Source: Verrucomicrobiota bacterium JB023 | GTDB taxonomy: Bacteria; Verrucomicrobiota; Verrucomicrobiia; Verrucomicrobiales; Akkermansiaceae | Reading direction: 5' to 3' | Length of the DNA: 64,000 nt | Assembly: GCA_030673895.1 (NCBI GenBank) | Contig: JAUTCR010000056.1 | Span: 1-64,000 of the forward strand | Shown here: positions 1-64,000 of the stretch, piece after piece | Layout of the letters: the number at the start of each line of letters is the position of its first letter | Position numbering within the stretch: position 1 is the stretch's first letter | Translations under genes and position numbers: made by a program | The notes under the pieces: generated by a model | Told to the model about the DNA's origin: nothing | What the model saw: the letters and a program-made list of their open reading frames with translations, nothing else | Databases searched by the model: none

Positions 1-146
1 TCCGCCAGACGCATGAACATGCGGAACTTTTCCTTCTCCTCATTCCCGAGAACAAAGCGCCGGTCCACCACCCGATTGACGACGTGGTAAATCGTCGACC
101 TCTTCGGATCATCCTTCCAAGGAGCCAGCCACCTCTTCTGCGCCAT
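1..146 (-). CDS. REP-associated tyrosine transposase (IS200-like), 5' part only
   Basis: The gene enters from beyond the left edge, so only the first 48 codons are visible. The start ATG is at 146-144 and the protein begins MAQKRWLAPW, followed by IYHVVNRVVDRRFVL. This N-terminus is typical of the Y1/TnpA_REP (RAYT) family, single-strand DNA transposases that act on short palindromic repeats. The HUH motif and catalytic tyrosine would lie outside the window, so activity cannot be judged. TATTTAGCC direct repeats sit just upstream (205-248) and may be associated with the element. The family call rests on the N-terminal pattern alone. Confidence 0.75.
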   Translation of the reverse strand, partial: MAQKRWLAPWKDDPKRSTIYHVVNRVVDRRFVLGNEEKEKFRMFMRLA

Positions 147-204
147 GGAGGGAGCTTAACCGACAACCGAGGAGGCCTTCAAGCCGATTTCAAATAAAAG
201 GTGT

Positions 205-248
205 GTCCTTTATTTAGCCTTATTTAGCCCTTTGTCCTTTATTTAGCC
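205..248. repeat. TATTTAGCC direct repeats upstream of the transposase
   Basis: GTCCTTTATTTAGCC occurs at 205-219 and again at 234-248 (29-bp period), and the 9-mer TATTTAGCC occurs a third time at 221-229. The repeats lie between the transposase start and the first codon of the truncated AraC gene, exactly where homology to AraC proteins begins. They could be element ends or recognition sequences; that role is inference. Confidence 0.6.
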
Positions 249-269
249 CTTTATTTATTCGATGCTCAC

Positions 270-617
270 ATGGAGCAGGAGCTGCGCGACCTCTCAGACG
301 AGAGCGGTTTGGGGAAGAGAGTGCGGATTCAGGTTTCGCAAGCATTGAGTGAGGGCGTGCCGACCGTTACCGAGATTGCCCTGCGGCTCGGGATGAGCGG
401 GAGGACCTTGCAGCGACGTCTGGCCGATCAGTCTCTGTCCTTCAAAGCACTGGTCGATGAATCCCGTCGTGAGCTGGCCGAGCGGTTGCTCAAAGAGACG
501 GATTACGCACTGAACGAGATCGCGTTCCTCACCGGGTTCTCCGAGCAGAGTGCCTTCAATCGTGCCTTCAAACGCTGGGGTGGTCAGACCCCGCGGTCGT
601 ATCGGCTGGGAAGTTAG
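270..617 (+). CDS. AraC-family regulator reduced to its DNA-binding domain (5'-truncated remnant)
   Basis: 115 residues that consist almost entirely of an AraC/XylS-type double helix-turn-helix. The first helix pair is around TVTEIALRLGMSGRTLQRRL (residues 32-51) and the second around EIAFLTGFSEQSAFNRAF (residues 82-99), ending in the family-typical GGQTPRSYR. AraC regulators normally have 250-340 residues with an N-terminal sensor domain. That domain is absent, and the frame upstream closes with TAG at 225-227 inside the repeat region. The start codon shown is simply the first ATG. Most likely it is the surviving 3' end of a gene cut at the transposase-associated repeats; a free-standing DNA-binding protein is possible but less likely. 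Confidence 0.7.
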   Translation: MEQELRDLSDESGLGKRVRIQVSQALSEGVPTVTEIALRLGMSGRTLQRRLADQSLSFKALVDESRRELAERLLKETDYALNEIAFLTGFSEQSAFNRAFKRWGGQTPRSYRLGS

Positions 618-644
618 GAGAAGGAAGGATTGGCGAGAGGTGAC

Positions 645-893
645 TCAAGTGCCGCAGGGGCGGCGGGTGCCGTTGCTGAGATACTCCAAGGCTTTTTGGA
701 AACTGGCTCCGGAAAGGAAGTGTTCGAGGTTGGCGTCGATTTCGTGCCGATGAGCCTCGTGCCAGTTGGCGATTTTTTCGCTCACTTGGACGAGACGTGC
801 GAGGTGAGCCTCAGGGTCTCGGTCACGCGATTCATGGTCGGCGATGATGACGAGGCGTTCTTCCAAGATGGCGGCGAGATCGGGGTGGTTCAT
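645..893 (-). CDS. small conserved-looking hypothetical protein
   Basis: About 82 residues starting MNHPDLAAILEERL; an in-frame ATG 21 bp upstream (914) is possible but adds only MQEKAHP. The protein is acidic and helical-looking, with IADHESRDRDPEAHLARL in the N-terminal half and no signal peptide or membrane segment. I do not recognise a named family. It follows the AraC remnant tail-to-tail, 27 bp apart. The balanced composition suggests a real protein rather than a reverse-frame artefact. Confidence 0.6.
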   Translation of the reverse strand: MNHPDLAAILEERLVIIADHESRDRDPEAHLARLVQVSEKIANWHEAHRHEIDANLEHFLSGASFQKALEYLSNGTRRPCGT

Positions 894-968
894 GGGGTGG
901 GCTTTTTCTTGCAAGGCTCTGCCGTCAGGAAAATGAAAGAGCGCCTGTTCAAGTAAGTCTTATCTGCT

Positions 969-2315
969 TCAGCATACTGGTTCTCTTCGAATTTCCACGT
1001 AATCACCGTAACCTTGAGTAATTAGTTTTTCGAGGAGGGGTTCGGCTCCATTCGATAACTTAAAGGTCATTTCAGATTCATAGAGAAAATTGAGAGACCA
1101 AAAATTGACAGCATGGCCATCAGGCAAAACGCATCGTGCCGCCTTCTCATCTGCCCAATAAGGGTCTGAGAGAAGAACGCCAGAAAACGGATTGTTTTCA
1201 CAGTATGGTTCAGGGGGATCCCCGTTCGGGATGGTGTGTCCGAAGCAAAGCCAAGTTTGAAATTCGTGTGCAAAGCGGGCGAGAAACTTCATTTGTCTTA
1301 GGGGCCAGTAATTTTTCTCGTCCTTGAAGTGTTCTTCACCAATAGGCCATGAGGGAGGAAGTCGGAGGATTAGTTCGGCGAGTCGGTATTCTTCGGCACC
1401 TTCTGGGGTTGTCATTGGGATGTCGCTCATCCCCGTCGTAACGATGGTGTGCCATGGAGTTTCTTTATTCGCGCGAATGATATGGAGATCGATGTGAACA
1501 GTAGTCGAAATGAGTTCGTGAAAGACTGAGTCGGGCGTGCCAAAGAATTGCTCGATGTGAGATTCAAGATGAGGCAAGTTTTCGCTCACGGGTGCGACTA
1601 TAGGAGGTTCGTGGGTGGGGGCTTGGTGGCGAATTATATTTGGGTCGTAGGGCTCAGTTGAGTTTTGCTCCCAGACGATCAATTGAGGCGGAAGATGAAT
1701 GAAGGTGCCGGAGGTGAGAGGGTTGCCTGCGCAAACCACGAAGGGGGAGTCGATCTGATTGTTGGGGAAGTAGTTACTTTCGAGAATGGTATCGAATAGT
1801 AGAAATGAACGTCCACGAGTGAGATGGGATGGAACGGGACGTCGCCGGTTTTTCTGATAAGTGTCGTCGTTAATGATCGCAGTGAACTCTTGGTGTTCCG
1901 GCGGAACGGTTTTCGGGTCTGAGCCGTAAAGACCCCCGACCTCGCTCATTAGTCCCACAAGATCGTTCATATAGGCGTCGTCCGCAGAGCCAAAAGCCCC
2001 TACGAGGGCAGAGGGCGCTTTCGCGCCGGGAGTCGCGAGTGCTTGGGAGTTGGCAATGACGATAGCGCAAACGGCGGGCTCCCACTGAGCTGCTTCTTTT
2101 TTTGCCAAGAAACGAGCCTGTTTTTGTTCTGAAGATTTGCGGAAGCCGCTGATGAGAAGTGCAATCCCAAAAGGAAAAAGTGGACTTATTGTGAGAATGG
2201 TTCCGAGAATAAATCGCCACTTGGGGAGAGGGTGGATGGTCTTGAGGTATTCATCAAAAGCGGATGAAGCCACCCACTGTTTTAAGTTCTGTCGGGTCTG
2301 GACCGTGTTGATCAT
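969..2315 (-). CDS. hypothetical protein with N-terminal membrane segment
   Basis: 448 residues, start ATG at 2315-2313. A hydrophobic stretch near residues 34-55 (FILGTILTISPLFPFGIALL) suggests one or two membrane passes close to the N-terminus. The rest is soluble-looking, with many aromatic and proline residues and no motif I can name. It lies in the accessory patch between a small hypothetical gene and the Mrr-like scrap and overlaps the latter's reading frame. Codon use looks normal for the window. No function is proposed. Confidence 0.55.
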   Translation of the reverse strand: MINTVQTRQNLKQWVASSAFDEYLKTIHPLPKWRFILGTILTISPLFPFGIALLISGFRKSSEQKQARFLAKKEAAQWEPAVCAIVIANSQALATPGAKAPSALVGAFGSADDAYMNDLVGLMSEVGGLYGSDPKTVPPEHQEFTAIINDDTYQKNRRRPVPSHLTRGRSFLLFDTILESNYFPNNQIDSPFVVCAGNPLTSGTFIHLPPQLIVWEQNSTEPYDPNIIRHQAPTHEPPIVAPVSENLPHLESHIEQFFGTPDSVFHELISTTVHIDLHIIRANKETPWHTIVTTGMSDIPMTTPEGAEEYRLAELILRLPPSWPIGEEHFKDEKNYWPLRQMKFLARFAHEFQTWLCFGHTIPNGDPPEPYCENNPFSGVLLSDPYWADEKAARCVLPDGHAVNFWSLNFLYESEMTFKLSNGAEPLLEKLITQGYGDYVEIRREPVC

Positions 2316-2394
2316 GGTGAGCTGCTTTTTGGCGGAGATTTACTATCTTACCCCCGACTGCTTGAGAAGAGCGGAAGCGCTTCATTTTTGAATG

Positions 2395-2472
2395 GAGGGG
2401 TGAGTGTGTGCCGCCTTCTGCCGCAATTTGAAGGGCGGGAAGCATGAAGGTTTGGTAGTCGGGTAGGGACAT
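2395..2472 (-). pseudogene. possible remnant of an Mrr-type N-terminal domain
   Basis: A short stretch beginning MSLPDYQTFMLPALQIAAEG resembles the start of Mrr-family restriction proteins (Mrr_N winged helix; the usual pattern is PxYQxxMLPxLxxxxDGxxH). The resemblance stops after about 20-26 residues; the frame then runs without similarity to 2254, and no other frame picks up the domain. If the match is right this is a decayed scrap of a restriction gene. The evidence is short, so this is tentative. Confidence 0.3.
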
Positions 2473-2490
2473 TGGTGGCTCTGCTTTTTG

Positions 2491-2517
2491 GGACTTATGG
2501 GACCAATAGGACCTATT
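2491..2517. repeat. 27-bp repeat, copy 1, at the 3' end of the four-helix-bundle gene
   Basis: The 27-mer at 2491-2517 matches 3089-3115 at 24 of 27 positions; both contain CTTATGGG and CCAATAGGAC. This copy covers the terminal stop codon of the four-helix-bundle gene (2515-2513). The two copies bracket that gene closely, as the ends of a small mobile cassette would. Confidence 0.65.
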
Positions 2518-3079
2518 TGTTGTTCTTGTTGCGACGGTAGTTGAGGCGGGTTTGATACATGGTTTCTTTGAGCCCGCCATTTTTGAGGAAGTCTTCTTCG
2601 AGTTTGGCGATCTGTTTGTCGAGGAGGTAGTTGGCTTGGTTGATGAGGCAGAGGGCGATGTTGGCGATGACTTGGGGCGGGCGAGTTCCGAAGAATTCGC
2701 GGTAGGTTTCGTAGGATTCGTCTGGTTTGCGACTGAGTTTGCGGACGTAGAGGGCTTATGGGGAGTTTTTGTCCCAGGTGGGCTGGTCACGGACCCGGAG
2801 GTAGTCGTGGAAGTCTTCGAGAAGTTCTTCCAAGGAGGCCCGAGCGACGTTGGTGAGGTTGAGTTCCATCTCGGCGGAGGTGACGGATGCTTTGCTGCCT
2901 TCGAGGATGTTTTGTTTGCCGGAGCGGGCCGCTTGGATCATTTGATCAATGGTGCGATCCCCTCGTTTGAGGTGACGCTCGGTGAAGCGGAAGGTGAGGT
3001 CGTAGACGACGAGGGCCTTTCTATAGGAGAGGAGTTCCCGGTAGTTGCCTTTGTTGGGGAGGAAATGGTGGTCAGGCAT
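2513..3079 (-). pseudogene. four-helix-bundle (23S rRNA intervening-sequence type) protein with internal stop codon
   Basis: The reading frame starts at ATG 3079-3077 (MPDHHFLPNKGNYRELLSYR) and has the hallmarks of the IVS/four-helix-bundle family: YDLTFRFTERHLKRGDRT, QMIQAARSGKQNILEGS, and DYLRVRDQPTWDKNSP. At 2758-2756 an in-frame TAA interrupts it. The same frame continues without shift with ALYVRKLSRKPDESYETYRE, then PPQVIANIALCLINQANYLL and YQTRLNYRRNKNNK, ending at TAG 2515-2513. The resumed part is the C-terminal suffix expected of the long form. A single nonsense change therefore splits a protein of about 188 residues into a 107-residue product. Near-identical 27-bp repeats flank the gene. 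The N-terminal part alone could still be expressed. Confidence 0.8.
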
Positions 3080-3088
3080 TGAGAAGTG

Positions 3089-3115
3089 GGTCTTATGGGG
3101 CCAATAGGACTTATT
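3089..3115. repeat. 27-bp repeat, copy 2, upstream of the four-helix-bundle gene
   Basis: Near-identical partner of 2491-2517 (mismatches at three positions). It lies between the start of the four-helix-bundle gene and the stop codon of the pyruvate carboxylase remnant, which it slightly overlaps (3113-3111). Confidence 0.65.
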
Positions 3116-3777
3116 CTAGGATAATGAGGAGGTCGTTGGTGTCGGCTTGTTTGCCGTTTTTGAGGAGGACTTCTTTGACTGTTCCGCTGGCGGGGGCGGA
3201 GACGGTGGTGAGCATTTTCATGGCTTCGAGGACGACGAGTTTGTCGCCTTCGGCGACGGTGTCTCCGGGGGAGACGGCAACTTGGGAGACCATGCCGGGG
3301 AGGGGGGCGGGGATGTGGTTGGTGTTGGAGGGGTCGGCTTTTTGGTTGACGGCGACTTCTTTGCCGAGGCTCTTGTCGACGATGGTGGTTTCGCGAGGCA
3401 TGCCGTTGAGCTCGTAGAAGAGGGTGCGGACGCCGTTTTCGTCGGCTTCGCCAATGGAGAGGAGTTTGATGAAGAGGGTTTTGCCGGGGGCGATGTCGAC
3501 GTGGATTTCCTCGCCGATGGACATGCCGTAGAAGAAGGCGGGGGTGGGGAGCACGGTGAGGCGGTCGAATTTTTTGAGGGTGTCCTGGTAGTCGGCGAAG
3601 ACCTGGGGATACATGAGGTGGGAGTAGAGGTCGACGGGGGTAGCGCGTTCGCCGGGGCGGACGGTGTAGGGTTGTTTGTCGCCGAGGATGGCTTTTTGGA
3701 CGTCGGCAGGCCAGCCGCCGTCGGACTGGCCGAGGCCGCCCATGAGCATGTCGATGTCGCTTTCGAGAAAGTCGCTT

Positions 3778-3850
3778 TTTGAAGTTTGTGAGTTGGCAGT
3801 TTTCAGTTTGTCAGTGGTAGCTGATTGCAAATCCGCGTTCCTTGAGGGGA
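3778..3850. repeat. palindromic repeat-like insertion in the pyruvate carboxylase remnant
   Basis: On the minus strand it encodes SRNADLQSATTD and then TDKLKTANSQTS, residues with no counterpart in pyruvate carboxylase. It contains an imperfect palindrome, GCTGATTGCAAATCCGC (3820-3836), followed by degenerate units of the type ACTGACAA/ACTGAAAA. Such palindromes recur as interspersed elements in this phylum, to my knowledge. Boundaries are approximate. Confidence 0.55.
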
Positions 3851-4159
3851 CGATGTCGGAGGTTTTGGGTGACGAGGAGCATTGTGAGGTCGCCGACCAC
3901 TTTGCTACTAGGCGTGACCTTGATGATGTTGCCGAAGAGTTGGTTGACGTCGGCGTAGGTGTGGGCGATTTCCTGCCAGCGGTGGCCGAGGCCCATGGCG
4001 TTGGCTTGTTCCTTGTGGTTGGTGTATTGGCCGCCGGGCATCTCGTGGAGGTAGACTTCGGCGGTGCCGCTGCGGGGAGCAGAGTAGAAGGGTTCGTAGT
4101 GAGTGAGGACTTCTTCCCAGTAGTCGGAGAAGTCGTTGAGTGATTCGATGTCGAGTTGG

Positions 4160-4215
4160 GGGTCGCGGGAGTTTTGAGTTTCTGATGATGAAACCGGCGG
4201 GGCGCCGGTGCTCCT
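4160..4215. repeat. second palindromic insertion (ACCGGCG hairpin) in the pyruvate carboxylase remnant
   Basis: A perfect 7-bp hairpin, ACCGGCG (4193-4199) with loop GGG and CGCCGGT (4203-4209), lies in a stretch encoding TGAPPVSSSETQNS on the minus strand. Normal enzymes run directly from AALK to RDPQLD here, so about 16 codons have been added without breaking the frame. Edges are estimated from the protein. Confidence 0.55.
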
Positions 4216-4347
4216 TGATTTGAGGGCGGCACAGATGGAGTTGAGGTTTGGTTGGGAGGTGGAGCCGGACATGGAGGCGATGGCGGCGTCGACGATGTCG
4301 ACTCCGGCGTCACCGGCAGCAGCTATACCCGACTCACGCTCTCTCAA

Positions 4348-4570
4348 CGGATCGCCGGTTCGTCGATATTGGCACTCACGGTCCTAGTAGTTCCCTTGCG
4401 CTGTCCAATGGAGTTCATTCGATGCCCATGATAGGAGATGAAGTTGACGCCGATCCTTCACAAGTCTGAAACGGGGCTCCTACCTTCGAGAAGACATCAG
4501 TTGGTTGGTCAAAGGTTGGTAGCGACCTGCGGTTTTCTGTCGAGGGGTCTGAGTAAGGTTTCTCCTTTGA
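4348..4570. other. no feature seen between the carboxylase remnant and truA
   Basis: About 220 bp with no recognisable gene, RNA or terminator. Carboxylase homology has already ended by about 4320, and truA ends at 4571. Confidence 0.5.
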
Positions 4571-5326
4571 TCAAGCATACCTGACTTGAAGCAGGGTCAA
4601 GCCATCGGGAGGTGCACAGAGAGGGGCCTTCCGCGCTTGCGAGGCGGGACTCTTCACAAGCTCGGCGAGGTCATCAAGGCGGAGTCTGCCTTGAGCGGCT
4701 TGGACGGCGCTACCTGTTAGAAGGCGAACCATTTTGTAGAGAAAGCCATCACCGGTGAAGCGAAGGAGGTAACCATCGGCTTGTTCGACAAATTTTGCCT
4801 CTGAGATACGACGGACGTAGTCGGTCTCTTCGCTCTCGTTGCCTCGATTGGCTGCAAAGCAGCGAAAGTCATGTTCTCCAACGTAGTAACCGAGAGCGGT
4901 CTGCAAGGTCTCGGGGTCAAGTTGTCTTGGTAGATGCCACGCCAAGCCGGCATCGAGAGGTGGTAGGATGGGAGCGAGGGAGAGGCGATAGAGGTAGGTC
5001 TTATCGATGGCCGAGAAGCGGGCATGAAAGTCAGGAGCGACCTCCTCACAATCCATGACCCGGATCGTGGCTGGCAGCTTGGTATTTAGCGCGGGGAGGT
5101 AGTTATAAGGGTTCATTGAAGAACCGTCGGGAGCATCGAAGTGAACGACTTGTCCGGCAGCATGGACTCCGGCATCGGTGCGGCCCGCGTGGTGGACACG
5201 GATCGGTTGCTTGAGGACTTCTGCGAGTGCATTCTCCAGCCGAGCTTGAATCGTGTCTCCATTTGGCTGGATGGCGTAACCTGCATAGGGACGCCCGTCG
5301 TAGGCGATGGTCAGTTTAAGGCGCAC
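4571..5326 (-). CDS. truA: tRNA pseudouridine(38-40) synthase TruA
   Basis: 251 residues starting at GTG 5326-5324 (read as MRLKLTIAYDG), the position where TruA homology begins; longer in-frame extensions upstream run into the neighbouring gene. TruA isomerises uridines 38-40 of the tRNA anticodon stem-loop. The catalytic aspartate is visible in GRTDAGVHAAGQVVHFD (residues about 49-65). FRCFAANRG and the C-terminal block GDGFLYKMVRLLTG are also typical. Length matches the family. It begins 7 bp after the stop codon of the lipoprotein protease gene, so the two are probably co-transcribed. Confidence 0.95.
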   Translation of the reverse strand: MRLKLTIAYDGRPYAGYAIQPNGDTIQARLENALAEVLKQPIRVHHAGRTDAGVHAAGQVVHFDAPDGSSMNPYNYLPALNTKLPATIRVMDCEEVAPDFHARFSAIDKTYLYRLSLAPILPPLDAGLAWHLPRQLDPETLQTALGYYVGEHDFRCFAANRGNESEETDYVRRISEAKFVEQADGYLLRFTGDGFLYKMVRLLTGSAVQAAQGRLRLDDLAELVKSPASQARKAPLCAPPDGLTLLQVRYA

Positions 5327-5333
5327 GGGTTTG

Positions 5334-6371
5334 CTAGTCGGTAGTGGGAACACGGCGGACCCGGGGGCGGCGGGTCGTATCGGCTTCTTTTTGCTTCGTC
5401 GGCTGTACAGTCGGGGATGGAGGAGAGGGGTCCTGCTTTTTGCTGGGAGGAGGAATAACACCGACTCGTTTGTTAGGCCGCGGCTTGGGCACGACCGCAG
5501 GCGTGCCAATGGGGGCCGGGTCCAGCGGAACAGTTTGCACGGAGTAGTTGGAATCCAGCTTGGCAACGGCCTTTCGAAGCTCCTTGAAAACCTCGGGGTC
5601 TGAATAGAAAGGTCCCGAACCAGAGCCGCCTCCGGTATGGGTCTCCAGCAGGACAGGTTCTCCACCCACAATGAGAAACGAGGGATGCCCGGAATCGCCG
5701 ACGACCAAACCCTTGTAATGCAGTTCGGAGACGCGATCATTGCGGAGGAAAGCGATGTTCTTGTTGTAAAGATTGCGAACCTGGTGGATGCGCAGGGTCC
5801 GCTTTTGCTCGGTCACGAGGACGGGACAGCCTGGAAGTATCTGATCGTAATCGCTACGTGGCGGCAAGAGGCGATAAGTCTTGATGGAGGGCGGGAGTGG
5901 CTTATCGAGTAAGCCGACGGCAATGTCGGTCCGCCAGCCGGAGGGCAAGACCAAGCGTCCGGAGCCGGCAACCACCTTGCGGGTGTGGGGCTTGCCAGTG
6001 CGGTCGTGGAAGACGAGCTTGGTGCCAATCTTGTGCTGGTAATGGGCAGCATAGACGATGTGGCGGGGAGTGATGGCGGTGCCGGCCCGCTTGCGATTCC
6101 AGGCAATGCCGGTCATGTCGAAGCGTCTGGTCCAGGCGCTGCTCCATTGGGCGGGTCCGTTGGGGTTATAGCGCTTGAAGACGCGATGGTCGGAATCGGT
6201 CCCGGCCAAAAGGCTTGCGAGACGGCGATCCGCATCGGGTCGCAGGTCATCGACCTTGAGCACGCGGCCGGGCGCCAGACCGATTCCAGGTCCAGCAGGC
6301 TGCTGGCAAGACGCCAGCGTAAGGAGTAGAAAGGCTAGGAACATTCTCGTCACCACTGGCACCAGAGTCAC
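5334..6371 (-). CDS. trypsin-like serine protease lipoprotein
   Basis: 345 residues. The N-terminus is a lipoprotein signal with lipobox LASC (Cys about 22; an ATG at codon 10 would also serve). The chymotrypsin-fold triad is recognisable: His in ITPRHIVYAAHY (about residue 110), Asp in GWRTDIAVGLL (about 148) and Ser in VVGDSGHPSF (about 227). Spacing fits the S1 family. The Pro/Arg/Lys-rich C-terminal tail after residue 290 (PKPRPNKRVGVIPPPSKK) may contact the cell wall or membrane. It would be lipid-anchored in the periplasm or outer membrane. It is divergent from the haloperoxidase gene, leaving a 92-bp gap to that gene's preferred start, and sits immediately upstream of truA. Substrate unknown. 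Confidence 0.75.
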   Translation of the reverse strand: MTLVPVVTRMFLAFLLLTLASCQQPAGPGIGLAPGRVLKVDDLRPDADRRLASLLAGTDSDHRVFKRYNPNGPAQWSSAWTRRFDMTGIAWNRKRAGTAITPRHIVYAAHYQHKIGTKLVFHDRTGKPHTRKVVAGSGRLVLPSGWRTDIAVGLLDKPLPPSIKTYRLLPPRSDYDQILPGCPVLVTEQKRTLRIHQVRNLYNKNIAFLRNDRVSELHYKGLVVGDSGHPSFLIVGGEPVLLETHTGGGSGSGPFYSDPEVFKELRKAVAKLDSNYSVQTVPLDPAPIGTPAVVPKPRPNKRVGVIPPPSKKQDPSPPSPTVQPTKQKEADTTRRPRVRRVPTTD

Positions 6372-6463
6372 CCCTCGTCAAAGAAAAGCAAGAATTGCTG
6401 CAACTCACCCGTCGGTCCTTACGGTTGCTATCTCTGATGATTGCTGCTTCGATAGGTCTCGTG

Positions 6464-8467
6464 ATGAAAAGGCTCTCGCTGACGCTGGCTTTGTCTGCCT
6501 TAGCTTATGGTCCCGTACAGGGCGAAACTATTGCCCGTCAATGGAATGAAGAGAATCTGGCTGCGATCCGGATCGCCTTCCCTGATCCTCCCGTCCATGC
6601 CCGCAACCTCTTCCATGTCTCCGTCGCAATGTATGATGCCTGGGCGGCCTATGATGAGATGGCGGTGGGCTATGTACACCGGGAAGCGGCGAGCCCGGAG
6701 AACGGGATGAGCCTGGAAGACGCGCGCCGGGAGGCTGTCAGCCATGCGGCCTATCGGGTCCTCACCTCACGGTATGTCGATAACCGGCACCCCAAGACCC
6801 CCAGCAGCGCAGGAACGACCGCCCAACTCAGTTTCGATGCCCTCATGGGCGATCTCGGCTACGACATCGCGAACGAGACAGTGACCGGAGACAGCCCCGC
6901 CGCGGTTGGCAATCGAGTGGCGGAGGCGGTGCTGGATTTCGCTGCCAGCGACGGCTCCCGCGAGGCCAATGGCTACAACGACCCGAGCTACTCGCCAGTC
7001 AACGACCCGCTCATCTTCAAAAATACATCCAGCATCTCGATGACGGATCCGAATCGCTGGCAACCTCTCGCCTTCGACTTCCGCGTCACTCAAAATGGCA
7101 TCATTGCCGATAGTGTGCAGACCTTCGTGGGTTCCCACTGGGGAGGAGTCCGGCCTTTCGCGCTTCATCGCGAAAATGATGAGAGCCTTCTCTACTTGGA
7201 TCCTGGCACACCCCCGCTTCTGGGTGGGGAAGATGAGGATGAATTCATCGAGAATAACATCGAGGTCATCCGCTTCAGCAGCTGGCTGGATCCGGATGCC
7301 GGCACCATCATCGATTGCTCACCGGGAAGCATTGGCAATAACACCTTGGGCGAGAATGATGGCACTGGCCATTCAATTAATCCGGTGACTCAGGCCCCCT
7401 ATGCGGTCAACTCGGTCAATCTCGCGGACTTCGGGCGGGTGGTGGCAGAGTTTTGGGCAGACGGCCCCGATTCCGAGACGCCGCCCGGGCACTGGAACTC
7501 GCTTGCCAATGCGGTGGTCGATCATCCTGACTTCGAGCCCCGATTCGGTGGCACCGGCCCCTTGCTTGATGACCTCGAGTGGGACGTCAAAATGTATTTC
7601 GCCCTCAATGCTGCCGTCCACGATGTTGCGGTCGCCGTCTGGGGTTGTAAGCGCCACTACGACTACGTTCGTCCGGTCTGCAGCATCCGCTATCTGGGCT
7701 ATAACAATCTCTTCCCGGAAGTGCCCGGACTCATCGAGACCATCACGGAGGAATCGTCGGCGCCGGGCGAGCGACATGAACATCTGGACTACTACATTGG
7801 CCGTACCGCAATCTATGCCTGGGGCGGCGAAACCGGAGACCCGGAGAATGAGTATGCGGGCTCCGAATGGATGCTGGCCCAGATGTGGATTCCCTATCAG
7901 CGCGATACCTTCGTCACACCGGCCTTCGCTGGATACACCTCAGGTCACAGCGGATTCAGCAGAGCGGCTGCGGAAGTGCTCACCGCGATGACTGGCAGCC
8001 CGTTCTTTCCCGGAGGACTTGCGACGCATACCGTCCCAGCTGGCTCGCTAGAGTTCGAGGCCGGACCTAGCCAGGATGTCACCCTGGAATGGGCGACCTA
8101 CTATGATGCCGCTGACCAAGCGGGGCTTTCCCGCCTCTATGGCGGTATCCACGTGGCAGCGGACGATGGCCCGGGTCGCCTGATTGGAGCAGCTTGTGGT
8201 CAAGATGTCTGGCAACTCGCCAACCAATACTATGATGGCAGTATCCTGGACAAAGCTGTCGGCGTGGAGCTCGCATTCGATGAGGAGGGCCAACCGGTCC
8301 TCAACTGGAATCAGGAACGCGGATTGTTCTATCAGGTTTTTGAATCCAACGACCTCGGTAGCTTCACCGCGGTGGACGCAGCGAGCCGAGCTGGAGAGGA
8401 TGCCGCATCGCTTCAGCTTTCCATCGAAGATCGAAAGTTCTATCAGGTTCGCCAATTGGCTGATTGA
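6464..8467 (+). CDS. vanadium-dependent haloperoxidase / PAP2-like secreted protein
   Basis: About 667 residues from ATG 6464, which gives a clean signal peptide (MKRLSLTLALSALAYGPVQG); an in-frame ATG at 6395 would add an unlikely leader. The C-terminal half carries vanadate/phosphate-binding motifs shared by vanadium haloperoxidases and PAP2 phosphatases: YTSGHSGFSRAAAEVL (about residues 489-504) and RLYGGIHVAADDGPGRLIG (about 553-571), with the R-x5-H and H-x3-D spacing. The N-terminal half (MYDAWAAYDE) matches secreted haloperoxidase-related proteins. A short domain of about 65 residues follows the catalytic part. Whether it oxidises halides or hydrolyses phosphate cannot be told from sequence. 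Confidence 0.8.
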   Translation: MKRLSLTLALSALAYGPVQGETIARQWNEENLAAIRIAFPDPPVHARNLFHVSVAMYDAWAAYDEMAVGYVHREAASPENGMSLEDARREAVSHAAYRVLTSRYVDNRHPKTPSSAGTTAQLSFDALMGDLGYDIANETVTGDSPAAVGNRVAEAVLDFAASDGSREANGYNDPSYSPVNDPLIFKNTSSISMTDPNRWQPLAFDFRVTQNGIIADSVQTFVGSHWGGVRPFALHRENDESLLYLDPGTPPLLGGEDEDEFIENNIEVIRFSSWLDPDAGTIIDCSPGSIGNNTLGENDGTGHSINPVTQAPYAVNSVNLADFGRVVAEFWADGPDSETPPGHWNSLANAVVDHPDFEPRFGGTGPLLDDLEWDVKMYFALNAAVHDVAVAVWGCKRHYDYVRPVCSIRYLGYNNLFPEVPGLIETITEESSAPGERHEHLDYYIGRTAIYAWGGETGDPENEYAGSEWMLAQMWIPYQRDTFVTPAFAGYTSGHSGFSRAAAEVLTAMTGSPFFPGGLATHTVPAGSLEFEAGPSQDVTLEWATYYDAADQAGLSRLYGGIHVAADDGPGRLIGAACGQDVWQLANQYYDGSILDKAVGVELAFDEEGQPVLNWNQERGLFYQVFESNDLGSFTAVDAASRAGEDAASLQLSIEDRKFYQVRQLAD

Positions 8468-8538
8468 GACGGCTGATTGTGTAGAGGTGCGACCGAAGCA
8501 AAGAAGCGTCTATCGACCTATTGAGAGCCTGACCTCTC

Positions 8539-9828
8539 CTAGCGATGATGAGCCGCAGGGAGATTTGGCAATAATTTCTGCAGACCGTCGATCGTCCGGT
8601 CGGTGGCGCCCTTGTGCTGCTCGAGCACTGACTGGGCAGCGGTAGTCATGGTTGCCGCCTTGGCGGTATCGGTAGAGAGGATGCGGAGTTGGGCGCTGAG
8701 CTCGGCTACGGTATTGACCGTAGCGATTCCCTCGACCTCGCGGAGCTGCTCGGCCAAGGGCTCGAAGTTCTCGAGGTGAGGCCCAGCGACCACTGGGACG
8801 CCAGCCGCAATCGCTTCACAAGGATTCTGGCCACCATGGGCGAGGAGGGATTTGCCGACAAAGACGACCCGGGCCTGCGTGGTGAAGGCTGGCATCTCAC
8901 CCGTACTATCGACGACGAGGATGCCCTCTTTCCTCTCGCTGGGATCCATCCGCGAACGGAGCCGGACGGCATGGCCATCCTCTCGGAGCTCTTGCTCGAT
9001 CTCGCCACGCCGCTCCATGTGACGGGGAATGATGACCACCCGGGCCCCTTGCACCTGAGAGGCGGCCTGAGCGAAGAGGCGTTCCTCACCCGGATGGGTT
9101 GACAGGGCCATCAGCACAGGACCTCCGCCGATGGCTGAGAGGAAGGGCCGGGGATCGAAGCGACCTACCACTGGCGTCGTAGTCGCCGGGTCGAACTTGA
9201 TCGAACCGGTGACCGCGATCGTCGCGGGCCTGATCCCGATGGCCGCGAGACGCTCCACGTCATCCTCGACCTGCGCACCCACCCAAGCCAGCGGTTCATA
9301 GGTCTGGCCTAGTAGCGGACGCAATTTTGCCAGTCTTCGCCCTGAACGCGGGGAGAGACGGGCATTGGCCAAGGCGACTGGTATTCCTCTACGTGAAGTC
9401 TCGTAGATGAGATTGGGCCAGACCTCATGCTCGATTAGAACAATCAGCTTGGGTTCATAGCGGTCCAGCATGGCCGACACTGACGCAGGGAAATCCAGGG
9501 GAGCATAGAGGACCTGTAAGTACTCGCCAGCTGAGGCCTTGGCATGGTCGAATCCGGTGGACGTGCCGAGAGCCAAGAGGAAGTGCTGACTGGGATCCCG
9601 CTCATGCCATCTCTGAACCAGCTTGAGGGCGATATTGGCTTCGCCCACGCTCACGGCATGGAGGTAGATGACGCCTTGCGTGGGAGGCGGGCTCTCCGCA
9701 TGATAGAGGGACAGCTTCTCCCAGAGGCGCTGGCTGAGGCCGCCTCGTTTCCGGGTCTTCAAGAGCCAAAAGGGTGCCGCCATGGCGGCGACGCCGGGGA
9801 GCAGAAGGTTGTAGAGATGGCGGAACAA
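8539..9828 (-). CDS. waaA: 3-deoxy-D-manno-octulosonic acid (Kdo) transferase
   Basis: 429 residues of the GT30 family, which adds Kdo to lipid A precursor at the inner face of the cytoplasmic membrane. An N-terminal hydrophobic anchor (residues 7-24) is followed by YLHAVSVGEANIALKLV, containing the catalytic Glu of the SxGE motif. The C-terminal GT-B half shows FVGKSLLAHGGQNPCEAIAAG and VPVVAGPHLENF, the donor-binding region. Length is normal. It is the last gene of a leftward run and starts 27 bp after rsmD. It is the main evidence in the window for an LPS outer membrane. Confidence 0.93.
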   Translation of the reverse strand: MFRHLYNLLLPGVAAMAAPFWLLKTRKRGGLSQRLWEKLSLYHAESPPPTQGVIYLHAVSVGEANIALKLVQRWHERDPSQHFLLALGTSTGFDHAKASAGEYLQVLYAPLDFPASVSAMLDRYEPKLIVLIEHEVWPNLIYETSRRGIPVALANARLSPRSGRRLAKLRPLLGQTYEPLAWVGAQVEDDVERLAAIGIRPATIAVTGSIKFDPATTTPVVGRFDPRPFLSAIGGGPVLMALSTHPGEERLFAQAASQVQGARVVIIPRHMERRGEIEQELREDGHAVRLRSRMDPSERKEGILVVDSTGEMPAFTTQARVVFVGKSLLAHGGQNPCEAIAAGVPVVAGPHLENFEPLAEQLREVEGIATVNTVAELSAQLRILSTDTAKAATMTTAAQSVLEQHKGATDRTIDGLQKLLPNLPAAHHR

Positions 9829-9855
9829 GGGTGAGTGTCGTAATTGTTGGGGATG

Positions 9856-10395
9856 CTACTTCTTTTCTAGTAAAAGGATGGATGTGCTTCCGTAGTTCTT
9901 TCGCTTGATGAGGTTGAAGTGCTCAATCTGGTCAGGCGTAGAGCGTTCGGCCTCCACTTCGAGGAGGAGGAATCCTCCTGATTTCAGCGGGAGCGCTTGC
10001 CGCAAAAGCTGTCCGGCCCAGTCAGGAGCACCATCACGGTAGTAGGGCGGGTCTGCCAGAATGAGATCGACGGGTGGAGCGGATTGGCAGTATTTGAGGG
10101 CATCGCTCGAGACGATTTTTGCCCGGTCCGAGACCTTGGCGAGGGCGAGATTGTCGCGAAGGATCTTCAAGGCGCGGTGATGATTTTCCACGAAGGTGCA
10201 TTTTCGTGCTCCCCGGGAGAGAGCCTCGATGCCGAGTGCTCCCGTACCGGCGAAGAGATCGAGCACGACGGCGTCTTCCACGACGAATTGCAGCATTGAG
10301 AAAATGGCTTCGCGCACCCGATCCGAGGTTGGGCGGGTGATTTCGGCTGGAGCCTTGAGTTTGAGGCCCCGACAGCTGCCGGCAATGATACGCAT
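9856..10395 (-). CDS. rsmD: 16S rRNA (guanine966-N2)-methyltransferase RsmD
   Basis: 179 residues of the RsmD family, which methylates G966 of 16S rRNA. Visible motifs: N-terminal RIIAGSCRGLKLKAP, TRPTSDRVREAIFSML, the SAM-binding loop VLDLFAGTGALGIEALSRGA (residues about 43-62) and the catalytic N6/N2-methylase motif LILADPPYY (about 115-123). The length is typical. It lies 15 bp downstream of the AsmA-like gene and 27 bp upstream of waaA in the same leftward run. Confidence 0.95.
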   Translation of the reverse strand: MRIIAGSCRGLKLKAPAEITRPTSDRVREAIFSMLQFVVEDAVVLDLFAGTGALGIEALSRGARKCTFVENHHRALKILRDNLALAKVSDRAKIVSSDALKYCQSAPPVDLILADPPYYRDGAPDWAGQLLRQALPLKSGGFLLLEVEAERSTPDQIEHFNLIKRKNYGSTSILLLEKK

Positions 10396-10410
10396 GGTTT
10401 AAAGGACGGA

Positions 10411-11886
10411 TTAGGGACTGGGTGGGCGGGGTTCTTCGTTCACTTCCTGGTCACGGAATCGCTCGAGATGCTGGAAGGCGGTAGCGAGAGGAATGAATTC
10501 GCCACGGCGGCCGGTGTCAACAAGCGCCTTGTCCGGCAGTTGTCCTTTGAGGTGCAGGTCGCGGTAATAGCGGTCGGGCGTTTCCAGTGGCTTCATCCAG
10601 TGGCTGGTCCAGCCTTGGGAAAGGAAGCTGCCGATGGCGATATTGGTCATGCGCTCCTCGTAATGGGGTGAGGTGACGAGGCGGAGGACGGCGAGCACGT
10701 GGCCGGTCAGGGCGAGTTGTCCATTGCCGAGGAGTGAGAATTCCTCGGAACGGAGTTCGATGCTGGGGCAGCTCACGATTTGATTGCGGAGAGACAGTCT
10801 CACCCGACCAGAATCGAAGCGGTGGTCGAACTCCCGGAGATGGGAGCCTCCATGGATATCGTATGCCTCACCCGCCAGATCGAATTGCCAAGTATCGACC
10901 CTGGTGAGCTGCCCGGCTGCCGACAAGGCGCAAGCCATCTGCCCAGCCGAGAGGTAGGCCCGGCTCTTGTGGTCGAATTCGATTTCAGGAAGATCCTGCT
11001 GGGGCATGGCCAATTGGAAGCGGAAGGGCAGACCCTTCTGCCGGATACCGAGGTGTCCTCCGAGGCGAGTCTTCACCCCGGCGAGTGCCACCTCCTGCGC
11101 GGGCAGGATCCAGCTCCGCTCCTTCCATTCGAGATCAAGGTGCCCAGCCGGCCAGAGCGGCTTCCCACTCAGGTCAATCGCGGCCCAGGAGAGGGCGACC
11201 GCTGCATCAGGGCCTGCCAAAGGGGCGTCGAAGTTGAGCCCCTTCACCTCGATAGATGGCCCCCGCAGGGAATAGAGCGTCACACCGGCATTGCGGATGC
11301 GGACCCACTTACCCAGCTCCGGGGGAGCTTCGACAGGCTTCTCTTGCGGAGTCGGCTTGGCGGACTCTTTCGGCTTGGCGGGTTTCTTCTTCGGCTTTTT
11401 CGGTTTCGCCTGTGGAGGTGATTTTTCCTTGGCGGGGGGGCGAGCCGGTTGGGCATCGGCCACCGGAGGCGGGGTGAGGGGAGGGGGTTGGCGGGTAACG
11501 AACAGGAGCTCAAGGGGAAGATTGAGCTGGGGAGAGTCCACTTCCACCTCACGAAAGATGGGTTTTCCCTTGAGGGACTCGCCCCAGTAAGGCTCGACTG
11601 AGGTGCGGTCGACCGAGAGGAAGTCCGGCGTCTCCGGGGGCGCTCCTTTGATCCGCGCCTGGAGGCCAGCGAGTTCGAATCCCTTCCAAGGACTCCAAGA
11701 GGCGGAAGCGAGTTGCCAAGAGAGGCCGGGCGTCCGGCGGCCAAGCTGCTTAGCGATAGCCTCCCGGCCCCAGGATGTGCGGAGGGCGAGATTGGAGAGG
11801 AGGAAGAGAAGGGGCACCGCGATGAGCACGGCGATGAGGATGCGGAGGATCCACTTGCCCCATGTCTGCCTCTTGCCCTTGCTCAC
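10411..11886 (-). CDS. AsmA-like envelope protein with Pro/Lys-rich insert
   Basis: 491 residues. A single membrane anchor near residues 10-33 (ILRILIAVLIAVPLLFLLSN) is followed by an AsmA/DUF748-like beginning (LSWQLASASWSPWKGFELAG), in which an anchored protein projects a long beta-rich domain into the periplasm. A low-complexity segment at about residues 132-190 is built of Pro, Lys and Ala (KPKKKPAKPKESAKPT) and may span the wall or bind polyanions. It sits in the run with rsmD and waaA, consistent with an envelope role, possibly lipid transport as proposed for AsmA proteins. The family assignment is by architecture and is not certain. Confidence 0.6.
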   Translation of the reverse strand: MSKGKRQTWGKWILRILIAVLIAVPLLFLLSNLALRTSWGREAIAKQLGRRTPGLSWQLASASWSPWKGFELAGLQARIKGAPPETPDFLSVDRTSVEPYWGESLKGKPIFREVEVDSPQLNLPLELLFVTRQPPPLTPPPVADAQPARPPAKEKSPPQAKPKKPKKKPAKPKESAKPTPQEKPVEAPPELGKWVRIRNAGVTLYSLRGPSIEVKGLNFDAPLAGPDAAVALSWAAIDLSGKPLWPAGHLDLEWKERSWILPAQEVALAGVKTRLGGHLGIRQKGLPFRFQLAMPQQDLPEIEFDHKSRAYLSAGQMACALSAAGQLTRVDTWQFDLAGEAYDIHGGSHLREFDHRFDSGRVRLSLRNQIVSCPSIELRSEEFSLLGNGQLALTGHVLAVLRLVTSPHYEERMTNIAIGSFLSQGWTSHWMKPLETPDRYYRDLHLKGQLPDKALVDTGRRGEFIPLATAFQHLERFRDQEVNEEPRPPSP

Positions 11887-11901
11887 ACGGAGACCATAGG
11901 A

Positions 11902-12618
11902 TCAGGAACGCTTGATGGCGAAGCGAATGATGAGGCTCTTATCAAAGATGCGGGTGCCGGTGGAGGAGACCTCTTGGAGGCGATACACCAAGAGCCCGTA
12001 GGAGCCATCCGCGAGTTTGCCGACGGCAATATTCTCCTTCGTCACGCCGAAGGCATCCTCTTGCTCCAGCTTCCACTCCTTGCCTGTCCAGGCACCGAGG
12101 ATGCTGCGCTTGTCGGCGTTGATGTCTTCAATGCGCTTCATCTCCCCACTCATTGAGCGGAAGACATCTTCCTCCGCATCATAGGCGATGGCGGTCAACT
12201 CGGTGCCGCGACCGGTAACGCGGATCATCCACTTGCCATCAGACTTCTCCTCCAAGCGGAGGATCAGCTCACCCTGGGGAAGCGGCTTGAACTCGCGTGC
12301 ATCCCAGAGCTTCAAGTAGTCCTCATACTCTGCCTTGGTGAGGCCGAGCTTCTCATGGAAGGGAAGGGGGATACCGGGAGCAGCACTTTTGGAATACTCG
12401 GCGAACCACTCTGGATCCGCCTTGGCAGCCTTCTCCACCTTGTCGACGTAAGTCTGGATCTCATCCGGAGGGATGACGACGACGACCTCGCCCTTCACTG
12501 CCACACCCGGGGTGAAGTAATCGGCGAAGACGGCAGGAGCCTTCTTGGCCGCCTCCTGCGCGGCCAGGGAAAATGTCGCGAGGAGCGAGAGGGAGAAAAG
12601 AGCGAGCAGTGATTTCAT
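11902..12618 (-). CDS. secreted hypothetical protein
   Basis: 238 residues from ATG 12618, which begins with a good signal peptide (MKSLLALFSLSLLATFSLAA); upstream in-frame ATGs would add a hydrophilic leader and are less likely. The mature protein is acidic with repeated short motifs (FADYFTPGVAVKGEVVVVIP, KLGLTKAEYEDYLKLWDARE) and no recognised domain. The gene ends 15 bp before the AsmA-like gene, so co-transcription is likely. A periplasmic location follows from the signal peptide; no function is proposed. Confidence 0.7.
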   Translation of the reverse strand: MKSLLALFSLSLLATFSLAAQEAAKKAPAVFADYFTPGVAVKGEVVVVIPPDEIQTYVDKVEKAAKADPEWFAEYSKSAAPGIPLPFHEKLGLTKAEYEDYLKLWDAREFKPLPQGELILRLEEKSDGKWMIRVTGRGTELTAIAYDAEEDVFRSMSGEMKRIEDINADKRSILGAWTGKEWKLEQEDAFGVTKENIAVGKLADGSYGLLVYRLQEVSSTGTRIFDKSLIIRFAIKRS

Positions 12619-12725
12619 AGGGCAAGTGGGGGCGAGCATTCGTTGATCGGAGGGGGATCTCAAGCCCGCGTTTCGCGTATTTCGTTGGTTGATTGGCCGA
12701 ATTGACCGAGAAAAGCGGGGGGAAC

Positions 12726-13724
12726 TTAGGAGAACATCTGGGTCCAGTGGCGATTGTGTTGGCCGAGACCGATTTTGCGGTAATTCGGCCGGAACATGTT
12801 CTTGTGGTGGCCGGGGGAGAAGAACCAGCCTTTGTTCGCCGCCTCCGGCCGGGGAGCGCCCATGTAGATATTCTCCCCGCCACCCCGGGTGCCGGCCTCC
12901 CGCGCACGGTCGGAGGGTGTCTTCTTGCCGGGGATAGGACTCATGTGGGCGAAGAAGTCATGCTCCTCCATGTCCTGGGAATGGCCACGGCCCGCGTCGC
13001 AAAGCTTGGGATCGATGACGAGCGCATTCTGGTCGAGGAGGAGGCGCCACTCATTGACCTCGCGGATTCCCTCGCGCTCAAGGGGGCTGACGCCGCCAGA
13101 CTCCGCGATGCTATCGTTCTTCTCCATGATGCGGAGGCCGGAACGGTCGACATCCGTATGCTCCCTGGCGACCTCCGCTTCGGCAGCCTGGAGACCCTCC
13201 ACCGACCCATTCTCGCCGTAGGAGACAGAAACCTCCATGAGCTCGTCGCGAAAGCGGGCCAGGCCATGAACCAGCTTGTGCTGCTGACGCAAGTCGGCGG
13301 GCGCCTTGGCCATGATGACCGCAGCATCGGGCATCAGGAGCCGACGCAGCTCTTCCATGGCCGGCATGGAGACATCGACTAGCTCCGACTTCATGGCCCC
13401 CTCCGGCAGCTCGCGCACGCGGTGGAACTCCTCGCGCAATTCCCGCACCCGGCGCTTCTTCTCATTGCGATTACTCCCGCTGTAGAGGGAGTCGGCATGA
13501 CGCTGGAAGGCAAGAAGATAGTTGGCGCGCAGGCGCTTCCAACCCGCCTCAAATTCGGCGGAAAACTGCTTCATCTCGGCAACGGGCATCTCGGCGACCG
13601 AATCGACCAGGTCCCCGAAGGGCTTGTCAGCTTCCAGCCGATTCTGGAGAGCGACGACGATCTCGTCACTGGCAGAAGCGACGGCCCATTGCGTGGCGAG
13701 GATGAGGAAGCAGAGAAAGCGCAT
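12726..13724 (-). CDS. secreted CAP (SCP/PR-1) domain protein
   Basis: 332 residues with a short signal peptide (MRFLCFLILATQWAVASA). The N-terminal half is charged and helical. The C-terminal half, from about residue 210, is a CAP domain: EVNEWRLLLDQNALVIDPKL, AGRGHSQDMEEHDFFAHMSP and GENIYMGAPRPEA, ending with SPGHHKNMFRPNYRKIGLGQ. The conserved His of GHSQDM and of SPGHHKNM are present. CAP proteins in bacteria are secreted with mostly unknown ligands. It precedes the secreted protein gene by about 107 bp. Confidence 0.85.
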   Translation of the reverse strand: MRFLCFLILATQWAVASASDEIVVALQNRLEADKPFGDLVDSVAEMPVAEMKQFSAEFEAGWKRLRANYLLAFQRHADSLYSGSNRNEKKRRVRELREEFHRVRELPEGAMKSELVDVSMPAMEELRRLLMPDAAVIMAKAPADLRQQHKLVHGLARFRDELMEVSVSYGENGSVEGLQAAEAEVAREHTDVDRSGLRIMEKNDSIAESGGVSPLEREGIREVNEWRLLLDQNALVIDPKLCDAGRGHSQDMEEHDFFAHMSPIPGKKTPSDRAREAGTRGGGENIYMGAPRPEAANKGWFFSPGHHKNMFRPNYRKIGLGQHNRHWTQMFS

Positions 13725-13759
13725 GCGAGGGGATAAACGACACAGCGGGAGGATTTCTT

Positions 13760-13791
13760 GAAAAAAATCAGGGGCTCGAGATGAGCCCCTG
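13760..13791 (-). terminator. intrinsic terminator of the His-rich protein gene
   Basis: CAGGGGCTC (13769-13777) pairs perfectly with GAGCCCCTG (13783-13791) around a 5-base loop; read on the minus strand the hairpin is followed by a run of T residues (complement of 13760-13768). It lies between the His-rich gene and the CAP-protein gene. Confidence 0.85.
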
Positions 13792-13805
13792 TTTCAAAAG
13801 TCGCC

Positions 13806-14174
13806 TTATCGGCAAGAGCGGCGGTGATGCCGCTGGTGACGCTGATGATGCCTGTCATAGCGCTGGCCGTGGCGGGCAGACACGTGATGACGGGCATGGC
13901 CATGGACGCGGGGATGGATGACCCGATGGGTCACGCGACGGTGATGATGGCAGCGGCAATTCGTGGGCTGACGGTAGTAGTTATAGATTGGGCGATGATA
14001 CCGGTCGTATCCGCGGAAGACGCGCTTCGTGTGGATCGGGCATCCACAGCTGGTGTGGCCACTCACGTAGGTGGTGGTGGCTCCGATATGAAGACGGACC
14101 CCGGCCTCAGCCTTGTTAGGAAGGGCGACCACGCCCGCAAATGCCGCCAGTGCGGTAAGGATAATTTTTCTCAT
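13806..14174 (-). CDS. secreted histidine/arginine-rich small protein
   Basis: 122 residues: signal peptide MRKIILTALAAFAGVVALPN ending near KAEA, then a short region with four cysteines (SCGCPIH, NCRCHHH) and a tail from about residue 75 made mostly of His and Arg (HARHHVSARHGQRYDRHHQR). I count 19 His in the whole protein. Such composition suggests binding of metal ions or polyanions in the periplasm, but this is inference. It has its own terminator. Similar small Tyr/His-rich secreted proteins are, to my knowledge, common in Verrucomicrobiota and uncharacterised. Confidence 0.65.
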   Translation of the reverse strand: MRKIILTALAAFAGVVALPNKAEAGVRLHIGATTTYVSGHTSCGCPIHTKRVFRGYDRYHRPIYNYYRQPTNCRCHHHRRVTHRVIHPRVHGHARHHVSARHGQRYDRHHQRHQRHHRRSCR

Positions 14175-14335
14175 AATCTGAATTTCTTCGGTTGTGGGTT
14201 CCGGGGAGTTGAACGGGGAGGGTCCGGCTCCTATTCAACACATCGTTAAGAAATCGTAAAAACGGGTCCACTCACCTCAAAGCGCTCCCTGGCAGGATCC
14301 CCCCCTTGCCAAGGGGAGAGAGGGCGGGCAGGTTG

Positions 14336-15703
14336 ATGATCGTGAACGAGAACTGGTTGCGATTCCTCCACCGGATTTACTCGCGTTCGGGTCGATGGGG
14401 CTGGAGCGTGACCCGCCGGATCAAGCCCATGGGGTGGGGCATGATGGTGATCGCCCTGATGACCGCCATCCTGGGGACGGATATTCCTCGCTCCGGAGTT
14501 TACATCTACTTCTGCGGCGCAGTCTCGCTGTTGCTCGTGGGTTTTATCTGGTTTTGGTTTCGCCGCGCCCGCCTGGTGGCGGTGCGGCACCTTCCAGCCT
14601 ACGCCAGTGTCGACGAGGAGCTGCGGTATGCGAGCGAAGTGACCAATGTGGGGCGAGCAAAGGCCCGGGCGCTTGAATTAGAGGAATGGTCACCCGACCC
14701 CCGCCCGAGCTGGGAAGAGTTCTCCCGCCAGCCCGAGCCCGGCGAGGAGATGAGAAACATCGTGGACCGGCATCTCCTCTACTATCGCTGGACCTGGCTA
14801 CAGGATCGGAAGCGAGGGTTCGATTCCTTGCCCGGCGAAGTCATTGAGTCCCTGGCACCCGGTGAGTCCCGGCTTGTCACCTTCCACCTCACTCCGCAGC
14901 GCCGGGGGCTCCTCCAGCTCGCTGACCTCCGGGCCCTGCTTCCCGATCCTCTCGGTCTTTTTCAACGTTGCCTGCGCGTGCCCGCGTCGGAGGACCACCT
15001 CATCGTCCTGCCCAAGCGATACCGGCTCGGGGACTTCGTGATGCCCGGCCAAGCCCGCCTCCATCTCGGCGGAGAAGCAGCCGCCAACACGGTGGGTCAA
15101 ACCGGCGATTTCCTGAACCTCCGGGAGTATCGCCCCGGCGATCCCTTCCGCACCGTGGATTGGAAGACCTGGGCGAGAACAGGCAGCCCAGTGGTGCGGG
15201 AGTATGAAGAGAATTTTTTCCCCCGCTATGGATTGATCCTCGATACCTCGGGTCCGGGTGGACCCAAGTTCGAAGAGGCGGTCTCGGTGGCCGCATCATT
15301 CGTGGCCTCCATTGATACACGGGAGTGCTTGCTCGATCTCATGTTCGTCAAGGGCACCGCCATTCGCTCCACCGCCGGACGAGGCGTGGCGAAGCCCGGC
15401 AAACTTCTCCAGACCCTCGCCACGGTGGAGGCGGAAAGCGAAAGCCATTTTGACAGCCTCCTCTCGTTAGTCGGCCGGCACCAGGATGGGCTTACCGCCT
15501 GCCTCGTTGTCTTTCCGGGCTGGAATGATGAGCGAGCCGACTTCTTCAATCGTTTGCAACGCATTGGTCTGGAGATCGAGGCCCTTGCCGTCGCAGGCCC
15601 CGACGATGAGACCTCAGAGCGGCCGGGGCGAGTTCACGTCTTGCGCGTTGGCCATCTTGAGGAAGACTTACAGGCTGCCACCTCCCGCTTCTCCTACTCA
15701 TGA
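14336..15703 (+). CDS. DUF58 domain protein
   Basis: 455 residues from ATG 14336; a purine-rich AAGGGGAGAGAGGGCGGG lies 10-30 bp upstream, supporting this start over the in-frame ATG at 14306. Two membrane segments (about residues 30-46 and 52-70) are followed by the DUF58 region with the signature REYRPGDPFRTVDWKTWART and then a von Willebrand-like fold (YGLILDTSG). DUF58 genes usually accompany a MoxR ATPase and a transglutaminase protein; MoxR is not next to it here. Its stop overlaps the next start (ATGA at 15700), so the two are translationally coupled. Confidence 0.9.
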   Translation: MIVNENWLRFLHRIYSRSGRWGWSVTRRIKPMGWGMMVIALMTAILGTDIPRSGVYIYFCGAVSLLLVGFIWFWFRRARLVAVRHLPAYASVDEELRYASEVTNVGRAKARALELEEWSPDPRPSWEEFSRQPEPGEEMRNIVDRHLLYYRWTWLQDRKRGFDSLPGEVIESLAPGESRLVTFHLTPQRRGLLQLADLRALLPDPLGLFQRCLRVPASEDHLIVLPKRYRLGDFVMPGQARLHLGGEAAANTVGQTGDFLNLREYRPGDPFRTVDWKTWARTGSPVVREYEENFFPRYGLILDTSGPGGPKFEEAVSVAASFVASIDTRECLLDLMFVKGTAIRSTAGRGVAKPGKLLQTLATVEAESESHFDSLLSLVGRHQDGLTACLVVFPGWNDERADFFNRLQRIGLEIEALAVAGPDDETSERPGRVHVLRVGHLEEDLQAATSRFSYS

Positions 15704-17883
15704 CCCGCACGCGTGAAAAAGAATTGCCGAAGCCTCCCAAGCTGCTTCTGGGGACCAGTCTAATGGTGTGGGGGGCCTTCTCCGCGCACGCCCTCATTGC
15801 CTTGGGTGCAGCTCTCCTTGTCGAATCCCGCCATTGGCTGAACTGGCGCTGGGACTTCGGCGAAAAAGGCTACGTCCGTGCTTGGGTGCTCAGCCTTGTT
15901 GGGTTGACCCTCAGTATCGGGTGGCATGCGCTCAACGGCTCACGCCCGGACGCTCTGCTGGATTTCGTCCGTTGGCTACCCGTCGCTTTCTTGCCCCTCA
16001 TCCTGGCTCAGCAATACGGGGTCGCCCAGGCCATCCCGACTACCGTGTTCTCCGCTCTCGCCCGCCGGCGGCAAAAGAAGGCGGTCGCCATGGGACGGAC
16101 GGAACGAGTCAATCGCATCCACTTTGGCTACCCCTACTTCCTCATGGTTCTGCTCTCCATCGGGCATGACAACGCCATCGGGGGTGCTCAGCGACGCTTC
16201 TTCATCGCCTTCATTGTCCTCATCGCCATCGCCTTCTACTATGTTAACCGTAAAGGCCTACGCCGGCGGTTGAGCTGGCTCCTCGCTATCCTCTGCACCG
16301 CCGCGCTAACCTACGTGGGCAGCACCTCGATCCTTCGTCTCTACTCGTGGTTTCAGAAGAATGGCCTCCGGGCTCCGCATCAGTCCGTGGATGACTCCGA
16401 GCGAAGGACGCAGCTCGGGGAGATCGGAGAAATCAAGCCGGATCGACGCATCCACTGGCGCTACTATCCAGGCAGTAGTGGCAAACCAGCCGAGCGAGTG
16501 ATGGTGACTTCCTTCAATACCTTCTACGGGGATGCCTGGGTGGTGACCAATCCAGAAGGCAAGGGCTCCGGCGAAAAAGGATTCGATGACATGTCGACAA
16601 GCGTCGAAGAGAAGGACCGGGGTGAGTTCGCCTACGCCACCGAATATTTCACGCTCAACGAGGCAAAAATCGACGGTCCACGACTACGGGGCCGCATCAG
16701 GAAAAACCGCGAGGCCATCCCCGCCTTGGAAGACCTCGCCCTGATTTCCTCCGCCGAGGAGATCGACGGTATCGAGACCAACTTGCTCGGCACCATGATG
16801 GCCATCAATGCAGCCAGCGCGATTGATTACACGATGTGGCCCGCGCCAGCAGAGAATCCGCGTGAGCAATCTCCCCGGCAATCCTTGAGCAGCTCAGGCA
16901 ATCCCACCGAGCACTCTCCGGAGCTGGATTACCCCCAGAGTGAGCGAGCCGCCTTAATCAGCACAATCAACAAGCTCGGCTTGAGAAATGTCGATGACCA
17001 AGAGAAGATCCGACGTCTCAGAGAATACTTCTCAACCTTCCGCTACACTCTCGACCGGACGATCCAGGGGCGTAACCCGCTTTCCCAATTCCTCACCCAG
17101 ACCAAGGCGGGCCATTGCGAATACTTCGCCAGTGCCACCACCCTCATCCTGCGCGAGCTCGGTATCCCGACCCGTTATGTCATCGGCTACGCGGTGCGCG
17201 AGAAGGGGAAAGCCGGAGAATACCTGCTCCGCGGCTCTCATAGCCATTCTTGGTGCCGCGCCTACCTCGGTGGTGAAAAGATCACGGAACTGCAGAACGT
17301 CTTTGTCGAGAATCGAGACGACTCCATCGAGATTGAGAGGGAAGTCTGGCAAGGAGGTGAGTGGGTTGACGTCGATCTGACGCCGCCTGACTGGTTCGCC
17401 ATGGATAGCCCACCACCCTCCACCCAGGAGAAGCTCCTCGATGAGCTACAGCGTTGGCGGGAGGACTTCCAGATTTGGAGGGACTTGGAGGGAAACAAGG
17501 GGTGGGTGAATGCCTTCTTGGTCATTGCCGCAGTGGGTGTCGCGGGCTTTCTCTTCTGGCGCCTGCAAGGCTCCCGGATGCGGGCGGACGCGGGGCGGGG
17601 CTACGCCAGCTATCCGGTGGATGAGGACGAGCTAACGCCCCTCAATGAGGCGCTGAAGGCTCTTGAGAGGAAAGTCGGTGCCCGGCCTCCCGGAGTTCTC
17701 CCGGGAGCCTGGTTGCGTAATCTGGGACCTCGTCCTGAGCACGAGTCTGAAATCAATCGCGCCATCGAGTTGCACAATCAATCACGCTTTGGCGGACACG
17801 CTCTCGCTGATGCCGAACGGGCTGAATTGAGTCGGTTGGCAGAGGTGATTCCGGACAGTTATTCCCAAGTAGAGGAGAAGTGA
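15700..17883 (+). CDS. transglutaminase-like membrane protein (TgpA type)
   Basis: 727 residues. The N-terminal third holds several hydrophobic helices (within residues 18-215), followed by a periplasmic region. The transglutaminase core has the catalytic Cys in TKAGHCEYFASATTLILREL (about residues 468-487), then RYVIGYAVRE, the His in GSHSHSWCRAYL and the Asp in WVDVDLTPPDW. A C-terminal membrane helix near residues 610-628 is followed by a soluble tail. TgpA-like proteins sit in the inner membrane with the catalytic domain in the periplasm; the substrate is unknown. Start overlaps the DUF58 stop. Confidence 0.9.
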   Translation: MTRTREKELPKPPKLLLGTSLMVWGAFSAHALIALGAALLVESRHWLNWRWDFGEKGYVRAWVLSLVGLTLSIGWHALNGSRPDALLDFVRWLPVAFLPLILAQQYGVAQAIPTTVFSALARRRQKKAVAMGRTERVNRIHFGYPYFLMVLLSIGHDNAIGGAQRRFFIAFIVLIAIAFYYVNRKGLRRRLSWLLAILCTAALTYVGSTSILRLYSWFQKNGLRAPHQSVDDSERRTQLGEIGEIKPDRRIHWRYYPGSSGKPAERVMVTSFNTFYGDAWVVTNPEGKGSGEKGFDDMSTSVEEKDRGEFAYATEYFTLNEAKIDGPRLRGRIRKNREAIPALEDLALISSAEEIDGIETNLLGTMMAINAASAIDYTMWPAPAENPREQSPRQSLSSSGNPTEHSPELDYPQSERAALISTINKLGLRNVDDQEKIRRLREYFSTFRYTLDRTIQGRNPLSQFLTQTKAGHCEYFASATTLILRELGIPTRYVIGYAVREKGKAGEYLLRGSHSHSWCRAYLGGEKITELQNVFVENRDDSIEIEREVWQGGEWVDVDLTPPDWFAMDSPPPSTQEKLLDELQRWREDFQIWRDLEGNKGWVNAFLVIAAVGVAGFLFWRLQGSRMRADAGRGYASYPVDEDELTPLNEALKALERKVGARPPGVLPGAWLRNLGPRPEHESEINRAIELHNQSRFGGHALADAERAELSRLAEVIPDSYSQVEEK

Positions 17884-18100
17884 TCTTTTGAATCTTCAAA
17901 TTTTTCTTCTTCTTATCCTTGTGAATAAGCTGCCATTTCGGCTGTTCCCCATTAAGCGCTCCGGCGTTCCACGTCTTCAACAAGTGGTGAAAAGAAGCGG
18001 GGTGGTTCGTGGTAAGGCGTGTTCTATCGTTCCACGATTATCTTGTGCCTCGAAGTTCACTATTTATTCACAGAGCTGTTGTCAGTTGTTCTCAGGGGGA

Positions 18101-18110
18101 GAAGGAGGTG
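18101..18110 (+). promoter_or_regulatory. strong ribosome binding site of ribD
   Basis: GAAGGAGGTG, ten bases before the first of three consecutive ATG codons (18121). It decides the start among the run of methionines. The 217 bp between the previous gene and this site contain no FMN riboswitch elements that I can recognise. Confidence 0.7.
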
Positions 18111-18120
18111 AAATCGAGGC

Positions 18121-19146
18121 ATGATGATGGATGAAGATTGGATGAGGATCGCGATCGCAGAGGGCAGGCTTGGGGTTGGTTTGACGGCTCCCAATCCTCC
18201 GGTGGGTGCCGTTCTAGTTAAAGGGGGGAAGGTGATTGGGAAAGGGTGGCACCGGCGTGCTGGCCAGCCCCACGCGGAGGTAGAAGCCTTGCGCGACGCG
18301 GCAGCGAATGGTCAGGATCCTGCCGGCGCAACGGCCTATGTGACGCTGGAGCCGTGTTCGACAGTGGGGCGGACGCCGGCTTGCACTAGCGGATTGACCC
18401 AAGCAGGGGTGAAGCGGGTGGTCTGGTCTTGTGAGGATCCGAATCCGGCTCATGCGGGGCGGGCTCATGAGGTTTTGCGTGCCGCGGGAATCGAGACCTT
18501 GTCCGGCGTGCTGGAGGAGGAGGGGAAGCACCTCATCCGTGCGTTCGCCATGGTCCAGCGGGTAGGGCGCCCTTGGGTGATGGTGAAAACGGCGATGAGC
18601 CTGGACGGCCGCATCACCCGGCCACCGGGCGAGGGCCAATGGCTGACGGGACCAGAGGCCCGGGCGGAGGTTCAGGTCCTCCGGGGCGAAGTGGATGCGA
18701 TTCTGACGAGCGGGCGGACGGCGCGGGCGGACAACCCGCAGTTGACCTATCGTGGTGAGAGGGCGGAGAAAAAGCAGCCCTTGCGTTTGGTGGTGAGCAG
18801 GCGGGAAAAGGCGGGGCTCGAGTCTTCGGCTTACCTCTTGGCAGATGAGTTTGCCGGTCTGACCCGCTTTTTGGAGGGCAGCCTGAGAGATTCTCTGAAG
18901 GAGCTGGCTGTTGAAGGGGTGCAGTCGATCCTTGTGGAAGCGGGGGGTGAGCTGGTCGGGCACCTTTTCGATGAAGGTCTTGTCGATGAGTATGTAGCCT
19001 ACTTCGCGCCTATGGTGTGCGGCGGTTCCGATTGCGGGGTTGGGGGAAGGGGAGCGGCATCGCTTGGTGATACGGTGAAGTTGGATAGGGTCGAGTATGC
19101 CCGGGTGGGAGAGGATGTTCGCGTCCGTGGCCTTGTTCGCCGCTGA
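18121..19146 (+). CDS. ribD: bifunctional riboflavin biosynthesis deaminase/reductase RibD
   Basis: 341 residues. The N-terminal deaminase domain (about 1-145) has TAPNPPVGAVLVKGG, the zinc ligand and catalytic Glu in HAEVEAL and the two zinc Cys in TLEPCSTVGRTPACT. The reductase domain (about 150-341) shows KTAMSLDGRITRPPGEGQWL and the C-terminal VEAGGELVGHLFDEGLVDEY. It carries out the second and third steps from GTP to riboflavin in the cytoplasm. No other rib gene is in the window. Length is slightly below the usual 360-370. Confidence 0.95.
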   Translation: MMMDEDWMRIAIAEGRLGVGLTAPNPPVGAVLVKGGKVIGKGWHRRAGQPHAEVEALRDAAANGQDPAGATAYVTLEPCSTVGRTPACTSGLTQAGVKRVVWSCEDPNPAHAGRAHEVLRAAGIETLSGVLEEEGKHLIRAFAMVQRVGRPWVMVKTAMSLDGRITRPPGEGQWLTGPEARAEVQVLRGEVDAILTSGRTARADNPQLTYRGERAEKKQPLRLVVSRREKAGLESSAYLLADEFAGLTRFLEGSLRDSLKELAVEGVQSILVEAGGELVGHLFDEGLVDEYVAYFAPMVCGGSDCGVGGRGAASLGDTVKLDRVEYARVGEDVRVRGLVRR

Positions 19147-19221
19147 GGAACCAAGGCCTGTGATTTTCCGATGATCAATGCTGGATCCACGGTCTTCGCT
19201 GGGCTTTCGTTCCGCAATCTC

Positions 19222-19833
19222 ATGAAGCATTTCCCTGAACTGACGCTCACTCCGGTCACTGCCAGAATCCTTGGTTGCCTCTTGGAAAAGGAGGAAGTCA
19301 CCCCCGACGCCTATCCGATGACCTTGAATGGGCTGGTGACTGCGTGCAATCAATCCACCTCGCGGGATCCGGTGACCAGCTACTCCAGTGATGAGGTCGC
19401 CGAAGGCTTGCGCCTGCTTGGGGAGGATTACCTTGTTACGAAGGTCTTGGGCGGGCGCTCACCCAAGTATAAGCACAATCTCCCCGATGTGCTGGACCTC
19501 TCTTCCGGCGAGAAGGCCGTTTTCACGGTCTTACTCCTCCGAGGTAGGCAAACGGTGGGTGAGATCAAGCAACGCACGGAGCGGATCTACTGCTTTGATA
19601 GTTTAAGCGAGGTCGAGGAGATTCTGTCGGGTTTCATTGAGTATCCCCACGGCCCGTTGGTTGAGCGCGTGCCTGCGGGGAGTGGACGCCGTGTCGAGAG
19701 TTTCCGGCATCTCCTGTGTGGGGAAGGTGAGTCGATTGCAGAGGAAGAAACGCCTTCGGATTGGAAGAAGGAGATGGAAGATCGGATCAGTGCCTTGGAG
19801 CAAGAAGTGGCACGGCTTCGGCAATCGCTCTGA
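19222..19833 (+). CDS. DUF480 (YceH-type) winged-helix protein
   Basis: 203 residues from ATG 19222 (MKHFPELTLTPVTARILG), where family homology begins; an upstream ATG at 19171 is in frame. Two winged-helix repeats follow: LGCLLEKEEVTPDAYPMTLN and LLLRGRQTVGEIKQRTERIY, ending in a short coiled coil (EDRISALEQEVARLRQSL). The family is widespread and its role unknown. It starts 75 bp after ribD on the same strand and converges on thiE. Confidence 0.88.
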   Translation: MKHFPELTLTPVTARILGCLLEKEEVTPDAYPMTLNGLVTACNQSTSRDPVTSYSSDEVAEGLRLLGEDYLVTKVLGGRSPKYKHNLPDVLDLSSGEKAVFTVLLLRGRQTVGEIKQRTERIYCFDSLSEVEEILSGFIEYPHGPLVERVPAGSGRRVESFRHLLCGEGESIAEEETPSDWKKEMEDRISALEQEVARLRQSL

Positions 19834-19853
19834 AAATGACCCAGGCGCTGGTC

Positions 19854-20483
19854 TTAGGTAAGTCTACTAGTGACCTCTCTAACAGCCTCTTCGCGATTGG
19901 GAGCGGAGAGGACATCGGAGACGATGACGACGCGGCGTGCTCCTGCGGCGAGGACCTCTTCGAGGTTGCTGCGCTTGATGCCACCAATGCAGAAGACGGG
20001 GATTTGGGTCCCCACAGACGCTTGGACCGCCGCGACATCTTCAAGCCCGATCGAGGGTCGGCCCGCCTTGGTTGGAGTGGGAAAGAGAGGTCCGAAGCCG
20101 ATGTAGTCAGCTCCTTCCTCAAGCGCGGCTAGGGCTTGTGCGGGTGAGTGGGTGGAGCGACCTACGAGTTTACCAGTAGGTAGTAGGTCGCGAGCAGTCG
20201 CAAGCGGTCCATCGTCTTGTCCAAGGTGAACGCCATCGGCATCGACCTCGGCGGCGATGTCAATGTGGTCATTGACGATGAAGGGCCTCTCTGCCTCTCG
20301 ACAGATTGGCTGGAGTGCCTGGGCCCATTCCTGGATTTGCTCTTTAGCCTGGCCCTTGGCGCGAAGTTGGATGATTCCAGCCCCGCCGGCGAGGAGCTGT
20401 TTGGTGGCTTCCTCGATTTGTTCGGGGGCGACATATCCCATGTCGACAATGCCGTAAAATAGGGCGTCTTGGAGGAGGCTCAT
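19854..20483 (-). CDS. thiE: thiamine-phosphate synthase ThiE
   Basis: 209 residues of the TIM-barrel ThiE family, which joins HMP diphosphate and thiazole phosphate. Visible: GGAGIIQLRAKG, the phosphate/Mg region PFIVNDHIDIAAEVDADGVH followed by LGQDD, YIGFGPLFPTPTK and PVFCIGGI. Length is typical. It follows accC on the same strand, but a strong terminator fills most of the 42-bp gap between them, so expression probably depends on read-through or on a promoter inside accC. No TPP riboswitch is seen. Confidence 0.93.
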   Translation of the reverse strand: MSLLQDALFYGIVDMGYVAPEQIEEATKQLLAGGAGIIQLRAKGQAKEQIQEWAQALQPICREAERPFIVNDHIDIAAEVDADGVHLGQDDGPLATARDLLPTGKLVGRSTHSPAQALAALEEGADYIGFGPLFPTPTKAGRPSIGLEDVAAVQASVGTQIPVFCIGGIKRSNLEEVLAAGARRVVIVSDVLSAPNREEAVREVTSRLT

Positions 20484-20492
20484 AGTCAGGCA

Positions 20493-20519
20493 GAAAAAAA
20501 GCGGCGGGAGCCGCCGCTT
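20493..20519 (-). terminator. intrinsic terminator between accC and thiE
   Basis: AAGCGGCGG (20499-20507) and CCGCCGCTT (20511-20519) pair perfectly with a 3-base loop; on the minus strand the hairpin is followed by a T-run (complement of 20494-20500). It should end accBC transcription. Confidence 0.88.
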
Positions 20520-20525
20520 GTTCGT

Positions 20526-21875
<1,350 letters not shown>

Positions 21876-21888
21876 GTTGAGGGGTCTA

Positions 21889-22362
21889 TTACTGGATGCG
21901 GAAGAGGACGTCCCCGAATTGGACGGGTGTGGCGTCATCGACACAAATCTCGGTAATGGTTCCTGATTTCTCAGCCTTGATTTCGTTCATCACCTTCATG
22001 GCCTCAATGATGCAGAGGGTCTGGCCCTCGCTGACAGCGGTGCCAACCTCGACGAAGGTGGGGGAATCCGGAGCGGGCTTGCGGTAAAAGGTGCCGACCA
22101 TGGGCGAGGTGATCTCCTCACCGGATGCAGCAGGGGGTGCGTCGCTCGCTGATGCCGGGGCAGCGGGTGCGGAGGCGGCAGGCGCTGGTGCCGGAGCAGG
22201 TCCGGCGGAATATTGCGGCATGCTTCCGAAGGCGTCGCGAATGGCCTCGGCATCAAGGCCCTTCTTGAGCTTCACATTGACTCCCTCCTGCTCGAGGTGG
22301 AAGTAAGACAGCCCATGTTCATTCATGAGCTCCACGATTTTACGAATTTCTTTCAGTTCCAC
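21889..22362 (-). CDS. accB: biotin carboxyl carrier protein of acetyl-CoA carboxylase
   Basis: 157 residues starting at GTG 22362-22360; GGGAGGA on the minus strand (complement of 22367-22373) lies 4 bases ahead and supports it. An N-terminal helical part (MELKEIRKIVELMNEHGLSY) is followed by an Ala/Pro-rich linker (about 55-80) and the biotinyl domain with the biotinylated Lys in CIIEAMKVMNEI (about residue 122). It carries carboxybiotin between AccC and the carboxyltransferase subunits, which are not in this window. Confidence 0.96.
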   Translation of the reverse strand: MELKEIRKIVELMNEHGLSYFHLEQEGVNVKLKKGLDAEAIRDAFGSMPQYSAGPAPAPAPAASAPAAPASASDAPPAASGEEITSPMVGTFYRKPAPDSPTFVEVGTAVSEGQTLCIIEAMKVMNEIKAEKSGTITEICVDDATPVQFGDVLFRIQ

Positions 22363-22507
22363 GGCGTCCTCCCGGTTGTGATTGGGCGATTAGGCTAGTC
22401 ATTCAGGTCGAGGGGTCAAGTCTGCCTCGTGGCTCGCTCCGCAAAGTTGGTTGCCGGGGAGAGCAGAGCGAGTGAGGCGCCATCCGCAGGCGGCCTGGCG
22501 GGCGGCG

Positions 22508-23620
22508 TTAAGGGCGAAACTCGAAGCAGATGGGGGCCGGGCAGGGGTAGCTGCGGCCGGTGAGGGTCAACTTGCCGTCCGATCCGACGGAGAAGACGCG
22601 GATGTCATGGGAGGCTTGCCCACCGACGATCAACCACTTTCCCGTGGGGTCGAGATTGAAATTGCGCGGGATGCGCACGCCAGCAGAGACGACCTGGATG
22701 CGCTCCAAGGTGCCATCTTCCTTCACCGCGAAGGAGGTGAGCGTGTTGCCGCCGATCTCTTCGGATATGCGGGTTTTGAGGTCGCGCAAGGAGGTGTAGA
22801 GGTATTTGCCATTGGGGTGGACGCGGATTTCGGCACAAGTCATGGCGTCGGGCTCCTCGCCATCCGGGAGGACGGAGATGGTTTCGATTGCGTCCAGAGC
22901 CCCGCTATCCTTGGCGCGGCGGAAGGTGGTGACGGTGAGACTGAGCTCGTTGAGAACGTAGGCGAAGTTGCCATCCCGGGAGAACTTCATGTGACGGGGA
23001 CCGGAGCCTTTTGGCAGCTGTCCATGGCCTGCAGGTTCGAGCGCTCCGGAAGGATCGATGCGGTAGATCATCACCTTGTCGATACCGAGGTCTGGAACAT
23101 AGAGGAAGTTGTTGTCGGGGCCGACCACGGTGGCATGGGCATGGGGCGCGGTCTGGCGATTGGGGTGACTACTAGAGCCTTCGTGTTGAGCGAAGCCAGC
23201 TTCTTGGGATAGCTGGCCCTGCTCATCGACGGTGAAGGAGGCTGCGGAACCCGAACTGTAGTTGGCCACGAAAGCGAGGCTTCCCGTGTGGTTGAGAGAG
23301 ATTTGGCAGGTGCCGCGGCCCTGGGTCGTGCTCTCACTGAGCTCGGTGAGGCCTTCCGGAGTGATGGAGAACGATTTGGCACTGCCTGTTTGTTCGTGCT
23401 TGGACGTCGAGAAAAGAAGGGGCTTGGAGGGGTGAAGTGCGAGGAAGCCGCCTCCCGCAAATTCGGCGACAGGGCGTAGGTTATCGAGTTCACCAGTCTC
23501 AGTGTCGAAGGAGGCCTGATAGATTCCTTCGGGTGCGGAAGAGATGAAAAGGTCGACAGTCTCGGCAGTTGCCGGAAGGCTCATGGCGAGGAGGGAGGCA
23601 AGGAAGGACAGCTTGGGCAT
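22508..23620 (-). CDS. secreted lactonase-family beta-propeller protein
   Basis: 370 residues with a signal peptide (MPKLSFLASLLAMSLPATA). The mature protein is a seven-bladed propeller of the 6-phosphogluconolactonase (YbhE/Pgl) superfamily; blade motifs include GFLALHPSKPLLFSTS, TAPHAHATVVGPDNNFLYVP and GPRHMKFSRDGNFAYVLNEL. Cytoplasmic relatives hydrolyse 6-phosphogluconolactone, but export to the periplasm makes another lactone or carbohydrate-derived substrate likelier. It lies 145 bp downstream of the accBC promoter region and is oriented leftward like its neighbours. Confidence 0.83.
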   Translation of the reverse strand: MPKLSFLASLLAMSLPATAETVDLFISSAPEGIYQASFDTETGELDNLRPVAEFAGGGFLALHPSKPLLFSTSKHEQTGSAKSFSITPEGLTELSESTTQGRGTCQISLNHTGSLAFVANYSSGSAASFTVDEQGQLSQEAGFAQHEGSSSHPNRQTAPHAHATVVGPDNNFLYVPDLGIDKVMIYRIDPSGALEPAGHGQLPKGSGPRHMKFSRDGNFAYVLNELSLTVTTFRRAKDSGALDAIETISVLPDGEEPDAMTCAEIRVHPNGKYLYTSLRDLKTRISEEIGGNTLTSFAVKEDGTLERIQVVSAGVRIPRNFNLDPTGKWLIVGGQASHDIRVFSVGSDGKLTLTGRSYPCPAPICFEFRP

Positions 23621-23668
23621 GAGGACAATCTACGCCTGCGGGCGACGCGGCTTACTGATTATCTCACT

Positions 23669-25006
23669 TTATGCTTCCTCGGTATCGTTCGGAGGAGGAG
23701 AGGTTTCTCCCCTTCCGCGACTCAGGACCGGATGGGCAACCTGTTGCAGGTAGCCGACGAGACACCAGGCGACCGTGGTGGCAATGAGCAAGGGGGTGAC
23801 GGGGGTCCAGAGCTGATGGGCATGGAGGAGGTAGTAGAGGAGCCCACCGAGGGCCGCAGTGAGGGCGATAAGGGAGAGCAGCTGGAGCGGAGCACGGACG
23901 TGAAGCGCGAAGATGGCGACGATGATGATCTCAAGGTAGATGGCGACTTCCCAGATGAGGGAGAGACGGGTGAAGACCTCGGGCGGTCCCGGCCGGGGGG
24001 CGGCAAGGAGAGCCAGTGCCTCTCGCAGCATCCGGTCACTACCGCGTGCCGTGATCTCATTCATGCGGTCGAGAATGACGACGGTGTTAGAGAGCTCGGG
24101 CAGGTCGTCGTCTTCGAGGGGGATCAGGTCGATCACCGGAAGGAGGGGGGGAAGAGTGTGATCCTTGCTGGTGAGCTTGGCGCTTCCGTGGTCATCAAGC
24201 GGAACGACGGGTCCATTGGCACCAAAGCGAAGATCGTTGCCTGGGTCGATGGTCAGGTCGGCGGCCGTGATGTCTTGTAGGTGGAGGGCGAGGAAGAGTG
24301 GCCATGCAGGCAGAAGGTCCTTCCCCCAACGTGCAATGAGGGGGATGCGGTTCTCGGCACGATATTGGAAGTCGCGGGCACCGAAGTCGGGGAAGCTGAA
24401 TTGGATTTGCTCGGCCGGAGTGACAGAGGGAGGTCGCTTGATGGTGTTGAGGAGAGGCAATCCGGAGGCATCTCCGGAAAGAGAATCCGGCGCGAGGAGG
24501 GAATCCCGCAACCAGTCCGGTCGTTGGTCTGCACGGGGGACTTCGCTCATCTCGAGAGGGAGGAGGACCTGGTCGAAGGAAGAAAGCACGCTGTCGAGCG
24601 TCCTCAGTTCAATCTCCGGAGCTTGCTCCCAAGCGAGCGGTGTGGTCAGAGCGATGCGGCGGGCTCCAGTCTTATAGACTTGAGTGAGGAGGTAAGCCAT
24701 CTCCGCGGGAGTAGGGGTCTCTCCATCAAAGAGCTCGGGCCGGTGAGTCAGGTCGATGAGGGAGAGCGCGGTTTGATCGACCGCACCAGAGGTGAGGGGG
24801 CGGAGATGCCACTCAGCACCGGAGGCGGGGTTCTCGAGGAGGGCGTTGTCGAAGTCGATGTCCCGGGTTTGCGCGAGGAGGGTGCGAAAGAAGAGCGCTT
24901 CTCCCTTGGCCAGCCAATCGATTTGGCCGAGATAGAGCCCGGCTACCAATCCGGCCTCAAGGGTCAGGATGGCGAGCAGGAGACGGGCTATCCAGCGGCG
25001 CAACAC
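23669..25006 (-). CDS. CHASE2-like membrane protein without output domain
   Basis: 445 residues. An N-terminal membrane helix (about 8-28) is followed by a periplasmic domain of about 310 residues and three closely spaced C-terminal helices (roughly 345-425: IWEVAIYLEIIIVAIFALHV, LLSLIALTAALGGLLYYLLH, TPLLIATTVAWCLVGYL). This is the layout of CHASE2 sensors, and IALTTPLAWEQAPEIEL resembles the domain, but the similarity is weak and no kinase or cyclase domain follows. Ends with a short charged tail. It would be an inner-membrane protein; ligand and partner are unknown. Confidence 0.6.
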   Translation of the reverse strand: MLRRWIARLLLAILTLEAGLVAGLYLGQIDWLAKGEALFFRTLLAQTRDIDFDNALLENPASGAEWHLRPLTSGAVDQTALSLIDLTHRPELFDGETPTPAEMAYLLTQVYKTGARRIALTTPLAWEQAPEIELRTLDSVLSSFDQVLLPLEMSEVPRADQRPDWLRDSLLAPDSLSGDASGLPLLNTIKRPPSVTPAEQIQFSFPDFGARDFQYRAENRIPLIARWGKDLLPAWPLFLALHLQDITAADLTIDPGNDLRFGANGPVVPLDDHGSAKLTSKDHTLPPLLPVIDLIPLEDDDLPELSNTVVILDRMNEITARGSDRMLREALALLAAPRPGPPEVFTRLSLIWEVAIYLEIIIVAIFALHVRAPLQLLSLIALTAALGGLLYYLLHAHQLWTPVTPLLIATTVAWCLVGYLQQVAHPVLSRGRGETSPPPNDTEEA

Positions 25007-25028
25007 GAGCGCATTTAGTTCGGTAGGG

Positions 25029-25943
25029 CTAAGGAATGCACGTCATTTCCCTGCCAGTTGCGAGCGTTCCGTCCATGAGATTGGTGATGGTGGCTTCGGC
25101 CCGACGGACGGCGATGGAGTAGTGGCCTTCATTGTCGAAGTAGAAGGTGCGTGCCGTCGGGATCCAGGAGGCGTACTCCTTGACCATGTTGAAAGGGATA
25201 TTGCGATCCTTCGTCCCGTGCCAGAAATCGACCGGTGCCTTGATGGCTGTGAAATCCATCTCCCAGTCAGCGGTGTAGATATCTCCCTCCAGCTGGACGC
25301 CACGCAATCCGCGGGAGATGCCTTCCTTGAAGCTGAGGGTGACGTCGTACATGGCTTTGTTTTCCATCAGGACTTGTTGGTCCTCCGAGGCGGTCCATTT
25401 CATTACCCAAGAGAGAGGCGGACGGTGGGGAGGGCACTTGGCGATGAGGCCGGAGGCCCGGAGGATGGGGTTGAGCGCCCAGGGAGCATGGGGCCGGATC
25501 GCCATGAGGGCGCGGTATGGCCACATCATTTCCGAGCGGTCCTGGAAGCTGGCGAGGGGAGGGGCTCCGCAGACCACGCCAGTGCGGGTCACTCTCTCGG
25601 GAGCCCACGCCGCCATCGCGAGGGCGTATGGTCCTCCGCCGGAAACTCCCATGACGGGGAAGGCATCAAGGCCAAGGTGGTCGGCCAGTTCCTTGACCGT
25701 TGCTGGCCAATCCCGGAGGGTCCGCCCTGCCTGAAAGTCCGACTGACCCATGCCGGGGCGGTCGGGAGCAATGAGGCGAACCCCCAGATTAAGGCAGAGG
25801 TCGTGAATGATCTTGGCCTGGAGTCGGGAAGAAGGCCAGCCGTGGAAATAGAGCAGGGGCTTGCCGCTGGGGTCCCCGTATTCGGCATAACAGAGCTGGA
25901 GTCCGCTCTGCAGGGTCATGAAGGATGTTTCGTTCACCGGCAC
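25029..25943 (-). CDS. alpha/beta hydrolase
   Basis: 304 residues of the alpha/beta-hydrolase fold with no signal peptide. The oxyanion region is LLYFHGWPSSRLQ, followed by RLIAPDRPGMGQSD, the nucleophile elbow VMGVSGGGPYALAMA (Ser about residue 101), an acid residue in FWHGTKDRNIPFNM and a C-terminal catalytic His in DNEGHYSI. Cytoplasmic esterase or lipase-like activity is expected; the substrate is not predictable. It ends 23 bp ahead of the start of the CHASE2-like gene on the same strand. Confidence 0.88.
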   Translation of the reverse strand: MPVNETSFMTLQSGLQLCYAEYGDPSGKPLLYFHGWPSSRLQAKIIHDLCLNLGVRLIAPDRPGMGQSDFQAGRTLRDWPATVKELADHLGLDAFPVMGVSGGGPYALAMAAWAPERVTRTGVVCGAPPLASFQDRSEMMWPYRALMAIRPHAPWALNPILRASGLIAKCPPHRPPLSWVMKWTASEDQQVLMENKAMYDVTLSFKEGISRGLRGVQLEGDIYTADWEMDFTAIKAPVDFWHGTKDRNIPFNMVKEYASWIPTARTFYFDNEGHYSIAVRRAEATITNLMDGTLATGREMTCIP

Positions 25944-26097
25944 TGACCGTGGTGCAAGATGGGTCCGTCCACAAATTGATTCGAGAGAGCGTGAGAATCG
26001 ATTATATCGATGATGGCCGACTAGGCGTCTCTTGCTTTTTTCATGCCGCCTCTTCGGCAGGAGTTGCAGGGAGATCGTTCCGCTCTATGTTATCGGT

Positions 26098-26535
26098 ATG
26101 ATGAAAACGATAGTTAGTGCGATTGATTTTTCGGACGTGAGTGAGAAGGTATTGGCCCAATCTCAGGAATTGGCAGCAGCCACCGGGGCGAAGCTTTATG
26201 TGGTTCACGTGGTTGAGCAGCTGGCGGCATTCTATGATATCTACGGATACACGGTGCCGGATATCGAAGGCTTCGAGGCCCACGCGAGGGAGCGGGCCGA
26301 GACGTCGCTGAAGGAGAAAGCCTCGGTAGTCAACTTGCCTGCGGACAAGATGGAAACCGTCGTGCTGGAAGGCCCCATCCAGGAGACCTTGCTGAACTTC
26401 ATGGATACCCAGCAGGCGGACCTGCTCGTCGTGGGTAGTCACGGACACGGCTTGGTAGCCCGGGTTCTTCTCGGCTCGACCGCGCAGAGAATCCTCAATA
26501 AATGCGAGGTTCCGGTCCTTGTAGTGCCTGCTTGA
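26098..26535 (+). CDS. universal stress protein (UspA family)
   Basis: About 146 residues from tandem ATGs at 26098/26101 (MMKTIVSAIDFSDVSEKVLA); an upstream frame extension is not needed. The C-terminal ATP-binding signature G-2x-G-9x-G(S/T) is present in GSHGHGLVARVLLGSTAQ. A small cytoplasmic nucleotide-binding protein, usually induced under stress or growth arrest. It stands alone between the hydrolase (divergent) and leuC; an inverted repeat follows at 26575-26609. Confidence 0.92.
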   Translation: MMKTIVSAIDFSDVSEKVLAQSQELAAATGAKLYVVHVVEQLAAFYDIYGYTVPDIEGFEAHARERAETSLKEKASVVNLPADKMETVVLEGPIQETLLNFMDTQQADLLVVGSHGHGLVARVLLGSTAQRILNKCEVPVLVVPA

Positions 26536-26574
26536 GGGACGCTTTGAGGAAGCCAAATCGCGTGATATAGCGCG

Positions 26575-26609
26575 GGCCTCAGAGGGTGCTTTGACGAATC
26601 CCTGAGGCC
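26575..26609. other. inverted repeat between the usp gene and leuC
   Basis: GGCCTCAG (26575-26582) and CTGAGGCC (26602-26609) form a hairpin that can be extended by adjacent GGG/CCC pairing. No T-run follows on either strand, so it is not a classical intrinsic terminator; it could be a leader hairpin of leuC. Confidence 0.4.
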
Positions 26610-26672
26610 ATCCTTGAAATTTTGTCAACCGTCGTCCAAATTGCCTCCCCGCGTGAACAGCGGGTCAGAACG

Positions 26673-28070
26673 ATGGGTAAGACTCTTTATGAAAAAGTGT
26701 GGGACGCTCACACCGTGGGTAAGATGGCAGATGGACGGACGCAGCTCTTCATCGGTACCCACCTCATTCACGAAGTGACCTCGCCACAGGCCTTCGGAAT
26801 GCTTCGTGATCTCGGCTTGAAGGTGAAGTATCCGAACCGGACCTTTGCGACGATTGACCACATCGTTCCCACCGAGAATCAGGATCAACCAGCCGACCCG
26901 CTCGCGGCCGACATGATTAAGGCCATTCGTAAGAATGCGGATGATTTCGGGGTCACTTACTTTGATTTGGCTTCCGGCAAGCAAGGCATCGTCCACGTGG
27001 TGGGCCCGGAGCAAGGCATCACCCAGCCGGGGACGACGATTGCGTGTGGCGATTCCCACACGGCGACACATGGGGCCTTCGGAGCCATCGCGTTTGGCAT
27101 CGGCACCACCCAGGTTCGCGATGTTCTCGCGACGCAGACCCTCGCGATGGGTAAACTGAAAGTGCGTCGCATCGAGGTGAATGGTCAGCTCCGCCCCGGC
27201 GTCTATGCCAAGGACGTGACCTTGCACATCATCAAGCTGCTGGGTGCCAAGGGCGGCATTGGGTATGCCTATGAATACGCTGGCTCGACTTTTGATAACT
27301 TCTCCATGGAGGAGCGCATGACCGTCTGCAACATGGCCATCGAAGGCGGCGCGCGGTGCGGTTATGTCAATCCGGATGACAAGACCTGCGAGTTCCTCAA
27401 GGGCAAGCCTTACGCGCCAAAAGGCGATTGGGATAAGGTCTGCGAGGAGTGGAAAGCTTGGGCGAGCGATGCCGACGCCGAATATGATGATCTGGTCCAG
27501 ATCGATGCCGCTGACATCGAGCCGACCGTCACCTGGGGGATTTCTCCCGACCACGCGCTCTTCGTCTCCGAGAATGTTCCCGAGCGGAATGAGCAAACCG
27601 CCGAGGCGCTTGATTACATGAAGTTGGAGCCTGGTTCTCCTATCAAGGGCACCAAGATTGATGTCGCCTTCATGGGCTCCTGCACCAATGGACGCCTCTC
27701 GGACTTCCGTGAGGCGGCCAAGTATCTGAAGGGCCGGAAGGTGGCTGCTGGCGTGAAGGCGATTGCTGTTCCCGGCTCGCAGATCACCGCGATTCTTTGC
27801 GAGAAAGAAGGGCTGGATAAGATTTTCACTGAAGCCGGATTCGAGTGGCGTGGCGCAGGCTGCTCCATGTGCCTGGCGATGAATCCTGATAAGCTGGTGG
27901 GCGACCAAATCTGCGCGAGCTCCAGCAACCGAAACTTCAAGGGGCGTCAAGGTTCACCGATTGGGCGGACCATTCTGATGTCGCCCGTGATGGTGGCCGC
28001 CGCCGCGGTGGAGGGTTGCGTGGCCGATGCGCGTGAGACCTTTGGTTTCATGGAAGAAGCGGCTGCCTGA
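26673..28070 (+). CDS. leuC: 3-isopropylmalate dehydratase large subunit
   Basis: 465 residues from ATG 26673 ([15 protein letters not shown]), the usual family start; an upstream TTG at 26622 would add 17 residues. With LeuD it isomerises 2- to 3-isopropylmalate in leucine synthesis. Motifs: [38 protein letters not shown] and the [4Fe-4S] ligands in [11 protein letters not shown] and [13 protein letters not shown]. Length fits LeuC rather than aconitase. leuD is not adjacent: a terminator follows and the next gene is pyrE on the other strand. Confidence 0.96.
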
Positions 28071-28103
28071 GTGGCTCGACTTCGTAATACTTATTTCTTG
28101 AGT

Positions 28104-28134
28104 GGCTGGAGGATTCCCTCCAGCCCTTTTTTTT
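28104..28134 (+). terminator. intrinsic terminator of leuC
   Basis: GGCTGGAGG (28104-28112) pairs perfectly with CCTCCAGCC (28117-28125) around ATTC, followed by C and eight T residues. Confidence 0.92.
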
Positions 28135-28320
28135 CGTCAGAAACCGCCCGGCCTTTTGGTGCTTTGGTGCTTGGCATGAATTAATAGGGGAGGGTCACTT
28201 GGGTAAGAGCTCAGCGCGAGTCGCGGGGTGGAATCTCCCCTCGGTCGCAAGCATTAATCCGGAGCTGGCTGTGACTGGCCCGTCTCGCGGAGTGAGTGTT
28301 ACGAACTACTAGAGATTGGG

Positions 28321-28878
28321 CTATCCGAGCAGTTCCTTTTTGCCAAAGACGCTGACGACCTCGACACCACGGGCTTCGATTGTTTCCTTCGCTCCTTCTT
28401 CCCGATCGACTAGAATGAGCACGAAGGCGACCTTCCCGCCCTCCGCTTCGATGGCGTCCATGGCCTTCAGTGTCGACCCTCCGGTGGTAGCGGTGTCTTC
28501 TACTAGAATAACCGTATCGCCAGAATTGAAGTTCCCTTCAACACGTTTGCCTGTGCCGTATTGTTTGGCTTCCTTCCGTACGGAGAACATTTGCAGGGGG
28601 CAGCCTTGCCGGCTCGACTCCATGGCAATGGCCAGCGATATGGGGTCGGCACCCATGGTCATGCCGCCGATGGCGACGGGTTTCTCATCGAGTGACGCGA
28701 TCTTCTGGGCGGCGCTTTCAAGACCGACTTCGCCGACGAGAATTGCCCCGCGGCAGTCCATGGTGGTGACCCGGCAGTCGACATAGAAATTACTCTTCTT
28801 CCCGGAGGCCAAAGTGAAGTCACCGGTCCGGATGGATTTGGAGAGAAGGATTTCCTTAAGCTCGTCGCGTGCGGTCAT
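28321..28878 (-). CDS. pyrE: orotate phosphoribosyltransferase
   Basis: 185 residues from ATG 28878 (MTARDELKEILLSKSIRTGD), matching the usual family start; the open frame upstream to 29013 is not conserved-looking. It joins orotate and PRPP to give OMP in pyrimidine synthesis. Visible: FTLASGKKSNFYVDCR, the flexible loop RKEAKQYGTGKRVEG and the PRPP-binding signature VILVEDTATTGGSTLKAMDA. The enzyme is cytoplasmic and dimeric. The 250 bp downstream to the leuC terminator contain no recognised feature. Confidence 0.95.
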   Translation of the reverse strand: MTARDELKEILLSKSIRTGDFTLASGKKSNFYVDCRVTTMDCRGAILVGEVGLESAAQKIASLDEKPVAIGGMTMGADPISLAIAMESSRQGCPLQMFSVRKEAKQYGTGKRVEGNFNSGDTVILVEDTATTGGSTLKAMDAIEAEGGKVAFVLILVDREEGAKETIEARGVEVVSVFGKKELLG

Positions 28879-28948
28879 GGCCCGATTCCAAGGGATTCCC
28901 CATCGTTTGGCAATGGCGAGGTTTGGGGATGACCCCCTCCTAAGAATT

Positions 28949-28980
28949 GAGGGCTCCCGGAGACCAATCCGGAAGCCCTC
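28949..28980 (-). terminator. hairpin between folP and pyrE, possible terminator
   Basis: GAGGGCT-CCGGA (28949-28961) pairs with TCCGG-AGCCCTC (28968-28980) with a mismatch. On the minus strand it is followed by the weak T-rich AATTCTTA, so termination downstream of folP is plausible but not strong. Confidence 0.5.
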
Positions 28981-29109
28981 ATTTGGATTGCCTGATGAAC
29001 TGAGATGTCTCAAACGAGACCGTTGTTCTCATTTCTAGCAACCGAAGGTTCTCCCAGATTTTGTCAGATTTCAATCAGTCTTTTCCGAGATTCTTCACCC
29101 GTGTTTGGG

Positions 29110-29985
29110 TCAGATTTCCGTTGCTCTTTTCAAGCCGGCGAGGACTTTGAGTGTTTCGAAAGTTCCGCTGACTTCGTGGACACGGAAAATATGTGCGCCC
29201 TTTTCCCTGCCGGCGACGATGGCACCGATAGTTCCTGCATCGCGTTGGGAAGGTTGGTCAATCTGGAGGGTGTCTCCGATGAATCCCTTGCGTCCTACGG
29301 GAAGAAGGATGGGCTTCCCAAATTCAAGGAGGATATCGAGTTGACGAATGATTGCACGGTCGTCCTCGGGCTGCTTCGCAAAGCCGAGGCCGGGGTCGAG
29401 GATGATTTGATTGGGGTTGAGGCCGGAATGGAGAGCGAGGTCGATTTTTTCATTAAAGAAGTCTCGCATCTTTGTCGTGAGGTCCTGCCAGCGGATGTGG
29501 GAGTGGCTGACCTTGGGTTCACCCATCGTGTGCATGATGAGCAGACTGGCCCCGTGGGATGAGCAGAGCTCCGCGTTGTCCCCATTGGGTAGTCCGCTCA
29601 TGTCGTTGAGGAGTTCGCCTCCCTGACGCAGTGCGGCGGCTGCGACTTGGCTTCTCCATGTGTTGATGGAAAGCACGGGGGGCCAAATTTGCTCGGCATC
29701 GCGTGGTTCCACCGTGGTGAGGAGCTTTGGCCATTCGCGAAGGAAGCCCTCCAAGCGGGCGATTTCCTGTTCGACAGGGATGGGCCCGCGATTCGTGCGG
29801 GCGCTCTCGGCCCCGACGTCGATGATATCCGCGCCTTGGGCGATCAATTCCTTGGCGCGGGTGATGGCCCAGTTGGTCTCGAGACGACCGTCGCCGGAGA
29901 AGGAATCGTCATTGATATTGAGGATACCCATCACCGCCCCCCGTTCCGGTAGGCGGATCGTGCGGATCGGTAGATGAACTTCCAT
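29110..29985 (-). CDS. folP: dihydropteroate synthase
   Basis: 291 residues. It condenses p-aminobenzoate with dihydropterin diphosphate in folate synthesis and is the sulfonamide target. The pterin-site signatures are present in slightly divergent form: MGILNINDDSFSGDGR (usual NVTPDSFSDGG), DIIDVGAESARTNRG, ILDPGLGFAKQPEDD and, near the end, HIFRVHEV. The substitutions ND for TP and AES for GES are unusual, but the pattern and length are right. A folate paralogue with altered function cannot be excluded. Starts 23 bp after tyrS. Confidence 0.88.
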   Translation of the reverse strand: MEVHLPIRTIRLPERGAVMGILNINDDSFSGDGRLETNWAITRAKELIAQGADIIDVGAESARTNRGPIPVEQEIARLEGFLREWPKLLTTVEPRDAEQIWPPVLSINTWRSQVAAAALRQGGELLNDMSGLPNGDNAELCSSHGASLLIMHTMGEPKVSHSHIRWQDLTTKMRDFFNEKIDLALHSGLNPNQIILDPGLGFAKQPEDDRAIIRQLDILLEFGKPILLPVGRKGFIGDTLQIDQPSQRDAGTIGAIVAGREKGAHIFRVHEVSGTFETLKVLAGLKRATEI

Positions 29986-30008
29986 GGGCTCGGGTTGCGA
30001 AGTCTGAA

Positions 30009-31193
30009 TCAGACGAGTTTGACGGAATGCTTCTTGGAAAGCCGAAGAACATCCCCTGCTTCAAGGGTGACCGTGGCATTGGGGTCGGTGATTTTCTCGC
30101 CGTTAATTTGCACCGCACCCGGCAGGATGTGTTGCTTCTTCAGCTCACCGTTCGATTTCTTAAGATTGAAGGCCTTTTGGTAGGCTGTTGCGGCGATGGG
30201 GAGGATGCCTCCCAATTCTTCGAGGTCGGCGAGTGACAACTCGACTGCCCCGGCTGAATCATCCCGTTGGCTGAAGCGGGCCTCCCAAGTAGCCCGCGCT
30301 TCCCGGGCGGCTTGGTCGTCGTGATATCTTGCGACGAGCTTGACGGCCAATTGCTTCTTGGCCTCCATGGGGTGGAGGGTGTTGTCCCGCTGTTCGCCCA
30401 AGAGGAGCTGATAGTATCGGTCCATGAGATCGTCGGAGACGCTCATGATCTTGCCAAACATCTCTTGCGACTCTTCGGAGACACCAATGTAGTTGCCGTA
30501 GCTTTTCGACATCTTCTTCGTGCCATCAAGACCCTCGAGAAGCGGCATCGTGATCACGATCTGAGGCAGTTGGCCTTCTTCCTTCTGCAGGTCCCGACCG
30601 ACAAGGATGTTGAAGAGCTGATCGGAACCTCCCAGCTCGATATCGGCTTGGACTTCAACGGAATCCCATCCTTGCACGATGGGGTATTGGATTTCGTGAA
30701 GGCGGACTTCTTGTCCTTTATCGATGCGCGTGCGGAAATCTTCCCGCTGAAGCATCTGCTGCATGGTGACGCGGGAATTGAGCCGGAGGACGTCCTCGAA
30801 GCTCATCTTGCGGAACCAGTCCCCATTATAAACGATCTCTGTTTTCTCGCGATCCAAGACCTTGAAGGCTTGGTCGGTGTAAGTTTCGGCGTTTTTGAGC
30901 ACTTCCTCGCGGGTGAGGGGGGGGCGTGTGGCCGACCGACCGGAGGGATCGCCAATGGTGGCAGTGAAGTCACCAATGATGAGAACAGCCTGATGACCAA
31001 GGGATTGGAACTGTCGCAACTTTTCCAAAACGACAGTGTGCCCGAAATGGATATCGGGAGAGGTTGGGTCGACGCCAAGTTTGACGCGTAAGGGTTTGCC
31101 TTCCTTCGCCCGGAGGGCAAGTCGCTCGGTAAGCTCCTTTTCCGAAAGGACTTGTGCGGTGCCGGCAAGAAGAGTTTGGAGTTCTTCGCTCAT
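30009..31193 (-). CDS. tyrS: tyrosyl-tRNA synthetase
   Basis: 394 residues from ATG 31193 (MSEELQTLLAGTAQVLSEKE). Class I synthetase: HIGH-type motif in PTSPDIHFGHTV (HFGH), KMSKS motif in GTKKMSKSYGNYIG, and a C-terminal S4 RNA-binding domain (ILPGAVQINGEKITDPNAT). The substrate block GWDSVEVQADIELGGSDQLF is typical of the TyrRZ-like bacterial subgroup. It charges tRNA-Tyr. No T-box leader is visible in the 88 bp separating it from the divergent membrane-protein gene. Confidence 0.96.
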   Translation of the reverse strand: MSEELQTLLAGTAQVLSEKELTERLALRAKEGKPLRVKLGVDPTSPDIHFGHTVVLEKLRQFQSLGHQAVLIIGDFTATIGDPSGRSATRPPLTREEVLKNAETYTDQAFKVLDREKTEIVYNGDWFRKMSFEDVLRLNSRVTMQQMLQREDFRTRIDKGQEVRLHEIQYPIVQGWDSVEVQADIELGGSDQLFNILVGRDLQKEEGQLPQIVITMPLLEGLDGTKKMSKSYGNYIGVSEESQEMFGKIMSVSDDLMDRYYQLLLGEQRDNTLHPMEAKKQLAVKLVARYHDDQAAREARATWEARFSQRDDSAGAVELSLADLEELGGILPIAATAYQKAFNLKKSNGELKKQHILPGAVQINGEKITDPNATVTLEAGDVLRLSKKHSVKLV

Positions 31194-31281
31194 CTGAGGT
31201 GTTTGTATGCACGGGTCGGGTCGGGAGGCACGCCATTTTTCGTTGCTGTGATGACCCTGTTTAGGACAGGCTCGCGAGCGT

Positions 31282-31899
31282 ATGGACACCGTTCCACAAT
31301 CTTCCAAGGAAACCGGTCAAGAGCCGAAAGCGATTAAGATCTTTGGGACGCTTCATCTTATCTTCGGCTCATTGGGTGTCATTTTCGCCCTTTGTGGTCT
31401 ATTGTTCACCTTGTTCATTGGCAAGATTCTCGGTTTTCTTGAACAGTCAGTCAGGGAGGAATCCGGAGAAGAGGCCGAAGAGGTCGCTCTTTTGCTAAGC
31501 AAACTCGGCGAATTCATGGAGCAAATTCGAGGATACAGCCTCGTGTCCCATCTCGTCCTCCTCGTGTTGCTTTTCTTGATGCTGCGCGCGGGTCTTGCTC
31601 TTATTAAAAGGAAAAAAGGGGCAGACCGGCTGTCCATCCAATGGAGCTGGCTGGCAATTGGTTATACGATTCTTAGTGTGGTGATCGGGTTCTTTACCAT
31701 GGTGCCGCTGACGAGTGAACTGCAGGACTTAGTCTATGAAGTCGAGGGAGTCAGCCCTCCTCCGACTACCGCTGGAGCAGAGCGAATCTTGAGTATCGTT
31801 TCGGCCTTATTCCAGTGCATCAGCTTGCTGATTTACCCTGTTCTTGCGTTGGTCTTTCTAAAAAGACCTGAGGTCAGGCGTCACCTCGAGAAGAATTGA
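31282..31899 (+). CDS. hypothetical four-helix membrane protein
   Basis: 205 residues with four hydrophobic segments (about 20-52, 82-104, 119-140 and 172-194) separated by a charged coiled-coil-like stretch (EESGEEAEEVALLLSKLGEF). A polar N-terminal lead (MDTVPQSSKETGQEPKAIK) precedes the first helix, with no cleavable signal peptide. It is divergent from tyrS and lies upstream of tRNA-His. I do not recognise a family; it is probably an inner-membrane protein. Confidence 0.75.
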   Translation: MDTVPQSSKETGQEPKAIKIFGTLHLIFGSLGVIFALCGLLFTLFIGKILGFLEQSVREESGEEAEEVALLLSKLGEFMEQIRGYSLVSHLVLLVLLFLMLRAGLALIKRKKGADRLSIQWSWLAIGYTILSVVIGFFTMVPLTSELQDLVYEVEGVSPPPTTAGAERILSIVSALFQCISLLIYPVLALVFLKRPEVRRHLEKN

Positions 31900-31972
31900 T
31901 TGTGAGACGCGAGCGATTTTGAGCTTGCAAAGGAGAGGGGAGAGAGGCAGAAATCCCGCCCGCTTTGCGATG

Positions 31973-32047
31973 GTGGCCGTAGCTCAGTGGTAGAGCCCCT
32001 GATTGTGGTTCAGGTTGTCGCGGGTTCGAATCCCGTCGGTCGCCCCA
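31973..32047 (+). tRNA. tRNA-His (GTG anticodon)
   Basis: The cloverleaf can be folded by hand: acceptor GTGGCCG (31973-31979) with CGGTCGC (32037-32043), including two G-U pairs; D arm GCTCAGTGGTAGAGC; anticodon loop of CTGATTGTGGTTCAG with GTG, reading His codons; T arm GCGGGTTCGAATCCCGT; encoded CCA at 32045-32047. A G at 31972 and C at 32044 give the extra G-1:C73 pair characteristic of tRNA-His. Oligo-T follows immediately (32049-32056). Confidence 0.96.
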
Positions 32048-32071
32048 TCTTTTTTTGTTGTGACTTTCCCC

Positions 32072-32797
32072 ATGTCTAATGAGGTCGGCAAGTTCGTGTT
32101 AAAGTTGTCATCTTGTGCTGGATACGAGTTCGGGGATCAGAGTCTTTTGCAGATGGCTCTCACCCATGCGAGCCTGTTAGCGGAGATTAATGAGGATGTG
32201 CCTGATAATCAGCGGCTTGAGTACCTCGGAGATGCGGTCCTACAGCTTGTCTTGACCGAAGAGCTTTATCGACGTTTTCCCGAACAGGCAGAGGGGGTGT
32301 TGACTAAGTGGCGGGCTCGCCTCGTCTCGAAGACTGCTCTTTCCGCCTTTGCGCAGAAGCTGGACCTGGGTGCGATGATGTTGATGGGGAAGGGTGAGGA
32401 GGCTAGTGGCGGCCGCTCCCGTCCATCGACTTTGGCTGATTGCCTGGAGGCTGTTTTCGGCGCCGTTTACCTCGATGGCGGTTTGGAAGCTGCGAAGAAG
32501 GTGATTCTGTCCCTCGTGTCCGACGAGCTTTTGAAGGTTGCAGCTTGTCCGGAAGAGGGGAACCCGAAGGGCGAGCTGCAGGAAGTCCTACAAGCCATCG
32601 TTCCCGAGAGCCCCATCTATGAAATCATCGCCTCGACTGGCCCCGACCATGAGAAGAAGTTCGATGCAGCTGTCCTTTGGCAAGGTATCGAGCTTGGTCG
32701 GGGTAGTGGCTCGAGTAAGAAAACAGCTGAGGCGAATGCTGCGCAGGACGCGATCAATCGGCGGGTATGGGCTACCAATCCAGTCGACAGCCAGTGA
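32072..32797 (+). CDS. rnc: ribonuclease III
   Basis: 241 residues from ATG 32072 (MSNEVGKFVLKLSSCAGYEF), just after tRNA-His. It cleaves double-stranded RNA in rRNA and mRNA processing. The catalytic signature NQRLEYLGDAVLQLVLTEEL is intact (about residues 40-59), the second acidic cluster is in TLADCLEAVFGAVYLDGG, and the C-terminal dsRBD runs from NPKGELQEVLQAIV to SKKTAEANAAQDAI. Length is typical. The next gene overlaps its 3' end by 31 bp. Confidence 0.96.
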   Translation: MSNEVGKFVLKLSSCAGYEFGDQSLLQMALTHASLLAEINEDVPDNQRLEYLGDAVLQLVLTEELYRRFPEQAEGVLTKWRARLVSKTALSAFAQKLDLGAMMLMGKGEEASGGRSRPSTLADCLEAVFGAVYLDGGLEAAKKVILSLVSDELLKVAACPEEGNPKGELQEVLQAIVPESPIYEIIASTGPDHEKKFDAAVLWQGIELGRGSGSSKKTAEANAAQDAINRRVWATNPVDSQ

Positions 32798-33351
32798 AGA
32801 TCCCGTCCTGTCCCTATCTTCCGAAGATTGACCGGGTTTGGAGAGCTGGGGACTTTCCAAGGTTGAAGCAAGGCTCCTTAGAGGAGCTTTATCTTGCCCG
32901 CCTTTGCTACGCGCAGTCCTTGTGGCTTGAGGGGAAGCCGGGCCAAGCTCTACTGCAGCTGAACAAGGCCTTTTCGCTCAAGTTGCCTGCCGAGCATCCG
33001 GTCCTCATTGATTGGAAGCCTCCTTATCTGGCGAAGGCCTGGGTGATGAAGGCTTCGATCGAGGAGGGAGGCTTCATTGGGAATCCGGTGCGGCACTATC
33101 AGCATTTAGCAACCCGCATGAGTGGCGAGAACGGTCTTGTCCGGATTTGGCGGGCCTGGGCGTGCCTGCATGTGGCGGAGGCAGTCAACGGTGAGGAATG
33201 GATTCGGGATGATGTGCAAATTGAAAAAGAAAACCTCCTCATTCCGGAGAAAGAGGAGGTTGCGTCGAGGATAGAGTCGTTGGGCTGGCAGGGAGAGGCT
33301 AGTGAATGGGTAAAGTCATTTCGTCTCAGCCAAATGACCGGTCTTCTTTAA
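32767..33351 (+). CDS. hypothetical protein coupled to rnc
   Basis: 194 residues; the start at 32767 overlaps the rnc stop, suggesting translational coupling. The sequence is soluble and Trp-rich ([38 protein letters not shown]) with a TPR-like helical pattern ([20 protein letters not shown]). No family was recognised. The 3' end overlaps the 3' end of mnmG by 36 bp in the opposite direction. The gene looks real by composition and length. Confidence 0.65.
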
Positions 33352-35190
33352 GTGAATCGTGAGGACGGCCAAGTCGGCCGGAGTGATTCCAGCGATTCGT
33401 CCTGCCTGCCCAATCGTAGCTGGCCGGATATCGGCGAGTCGTTGCCTGGCCTCCAGTTTGAGCCCAGGGATTTCCAGATAATCGAGTTCGCTTGGTAAGG
33501 AGGTGTTTTCTTGCTTGGCGATTCGTTCGATTTGCTGAGCTTGGCGCGCGATGTGGCCAGCATACTTGAAATCGTTTTCCAGAATTTCCCAATGTTCCAT
33601 GTGGAACTTGGATCGAATCTCCTCGGGGAGCTTGGTCCACGTGTTCTCGGGTCTGCGGAACCAAGCTTCGAGCTTCGCGCCATCGTAGGGGGTTTCCCGG
33701 ATAAACTTGGCCCCTTCCGCGAGAGCTTCGTGTTTCACATGGAACAATCGAGCGGCTTTCTCGCTCAATAGGCCAGTTTCCTCGGCAATCGGGGAAAGCC
33801 GGGTATCCGCATTGTCCTGGCGGAGGAGGAGGCGATGTTCCGCTCTACTGGTGAACAGGCGATAGGGCTCGGTACACCCTTTGGTCACCAAATCATCAAC
33901 CATCACTCCCAGATAGGCCTGTTCCCGCCCGAGAATTAACGGAGAACGCCCTAGGATCTTCAAAGCGGCATTCGCACCCGCGAGAAGACCTTGGCCAGCG
34001 GCTTCTTCGTATCCAGATGTGCCATTAATCTGTCCCGCGAAATAGAGTCCGGAAATCTTCTTGGTTTCCAGGGTCGGGAAGAGCTGTGTGGGGGGACAGT
34101 AGTCATACTCGACCGCATAGCCGGGCCGGATGATCTCCGCGTTCTCTAGACCAGCAATTGATCGGATGAATTCGAGTTGCACCGAGTAGGGGAGGGAGGT
34201 GGAGACGCCATTGATGTAATATTCGTTGGTTTGCCTTCCTTCTGGTTCGAGGAAAACCTGATGGCGCTCTTTTTCTGCGAATTTGACGACCTTGTCCTCG
34301 ATCGATGGGCAATAGCGGGGTCCAACTCCCTCGATGCTCCCCCCATACATGGCGGAAAGGTGGAGATTATCCCGGATCACATTGTGGGTGTTTGGGTTCG
34401 TCCAGGAGATCCAGCACGGCAGTTGTTCTACATGGAACAATGGATCGGCAAAATCATTCAGCGTAAAGAGATCGTTCTCCCCCTTCGCAAGCTCGTCGCG
34501 GTGATAGGAGAATAGTGGGGGAGGGTCTTCGCCGTCTTGGCGTTCGCACCGGCTGAAATCGATTGATCGACCATTGAGACGGCAAGGAGTGCCGGTTTTG
34601 AATCGTTCAACTTGGAAGCCTAGCTCTTTGAGGGAGTCGCTGACTGTCGAAACAGCATCTCCCGTCCGTCCTCCTTTTTCTTGCTGCTTGCCGACATGCA
34701 TCAAGCCCCGCATGAAGGTGCCCGCGGAAAGAATAATGGCCTTCGTAACGAGGTGCAGGCCCATGTTGGTCTCCACGCCTCGCACTTCATCGTCTTCGAC
34801 AAGCAGTCGGGTGACATTTCCCTGGTGTAGGTCGAGGTTCGGAGTCTTCTCGATCAGCCACTTCATCCGAAACTGATAAGCCTTCTTATCGCACTGAGCT
34901 CTCGGAGCGCGGACACTCGGACCTTTCTTTCGATTGAGAAGGCGCCATTGGATTGCAGTCGCGTCGGTGTTGTGAGCCATCGCTCCCCCCAAGGCGTCAA
35001 TCTCCCTGACGACATGGCCCTTGGCCAAGCCACCAATGGCAGGATTGCAGCTCATTTGCCCGATGGTATCGAGATTCTGGGTGAGAATAGCGACCTGACA
35101 ACCAATCCGAGCCGCCGCGAGCGCTGCTTCAACGCCGGCGTGTCCGGCACCAACGACCACCACGTCATAGGGTTTTGGGTAAGTGAACAT
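33316..35190 (-). CDS. mnmG: tRNA uridine-5-carboxymethylaminomethyl modification enzyme MnmG (GidA)
   Basis: 624 residues from ATG 35190 ([19 protein letters not shown]), the usual start. FAD-dependent partner of MnmE, modifying the wobble uridine of several tRNAs. Motifs: [57 protein letters not shown] and the C-terminal [20 protein letters not shown]. Three parS-like palindromes lie inside the gene, encoding FHMEH, FHVKH and FHVEQ at positions that vary between homologues, and a fourth lies upstream. mnmG is often close to oriC and parAB in other bacteria. Confidence 0.96.
33593..33608. promoter_or_regulatory. parS-like site 1 (inside mnmG)
   Basis: TGTTCCATGTGGAACT; two differences from the ParB palindrome TGTTCCACGTGGAACA. 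On the coding strand it encodes FHMEH. Confidence 0.55.
33731..33746. promoter_or_regulatory. parS-like site 2 (inside mnmG)
   Basis: TGTTTCACATGGAACA; one difference from TGTTTCACGTGGAACA. On the coding strand it encodes FHVKH. Confidence 0.65.
34424..34439. promoter_or_regulatory. parS-like site 3 (inside mnmG)
   Basis: TGTTCTACATGGAACA; two differences from the consensus. On the coding strand it encodes FHVEQ, within a stretch that E. coli MnmG lacks. Confidence 0.55.
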
Positions 35191-35240
35191 TTTGACAAGC
35201 CATCCTAAGATGAGCGCTGAGAGCTGCAATTGCGAGTGAT

Positions 35241-35256
35241 TGTTTCACGTGGAACG
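35241..35256. promoter_or_regulatory. parS-like site 4 (upstream of mnmG)
   Basis: TGTTTCACGTGGAACG; only the last base departs from the consensus and the central CACGTG is intact. It is the best of the four sites by core sequence and lies in non-coding DNA about 50 bp upstream of mnmG. Confidence 0.7.
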
Positions 35257-35669
35257 TTACCTGTCCCGGGGATGAGCTGCAGATAAAGCATGCCTTGAAT
35301 GGTGGAGTCGCTCTTCTGCCCTCTTAGCACGAATCGAAGCACAAGGAGAGCGGAGGCGCGATTGCGATGGAGTCCTGCGCATCAGGCAGGAGGAAAAACG
35401 CTTTCCGAAATCGCTGTGCTGAAGCTGAAGCGAGGCTCGTATTGGTTGCAACAGTAAAGCGAGGAACGCCAACGACGTTCAAACGACACGAGCGAAAGGA
35501 TTCGCCGTCGAAACACTCCTCTCGCAAAAACCCGCGGCAATCGTCAGGGCAGGACTATCCAGACTGAAAAGCTTCTCTGGGGGAACGGGCGTAACCAGCG
35601 GCATGGAGGGTCCTTCCTTCCATCTTCCAAGTTGCATTTGCCATGGCCAAAAGAGGCCAAACCCGCTAT
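35257..35669. other. intergenic region upstream of the DUF6580-like gene
   Basis: About 410 bp with no convincing gene. No cluster of TTATCCACA-type DnaA boxes, no tRNA and no terminator was found. A 71-residue reverse-strand open frame at 35257-35472 has no signs of being a real protein. Confidence 0.5.
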
Positions 35670-35674
35670 GGAGG
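35670..35674 (+). promoter_or_regulatory. ribosome binding site that sets the start of the DUF6580-like gene
   Basis: GGAGG lies 5 bases before ATG 35680. This favours 35680 over the upstream ATG at 35668 and a TTG at 35632. Confidence 0.6.
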
Positions 35675-35679
35675 CGCCA

Positions 35680-36234
35680 ATGAACGAGACAAAACGCGGT
35701 ATCCTTCTCCTCGGCGTCGTCGCCTTATTGATTGCTCTCCGTTTCGGCGCGGAGAGCCAGGGAATCTATGAATTTCAGCCCTATTATGCCTTGTTCTTTT
35801 GCCTGGCGTTCTGGCGAGGCGGAAAGTGGCTCGCGATTCCGGCGATTGCCTACCTGATTTCCCTCTCCATGATGAGTGGAGGTTTGGCGCTCTGGATGGT
35901 GAGTCCTATTCTTGGCTTCGCGCTCATTGCGCTCTGGGGTCGCCAATTCCATGAGTCAGCTTCCAAGCTTTCCCTCTTCGGTGGTTCACTAATTGGAGCG
36001 TCAATCTTCTACGTTCAAACGAACATCTTCGCGTTCCTTTTCGATGGGCGATATGAAAAGAGCCTCGGTGGTCTCGCGCAGGCTTTGTGGACTGGCTTAC
36101 CCGCCGACGCTGTGCCGACTTGGTTCTTCCTTCGTAACGCTCTGATCGCGACCTCTCTGTTCACCGCCGTCCTTCTCATCTTCATTAAGAGCCCTGAAAA
36201 AACCCAGCGGGACGAAGTACCTGCCATGGCTTGA
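35680..36234 (+). CDS. DUF6580-like membrane protein
   Basis: 184 residues beginning MNETKRGILLLGVVALLIAL. About five hydrophobic helices are visible: 7-25, 34-48, 52-70, 75-90 and 149-170. The pattern FQPYYALFFCLAFWRGGKWL resembles the ECF-like DUF6580 family of small integral membrane proteins, and FLFDGRYEKSLGGLAQALWT matches its second half. DUF6580 proteins are unassigned but have been compared with ECF transporter S components. It precedes pdhA by 64 bp on the same strand. The family assignment is from memory of pattern. Confidence 0.65.
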   Translation: MNETKRGILLLGVVALLIALRFGAESQGIYEFQPYYALFFCLAFWRGGKWLAIPAIAYLISLSMMSGGLALWMVSPILGFALIALWGRQFHESASKLSLFGGSLIGASIFYVQTNIFAFLFDGRYEKSLGGLAQALWTGLPADAVPTWFFLRNALIATSLFTAVLLIFIKSPEKTQRDEVPAMA

Positions 36235-36298
36235 GATGCGCGCTCGGGATTAAACTCCTCTTGCCGACTGGGTCACTAACGGGTATGCCCACGGCATC

Positions 36299-37387
36299 AT
36301 GATCCCAACTCCCGAACCCAACCTCGGTGGCCTGGATTTTTCGGATTCGCCCATCAATCAGTCGCTAACCGCCGACGACAAGATTCGCCTCTACCGCGAG
36401 ATGGTTCGCATCCGGAGGTTCGAAACCACCTCCCTCCAATATTACCAAAAGGGAGGTTACATGGGAGGCTTCCTGCACCTCTACAGCGGTCAGGAAAGTG
36501 TCGCCGTGGGTTGTGTTTCCCTCATGGGTGAACACGATCACATCATTACCGCTTACCGCTGCCACGGCCATTCCCTGGCGGTTGGCATGTCCATGAAGGA
36601 ATGCATGGCCGAGCTCTTTGGCAAAGCGACGGGATGCTCGAAGGGTAAGGGAGGCTCGATGCACTTCTTTGCTCCGGACAAAAACTACTGGGGTGGCCAT
36701 GGTATCGTTGGCGGTCAAATTCCGCTCGGCCTCGGCCTTGCCTACGGCGTGAAATACAAGGAGCAACAGGGCTGTTCGCTTTCCTTCATGGGAGATGGCG
36801 CCATCAACCAAGGCGCCGTGCATGAGTCTTATAACCTGGCGGCCTTGTTTGAGCTCCCGGCCATCTTCGTTATCGAGAACAATGGTTACTCGATGGGCAC
36901 CTCGCAGAAGCGTTCCAGTGCCTATCGCGATTGCTTGGCGCAGCGGGCCGAGGCCTATGATATGGCCTGGGATATCGTGAATGGTGAAGACCTGCTGGAA
37001 GTGCGAGCCAAAGTTCACATCGCGATGGAGCGCGCGCGTAAGGAATCCCTGCCCACAGTGCTGGAGATTCAGACCTACCGTCACTACGGTCATAGTGTGG
37101 CCGATGCGAACGCGCAGAAATACCGCACGCCCGATGAAATCAAACGTTACAAGCAGCAGCACGATCCAATCATTCTTTGGGAGAATCGATTGATGGAAGA
37201 AGGCCTTCTCACCGAAGAGCAGAAGAAAGAGATCACCAAGGAAGCCACCGCCGAATGCAAAGAGGCCGTCGCCTTCGCCGAGGAGTCTCCCGCCCCGACA
37301 ATGGAAGACATCATGAAAGACGTCTATTGGGAGGTGGACAACGAGACCGAGGCGAGCAAGCAGGGCCGACACTTCTTCACCGACTAA
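36299..37387 (+). CDS. pdhA: pyruvate dehydrogenase E1 component, alpha subunit
   Basis: 362 residues. With PdhB it decarboxylates pyruvate and transfers the acetyl group to E2 lipoate. The thiamine diphosphate motif is FMGDGAINQGAVHESYNLAA to IENNGYSMGT, preceded by GGHGIVGGQIPLGLGLAYGV. The phosphorylation-loop region YRHYGHSVADANAQKYRTPD is characteristic of E1 alpha. Length and start (ATG 36299) fit the family. pdhB starts 21 bp downstream. No E2 or E3 gene follows, so the rest of the complex is encoded elsewhere. Confidence 0.94.
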   Translation: MIPTPEPNLGGLDFSDSPINQSLTADDKIRLYREMVRIRRFETTSLQYYQKGGYMGGFLHLYSGQESVAVGCVSLMGEHDHIITAYRCHGHSLAVGMSMKECMAELFGKATGCSKGKGGSMHFFAPDKNYWGGHGIVGGQIPLGLGLAYGVKYKEQQGCSLSFMGDGAINQGAVHESYNLAALFELPAIFVIENNGYSMGTSQKRSSAYRDCLAQRAEAYDMAWDIVNGEDLLEVRAKVHIAMERARKESLPTVLEIQTYRHYGHSVADANAQKYRTPDEIKRYKQQHDPIILWENRLMEEGLLTEEQKKEITKEATAECKEAVAFAEESPAPTMEDIMKDVYWEVDNETEASKQGRHFFTD

Positions 37388-37408
37388 ACTTCTAGTAGTT
37401 CAACTATC

Positions 37409-38392
37409 ATGCGAAAACTTTTATACCGCCACGCCATCCGCGAAGCCCTCGATGAGGAACTTGCCCGCGACGAGAACGTCGTCGTCATGGGTGAGGAGGT
37501 TGCCCAATACAACGGCGCATACAAGGTCACCGAGGGACTCTGGGAAAAATGGGGTGACAAGAGAATTGTCGATACCCCGATTTCCGAGGCTGGATTCATC
37601 GGCATGGGGATCGGCGCATCCATGCTCGGTGTTCGCCCGGTTATGGAACTCATGTTTTGGTCCTTTCATAGCGTCGCTTTCGATCAACTCGTCAACAACG
37701 CTGCCTGTGTCCGCTACATGTCCGGTGGTCTCATCAATGTGCCCATCGTGATGAGGGGACCCGCGAATGGGGGAACCAACGTCGGTGCCACGCACTCCCA
37801 CTGTCCCGAAGGCCTTTTCGCGGCCTTCCCGGGCTTGAAAGTTGTTGTGCCCTCCTGTGCGGCGGACGCCAAAGGCCTGATGAAAAGCGCCATCCGCGAC
37901 AATGACCCGGTCTATGTGATGGAAAACACCAAGCTCTACGGTATCGAGGGCGAAGTGCCCGATCCGGAAGAGGGAGACTTCACCATTCCTATCGGTAAGG
38001 CCGCCATCAAGCGTGAAGGCAGCGACCTGTCGCTCATCGCCCATGGCCGCAGTGTTCTCCACGCACTCGAAGCTGCCGAGGTGCTCAAGAACGAACACGG
38101 GATCAACGCCGAGGTGCTCGACCTCCGCTCTATCCGTCCCCTTGATGAGGAGGCCATCCTGAAGACGGTGATGAAAACCAACCGGGCGGTCCTCGTTGAC
38201 GAGTCGAAGCCATTCAACGGCGTCAGTAGTCAGATTGCTTGCACCATCCAGGAGCATGCTTTCGACCACCTCGATGCTCCTGTTACGCGAGTCTGCACTA
38301 TTGACGCGCCATCCATCTACTCGCCCCATATTGAGGATGAACAATTGCCCAATACCAAGCGGGTCGTTGAGAAGGTGCTGCAAATGTCCTAA
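37409..38392 (+). CDS. pdhB: pyruvate dehydrogenase E1 component, beta subunit
   Basis: 327 residues of the transketolase-like E1 beta family: REALDEELARDENVVVMGEE, DTPISEAGFIGMGIGASMLG, PVMELMFWSFHSVAFDQLVN and GPANGGTNVGATHSHCPEGL. The C-terminal transketolase domain begins near residue 200 (LSLIAHGRSVLHALEAAEVL). It contributes to the thiamine diphosphate site at the alpha/beta interface. It forms a two-gene unit with pdhA; the next gene is an unrelated lipoprotein 79 bp downstream. Confidence 0.94.
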   Translation: MRKLLYRHAIREALDEELARDENVVVMGEEVAQYNGAYKVTEGLWEKWGDKRIVDTPISEAGFIGMGIGASMLGVRPVMELMFWSFHSVAFDQLVNNAACVRYMSGGLINVPIVMRGPANGGTNVGATHSHCPEGLFAAFPGLKVVVPSCAADAKGLMKSAIRDNDPVYVMENTKLYGIEGEVPDPEEGDFTIPIGKAAIKREGSDLSLIAHGRSVLHALEAAEVLKNEHGINAEVLDLRSIRPLDEEAILKTVMKTNRAVLVDESKPFNGVSSQIACTIQEHAFDHLDAPVTRVCTIDAPSIYSPHIEDEQLPNTKRVVEKVLQMS

Positions 38393-38471
38393 ATCGCAGA
38401 CTGACAAACAATCCTATCCGTCATAATTTGTTTGCAACGTCAAACGACGTCCTTACGATACACATCACACC

Positions 38472-38906
38472 ATGAAACAAGTCGCGCTCACACTCGCATC
38501 AATCGCTGCCGCTTTGGTCTTCACTTCTTGTTGCGGTCTCGGTCCTTGTGGCCAGACCTGCGGCAAAAAACAGGATTTCGCACACGTAGGTTGCGAAAAT
38601 CATCGTTACGTCGAGAAGGAAGTCACCGAGTGGGTTGAGGAGCAAGTTGTCGTTGAAGGAAAAGGAGCCAAAGGAGTTACCGAAACCGTCACCGTCCGCC
38701 GTCCTATCGTGAAGACCGTCCGCGAAGAAGTTCCTTGTGGAACATGCGGTTCAGTTTTCTGCGCGACGCCCGATTGCTGCGGCATCGTTCCTAAGGCTGT
38801 CTTGAGCCGGGCAACCGCTCAGGGAGCTACTGGCGAACCTCACATCGGCACCATTCCTACGATGAAGGTTCTCGTTAGCGGCGCGGAGCCCACCAACGAA
38901 CTCTAA
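38472..38906 (+). CDS. cysteine-rich lipoprotein
   Basis: 144 residues with a lipoprotein signal: positive N-terminus, hydrophobic core LTLASIAAALVFTSC and a Cys-rich start of the mature part (CCGLGPCGQTCG). A central hydrophilic stretch (VTEWVEEQVVVEGKGAKGVT) and a second Cys cluster (CGTCGSVFCATPDCC) follow. I count 12 Cys in the mature part, suggesting metal binding or disulfides. First of five consecutive small lipoprotein genes. A terminator follows (38932-38965). No family recognised. Confidence 0.8.
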   Translation: MKQVALTLASIAAALVFTSCCGLGPCGQTCGKKQDFAHVGCENHRYVEKEVTEWVEEQVVVEGKGAKGVTETVTVRRPIVKTVREEVPCGTCGSVFCATPDCCGIVPKAVLSRATAQGATGEPHIGTIPTMKVLVSGAEPTNEL

Positions 38907-38920
38907 GACGTCCTTCATCA

Positions 38921-39250
38921 ATGAATTTGAGAAGCTGTGCAGGTTTGGTCCCGCACAGCTTTTTTGTGCCCCTCGCTCTCCTGCTCACAATGTCAGGGTG
39001 CGTGATCCCCGTGAAAGAGCAGAAGCCACCCTCCAATCATCAACCTCCCAACGAGCGAAAAGACCGCTCGCTCTCGTCCTATCAGGGACTACCGATTGAG
39101 GAGGCGGAAATGATGGCGAAGAGCGCCGGCTTGCAGACCCGGATCGTTCGAGATGGGCGTGAGCACTTTATCATCACCAAAGACATTCGCCCGGACCGAA
39201 TCAACTTTGAGATTGATGGAGGAAGGGTCACCTCCGCCGAGAAATATTGA
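38921..39250 (+). CDS. I78-like peptidase-inhibitor lipoprotein
   Basis: 109 residues: signal region MNLRSCAGLVPHSFFVPLAL with lipobox TMSGC, a polar linker, then a 55-residue domain (YQGLPIEEAEMMAKSAGLQT, then DIRPDRINFEIDGGRVTSAE) with the RPDRIN core of the I78 (potato-inhibitor-like) family. Such proteins may inhibit serine proteases in the periplasm. The usual DYRPDR reads DIRPDR here. The first codons lie inside the terminator hairpin of the preceding gene. A GTG at 38966 is an alternative start but leaves no charged N-terminus. Confidence 0.7.
   Translation: MNLRSCAGLVPHSFFVPLALLLTMSGCVIPVKEQKPPSNHQPPNERKDRSLSSYQGLPIEEAEMMAKSAGLQTRIVRDGREHFIITKDIRPDRINFEIDGGRVTSAEKY
38932..38965 (+). 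terminator. intrinsic terminator after the Cys-rich lipoprotein gene, lying across the I78-like gene start
   Basis: AAGCTGTGC (38932-38940) and GCACAGCTT (38953-38961) pair perfectly around a 12-base loop and are followed by a T-run to 38965. The whole structure sits in the first 15 codons of the I78-like lipoprotein gene. Confidence 0.82.
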
Positions 39251-39463
39251 GCTATCGTCTCCAGCCGTTGCAAGGCATCGGGACTGCAACCATTTAGGGG
39301 GTTTGGTACGCCTTCTGCGAATTGATTTCACACGTTGAAAAGCAACGGTTCCGGAGCCAACGAAAATAAGACATTCTCAATAATCCACTTGCGAAACCAA
39401 AGAACGCGAGCTATTTCGCGACGTCAGTCGCGAGGCAAATCGCAAAACGAACAGAACATCATT

Positions 39464-39583
39464 ATGAAAGCACTTCTTCTCTCCCTCATCGCTGCTATCG
39501 GCGTTCTTTCCGTCAGCTGCTGCTGCGGTAGCAAGCCCGCTCCTGCACCGGCGTCACCTGCTCCAACCTATTACGCCAAGTAA
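39464..39583 (+). CDS. 39-residue lipoprotein ending YYAK
   Basis: Start ATG 39464: MKALLLSLIAAIGVLSVSCC, then CGSKPAPAPASPAPTYYAK. Lipobox SVSC, a mature part of only about 21 residues that is Cys- and Pro/Ala-rich, and the C-terminus YYAK. It is one of three tiny lipoproteins in tandem (with 39664-39789 and 39904-40065) sharing this plan. The size is below the usual annotation cutoff, but the signal peptide, lipobox and neighbours support it. Confidence 0.72.
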   Translation: MKALLLSLIAAIGVLSVSCCCGSKPAPAPASPAPTYYAK

Positions 39584-39663
39584 GCTGAAACAAATTCTCT
39601 GGGGCGGCCGGGATAACCTCGCCGCACCGAGGTGAAACCAAATAACATCAAAACTAAGAAACT

Positions 39664-39789
39664 ATGAAAGTTGCAAAAATCATTGCTGTTCTTGCCGCTC
39701 TCGCCGGCTTCGCTCTCACCTCTTGCGGTGGATCTGATCCGGCACCTATGGCTCCCGCTCCCGTCCCTAGCGTGACCATCGGCAAGTAA
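39664..39789 (+). CDS. 41-residue lipoprotein ending TIGK
   Basis: MKVAKIIAVLAALAGFALTS with lipobox LTSC, then CGGSDPAPMAPAPVPSVTIG and a final Lys. The same plan as its two neighbours: a lysine-starting signal peptide, a very short Pro/Ala-rich mature chain and a Lys C-terminus. A strong terminator follows at 39817-39855. Confidence 0.75.
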   Translation: MKVAKIIAVLAALAGFALTSCGGSDPAPMAPAPVPSVTIGK

Positions 39790-39816
39790 ATTGCTTAAGG
39801 ACAAACGAAATGTTTC

Positions 39817-39855
39817 CAAGCTGGAGCCTTGCAATAGGCTCCAGCTTGTTTTTTT
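39817..39855 (+). terminator. intrinsic terminator after the TIGK lipoprotein
   Basis: CAAGCTGGAGCC (39817-39828) pairs with GGCTCCAGCTTG (39837-39848), a perfect 12-bp stem with an 8-base loop and a run of seven T residues. Confidence 0.93.
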
Positions 39856-39903
39856 ATGTCTGCACGCGTCGCCTTTGGGGCGGAACGAAAAGCACATACA
39901 GCG

Positions 39904-40065
39904 ATGAAATTGATTGTTCGACTTGGATTGGCGGCTGCAATCGCAGCCGGTTCGTTTGCATTATCTTCCTGCGGCGGTTGCTGCACTGGTGAAGATCCCG
40001 TCCCCCCATTGCGTCCTTTGCCTTCCTTCGACACTGCCCCGGCTGTCGAGTACTACGGGAAGTAA
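39904..40065 (+). CDS. 53-residue Cys-rich lipoprotein ending YYGK
   Basis: MKLIVRLGLAAAIAAGSFAL with lipobox LSSC, followed by CGGCCTGEDPVPPLRPLPSF and DTAPAVEYYGK. The longest of the three tiny lipoproteins, with four Cys in the mature part and the C-terminus YYGK. Followed by a terminator (40096-40128). Confidence 0.75.
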   Translation: MKLIVRLGLAAAIAAGSFALSSCGGCCTGEDPVPPLRPLPSFDTAPAVEYYGK

Positions 40066-40095
40066 CAAAAGCCGTTTTTGTAGAATCTCTAACCG

Positions 40096-40128
40096 AAGGG
40101 ACTATGCCGTGGCATGGTCCCTTTTTTC
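40096..40128 (+). terminator. intrinsic terminator after the YYGK lipoprotein
   Basis: AAGGGAC-ATGCC (40096-40108) pairs with GGCAT-GTCCCTT (40111-40123) apart from one T/G position, and a T-run follows. Confidence 0.85.
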
Positions 40129-40180
40129 TTTGCCAAATTTTCCGCAAAAGATTCCCTTCCAGACAAAAGATGATTAGATA

Positions 40181-40891
40181 GTGATCATCATGGATAAAAA
40201 ACTCATCATCTATCTTTGTGCCTGGGTCGGGCTGGTGGTGGCGACCTTCGTCTCAGCGCAAAATATGCGGAATTCCCAAGAAGGCCTCAGTGCGGAAGAG
40301 CGCGCTCGCATCATCGACGAAGGCAATTACGAAATCGACCCGATTACGCGAGACCCGATCATGCCAGAACCGGAGAAAAATGAGAGCGCCGCCTTCATCA
40401 CGTTTGGCCTCTTTATCATCACCGGCGTCTTCACCGGATTCTTGGTCGTGACCTACGTCCTGCCAAATCTCGTGCAACGGGCATCCGAAGAGGTACTGGG
40501 TTCTACGGAAAAGGTCGGAAAGAATCCAATGGCGAAAGCCCAAGCCCTAGTGGCGCAAGGGAAATGGGAAGAAGCCATCGAATCCTATCGGGAAGCGGCT
40601 GAAGCGGAACCCGATAATCGACTCCCTTGGGTAGAGATTGCCATGCTGCAACGGGAGCGTCTGGACGACCCCGAATCCGCCTTGGAAACATTGCGAGAAG
40701 CGCTTGACCGAGGGGGATGGCGGGAAAATGACGAGGCCTTCTTCTATTTTAGGAAGATCGACATCCACGAAAATGAGATGAAAAACCGAGAGAAGGCTAT
40801 CGCACTACTGCGTGACGTGATTGAAAAATTCCCTCAGACCAGGCATTCTGCCAACGCCATGCATAAGCTCCACGAGCTCGGTGAATCGTAA
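40181..40891 (+). CDS. membrane-anchored TPR protein
   Basis: 236 residues; the start could also be ATG 40190 (MDKKLIIYLCAWVGLVVAT). Two hydrophobic segments (about 8-25 and 72-94) anchor the protein, and the C-terminal half consists of tetratricopeptide-like repeats (AQALVAQGKWEEAIESYREA, AEAEPDNRLPWVEIAMLQRE). It is translationally coupled to comEC, whose ATG overlaps its stop codon. A scaffolding role is likely; a link to DNA uptake is only suggested by the coupling. Confidence 0.78.
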   Translation: MIIMDKKLIIYLCAWVGLVVATFVSAQNMRNSQEGLSAEERARIIDEGNYEIDPITRDPIMPEPEKNESAAFITFGLFIITGVFTGFLVVTYVLPNLVQRASEEVLGSTEKVGKNPMAKAQALVAQGKWEEAIESYREAAEAEPDNRLPWVEIAMLQRERLDDPESALETLREALDRGGWRENDEAFFYFRKIDIHENEMKNREKAIALLRDVIEKFPQTRHSANAMHKLHELGES

Positions 40892-43116
40892 TGACCGAAG
40901 CCTTCCATCCCCCAGGAAGGTTTCCATTACTTCCCCCCCTGGTCGCAGTCATCATTTCCCTCATTCTTTGCAAGGGCGAGCAATGGCTAGCAATCGCATT
41001 GTTGACGAGCCTCATTCTCGTTGGCGGATTATGGACGCGGCGCCTCCCTTTGATCGTTGCTGCCGTCTTGGCGATCCTCTTCACCTGCCACCATGCAAGG
41101 AGGCTAAATTCACTTGAGCTGCTCCGGTCGGAATTGGCGAATGAGGTGAAGCATGAATTCTCAGGTATCATCACACGCCGTTCCGCCAGCGGATTGGTCA
41201 AAGCTGAATTTCGGTTAGAAGGCGGAGAGCGTCTCGCTCTCTACCACCTACCGGAGCATATTCGGGCAGGTGAGCGAGTAAGAATCACGGGCTTCTCACT
41301 CTCCGACGAACGTCCAAGAAATCCTGGCCAATGGGACTTGGCAGCGCAGTTGACCAAACAAGGTCTCGCCGGCGGTCTTGTCGTCGAAACTGTGGAACGC
41401 TTGGGCTTGGGATCCCCGGTCGACCGCTTGAGAGGCGGATCGGAGTGGATGCGGGATGAACTGAGTCAGTTAATCAACGAATCGGTAACCAACGAAGCCA
41501 ATGCCGCCATCATTCGAGGAGTCGTGCTTGGGGAGAAAGGTGAAAAAGAGCTCATGCTTGATTTCCGGAAGACAGGCACGATGCATGTCTTTGCCGTCAG
41601 CGGCTTGCACGTCGGTTTAGTTGCTGCCTTCGCTTTAGCACTCGGTCGAATTGTTAGACTGAATCGGACGACATCTCTTTGGTTGATGCTGGTCATCATC
41701 TTTGCCTACGTTCTCATCACGGGGATGCGACCACCGGCGACCCGAGCAGCACTGATGGCAACGTTCCTTGCGGGAGGCTTTTTATTGAGGAGACAGACGA
41801 CGGTGCTGAACTCACTCTTCGCCGCCGCTCTTGTGGTGCTGGCCTTGGATAGCTTCCAGCTTTGGCAGCTTGGCTTTCAGCTGAGCTTCTGGGTTGTTTC
41901 CATCATCCTCGTTCTTGAGCCAAAAATATGGTCCGGAGTGGGCAGATTCCTACTAGAAGACCCGTATCTCCCCAAACCTCTCTGGAGCAGGACTCGGACA
42001 ATCATCGCTCATAGCAAGGAGAAGCTCGGGAGAATGACCACCGTTTCGTTGGCTGCATGGATTGGTTCGGCTCCGTTGACGCTGTATTATTTTGCCTGGT
42101 TCACTCCCATCGCGACCTTGAGTAGTGTGGTGATGGTCGTTCTTGCGTTCGCAATCATCTGCACTGCTTTCGTCGCGTTACCATTCTCGCTCATCTCGAA
42201 ACCACTAAGTGAAGCTGTTTTTCAAGGATCGGCGGCATCGGCTCACCTCGCCCGACTCTCCGCCGCGGAAATGGCAAGCTGGCCCGGGGCATGGATGAGA
42301 GGGGGGAGAAGAGCCCCATGGAGCGATGGATTGATTGTCTTTGATGTGCCGTTCGGAGGGGCGGCCGCGCATTGGGATCAGGCCGGGGGAATCCTGATTG
42401 ATGGGGGTTCCGAACGAGGGTTTCCTTTCGAGATCGGCTCCTCATTAGAGACTTATGGAATGACTGCGGATAGCCTGATTGCCACTCATGAGGACGAGCA
42501 GCATGTCGGAGGCTTCGTGGCTGCCTTAGAGCATTTCCCCGTCCGCCAAGTGCTGGTTCCAGATGATTCTGGTAAGGGCATTATTGGAGAGATTAGCAAT
42601 ATCGCCAAGGACCGTGAGATTCCCGTAGTGACCGCCGCCCCGAATACGACATTCCCCGTAAATGACGACTGCAATATCGAGGTCCTCTCTACGGGAAAGG
42701 TACTTGGTCGGGCAGACGACCGGGTCCTCGTTCTTATGCTTCATTGGCATGGCTGGCGGATCCTCATGACCTCCGATGCAGGGCGGGGAACCGAAGAACG
42801 ACTTCTCAAGAACCCAAAGTCCATTTCTGCCGACCTATGGATCATGGGAAGGCATCTATACGAGCCAACCGGAAGTGATGAGTTTGTGAATCGAGTGAAT
42901 CCCCGGGCAATCATCGCTAGCCATCAAGGGTTCCCCAGCGACGAAAGAATACCGGCTGGATGGCGGGAATGGGTGGTGAGAAAAGGGATCAACCTACTCA
43001 GCCAGGATGAACACGGGGCCGTCATGATCAAGGCCAGCCCAGAGCGATTGCAACTAGAGGGCTATCTAACAGGAGAAAGCGTTATCCTGGAACGTTCCGG
43101 CAGTGAATCACCTTGA
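40891..43116 (+). CDS. comEC: ComEC/Rec2-type DNA uptake channel
   Basis: 741 residues with an N-terminal membrane domain and the Competence domain (GTMHVFAVSGLHVGLVAAFA, about residues 230-249; then MRPPATRAALMATFLAGGFL and QLGFQLSFWVVSII). A C-terminal metallo-beta-lactamase-like domain starts near residue 485. ComEC forms the inner-membrane channel for single-stranded DNA during transformation. The canonical SHPDADH metal motif reads THEDEQH (about residue 531), so the last acidic residue before the His is replaced by Gln. The 3' end overlaps trmB by 35 bp. Confidence 0.9.
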   Translation: MTEAFHPPGRFPLLPPLVAVIISLILCKGEQWLAIALLTSLILVGGLWTRRLPLIVAAVLAILFTCHHARRLNSLELLRSELANEVKHEFSGIITRRSASGLVKAEFRLEGGERLALYHLPEHIRAGERVRITGFSLSDERPRNPGQWDLAAQLTKQGLAGGLVVETVERLGLGSPVDRLRGGSEWMRDELSQLINESVTNEANAAIIRGVVLGEKGEKELMLDFRKTGTMHVFAVSGLHVGLVAAFALALGRIVRLNRTTSLWLMLVIIFAYVLITGMRPPATRAALMATFLAGGFLLRRQTTVLNSLFAAALVVLALDSFQLWQLGFQLSFWVVSIILVLEPKIWSGVGRFLLEDPYLPKPLWSRTRTIIAHSKEKLGRMTTVSLAAWIGSAPLTLYYFAWFTPIATLSSVVMVVLAFAIICTAFVALPFSLISKPLSEAVFQGSAASAHLARLSAAEMASWPGAWMRGGRRAPWSDGLIVFDVPFGGAAAHWDQAGGILIDGGSERGFPFEIGSSLETYGMTADSLIATHEDEQHVGGFVAALEHFPVRQVLVPDDSGKGIIGEISNIAKDREIPVVTAAPNTTFPVNDDCNIEVLSTGKVLGRADDRVLVLMLHWHGWRILMTSDAGRGTEERLLKNPKSISADLWIMGRHLYEPTGSDEFVNRVNPRAIIASHQGFPSDERIPAGWREWVVRKGINLLSQDEHGAVMIKASPERLQLEGYLTGESVILERSGSESP

Positions 43117-43696
43117 GTGATTTGCCTTCGGCTTCCCACTGCAGCTGGAAGTCCGATTTGGGATCGAACTGACCTACGGGGAATTCAGTAGGCACCAAGT
43201 TCGGGTAGGCAGCTACTTCTTCCTGTGACCACTCGGCGTAGTCGTCGTCATCAGTCTTAAAGAGAAAGATACCATCGGGAACGAGAAGCCGATGAACCGT
43301 CTCAAGGAATTCTTGCTGGATGAGTCGACGCCGATGGTGTTTCGCTTTAGGCCAAGGATCGGGGCAGATGATATGAAGGCGGGACACCGAGTTGCGGGGC
43401 AATAGCCATTCTGCAGTATAGGCAGACTCGAGTCGGAGCACCTTGAGGTTTTCCAAGCCTCGCGCCTTCGCCCGGCGGCAAATCTTTGACACCCGGCCCA
43501 GAAGTCGTTCAACAGCGAGAAAGTTACGCTCGGGATAATGCTCGGCTAGAGCAAGGGTGTAGCTTCCATCACCCGCTCCCAAATCAACCTCCAGAGGTGC
43601 GTCGTTATCGAAGAGTTCCTTACTCTGCAAACGCTTGAAGTAGTCGTCCGGAACGAACTCGTTTGGGTAGGCTGGGCGAATTTTTGGCTTCGTCAT
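43082..43696 (-). CDS. trmB: tRNA (guanine-N7)-methyltransferase TrmB
   Basis: 204 residues. It methylates G46 of tRNAs using SAM. Motifs: PLEVDLGAGDGSYTLALAEH (SAM site), NFLAVERLLGRVSKI and the family signature LHIICPDPWPKAKHHRRRLI. Length fits the family. The start ATG is at 43696. It converges on comEC with a 35-bp tail overlap. Confidence 0.94.
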   Translation of the reverse strand: MTKPKIRPAYPNEFVPDDYFKRLQSKELFDNDAPLEVDLGAGDGSYTLALAEHYPERNFLAVERLLGRVSKICRRAKARGLENLKVLRLESAYTAEWLLPRNSVSRLHIICPDPWPKAKHHRRRLIQQEFLETVHRLLVPDGIFLFKTDDDDYAEWSQEEVAAYPNLVPTEFPVGQFDPKSDFQLQWEAEGKSLKVIHCRNVPG

Positions 43697-43808
43697 GCGA
43701 CGCCTTTGGCATCGCGGTGAAAGCGGACTCGGTCAAGTGAAGAGATGAGCAGTGGGCTGATTTCCTGCCCGGCGACCAACCCGATGAAACGAAAAGCCAA
43801 ACGAAGTA

Positions 43809-43846
43809 AGAAAAAAGGGAGCAGAGGCGTCATCGCGTGCTCCCTT
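43809..43846 (-). terminator. intrinsic terminator of the LacI-type gene
   Basis: AAGGGAGCA (43815-43823) pairs with TGCTCCCTT (43838-43846) across a 14-base loop; on the minus strand it is followed by a run of T residues. Confidence 0.8.
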
Positions 43847-43864
43847 GGATCCTTTTAACAATGG

Positions 43865-44953
43865 TCAAGCGTGATGGTCAGACCGCTTGTCGCGAAGTGA
43901 GCTCCCTTTGCGAGGTAGACATGTTCCGTTTACCCAACTTCCTTCCACCAGAATCTGTCTGAAGACAGAAGGGACGCCCCGTGAGCCATCATTAATGAGG
44001 GAATTGAGCGTAGTTATTGCCACCCGGCCGATCTCCTCGGCATGTTGGTTGATGCCAGAATCGATGGGAGTATCGAGGATCGTTGTCGTAGCAAGAGCGA
44101 TGTCTTGAGGGACTCTAACTTTCTCCAACTCGAGAAGTTTAGGAACGTTGGACTGCGTCGTGAAGATGGCATCGGGCTGGTTTTCATCCAGCCATTGGCG
44201 AAGTTCCATACGCTGCCGGGTCTCGGACTTATTGTCAGAAAGATGAAGAGGCGGAAGTTTCGCTTTATCATTCGACACTCGTTGCCCGCCGATGAAGCCA
44301 AGCTCGAAAATCATTCCGCTATCCTTCGCACCAGACGCGGAGCCAACAAAGCCGATACGTTGATAACCCCGCCGCCGGATTTCCCGGTAGGCTCGCATTG
44401 CATTCGAGACTTCATCCGAGGCGACCACGTGGCAACTCGGTTCATCAATTGAACGCCCAAGTCTAACAACTGAATAGCGTTCCCAGGGAAAGTCCTTCCA
44501 AACAGGTTGCTCCTGATGAGGAGGGAGGAGGATTCCCCGGATACCTCGGGTGCTCAAAATTTGGTGAAGACGTTGGGAATTGAATTGGTGGTCGAGACGG
44601 AATTCTTCCAAGCGGTAGCCAAGTTTTTTTGCTGCTTGATAGGCACCCTTCCAGTAGCCGTCGAATTCTTGATGGGATCGCAAGGCCTTGGCGTCTGGCC
44701 ACGCATTGATCCAGGCCAGAGAGGAGGTGATGGGTTTCTCGCTCCGGTTCCGGCGGTAGGTCGCCAAGGCGGCGAGCATGGGATCGGGTCGATAGCCCAT
44801 GGATTTTGCGGCCTCACGGACCTTCTTCCGCATTGGTTCGGAGATGCGGGGATGGTTGTGAAGAGCCAGGGAAACGGTCGAGTGGCTGACCCCGAGGGCC
44901 TTGCCAATGTCACGAAGGGTTACACGTCTGCTAGATGGGTTTGTCGTACTCAT
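43865..44953 (-). CDS. LacI/GalR-family transcriptional regulator
   Basis: 362 residues. The N-terminal helix-turn-helix and hinge are VTLRDIGKALGVSHSTVSLA, LHNHPRISEPMRKKVREAAK and SMGYRPDPMLAALATYRRNR. A periplasmic-binding-protein-like ligand domain follows from about residue 65. The hinge ends MLAALA rather than the more common NAxAR. The effector is unknown. An AAGCGCTT palindrome lies 38 bp ahead of the start and may be its own operator. The next genes upstream on the strand are the secreted protein and the Verru_Chthon A-like protein. Confidence 0.93.
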   Translation of the reverse strand: MSTTNPSSRRVTLRDIGKALGVSHSTVSLALHNHPRISEPMRKKVREAAKSMGYRPDPMLAALATYRRNRSEKPITSSLAWINAWPDAKALRSHQEFDGYWKGAYQAAKKLGYRLEEFRLDHQFNSQRLHQILSTRGIRGILLPPHQEQPVWKDFPWERYSVVRLGRSIDEPSCHVVASDEVSNAMRAYREIRRRGYQRIGFVGSASGAKDSGMIFELGFIGGQRVSNDKAKLPPLHLSDNKSETRQRMELRQWLDENQPDAIFTTQSNVPKLLELEKVRVPQDIALATTTILDTPIDSGINQHAEEIGRVAITTLNSLINDGSRGVPSVFRQILVEGSWVNGTCLPRKGSSLRDKRSDHHA

Positions 44954-44986
44954 TCCGAGGGTTTTTCGGTAAGATGAATGGAGCGT

Positions 44987-45001
44987 GAGAAGCGCTTGAG
45001 A
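44987..45001. promoter_or_regulatory. putative LacI-type operator upstream of the lacI-like gene
   Basis: TGAGAAGCGCTTGAG, with the perfect palindrome AAGCGCTT at 44991-44998, has the central CG layout of LacI/GalR operators. It lies between the regulator start and the end of the secreted-protein gene, in the right place for autoregulation. No experimental support. Confidence 0.45.
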
Positions 45002-45057
45002 GCCGTAAGGCCAGGAACCAAGAACGCTGGAAAGTCGGACTCGATGGTAAGAGAGTG

Positions 45058-45078
45058 CTGCGGCTTAACCGGCCGCAG
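45058..45078 (-). terminator. weak hairpin at the 3' end of the secreted-protein gene
   Basis: CTGCGGC (45058-45064) and GCCGCAG (45072-45078) form a stem spanning the last codons and the stop. There is no proper T-run, so termination is uncertain. Confidence 0.35.
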
Positions 45079-45763
45079 GTTTGGCGAAGTCCTGGAAGAC
45101 TTTGACTTGTGGCCGCTTGGTTTTGGGATCGATGTAGGCGAACATGAGATAACGAATGCCCTCGGTGAATTTGACCATCGTTTCCTTTCCGGTCACCCAG
45201 TCGCCCTTGAGGTTCTTGAACTGGAAGACGACAGGAGCCATGTTGAATGTGTCGCGTTGTTCGGGCTGGGAAAAGCCTTGAGAACGGCCAGAGGCAAGGT
45301 TGGCTCGTTGCTCACCGATCAGAAACCGGACCTCTTCGTTATGGAAGTTCGTGACGTGAGCACCGGCCGAAGGGAAGTTCGACGAGGTGTCCTCAATCGG
45401 ATAACATCTCCACGGAAGTTTATCCCCGCCTTTGCCTGGGTTTGGGATGAAAACGATGATCGCATGGCGCCAATCACTGCCGACCCGGGCGGAGGCGAGA
45501 TGAGTTTGTCCCTCTTTGGAGAGGAAACGAATTGTTCCGTCGGTAGCAGTGCATTGGACAGGTTTGGTGAGACGATTGGGAAGAACTTGAATGTCGGTTT
45601 CCACGTTTTCTTCTCCTTGATTGATCATCACCGGAGGGCGCTCTCGACCGACGAAGACAAAGCGGCAGTCCAGCTTATGCATTGCTTCTTGCCCGTGGAG
45701 GCTGAGGGGCAGAAGGAGGGAGACGAGGAGGAGGGCAAGGATGTTCTTGGGTTTTTCTTTCAT
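45065..45763 (-). CDS. secreted protein downstream of the Verru_Chthon A-like gene
   Basis: 232 residues with a signal peptide (MKEKPKNILALLLVSLLLPL, then SLHGQEA). The mature part is beta-rich, with aromatic and charged motifs (HKLDCRFVFVGRERPPVMIN, GSDWRHAIIVFIPNPGKGGD). I do not recognise the family. It starts 21 bp after the stop of the 1228-residue prepilin-like gene on the same strand, so a two-gene operon is likely and a joint envelope function plausible. Confidence 0.7.
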   Translation of the reverse strand: MKEKPKNILALLLVSLLLPLSLHGQEAMHKLDCRFVFVGRERPPVMINQGEENVETDIQVLPNRLTKPVQCTATDGTIRFLSKEGQTHLASARVGSDWRHAIIVFIPNPGKGGDKLPWRCYPIEDTSSNFPSAGAHVTNFHNEEVRFLIGEQRANLASGRSQGFSQPEQRDTFNMAPVVFQFKNLKGDWVTGKETMVKFTEGIRYLMFAYIDPKTKRPQVKVFQDFAKPAAG

Positions 45764-45784
45764 GGGTTTGGTGTGTGTGAGTAG

Positions 45785-48700
45785 TTAGACCTCTTCCGCA
45801 TTCAACCAACGGAAGGAGACGATCTGGAAACGACGTCCGAATTCACGATTGGTTTCGCTTTGAAGATCGTCGAGTTCGGTCTCGATATCATCTCTAGGAT
45901 CCAGCCATTCAAGCTGCCGTTGAACGACTGCCTCGCAGGTGGCAGTGGCAAGAATTTGACCCGAGCGGCTACGGGATTCACCGTAGCCTCGGATGGTGAA
46001 GGTATCTGACCGTGCGGTTGCGGCGTTCCCGAGCACGGTCATGAGATCGGCTTGGCTAAGGTAGCCGGGCGCACCCTGATAGCTTGAGCCTGCTCCCGCT
46101 GCGGGGTTTTCGTAATTGTAGTCAGCGATGTCGTTAACAGCGATTTCGTAGCCCGCATCAGAGAATTGGGCAATCTCCTCATTCAGTCCGCTGTCATCGA
46201 TTGCTTGCTGCAGAGCGCCTCGTTGAGCCATTTCTCCGCTACCCAGTTGACGATTGACGAACTCACCAAGCGAAAGGAACGGTCCCCGGGAGCGGACCTC
46301 CTCAACGATGGCGATGGCCAGCTTCTCCAGATCGGCCTCAGTGTATTCCCTTGGCCCGACCCAGTAGGAGATGCCGGCGGGACCACCATCCTCCTCAGAG
46401 GGAGTCAAGGGGAGGCGGAAGCGGCTGATCCGGGCCTCATTGGAGGCAATGGGAGACAGCGCCTCGATTTCACTCTGCGAGCTACTAGGATTTACGAGAT
46501 TCACAATGGAATTGGGGTCATGCACGGAAGCAAGCATCGCTTTCCAAGCGGGGACTGAGGTGGAGTTGATATTGAAGGCTCCCAACATGTGCTGCCAGGA
46601 AGCGACCGCCTTTATCGACTCGAGCTCGTCGGCGTTCTCAACGAGATCGATGAACTCGCTACTCGCCTGGTCGTCCCTTTGGTGAAAGACAAGCCGTGGG
46701 TCGTCGAGAGGTTCACCGGCGATGAAATCTTCAGCGAGTGTTCTGGCATCAATTCCGGAGCCGAAGTCCCCGGTGCGGTCGGCCAGTCCCGAGAAGTAGA
46801 AGTCATCATAGAGGGCGAGATTCAGTAGGAATGAGTGGTCGACGAGGGGATTGCCATCACTCCCGTTTTGGATGATGCCTTGAGAATTGAGCATGGGGTG
46901 CGCCCAAGAGTTGCCAATCGGCTGAGCAAAGCGTGGAAGGTAGCCTGAGGAGCCGCCGGGGTTGGCGCCATTGAGCGACGCGAGACTCTGTAGCGGAGCA
47001 ATTGGGACCTCATAGTGAACACCGAATTTCTGTCCGCGGTCGGGTGTGTGCCCGGTGATGAAGTTAGCCCGGTCATAGCCATCGACTCCGATCGTCGAAA
47101 TCGTTCCCTCACCGAGGTCGAGGAGTTGGAGGTCGAGCTCATGCGAATGATTCGAGGGGTGTTCGCTGAGTATCTTGGCAGACGTGCTTCCGATAACGCC
47201 GTGCGCGAATGACCAAGGCTTCGTCGCCAGGCGACCGTCGAGATTTTGATCCATTCCGCTACCGGCATCCAGGCCGCCGAAAGTGGTTTTGGCCTGGCAG
47301 CTAAGCACCGCAAAGGGTTTCACATTGATGATGTCCTGAATCTTACGCGTCGCGTGGTCGACGAGCTCGTTGCCCTGCACGTAGCCCACGCTAGGGAAGC
47401 GCAATGTCTCGTTACTACCCAGGATGGTGTCCTGGAGACCGCGGAGTTGTTCGTAGTCGATTTCGATGGCAGAGACCGTTTCTTGCTGGGTCGAGCCTGG
47501 AGTCACTGCCTGCATCTTAATGGTGAACTTACTATCAGCGTTGGTCGTGCTGATAGGAGCAAACTCGACGTGAATTTGATCATCGCCGGCAAGACCGTAA
47601 CAAGAGGCCCAGCGACCGTTCTCGGCCACACCATCAATCGCTTGAGCGCCGGCCAGCCAGTCGCAATCGAAGCCGATGCCATCACCCCGCCATCCGGGAA
47701 TCGCATCGATGGCATCAGTGATGCCAGTGCCAACGTAGATATCCCAAAACTGCCTATCCTTTAGGTCAGTGGCGAAGGTTCGATTCGGGTCGATATAGGG
47801 AGAGAATAGAATGGTCTCGCCCGGAAGCATCCGGAAGGTCGCGGACGAGGGGCGCTCCCGGCGCTTGGTCTTCAGATCCATGCCGAAGACCTTGTCGGTG
47901 CTCGGCGAGTAGTCGCGATACATCGTCTCAAGAGGAACGAGTCCTTGGGACTGCGGAACGTCGTTGCGGAAGATCTGCATCGCGAAGGGGACGTGCTGGA
48001 ACTCGACTCGCAATTGATCGAACTCGAGCGCGACGTTGTAGGGATTGTGCAAGGTGACGACGGGAGTGTAGAGGAGGTGGAGATCGTAATCGTAACGGGT
48101 CTCTCTGAAGTGTCCGCCCTGGGGGTTGTGGAGGATGGAGTTCTTGCTATTGACTCGAATGGGTGCCGGGCCGGGAGGGAAGTAGCTGTGGTTGTAGATA
48201 TCGCGGCCAATGAGGCTGAAAATCATCTGAACCTTGGCGATCGTTGGCATCAGAACTGGCCCGGGAGGCGCGTCCCGGTTGATGGTGGTTGTTCCGCGCC
48301 GGGTGCTTACGGTGGCCGCCTCCCAGCCCTTGTCGACGGGAGCTGTGGCCCGCAGCACGGGGACGTCGTCGTCTTCGGTGATATTGTCGAGGTAGAGACG
48401 GCTGAAGTCGTGAAGCAGCCCCCACTTCGGATCCGATGGGTAGTCAGATGGGCCGAAGTCAAAAGTCGTCTGGTAGACACCTGTCCCATTGAACTCGGTG
48501 GGGAGGGTTTCCGCGTTAGTGAGGAGACTGAAATCCTTGCGGAGGCCTCCGCGAGCAGTGTTGGTAAGGAGACCTTGCGAGTGGATGGACACATCGTGAT
48601 AGATGGCTTTGAGCTGATCAGTGTCCGCCACCCCGAGCCGGTTGGCAACAAGCTCGAAATTCGAGTGAGTAATTCCCTTTGAAAGGTTTTTCGACTGGCT

Positions 48701-49471
48701 GGATTCCCATTCGAAGGAACGGCGCTCGATATCTTCGAGTCCGGGAATCATTTCTGTAGCCGGTCGTTTGCCGCTTCCGAGCTGGGCAAGTTGATCGCCA
48801 ACTTCTTCGGCCGCCTCCTGGTATTGGGTATTGATGCGGGCCTTGACGCCCTCATCCATCACCGCCCAGGCCATTGCTCCGGTGCCCTCGGCGAGTTCGA
48901 CCTTGGGCGCTGTGACATGCTCTGCCTCGTTCACATTGGTTCCCAGGGTGCCAGTTCCCCAAAGGGTGATTGGCTCGTCGAATTGGGATTTGGCAAATTG
49001 ATAACTTCTTTCCTCCTCGCCTTGGGCTCCGGAGACCAACCAAGAGCGAAAATGCCGGCGTTCTTTCGTCCCGGGTTCATAGTCATTCGATGAAGGAGGC
49101 TCCTGTGGATCGATCTCCCAACCATCCCAGACACCGGTGAGATGTCGGTGGACGACATTGGTATCGATGATATCCGCTTTTGCCGTGACGCGGGTATCGA
49201 GGCCGGCGTTTTTCTGCAGTTCACCCAATGCCATCATCAAGGCCATCCGGGCATTGGCTCGTGCAACCGCCGAGGCCTTATCATGGGAGGCACTTCTTAG
49301 CGTTGTACTAGATAGAGAAAGGAGTGCGACAGCCAAGAGCGCAAGTAGAACAAGCATACTCACTGTGATGATGAGTGAGAAGCCTCGCGAATGGCGAATT
49401 GGCCGCGACCCGGAAGGTGAAAGCCGGCCGACCTCAGCAGCGTATTGGGTTTTTGGGTTGAAATGGGTCAT
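45785..49471 (-). CDS. Verru_Chthon cassette protein A-like giant prepilin-type protein
   Basis: 1228 residues. After a polar leader comes a type-IV-prepilin-like N-terminus: RHSRGFSLIITVSMLVLLAL, in which cleavage after the Gly and methylation of Phe would be expected, followed by LAVALLSLSSTTLRSASHDK and ARANARMALMMALGELQKNA. The remaining 1100 residues are periplasmic or extracellular-looking. The layout and motif match the A component of the Verru_Chthon cassette described from Verrucomicrobium and Chthoniobacter, as far as I remember it. Components B, C and D are not next to it. It presumably enters a pseudopilus-like assembly. Confidence 0.8.
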   Translation of the reverse strand: MTHFNPKTQYAAEVGRLSPSGSRPIRHSRGFSLIITVSMLVLLALLAVALLSLSSTTLRSASHDKASAVARANARMALMMALGELQKNAGLDTRVTAKADIIDTNVVHRHLTGVWDGWEIDPQEPPSSNDYEPGTKERRHFRSWLVSGAQGEEERSYQFAKSQFDEPITLWGTGTLGTNVNEAEHVTAPKVELAEGTGAMAWAVMDEGVKARINTQYQEAAEEVGDQLAQLGSGKRPATEMIPGLEDIERRSFEWESSQSKNLSKGITHSNFELVANRLGVADTDQLKAIYHDVSIHSQGLLTNTARGGLRKDFSLLTNAETLPTEFNGTGVYQTTFDFGPSDYPSDPKWGLLHDFSRLYLDNITEDDDVPVLRATAPVDKGWEAATVSTRRGTTTINRDAPPGPVLMPTIAKVQMIFSLIGRDIYNHSYFPPGPAPIRVNSKNSILHNPQGGHFRETRYDYDLHLLYTPVVTLHNPYNVALEFDQLRVEFQHVPFAMQIFRNDVPQSQGLVPLETMYRDYSPSTDKVFGMDLKTKRRERPSSATFRMLPGETILFSPYIDPNRTFATDLKDRQFWDIYVGTGITDAIDAIPGWRGDGIGFDCDWLAGAQAIDGVAENGRWASCYGLAGDDQIHVEFAPISTTNADSKFTIKMQAVTPGSTQQETVSAIEIDYEQLRGLQDTILGSNETLRFPSVGYVQGNELVDHATRKIQDIINVKPFAVLSCQAKTTFGGLDAGSGMDQNLDGRLATKPWSFAHGVIGSTSAKILSEHPSNHSHELDLQLLDLGEGTISTIGVDGYDRANFITGHTPDRGQKFGVHYEVPIAPLQSLASLNGANPGGSSGYLPRFAQPIGNSWAHPMLNSQGIIQNGSDGNPLVDHSFLLNLALYDDFYFSGLADRTGDFGSGIDARTLAEDFIAGEPLDDPRLVFHQRDDQASSEFIDLVENADELESIKAVASWQHMLGAFNINSTSVPAWKAMLASVHDPNSIVNLVNPSSSQSEIEALSPIASNEARISRFRLPLTPSEEDGGPAGISYWVGPREYTEADLEKLAIAIVEEVRSRGPFLSLGEFVNRQLGSGEMAQRGALQQAIDDSGLNEEIAQFSDAGYEIAVNDIADYNYENPAAGAGSSYQGAPGYLSQADLMTVLGNAATARSDTFTIRGYGESRSRSGQILATATCEAVVQRQLEWLDPRDDIETELDDLQSETNREFGRRFQIVSFRWLNAEEV

Positions 49472-49531
49472 GGTTTTTATGCTTCAAAAGTAGACGAAAA
49501 TCACTTCCTTTGTAAATACAAAGTGAAAAAG

Positions 49532-49588
49532 TTCGTTATCTCTCCTAACCAAAATAACGAATGACCTGATAACAAGTCGCTTCGTTAT
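49532..49588. promoter_or_regulatory. three TTCGTTAT motifs upstream of the prepilin-like gene
   Basis: TTCGTTAT at 49532-49539 and 49581-49588 and its inverse ATAACGAA at 49554-49561. An imperfect palindrome CACTTCCTTTGTAAATACAA lies just before them (starting 49502). The cluster is about 60-120 bp upstream of the gene start and may bind a regulator; this is inference. Confidence 0.45.
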
Positions 49589-49943
49589 CGGAGCTAACTT
49601 GAAAGCCTACCCAAGTTTAATTGCCGGGAGATGGGCTAATCGAATAGTTAACACGCCGATTTTGCTAGGATGCGATTCTTGGCACTCTAGCTGCAGATAA
49701 ATGGGAAGTGGAGGCTCACTGTCCTTACCGCATTCCTAATTTCGTATTTTGACACCATGCTTTTGGATAATCCTCAATCTCTTTAGCTATTTAATGGTGT
49801 GGATATTGACTAGGCGGATGGGTTTTCCGCTAGTTGGCCCAGCAGTGAGGGCCCCTTGCTCGGGCAGCTGGTCGACGGAAGTGCAAATGAAAGAGAGAAT
49901 GCCTGAAGATCGACGGTCAAGATTGCCTCTCCCATCAGGGCGC
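49589..49943. other. intergenic region between the prepilin-like gene and rpe
   Basis: About 350 bp that separates the upstream motifs of the prepilin-like gene from the rpe terminator. I see no credible gene; a 76-codon open frame at 49749-49979 has no supporting features. No RNA gene or repeat was recognised. Confidence 0.5.
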
Positions 49944-49977
49944 AAAAAAAGGCGACTCCTTGGACAAGGAATCGCCT
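49944..49977 (-). terminator. intrinsic terminator of rpe
   Basis: AGGCGA-TCCTT (49950-49961) pairs with AAGGA-TCGCCT (49966-49977) apart from one unpaired position each side; on the minus strand the hairpin is followed by seven T residues (complement of 49944-49950). Confidence 0.85.
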
Positions 49978-50028
49978 GACTGATTGCCGGGAAGCAGCTG
50001 GGAAGGCGGCTTTCTCGCTATCTACTCA

Positions 50029-50712
50029 TTAGCTACTAGCGGCGATGCTTGCCTCCATCTCACGGATATTGGCGGCGGCATCATTCCCGTCGAATACGGC
50101 GGAACCGGTCGCAATGAAGTCAGGTCCCATGGCCGCGACCTCGCCGACGTTGTTCTTCTTCACTGCTCCGTCGAGGGTGATCAGGATCCCGGGTTTCCAA
50201 GCACGTAGCTGCTCGATCTTGGCGGGAAGGGTGTCAAAGAAAGTTTCTTTCCCCGTCTCAGGCCCGATGGCCAGGAGGATAACGAGGTCAATTTGCTCAA
50301 GATACGGTTTGATCGCTTCCAGAGAGGTCGATGGATTAAGGGAAACGCCACGGAGGATGTGCTCACCTGCTTCTTCAATAAGGGAAAGCGACTTGCCGAT
50401 ATCGGGCGTGTATTCGACAGAGAAGGAGATGGCCCCCGCACCGGCGGCGGCGAAAGCGGGGATGTGCTCGTCCGGCTGATCAATAAGGAGGTGAATGTCC
50501 TTGATGAGCTTGGTCTCGAGGCTCGCCACGAAGTCGGGCCCTACGGTCTCCTTGGGCCAAATTTTTCCATCCATGACGTCGACGTGGAGGAACTTGATCT
50601 CGGCGGCTTCGAGAATTTCGATGGCTCCGGCCTGGTCGTCGGTGGTCAGGGTGCCGATTGAGAGTTTGGGCTGCGTGCTGGTGAGGGTCTGGATGATTTC
50701 TTGTCGGTTCAT
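50029..50712 (-). CDS. rpe: ribulose-phosphate 3-epimerase
   Basis: 228 residues from ATG 50712 (MNRQEIIQTLTSTQPKLSIG); a longer open frame upstream has no typical start. TIM-barrel epimerase of the pentose phosphate pathway, interconverting ribulose 5-phosphate and xylulose 5-phosphate. Visible: the metal-ligand block FLHVDVMDGKIWP, DIHLLIDQPDEHIPAFAAAG, and GILITLDGAVKKNNVGEVAA ending FIATGSAVF. The usual MxVNPG region reads LLAIGPETGK here, so a related epimerase is possible. Length fits. Confidence 0.85.
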   Translation of the reverse strand: MNRQEIIQTLTSTQPKLSIGTLTTDDQAGAIEILEAAEIKFLHVDVMDGKIWPKETVGPDFVASLETKLIKDIHLLIDQPDEHIPAFAAAGAGAISFSVEYTPDIGKSLSLIEEAGEHILRGVSLNPSTSLEAIKPYLEQIDLVILLAIGPETGKETFFDTLPAKIEQLRAWKPGILITLDGAVKKNNVGEVAAMGPDFIATGSAVFDGNDAAANIREMEASIAASS

Positions 50713-50954
50713 GTTGATGTGAGGAAAGGCTTGCTGCTGGCGGGGAGGGGGAAGTGATTCCGCTGAACGTCCTCGGGCCACCATGTGGCAGTCACTAAAT
50801 CGACTCAGGGGCCAGGTCTCAATGCCGATTTCCGGGAAAGGGCATTTTCGCGGGGATCGGGTCAGATCCTTTTAGTGCAGGTGCATCGGGGCTGAACTGG
50901 GAAAGCGCGGGGCGCGCATCTTGCGCTTGTAAGAAAGCCAGGCAATGTCGAGTA

Positions 50955-53900
50955 ATGGCTTCGCACATGAGCATTAACCGAATTATTCCGCTACTCATCA
51001 GCTGCTTGCTGGTGACCGGGACGTTTGCGGGGGCAATGACCCATCTGGTATTCGAACCCCCCGGGGAAGGCAATGGAAAGCACGTTGTCCTCATCTCGGG
51101 TGATGAGGAGTATCGCACCGAGGAGTCGTTCCCCATGCTGGGCAAGATTCTCTCCCAGCACCATGGCTTCAAGGCCACCGTCCTCTTCGCCCTCGATCCA
51201 GAGGAAGGCTACATCGATAGCAATAACCAGAAAAACATCCCCGGAACGGAGGCTCTTGACGAGGCCGACCTGATGATCATCGGCACCCGTTTCCGCCAGT
51301 TGCCGGATGAGCAGCTCAAGCCAATCCTTGCCTACCTCAATGCGGGCAAGCCGGTTATCGGAACGCGGACCGCGACCCACGCCTTCACCGGCAAATCGAA
51401 GTTCGGAGGATTCACCTGGCGTGAGTTCGGCCCCCGCATCCTTGGCGAAGGGTGGGTGAACCACCATGGCCGCCATAAGAAGGAAGGTTGCCGCGCCGTC
51501 AATGTGGAAGCCAATAGCGACCACCCCGTCTTGAACAACGTTGAAGAGATCTTCTGCAAGACCGACGTCTATGGCATCAAGCGGATCAACAAGGACAATG
51601 CCACCATCCTGCAGCGCGGCATCGTCACCAATTCTCTTCAGCCCGATTCCAAGCCTGTTAAAGGCAAGAATTCTCCACCCATGCCCCTCACTTGGCTGCG
51701 GGTCTATAAGACCCCCAATGGAGAGGGCGAGGGCAAGGCCTTCTGCACCACCATGGGCTCTTCCCAAGATTTTCTAAACGAAGACCTGCGCCGCTTGATT
51801 GTGAATGCGGCCTACTTCCTGACCGGCTCCGAGGTCCCGGAGAAAGCTGACGTCACCCTCGTTGATGACTACCCGACCTCTCCCTACGGATTCCATCGCG
51901 GCAAAGGTTTCTATAAGAACCGCAATCTTAAGCCTGCCGACTTCGTTCTCGGCCAATCTGCTGCCACGGCCGCAAAGCCCGCAGAGAAGCCTGCGGAGAA
52001 AGTGTCCTCCACCCTTCCTCTTGCTGAGCCAGCCAAGGGCGAAACCATCGTCTTCGTCGGCAACGGTCTGGGTGACGGATTCCAGCGGAATGGCACCTTC
52101 GAGACTCTGGTGCAGATGAACTTCCCAGAGAAGGAAGTGGTCGTGCGCAATCTTTGCCACCCCGGCTTCACTCCCGGCTTCCGTCCCCATCCATCGCGGG
52201 CTAGCCAGTGGGCCTTCCCGGGCGCGGAAGAGTTCCGCCCCCAGAATAAGATTCATCGTGGCAAAGGTCATTACCCGACCGAAGACGAGTGGCTGACCAC
52301 TCTGGGTGCCGATACCATTCTCGGCTTCTTCGGCTTCAACGAATCCTTCGACGGTGAAGATGGTCTCGCCGCCTTCGAGGGTGAATTGAATGCCTTCATC
52401 ACACACACCCTGAAGCAGAAGTACAATGGCAAGACGGCTCCCCGTCTCGTCCTGGTCTCTCCTTTCGCTACCGAGAGCTGGATCGACAACGCCGAGGAAA
52501 CCCTCGCTCGAGTCGAGCTCTATGCCAACGCGATGGAAAAAGTCGCCAAGGAGCGCAAAGTTGGCTTCGTCGACTTCTTCGACAAGCCTTCTGTCGAAAC
52601 CAACAACGGCGTCATCCCGACCGAGTCCAGCTACCAGGCGCTCGCCAAGAAGCTTGTCACGAGCCTCTATGGAGAGGAGTCCAAGGTCGCGACGGATTCC
52701 GACCGCTTCGAGGCAGTGCGCGAAGCCGTTCTTGAGAAAAACTGGTTCTGGATGAATGACTACCGCATGCCAAACGGTGTCCACGTCTATGGCCGCCGTT
52801 ACAAGCCATACGGCAACGTCAACTACCCGGACGAAATCAAAAAGAACCGTGAGATGACCGAGAATCGCGATCAGGCGATCTGGGCGGCCGTCCAGGGAGA
52901 GTCCTTCGATCTCGCGGCAGCAGATGCCAAGACCACCAAGTTGGGCCCCATTGAGACCAATTATAAGCCGAGCAAGAAGAACGGAACCAAGGAATACCTC
53001 TACGGGCAGGATGCTCTCGACAGCCTCGAGATCGCGGACGGCTTCCGCATTGAGCTTTTCGCGTCCGAGAAGGAATTCGATAACCTCGCCAACCCCGTCC
53101 AGATGTCCTTCGACGACAAGGGACGCCTCTGGGTGGCGACCATGCCGAGCTATCCGCACTATCGTCCCGGCGACCAGCTTCCGGAAGATAAGATTCTAAT
53201 CTACGAGGACACCGATGGGGACGGCAAAGCCGACAAGGAGACCGTCTTCGCGGGCAACCTGAGCTTGCCAATGGGCTTCGAGATTGCTCCCGAGGGAGTT
53301 TACGTTTCACAAGCTCCACACCTCGTCCTCCTCAAGGACACCGACGGCGATGACAAGGCCGACGAGCGCGAGATCGTGATGACCGGCTTCGATCACCATG
53401 ATACCCACCACGCGATCAGTGCCTTCACGGCCGATCCGATGGGCTCTGTTGTTATGTGTGAGGGCGTCTTCCTCCACACGAATGTGGAGACCATGAATGG
53501 ACCTGTCCGCGGCGTCGATGGCGGCTTCTACCGCTACGATCCCAAGACCAAGCGCCTTGAGCGGAGCATTCAGATGAGTATCCCGAATCCTTGGGGCTAC
53601 GTCTTTGACAAGTACGGACAAGACTTCTTTCTCCACACCTCGGGCACCCGCTTGAACTGGGCGACACCCATGTCACTGCGGACTCGCTATGGTGAGAAGA
53701 CACCCGGCACCAAGGACCTCGTTCCCGAAGCCGAGCGCGTCCGTCCCACCTCGGGCATCGAGATTGTCTCCTCGCGGAACTTCCCCGATGAGATGCAAGG
53801 CGACATCCTGCTCTGCAACAACATCGGTTTCCTCGGTATCAAGCAGCACGAGGTCGTCGATGATGGCACTGGCTTCGAGCTTAAGTTCAGACAGAACCTC

Positions 53901-55034
53901 CTCGTCTCCAAGGACGGAAACTTCCGCCCGGTTGACCTCGAGTTCGCGCCGGATGGCTCTCTCTATGTCGTCGATTGGCACAACGTTCTGATTGGTCACA
54001 TGCAGCACTCTGCCCGTGACCCACTTCGTGACCACGCCCATGGACGCATCTACCGCATCACCTACGAGAACCGTAGTTTGGTGAAGCCAGCGACCGTGGA
54101 AGGCGCTCCCATTGCCAGTCTGCTCGACCTACTGAAGGAGCCCGAGGCCCGCACCCGCTACCGCGTGCGCCGCGAGCTACGGGGTCGGGATGCCGATGAG
54201 GTGACCGCGGCCCTGGCCAAGTGGTTGCCCCAGCAAAAGGATGACCACGCCCGCCTTGAAGGCCTTTGGGTGAGCGCGGGTGTTAGCCAAGTCAATGTTC
54301 CCCTCCTCAAGGAGCTCCTGGCCTCGGATGACTTCCGGATCCGGGCCGCCGCCGTGCGGGTGCTTCGCTATCAGCGGGAGAACGTCTCGGATTCTGCCGA
54401 CTTGTTCGTCGAGGCGGCCAAGGATGAACATGGCCGGGTGCGTCTCGAGGCTCTCGTCTCAGCCACTTGGGTCAAGCCATCCGTGGGCAAGCGCATCCTC
54501 GTCGCCGCCGAGCCATTCGGCACCGATAGCTGGAGTGAAGGACCATGGAAAGCGGCGAACAATCTCCTCGACGGAGTCTCAATCGACGAAAGCGGTGACG
54601 AGCCCAAGGCTAGAGTGCCCAAGCATGTTGCTCGCAAGGACCGCGCCAAGTACTTGGCAGGTCACGAGATCTATCACCGTGATGGCTTCTGCGTCACCTG
54701 TCACCAGGCTGATGGCAAGGGGCTTCCTTCCGCGGGCTTCCCGCCCCTGGCTGCGACGGACTGGGTCACTGGCGACCCTGAGCGAGTGGTCAAGATCACC
54801 CTCCACGGACTGATGGGACCCATCACCGTCAACGGAGTCGACTACCCCGGCCAGGTGCCGATGACGCCCTTCGGCGGAATGCTGAATGATGAGGAGATCG
54901 CATCCGTGGTCACCTACGTTCGCAATTCCTTCGGAAATAAGGCCGACGCCATCGACGCCGATATGGTCAAGAAGGTGCGCGAGGAGACCAAGGGCAAGGT
55001 TGGTTTCTGGAGTCCTGAAGAGCTGAAGAACTAA
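50955..55034 (+). CDS. giant ThuA / SGNH-like / PVC heme-binding propeller / cytochrome c protein
   Basis: 1359 residues, exported (signal about residues 1-27). Order: ThuA-like domain (about 40-290; VVLISGDEEYRTEE, WVNHHGRHKKEGC), an Ala/Lys/Pro linker (about 335-355), an SGNH-hydrolase-like domain (about 361-600; ETIVFVGNGLGDGFQRNGTF), a beta-propeller of the Planctomycete/Verrucomicrobia heme-protein type (about 690-1030; GFRIELFASEKEFDNLANPV), HEAT-like helices, and a C-terminal cytochrome c domain with heme motif CVTCH at about 1246-1250 and a likely axial Met in PMTPFGG. Such fusions are typical of PVC bacteria and are thought to oxidise carbohydrates in the periplasm. The substrate is unknown. 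An ATG at 50967 is an alternative start. Confidence 0.88.
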   Translation: MASHMSINRIIPLLISCLLVTGTFAGAMTHLVFEPPGEGNGKHVVLISGDEEYRTEESFPMLGKILSQHHGFKATVLFALDPEEGYIDSNNQKNIPGTEALDEADLMIIGTRFRQLPDEQLKPILAYLNAGKPVIGTRTATHAFTGKSKFGGFTWREFGPRILGEGWVNHHGRHKKEGCRAVNVEANSDHPVLNNVEEIFCKTDVYGIKRINKDNATILQRGIVTNSLQPDSKPVKGKNSPPMPLTWLRVYKTPNGEGEGKAFCTTMGSSQDFLNEDLRRLIVNAAYFLTGSEVPEKADVTLVDDYPTSPYGFHRGKGFYKNRNLKPADFVLGQSAATAAKPAEKPAEKVSSTLPLAEPAKGETIVFVGNGLGDGFQRNGTFETLVQMNFPEKEVVVRNLCHPGFTPGFRPHPSRASQWAFPGAEEFRPQNKIHRGKGHYPTEDEWLTTLGADTILGFFGFNESFDGEDGLAAFEGELNAFITHTLKQKYNGKTAPRLVLVSPFATESWIDNAEETLARVELYANAMEKVAKERKVGFVDFFDKPSVETNNGVIPTESSYQALAKKLVTSLYGEESKVATDSDRFEAVREAVLEKNWFWMNDYRMPNGVHVYGRRYKPYGNVNYPDEIKKNREMTENRDQAIWAAVQGESFDLAAADAKTTKLGPIETNYKPSKKNGTKEYLYGQDALDSLEIADGFRIELFASEKEFDNLANPVQMSFDDKGRLWVATMPSYPHYRPGDQLPEDKILIYEDTDGDGKADKETVFAGNLSLPMGFEIAPEGVYVSQAPHLVLLKDTDGDDKADEREIVMTGFDHHDTHHAISAFTADPMGSVVMCEGVFLHTNVETMNGPVRGVDGGFYRYDPKTKRLERSIQMSIPNPWGYVFDKYGQDFFLHTSGTRLNWATPMSLRTRYGEKTPGTKDLVPEAERVRPTSGIEIVSSRNFPDEMQGDILLCNNIGFLGIKQHEVVDDGTGFELKFRQNLLVSKDGNFRPVDLEFAPDGSLYVVDWHNVLIGHMQHSARDPLRDHAHGRIYRITYENRSLVKPATVEGAPIASLLDLLKEPEARTRYRVRRELRGRDADEVTAALAKWLPQQKDDHARLEGLWVSAGVSQVNVPLLKELLASDDFRIRAAAVRVLRYQRENVSDSADLFVEAAKDEHGRVRLEALVSATWVKPSVGKRILVAAEPFGTDSWSEGPWKAANNLLDGVSIDESGDEPKARVPKHVARKDRAKYLAGHEIYHRDGFCVTCHQADGKGLPSAGFPPLAATDWVTGDPERVVKITLHGLMGPITVNGVDYPGQVPMTPFGGMLNDEEIASVVTYVRNSFGNKADAIDADMVKKVREETKGKVGFWSPEELKN

Positions 55035-55074
55035 CAACCCGCTGCCTCCGAGCAGCTCGTTCGAATCCTTTTGC

Positions 55075-55112
55075 AAATCCGTCTGGGGCATGACCTCAGA
55101 CGGATTTTTTCG
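55075..55112 (+). terminator. intrinsic terminator after the giant cytochrome gene
   Basis: AAATCCGTCTG (55075-55085) and CAGACGGATTT (55097-55107) form a perfect 11-bp stem followed by T residues. Confidence 0.92.
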
Positions 55113-55140
55113 TTACCCCATCACCTCATTCGAGGGCCAC

Positions 55141-55450
55141 TCGCCGCAGCACCTATCGGTAGGGATGCCTCGCTGAGGCAATCGCCTTGCCAGTCGCGCC
55201 GCTCGGGCGTCACCGAACACCACACGCCCTCAACCCTCCCTTCGCCGCGCCACCCCTACTGCTCCGAAGCGCCATCACCGGTAGGGACGCCTCGTTGAGC
55301 CAATCGCCTTGTCTGCCGGTCTGCCGCGCCGCTCGGACATCATCGGCCACCACACATCCTCAACCCCCTTCGCCGCACTACCCCGAGCGCCCTGAAGCAC
55401 CAATCGAGGGATGCCTCGCCGAGGCATCCGCCTCGTCTGCCGCGCCATCC
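55141..55450. repeat. three tandem 122-124 bp repeats with palindromic core
   Basis: The anchor AGGGATG/AGGGACG followed by CCTCG occurs at 55161, 55283 and 55407, giving periods of 122 and 124 bp. Each copy continues with a similar Pro/Ser-coding stretch (CGCCTTG, CACCACACGCCCTCAACCC or CACCACACATCCTCAACCCC). The third copy holds a perfect palindrome, GATGCCTCG-C-CGAGGCATC (55410-55428). I know GCCTC/GAGGC palindromes as interspersed repeats in related genomes. It lies between the cytochrome gene and the GH92 operon. Confidence 0.65.
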
Positions 55451-55561
55451 GCAGAAGGTCGTGGCGTCATCATCAGCAAGACTTCAGCCCCATCACAAAC
55501 GGTCGCTACTAGGTCGCCGTCTTATCTCGGGAAGGCGTGCCGCTTTCTCTCGTCACTTACC

Positions 55562-55589
55562 AAAAAAATCCCCGCCGAAGGGCGGGGAT
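55562..55589 (-). terminator. intrinsic terminator of the GH92 operon
   Basis: ATCCCCGCC (55568-55576), loop GAAG, GGCGGGGAT (55581-55589), perfect; on the minus strand the hairpin is followed by T residues (complement of 55562-55568). Confidence 0.93.
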
Positions 55590-55630
55590 AGTAGAATCTG
55601 ATTTCTTCTAACGATGGTCTGTTGGTCGGC

Positions 55631-57877
55631 TTATTTCACTCCCCACTCTTTGTTAGGTTCCGGCCCGAGCTCGAGCTCAAGGGTCCCGCCGTTAGCGAAG
55701 GTTTCGAATGGGAACTGGAAGGAATTCCATTCTTCACCGTTCAACTTTGCTGATTGGATGTAGCAATTCCCGGGGGCCTGATTGTTGGCTACGATGGTGA
55801 ACTCGCCACCCTTGTGGTAATCGGGGTTGAGCTTGATGGTCACCTTGTCGAAGACCGGCGCGAGGATATCGAACTGCGGATCCTGTGCAGCACCGCCCGT
55901 CATATCGAAGAGCCCCATGGCCATGAGGGCGCTGAGAGCTCCCATCTGACCCTGATCTTCGTCGCCGTTGTATCCACCGAAAGGCGTGACGTCCGAGAAG
56001 GTCTTGTTGAGAACTTCGCGCACCCAATACTGAGACATCCAAGGCTTACCAATATGGGAGAAGACGTGGGCCATGCCGGTAGCGGGCTGATTTTGATAGT
56101 CGACCCATGAGATGGCGTGATTGCCATGCTCCGCGATGAAGCGGACGGGAGCAGCCTTCTCGAAGTTACTATTCAAGCGCTCAGCCATGGCGTCCCGGCT
56201 GCCAAAGAGTTCCGCGAGACCATTGAGGTCATGCGGGATGTAGAAGGTGTAGATGGCGGAGGCAGATTCGACAAAGCCGGGCGAGGTGAAGCCCTTGTCA
56301 TTGATGGGGGAGAATGGCTCGTGCCAGGATCCGTCCATCTTCCGTGGGCGCATCCAGCCCACTTCCGCGTCCCAGACGTTCTTGTAGTTTGTGGCCCGCT
56401 TGTTGAGTAGCTCGGCTTCTTCCTTGCGGTCGAGGGAGGTGGCCAGCTGGGCGAGACACCAATCTTGGTAAGAATACTCAAGTGTCTGGGCCGCTCCCTG
56501 GCGGTGTCCGCCTTTGGACTTGGGAATCTTCAGCGGGACGTATCCACGGTTCACATAGTAGCTCATGCCCCCGCCATTGGAATAGGCTTGAGTCTCATAG
56601 CCCGCGTGGTCACGGATGCCTCCGGGGAAGGCATTGCGCATGAGCCCGGCAAAGGCGGCCTCCTTATCCCAGTTTCTCATGCCCTTGTGGTAGGCGGCGG
56701 AGAAGAAGGAGGAGGCGGGATCACCAATCATGACGTAGGTGTAGTTGCCGCCGGACGGTCCGCGCGGGATGAGGCCGCCATTGTGATACATGTTCACCAT
56801 GGTATCAGCGAAGTCGTCCATCAACTCCGGCCAAGCCATGGGCCAGAGAACATTGAGCGACCACTGGGCGCCCCAGAGAGCATCGAAGTTGTAGTGCGGG
56901 CGCTTGCCTTGGCGGATGAGCGTCTCGGAGCCGGTATTGTCGGCATACTTGTTATCGACATCGCTCACGGTGCGACGACCCAGATGAGCATGCCAGAGGT
57001 CGGTGTAGAACTTGGTCTTCTGGGCATCGGTGCCGCCCTCGACTTGAATGCGTCCCAGCCATTCATTCCAGTGATCATAGGATTCCTGCACCACTTGATC
57101 GAAATCCCAGTGGGACAACTCTGCTTCCAGGTTCTTGCGCGCCCCTTCGAGGCTGGTGTAGCTCAGGCCGACCTTCATGAGGAGAGGCTCATCAAGCTTC
57201 CCGAAGTTGACCACGACCTTGCCGTCTTCCCAGTCGCCGACGGCTTCGGCGGGCTTGTTGAACTCGGCAACGTAGTAGACCTTGAAGTTCTTCTTCCGCC
57301 TACCGGTCGGGCCCATCGTAGTGGAGCCTTCGATGGCGAGCTTGTCGTCGCGGAGGGTCGCTTCCGGATCGAGCATGTCATGGTCCATCAACTTCCGGCT
57401 GAGGTCGATGATGAGGTGAGCGTCGTCGCTTGCGGAGTAGGTGTAGCGATGGAAGCCGACTCGCATGGTGGAGGTGAGCTCGGCGGTGACTCCATGGTCT
57501 TGAAGAACAACCTTGTGGTAGCCGGCCTTCACCACCTCGTCATCGTGGGAGAACTTGGAGGCGTAGTCCTTGTGGTCCCCACTGGCAGGCAATGGCATGA
57601 CGGGGAGGCCTGCGATTTGCCAGCCGTGAATGTGGCTGAAGCATTCGATCTTCTCGTCATTGTAGCGGTAGCCTGAGTTCCAGGTTTTGTCCGGCTGGGT
57701 ATCAGGGCTTAGGTTGACGAGTCCGAAGGGACGACAAGCGGAGCTGAAGTAGAAGAAGCGCGGCTTGACGGTGTCAATCTGTGGATTGACCCAATCAACG
57801 GGAGTTTTCTCCTCCGCGGTGAGGCTCGCGAAAAGCGAGGAGACGGCGACAAGAGTCGTTAGGGCAAGTTGTTTCAT
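55631..57877 (-). CDS. GH92 alpha-mannosidase, secreted
   Basis: 748 residues from ATG 57877 (MKQLALTTLVAVSSLFASLT), a signal peptide; an upstream in-frame start at 57982 would bury it. GH92 enzymes are calcium-dependent exo-alpha-mannosidases that invert configuration. Visible: VNPQIDTVKPRFFYFSSACR, FSHIHGWQIAGLPVMPLPA, GGNYTYVMIGDPASSFFSAA and the catalytic-base region GDEDQGQMGALSALMAMG (usually QMSAWYVFSALG). The W-to-L change there is unusual. Downstream gene of the permease-kinase-mannosidase operon; 4 bp separate it from the ROK kinase gene. Confidence 0.9.
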   Translation of the reverse strand: MKQLALTTLVAVSSLFASLTAEEKTPVDWVNPQIDTVKPRFFYFSSACRPFGLVNLSPDTQPDKTWNSGYRYNDEKIECFSHIHGWQIAGLPVMPLPASGDHKDYASKFSHDDEVVKAGYHKVVLQDHGVTAELTSTMRVGFHRYTYSASDDAHLIIDLSRKLMDHDMLDPEATLRDDKLAIEGSTTMGPTGRRKKNFKVYYVAEFNKPAEAVGDWEDGKVVVNFGKLDEPLLMKVGLSYTSLEGARKNLEAELSHWDFDQVVQESYDHWNEWLGRIQVEGGTDAQKTKFYTDLWHAHLGRRTVSDVDNKYADNTGSETLIRQGKRPHYNFDALWGAQWSLNVLWPMAWPELMDDFADTMVNMYHNGGLIPRGPSGGNYTYVMIGDPASSFFSAAYHKGMRNWDKEAAFAGLMRNAFPGGIRDHAGYETQAYSNGGGMSYYVNRGYVPLKIPKSKGGHRQGAAQTLEYSYQDWCLAQLATSLDRKEEAELLNKRATNYKNVWDAEVGWMRPRKMDGSWHEPFSPINDKGFTSPGFVESASAIYTFYIPHDLNGLAELFGSRDAMAERLNSNFEKAAPVRFIAEHGNHAISWVDYQNQPATGMAHVFSHIGKPWMSQYWVREVLNKTFSDVTPFGGYNGDEDQGQMGALSALMAMGLFDMTGGAAQDPQFDILAPVFDKVTIKLNPDYHKGGEFTIVANNQAPGNCYIQSAKLNGEEWNSFQFPFETFANGGTLELELGPEPNKEWGVK

Positions 57878-57881
57878 GGTT

Positions 57882-58988
57882 TTAAGAGAGTTGGTCAATG
57901 GCGTAGGCATAGGCCCCGACGGCGACGGCTTCGCTGGTTCCGAGCCGAGTAATGCCGACTCCGGTCCGGGGCATGGGGTCATAGGGTAAGGTATCGTTCG
58001 TTCCCGGGATGGTGATTTGACGGGTTTCCCCGGCGACGAACCGGGCGAAATGGTCCTCGTCTTCCAGATTGAAAGACTTCTGCACCAGGCGGGGGAAGGG
58101 TGTTCCGGAGGGAGAGAGATAGGTACCGTTCATCTCGTCTAGTAGTGCGGGCAGGAAGAGTTTTGCTGCCCCGGAGAGGCCGCCGCCGATGACGACGAGG
58201 CCATCAGTGAGGGTGACGAGCTGAGAGAGGGTGTCTCCCACGTTCTCGCCAAGTTTTTGATAGGCTTGGCGGGCGGCTTCCTGATTTCCCGGGCTTTCGC
58301 CGTGGGCAATGGCGGCGATCTCCTTCGGGCTGGGAGCGTCCCCGGGTGTGATGGCCGCTGCCTCACAATAGCTACGCTGGACGGCGCGGATGCAGGCTCC
58401 TTCCTCGGCATTGGTCGTGGGCTGCAGCTTGTTGCGCATGAGCCAGACTTCACCTCCTGAAACATTGTCTCCCCGGAGGAGCTTGCCGTTGATAACGATT
58501 CCGCCTCCGAAGCCGGTCCCCAGAGTCACGCCGCACAGGTTACGGTAACGTTTGGGACTACCGGCTTGTTCGAGTCGTTTGTTGACCTCGGGAAGGAGCC
58601 CGGCCATGGACTCACCATAGACGAAGAGGTCCCCGTCATTATTGAGAAAAGTCGGGATGCCAAAGTGGCGCTCAAGGAACGGCCCCAAGGGCACACCACC
58701 CCGGAAGCAGGGGAGATTCGGCAAGTCACCGACGATGCCCTGCCGATAGTCGCAGGGTCCGGGGAAGGCGAAGCTAATTGCCGAAGGCTGGGTCGATAGC
58801 TCGGACTTCACCCGCTCAAAGCCTTTGACGAGAGTTTCCAAGCAAGCTTCGAGCGCATGGGTATTCGAGGGCAGCGCGAAAGGCTCAATGGCTAGCTTGC
58901 CACCTTGCATCGCCGAGAATTTGAAGCTGGTGCCCCCGGCATCCAGCGTCATCACGGAGCGCGAATCGCGGTTCGGATCTGATGGCAT
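57882..58988 (-). CDS. ROK-family sugar kinase
   Basis: 368 residues with no signal peptide. ATP/sugar-kinase motifs: TLDAGGTSFKFSAMQGG, SFAFPGPCDYRQG, FLNNDGDLFVYGESMAG (catalytic Asp), CGVTLGTGFGGGIVING and LVVIGGGLSGAAK. The CxCGxxGC zinc loop of many ROK repressors and kinases is not present. Probably phosphorylates a hexose (mannose or similar) entering through the neighbouring FHS permease. It begins 6 bp after the permease stop and ends 4 bp before the GH92 start. Confidence 0.85.
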   Translation of the reverse strand: MPSDPNRDSRSVMTLDAGGTSFKFSAMQGGKLAIEPFALPSNTHALEACLETLVKGFERVKSELSTQPSAISFAFPGPCDYRQGIVGDLPNLPCFRGGVPLGPFLERHFGIPTFLNNDGDLFVYGESMAGLLPEVNKRLEQAGSPKRYRNLCGVTLGTGFGGGIVINGKLLRGDNVSGGEVWLMRNKLQPTTNAEEGACIRAVQRSYCEAAAITPGDAPSPKEIAAIAHGESPGNQEAARQAYQKLGENVGDTLSQLVTLTDGLVVIGGGLSGAAKLFLPALLDEMNGTYLSPSGTPFPRLVQKSFNLEDEDHFARFVAGETRQITIPGTNDTLPYDPMPRTGVGITRLGTSEAVAVGAYAYAIDQLS

Positions 58989-58994
58989 GGTGTC

Positions 58995-60392
58995 TCAGGC
59001 GGTCTGTTCGTCTTCGCTCTCGCGGCCAATCTTGGAACCAACGAATCCGAAGTAGGCGAGGTAAAGGTAGCTGATCAGGACGATGGACAAGGAGGCGCGC
59101 ACCCCGAAGAAATCCATCAGGCCTCCTTGAATCAATGGGAGCAGGGCACCGCCACAGATCATCATGACGAGCAAGGAGCTGCCTTGGCTGGTGTCCTCGC
59201 CGAGTCCACGGATGGACAAGGTGAAGATATTGGACCACATGATGGAGTTGAAGAGGCCGATGCCGACGATGGACCAGAGGGCGAATTCGCCAGAGGTCGT
59301 CATGGCGAGCAGGGAAAGCACGGTAGCGACGATGGCGAACAGGCCCACCATGCGGCCGGGGAGAGCCCGACCGAGGCGGAAGAAAACGAAGCTCAGCACG
59401 ACCGTAATGAAGTAGGGCCAAATTTCTCCAACGGTGAGGTCCGACTTGCCCTTGGCGGAGAGGAAGATGATGAAGATCGAGACGAGGGCTGCGACCACCA
59501 TCATGGGGAACTTCTTGGCCTGCTGGAGGCCGCTCAAGGAGATGGCGCCCATGAGGCGGCCGATCATGAGGCCACCCCAGTAGAAGGAGAGATACTTGAC
59601 GCCCTGCTCCTCGGTGAAATTCATGATTTTCTCGAGATAGTTGACGAGGATGCTGCCTACGGTCACCTCGGCGCCGACATAGAAAAAGATGGCAGCCATG
59701 CCCCAGGCGAAGTGCTTGTGCCGGAAGACTTTGATGCCGGCCTCCACGTGACCTTCCTGGCGGAAGGTGGGCAGCTTGATGAATTTGATAGCAATAGCAA
59801 TGGCTAGAAGGATGACGGCTAGGCCGACGTAGGGTGCCTTGACGGTGTCCAGACCGCCCTCTCCGGTGGCACTCTGGAAGATGAGCGCGCCACCAATCAG
59901 AGGAGTGAGAACGTAGCCCAGCGAGTTAAGCCCTTGGGAAAGATTTAGCCGGGAAGAGGCCGAGGACTCGGGACCAAGTATCGAGATATAGGGATTGGCG
60001 GCGATCTGGATGAGCGTGACACCACTGCCTAACAGGCAGAGGGCGACCAGGAAGAGAGGGTAAGAGGCTGTATTGGCCGCAGGAACGAAGACCATACAGG
60101 CTCCGGCGGTGAGGATGAGGCCGATGATGAGGCCGTTCTTGTATCCAATCTTATTGATCGGATCACCCTTCGCCGCAGAGATCAGGAAGTAGGCCAGTGA
60201 GACCAGGCAGTAGGCTCCGAAGAAGAAGGATTGCACCAGGTTGGCTTGGAATTGGCTCAGCTCGAATTCCGCTTTGAACTTCGGGATGAGCAGGTCGTTC
60301 ATGCAACTGATGAATCCCCACATGAAGAAAAGTGAGGTGACGGTCGCGAAGGCAAAGTGATTGCTGCCTTGGGTAGTGGTGTGTTGGGACAT
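58995..60392 (-). CDS. FHS-type sugar MFS permease
   Basis: 465 residues with about 12 membrane helices. Matches the fucose-galactose-glucose proton symporters (FHS; FucP/GluP): ATVTSLFFMWGFISCMNDLL, GSGVTLIQIAANPYISILGP and LNLSQGLNSLGYVLTPLIGG. It would import a hexose released by the GH92 enzyme, or L-fucose, with protons. First gene of a three-gene leftward operon (permease, kinase, mannosidase), with very short gaps. Confidence 0.92.
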   Translation of the reverse strand: MSQHTTTQGSNHFAFATVTSLFFMWGFISCMNDLLIPKFKAEFELSQFQANLVQSFFFGAYCLVSLAYFLISAAKGDPINKIGYKNGLIIGLILTAGACMVFVPAANTASYPLFLVALCLLGSGVTLIQIAANPYISILGPESSASSRLNLSQGLNSLGYVLTPLIGGALIFQSATGEGGLDTVKAPYVGLAVILLAIAIAIKFIKLPTFRQEGHVEAGIKVFRHKHFAWGMAAIFFYVGAEVTVGSILVNYLEKIMNFTEEQGVKYLSFYWGGLMIGRLMGAISLSGLQQAKKFPMMVVAALVSIFIIFLSAKGKSDLTVGEIWPYFITVVLSFVFFRLGRALPGRMVGLFAIVATVLSLLAMTTSGEFALWSIVGIGLFNSIMWSNIFTLSIRGLGEDTSQGSSLLVMMICGGALLPLIQGGLMDFFGVRASLSIVLISYLYLAYFGFVGSKIGRESEDEQTA

Positions 60393-60418
60393 GGGTTTGG
60401 GTTTGATATGAAGTCAAG

Positions 60419-60443
60419 TGCCCGCCTGATGGCCAGGCGGGCA
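60419..60443. other. perfect 10-bp palindromic hairpin upstream of the permease operon
   Basis: TGCCCGCCTG (60419-60428), loop ATGGC, CAGGCGGGCA (60434-60443). It lies 27 bp upstream of the permease start. No T-run follows on the minus strand, so it is more likely an operator or leader hairpin than a terminator. Confidence 0.5.
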
Positions 60444-60562
60444 AAAGATGGAGATGAGTCGTCTCGTTAGATTATCTCATAAAGGTTTTGGCATCGGGTT
60501 GAAAGCATTTGTTAGGGAGGCTGCCGGGGGCCCTGGTAACGCTGAGCTTGTTAGGGTGCCGG

Positions 60563-62236
60563 TCATTCCTTGTGTCCGCCGGGTTCCAGCGAGAGGATGG
60601 CATCGACCATTTGGCTAACTTGCTCCTCGCTGTATTGGGGATGAGGGGGCATAGGGACTTCCCCCCATTGGCCGACGCTGCCTGCGATGATGCGCTGGGC
60701 GAGGAGGTCTTGAGCTCCTTCCTGATCACGGTAGCGGTCGGCGACGTCGGCATAACGGGGCCCGATTGAGGTGACTTGGGTCTGGTGGCAGGAGAGGCAA
60801 GTGGCCTCACCGAGCAGCTTGGTGCCGGGATGGTCGGCATCGAGGCCTTGGAGACGTGGGTCCGGGCCCTCATCCTCGGCCAGATTGGTGCTGCCCGGGG
60901 TATAGGTCACTCGCTTCAGTTTGCCATCTGATCCGTCATACCAGACGGAGCTGTACTCGAGGACATACATGACACCGTCCGTTCCGATCTCGACGTCTGA
61001 GGGGTGGACGAAGTTTTTGCTCGTCAGCCAATCTTTCTTCCAGACCAGCTCTTCATTGTCATCCAGCTTACTGAGCTGCATGCGCCCGGTGTTCCAATCA
61101 TAGCTGATCAGGCATTGGTCGAGCTCGGCAGGGAGGCCTCCCTCTTGGTGGGCTTCGCTTGAGTAATGGAACACGGGGCCGGCGCAATAACAAGACCGTG
61201 GTTCATACCAGAACGGGCTGCGGGCTGGAGGCAGATCCGTCAGTCCAGTATTCAGGCGGGACTTGTTTGCAGGATTCTTTGGATCGAAGCGGTCTCCGGT
61301 CTTTCCCGCCTCAAAGTCGTGGTAGGCGTAGGCCTTGTCCGCAACGAAGTAGGGCCAGCCGTAGTTGCCTGCGGTCTTGGCCTGATTGATCTCACAGTAG
61401 CCCCGCGGCCCCCGCGAGGTGTCCTTGCGGGCGTCTGGCCCGACGTCGCCCCAATAGACCGTGCCGGTCTCGCGATTGACGCCGATGCGCCAGGGATTGC
61501 GACAGCCCATCGCATAGATTTCGGGCCGGGTATTGGGTTTGCCTTTCGGGAAGAGGTTGCCGGCGGGGATTTCATACGAGCCCGCTTGAGTGGGCCGGAT
61601 GCGGAGGATCTTTCCGCGAAGGTCATTCGTATTGGCGGCACTGCGCTGGGCATTCAAATGCTCATTTCCCTTGCGCTCATCGATGGGTGCGGAGCCATTG
61701 GACTTGAAGGGGCAAGTGTTGTCGCCGGTCGAGAGGAAGAGGTGGCCTTGACCATCGAAAGCAAGGGAACCGCCCTCATGGCACACGCCCTCTTTGCGGG
61801 ATTGAGGGACCTTGAGGAGGATCTTCTCATCACGCAGCTCACCCGCCTTGAAGGTGAAACGGGACAGGAAGTGGGCCTCCTCCTTCTTGGGTGAGTAATA
61901 GCAGTAGATCCATCCATTCCGCATGAAGTCCGGGTCGTGGGTGATGCCGAGGAGCCCGGTTTCCCGCGAGATGCCCTTCCGCCGGACTGAGACGTCGAAG
62001 GTCTTCACCAGCTTCGTCTCTTCCGTCTTGGGCGAGTACCACTTGAGGCCACCGGTCCGCTCCACGATGAAGACGTCGCCCGTCGGCAAGACGGTGATCT
62101 CCATGGCATCGACCAAGCCCTCGACAAGAGTATCAACCCTGAAGTGTTCGTCCGGTGGAATCTCCTCGCTTGCGGAGAGAAATGTTGAGGCCAACAAAAC
62201 TAGGCCGAAAATCTTTTTTGAGAAATAAAGGTTCAT
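60563..62236 (-). CDS. glucose/sorbosone dehydrogenase-like propeller protein with cytochrome c domain
   Basis: 557 residues with a signal peptide (MNLYFSKKIFGLVLLASTFL). The propeller (about 30-450) has ETGLLGITHDPDFMRNGWIY, CHEGGSLAFDGQGHLFLSTG and YAMGCRNPWRIGVNRETGTV, the GSDH-type PQQ-linked fold. A C-terminal c-type domain carries heme motif CLSCH at about 480-484, with a possible axial Met in EVPMPPHPQYS. Probably a periplasmic sugar or alcohol dehydrogenase that passes electrons to the respiratory chain. PQQ-binding was not verified. It has its own promoter region upstream (62237-62736). Confidence 0.87.
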   Translation of the reverse strand: MNLYFSKKIFGLVLLASTFLSASEEIPPDEHFRVDTLVEGLVDAMEITVLPTGDVFIVERTGGLKWYSPKTEETKLVKTFDVSVRRKGISRETGLLGITHDPDFMRNGWIYCYYSPKKEEAHFLSRFTFKAGELRDEKILLKVPQSRKEGVCHEGGSLAFDGQGHLFLSTGDNTCPFKSNGSAPIDERKGNEHLNAQRSAANTNDLRGKILRIRPTQAGSYEIPAGNLFPKGKPNTRPEIYAMGCRNPWRIGVNRETGTVYWGDVGPDARKDTSRGPRGYCEINQAKTAGNYGWPYFVADKAYAYHDFEAGKTGDRFDPKNPANKSRLNTGLTDLPPARSPFWYEPRSCYCAGPVFHYSSEAHQEGGLPAELDQCLISYDWNTGRMQLSKLDDNEELVWKKDWLTSKNFVHPSDVEIGTDGVMYVLEYSSVWYDGSDGKLKRVTYTPGSTNLAEDEGPDPRLQGLDADHPGTKLLGEATCLSCHQTQVTSIGPRYADVADRYRDQEGAQDLLAQRIIAGSVGQWGEVPMPPHPQYSEEQVSQMVDAILSLEPGGHKE

Positions 62237-62736
62237 TATGGTTTTTCTGAGGGTGTCTATCTCGGAGGGAAGGGCCTATATTACTCGAAAGTCGTCTATC
62301 GTTTTGCGGAAAGATAGCTGGGAATCATGGACTCAAAACCCTCACAAACCGCCAGTAAAATCGTTCAAAAGACAAAATTGATAAGTATTCCTTCGCTTTA
62401 CCAACATGGCTAGAGTTCTGGAGCCGCTGCGGTCTCCTCCCAGTTTCAAATGAATACATTTGATCCGGAAAAGAAGGCCAGATTCGACTCCATAGCATCC
62501 GCATTCCTGCATGACGTGTCTCGGGAGGGGAGTGCAATTTACAAGGTGTCTGGCGGGAGGGTCTCGGTTTCATAGGTTTGGAGCTTCATAAGCGTTTGGA
62601 AGGGAGTGGATTGAGAGGTTCGGAGGATGACGTGGCATAGGGTCTGCCAAGTTGGGAGACTGAAGCGGGCGGGCGTCTGCGGGGCTGTCGCTGCCCCCAA
62701 TTGGCGCTTGCTGAACCCGATTGAGAACCCTGCCCT
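62237..62736. other. intergenic region upstream of the cytochrome and glutaredoxin genes
   Basis: About 500 bp between two divergent genes. Several open frames (for example 62325-62573) carry no signal, motif or sensible composition and are rejected. No RNA or repeat was recognised; it presumably contains both promoters. Confidence 0.5.
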
Positions 62737-63483
62737 ATGATCGAAGACAAAAACAAATCTGCCAAAATCGTCCGCATGGTGACCCCCGACCACCTCTGTC
62801 CCTGGGGGGTCAAGGCCCTGGACCTACTGAAGAGGCACCACTTCGCAGTCGAAGACCAGCATCTGACCTCCCAGGAGGCCAATGAGAAGGCCAAGAAAGA
62901 GAATGGCTGGGAAGAAACGCCACAAATCTGGATCGGTGGGGACCGAATCGGAGGTTACGATGCCTTGCGAGAGCATCTGGGCATGAGGCCGGATCCCAAG
63001 GAGGGCACAACCTACCAGCCGATTATCGCCGTCTTTGTGGTGACCTTGCTGATGGCTCTGGCCACGAGCTGGGCCGGCTGGGGGAGATTGGACATCCTTC
63101 GCGTCGCTGAGCTGTTCATCGCCTTCAGCATGTGCGTGCTGGGCATCCTCAAGCTGAGGGACCTCAAGTCCTTCGCCACCGGCTTCGTCCAATACGATCT
63201 CCTGGCCAAGCGCTACGTGCCCTACTCCTACTTTTACCCCTATGTTGAGACTCTGGGAGGAGTCGCGATGATTGCTGGTCTGGCAATAGGGCTTGTCGCC
63301 CCCCTGGTTCTCTTGGTGAGCACCATCGGAGCCATCTCCGTCTACAAGGCAGTCTATTTGGAAAAAAGGGACCTCAATTGCGCTTGCGTTGGAGGAGGGA
63401 GCAACGTGCCGCTCGGCGCAATTTCTCTCACGGAGAATCTCATGATGATGGTGATGGCCGTCTGGATGATGTGGAGAGGTTAA
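62737..63483 (+). CDS. glutaredoxin-MauE fusion membrane protein
   Basis: 248 residues. The N-terminal part (about 1-85) is glutaredoxin-like: a single-Cys CPWG active site (residues 21-24) and WEETPQIWIGGDRIGGYDAL, the usual cis-Pro and GG loop. From about residue 93 the MauE/DoxX-like membrane domain follows, with several helices and a Cys pair in RDLNCACVGGGSNVPLGAIS. MauE is tied to disulfide or redox chemistry in the periplasm. Fusion suggests that it passes reducing equivalents across the membrane. It precedes a channel gene on the same strand. Confidence 0.85.
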   Translation: MIEDKNKSAKIVRMVTPDHLCPWGVKALDLLKRHHFAVEDQHLTSQEANEKAKKENGWEETPQIWIGGDRIGGYDALREHLGMRPDPKEGTTYQPIIAVFVVTLLMALATSWAGWGRLDILRVAELFIAFSMCVLGILKLRDLKSFATGFVQYDLLAKRYVPYSYFYPYVETLGGVAMIAGLAIGLVAPLVLLVSTIGAISVYKAVYLEKRDLNCACVGGGSNVPLGAISLTENLMMMVMAVWMMWRG

Positions 63484-63507
63484 GCAGAACCAACCTGAAT
63501 TGACCCA

Positions 63508-64000
63508 ATGAACCTAGTCCTCACCATCCTCGGGATCCTGCTCATCCTTTTCACCACCTTCGATGTTCTCAAGACCACCATCTCCTTCTCGGGCGGGGGC
63601 CCGATGAGCCGGACCATCTCCGCATGGGTTTGGTGGGTCCACGTCACTATCTCGCGCCGTTTCCAGCTCTGCTCGCTCAGAAGGATGGTGGGATGCGCCT
63701 GCCTCCTCGCCAGTGTGGGGCTTTGGGTTCTCTTGCTCTATGCGGGCTACGCTCTGATCTTCTCTGCCTGGGATGGGGCTGTTGTGGATTCCACCACGAA
63801 GGAGCCGGCCGCGCTCATCGCGAGGATCTACTACACAGGATTCACCCTATTCACTCTCGGGGTGGGTGACTATGTGCCTGGTGGTCCCCTGTGGATGATT
63901 GTCACCGCTGTGGCTTCTTTCCACGGTCTCTTTCTCATCACCCTGTCGATCACTTACCTAATTTCGGTGGTCTCGGCCGTCGTGGATCAGCATGCCTTGG
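63508..64000 (+). CDS. potassium-channel-like protein, 5' part only
   Basis: From ATG 63508 the visible 164 residues hold a hydrophobic N-terminus (MNLVLTILGILLILFTTFDV), a second helix and the pore helix with filter (YYTGFTLFTLGVGDYVPGG), in which TLGVGD replaces the usual TVGYGD. The third segment (ASFHGLFLITLSITYLISVV) resembles the inner helix of Ion_trans_2 channels. The gene runs off the right edge, so cytoplasmic regulatory domains cannot be seen. Confidence 0.8.
   Translation, partial: MNLVLTILGILLILFTTFDVLKTTISFSGGGPMSRTISAWVWWVHVTISRRFQLCSLRRMVGCACLLASVGLWVLLLYAGYALIFSAWDGAVVDSTTKEPAALIARIYYTGFTLFTLGVGDYVPGGPLWMIVTAVASFHGLFLITLSITYLISVVSAVVDQHAL

Follow-up and report, generated by a model that had tools for sequence, protein, structure and literature searches.

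Three very short open reading frames, arranged in tandem on the forward strand of a 64,000 bp stretch of Verrucomicrobiota bacterium JB023 DNA (Akkermansiaceae; contig JAUTCR010000056.1, positions 1 to 64,000; hereafter the window), raise the question of whether such minute putative lipoproteins are genuine genes, and which role a lysine at the very end of each could have in the cell envelope. The initial annotation had described lipoproteins of 39, 41 and 53 residues with lipoboxes SVSC, LTSC and LSSC and C-termini YYAK, TIGK and YYGK, and these were recovered as such (genes A, B and C), as were the strong terminators that it had placed after two of the three. In each product a basic N-terminus precedes a hydrophobic stretch, which is followed by a lipobox and a Pro/Ala-rich mature chain that closes with the final Lys. 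The ORF of gene C includes a further ATG upstream at 39856, the start kept in relatives being that at 39904. No terminator was identified 3′ of gene A in the window.

Table 1. Array genes, terminators and upstream lipoprotein genes in the window. The slash marks the position before the lipobox Cys.
Feature	Position	Strand	Product or type	Mature chain or remark
Upstream lipoprotein 1	38472–38906		144 aa, Cys-rich; no known family	3′ of pdhAB
Upstream lipoprotein 2	38921–39250		109 aa; no known family	3′ of pdhAB
Gene A	39464–39583	+	39-aa prolipoprotein, LSVS/C, end TYYAK	CCCGSKPAPAPASPAPTYYAK, 21 aa, C-terminal Lys
Gene B	39664–39789	+	41-aa prolipoprotein, ALTS/C, end TIGK	CGGSDPAPMAPAPVPSVTIGK, 21 aa, C-terminal Lys is sole Lys of mature chain
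Terminator 3′ of B	39817–39848	+	intrinsic, strong	
Gene C	39904–40065	+	53-aa prolipoprotein, ALSS/C, end EYYGK	CGGCCTGEDPVPPLRPLPSFDTAPAVEYYGK, 31 aa, conserved Cys pair, LRPLP.F block, C-terminal Lys
Terminator 3′ of C	40095–40124	+	intrinsic, strong	

Coding status, conservation and location of the array

Searches of Pfam, NCBIfam and PDB with A, B and C produced no family above cut-off. None of the three matched Pfam at E≤1, entericidin and PF04728 (Lpp) included, and 27 homologues of C gave no Pfam match at E≤0.1. In 38 relatives searched with A, the matches were weak yet paired and on the same strand. Reading of the loci revealed the array as A-B-C, A-C or B-C, with strand and order kept across many genera. 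The full A-B-C arrangement is present in Roseibacillus (G001, G002, G003), G010, G022, G012, G247, G018 and others, A-C in genera g7, g13 and g15, and B-C in g9 and, by our own scan, in several further genera, A and B being assigned by one simple rule, i.e. Cys beside the lipidated Cys, with which single assignments may err. Homologues thus exist in relatives, which leaves standing the claim of a common plan in the initial annotation and extends it to a family-wide array with near-invariant C-terminal Lys.

Pooled pN/pS within the genus of the window was 0.44 for A, 0.19 for B and 0.37 for C, and 0.21–0.40 for the array genes in three other genera, all of these figures being rough, as some genome pairs approach saturation at synonymous sites. 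A terminator-like hairpin was located 3′ of B in 12 of 21 relatives (2% in shuffles), 3′ of C in 37 of 66 (4% in shuffles), and 3′ of A in 5 of 36. A, B and C are real protein genes under purifying selection. A leader-peptide, small-RNA or chance-ORF origin would suit the very short reading frames and the strong terminators, but this reading is largely refuted by pN/pS of 0.19–0.44 across up to four genera; the lipobox is conserved, and the terminal Lys is retained through both of its codons (AAG and AAA). We give a non-coding origin next to no probability.

Group C was present in all 31 Akkermansiaceae genomes within a phylum sample of 288 and gave three weak matches outside the family, so it is nowhere convincing beyond Akkermansiaceae. 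Genus g3, which carries group C, is probably Akkermansia; the C protein of one A. muciniphila record looks closer to the g13 type than to that of g3. The group A profile extended to Lys-ended, related micro-lipoproteins in further families of the order, to two in other families of the class, and to g3 paralogues with Gln-rich chains, the distant Lys-ended proteins of other Verrucomicrobiota families coming mostly from matches that ended before the terminal Lys. The Gln-rich small lipoproteins of g3 (loci L186, L188, L201 and L203) end in KK or KGK, and tandem pairs occur at three of these loci. A tandem trio of small lipoproteins of 59–61 aa (NVWYQTFFGLSIESAVYGDGL..; locus L225, genome G375, 1408–2029), from a distant Verrucomicrobiota family, is apparently unrelated to the A-B-C array, and two of the three end in Lys. 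A search of the openly available literature for earlier work on lipoproteins of this sort from Verrucomicrobiota or Akkermansia found nothing relevant.

The two larger lipoprotein genes, directly after which the array was initially placed, both exist (Table 1), but a joint cluster is not supported: in relatives they accompany pdhAB and the array lies elsewhere, and they were rejected as part of the array system. The 144-aa lipoprotein is a conserved neighbour of pdhAB, the pyruvate dehydrogenase genes, found in 19 of 38 genomes and mostly adjoining pdhB. The interval 39250–39464 is a probable rearrangement junction, the array lying near a divergent asd in relatives and here 3′ of the pdhAB-lipoprotein block. 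In six genera asd is on the opposite strand ca. 1.5 kb upstream of the array; because it is absent from the window, this conserved neighbour was taken as a mark of location and a functional link was set aside. The TPR and comEC genes downstream were likewise rejected as linked, being neighbours only in g1 and g8 (comEC also in g15). In g12 and g14, dnaK lies downstream of the array.

The C-terminal lysine

In total, 119 of 123 distinct array proteins end in Lys (C 66/66, B 21/21, A 32/36), and the four A proteins without it (three g11, one g13) end in Ala or Val. Terminal Arg was found in 0/123, and Asp and Glu were likewise absent as last residue. Large ORFs in the same loci, an approximate baseline drawn from unannotated ORFs, have final Lys in 12/220 (5.5%) and final Arg in 26/220 (12%); among larger lipoproteins terminal Lys was found in 0/6, a number too small for a baseline. 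The commonest ending of C is Tyr-x-Lys; outside g3, 29 of the 49 C proteins have an antepenultimate Tyr. To guard against an ending imposed by the search itself, micro-lipoproteins were taken whose profile match stopped before the terminal column: 17 of 19 end in Lys, in a hand-compiled list with five rows (four g3, one g13) belonging to the same family. The corresponding binomial probabilities, 5e-20 at a 5.5% rate and 1.5e-10 at a 20% rate, are indicative only, because the counts are non-independent through relatedness.

Since Arg never ends an array protein, though it is more frequent than Lys at the ends of large ORFs, the epsilon-amine, not charge alone, appears to matter at the chain end. 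The absence of terminal Arg argues against a purely electrostatic role and also against one of protection, in which the Lys would shield the chain, disordered and periplasmic, against Prc/DegP-type proteases that read the C-terminus, while function would reside N-terminally, the Cys cluster of C and A binding a metal or a partner or acting in redox. Disordered chains are what such proteases would be expected to attack, the Cys pair is invariant or nearly so in C, and the C-terminal residue has been linked to periplasmic proteolysis (cited in PMC12274547). Against protection, Asp, Glu or Arg would be equally suitable and yet are never terminal, and B retains its Lys in 21/21 proteins though its only Cys is the lipidated one; we find this explanation improbable.

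A putative tether between outer membrane and peptidoglycan

The reading we favour, and hold to be somewhat better than an even proposition, is that of functional analogy without homology to Braun's lipoprotein (Lpp), A, B and C being disordered tethers that are anchored by lipid and bonded through Lys to the peptidoglycan. Lipidation is what established lipoprotein biology predicts for the lipobox signal peptide, which is present as a pattern in A, B, C and their homologues, as in Lpp. The residues after the Cys point to a putative outer-membrane location, and the short Pro/Ala-rich mature chains with a free C-terminal Lys are predicted to be disordered. By analogy with Lpp, the epsilon-amine of this Lys would be bonded covalently to meso-diaminopimelate (mDAP), and the peptides would serve as tethers, filling the role of Braun's lipoprotein in a family that is without it. 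An extended chain measures ~0.31 nm per residue, and by this figure the 21- and 31-residue chains would span roughly 6.5 and 9.6 nm when extended, so two tether lengths, of about 20 and about 30 residues, are possible.

Lpp (PF04728) was found in 0 of 38 genomes, the E. coli control being positive. YkuD (PF03734), the domain of L,D-transpeptidases, had 12 matches in the window genome and was present in 38/38 relatives. Of five YkuD loci read, two had an intact catalytic motif, S-x-G-C-I-R, by pattern match. One YkuD enzyme of the window genome (L230, 536–1171) has a lipoprotein-like signal peptide (FLTS/CGTT) and may be membrane anchored. LspA, DAP epimerase and OmpA-type peptidoglycan-binding domains are all present in the window genome. 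Stimulation of NOD1 indicates mDAP in peptidoglycan. Muropeptides of A. muciniphila stimulate NOD1 (PMC10688800), and in bacteria that tether outer-membrane proteins, 10 or more L,D-transpeptidases (LDTs) have been noted (PMC11841132).

The Lpp-like cross-linking on which the initial annotation had speculated thus gains indirect support from a Lys never replaced by Arg, the Tyr-x-Lys endings, the YkuD complement, the putative mDAP pathway and the absence of Lpp; the bond itself is still drawn by analogy, and cross-linking is, in our judgement, the best though unproven explanation, with the probabilities moderately on its side. Some observations run against it. No YkuD gene adjoins the array, and YkuD is also present throughout families without group C, which leaves no signal of co-occurrence; the OmpA-type domains mean that a tether is not strictly lacking; Lys was lost in the four A proteins of g11 and g13; and HP0135 of Helicobacter pylori, a species without the enzymes, is not sacculus-linked despite its terminal Lys (see below). 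A plain tether role does not account for the invariant or near-invariant Cys pair of C or for its LRPLP.F block.

Covalent lipoprotein-based tethering of the outer membrane is documented mainly in some proteobacteria, and in the literature searched no description of outer membrane-to-wall attachment in Verrucomicrobiota was found. It seems to us an evenly balanced prospect that in Akkermansiaceae, Akkermansia as a symbiont of the human gut included, and probably across much of Verrucomicrobiales, the outer membrane is held to peptidoglycan by previously undescribed disordered micro-lipoproteins of graded length via their C-terminal Lys, which would be an independent origin of the principle of Braun's lipoprotein in the PVC superphylum. 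If so, Lpp-type tethering would have arisen independently with a disordered chain of 20–30 residues, vesicle release and envelope stability could be manipulated simply in the gut symbiont, and an easily missed family of small proteins would acquire a testable function.

Comparison with known systems

The PG1828 family lipoprotein (NF050142) was matched weakly by 5 of the 26 A proteins, at best with E 0.0059 and chiefly over the signal-peptide part; the window protein scored 14.1 bits, far under the curated cut-off of 50. The entericidin genes ecnAB are tandem tiny lipoprotein genes with terminators, which the array resembles, and a small lipoprotein pair or triplet could act as toxin and antidote or in control of bacteriolysis. 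Entericidins are not known to carry a conserved terminal Lys, and the Pro-rich chains of the array are not amphipathic helices; with the lack of an entericidin family match, such a role is very improbable. Entericidins and the EcnB-like Atu8019 (PMC7296081) are tiny lipoproteins, in E. coli with tandem genes, but they are without a Pro-rich chain and have another proposed role.

Close in size to the array proteins is HP0135 of Helicobacter pylori, a lipoprotein with a mature chain of 28 residues, a conserved C-terminal Lys, a predicted disordered C-terminus and a distribution in a single lineage, the deletion of which leads to hypervesiculation although the protein is not linked to the sacculus (PMC11768039). 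By this example, outer-membrane micro-lipoproteins could stabilise the envelope non-covalently, the chain and its Lys tail binding peptidoglycan, LPS or a partner protein, and for a mere tether the Cys pair and LRPLP.F block that are conserved in C would be superfluous. Electrostatic binding should, however, tolerate a terminal Arg, which is never found, and H. pylori is without L,D-transpeptidases, in contrast to the YkuD-rich window genome; we consider non-covalent binding unlikely, if worth keeping in mind. HP0135, likened here by its features, is also a single gene, whereas the array holds several.

Covalent attachment outside the Lpp family is known from LDT-rich bacteria, which attach several kinds of outer-membrane protein; LimB from Coxiella burnetii and Lpg1810 from Legionella are non-Lpp proteins bound to peptidoglycan in such genomes (PMC11841132). 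These proteins are unrelated to the array and their attachment lysine is not C-terminal, that of LimB being internal (PMC12274547). The Lpp-box of OutB/GspB in Dickeya dadantii shares the terminal Lys with the array; this Lys has been reported as both required and enough for attachment in a box that tolerates changes at its flanks, and an antepenultimate Tyr is favourable: Y56T lowers attachment of Lpp and T218Y raises that of a reporter, the Vibrio-type Lpp in turn ending in S/RYTK (PMC12274547). OutB/GspB is an inner-membrane protein with a folded domain and not a lipoprotein.

Lpp itself shares with the array proteins small size, the lipoprotein nature, the terminal Lys and the frequent Tyr-x-Lys end, in a genome with YkuD and a putative mDAP pathway. 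The array, known here from its genes and with attachment proposed by analogy, differs in having no sequence match to PF04728, in a Pro-rich chain of 20–31 residues, as read from the sequence, instead of the 58-residue helical trimeric coiled coil of Lpp, and in consisting of two or three divergent paralogues. By sequence, the array proteins are not members of the Lpp family; they may nevertheless act like Lpp.
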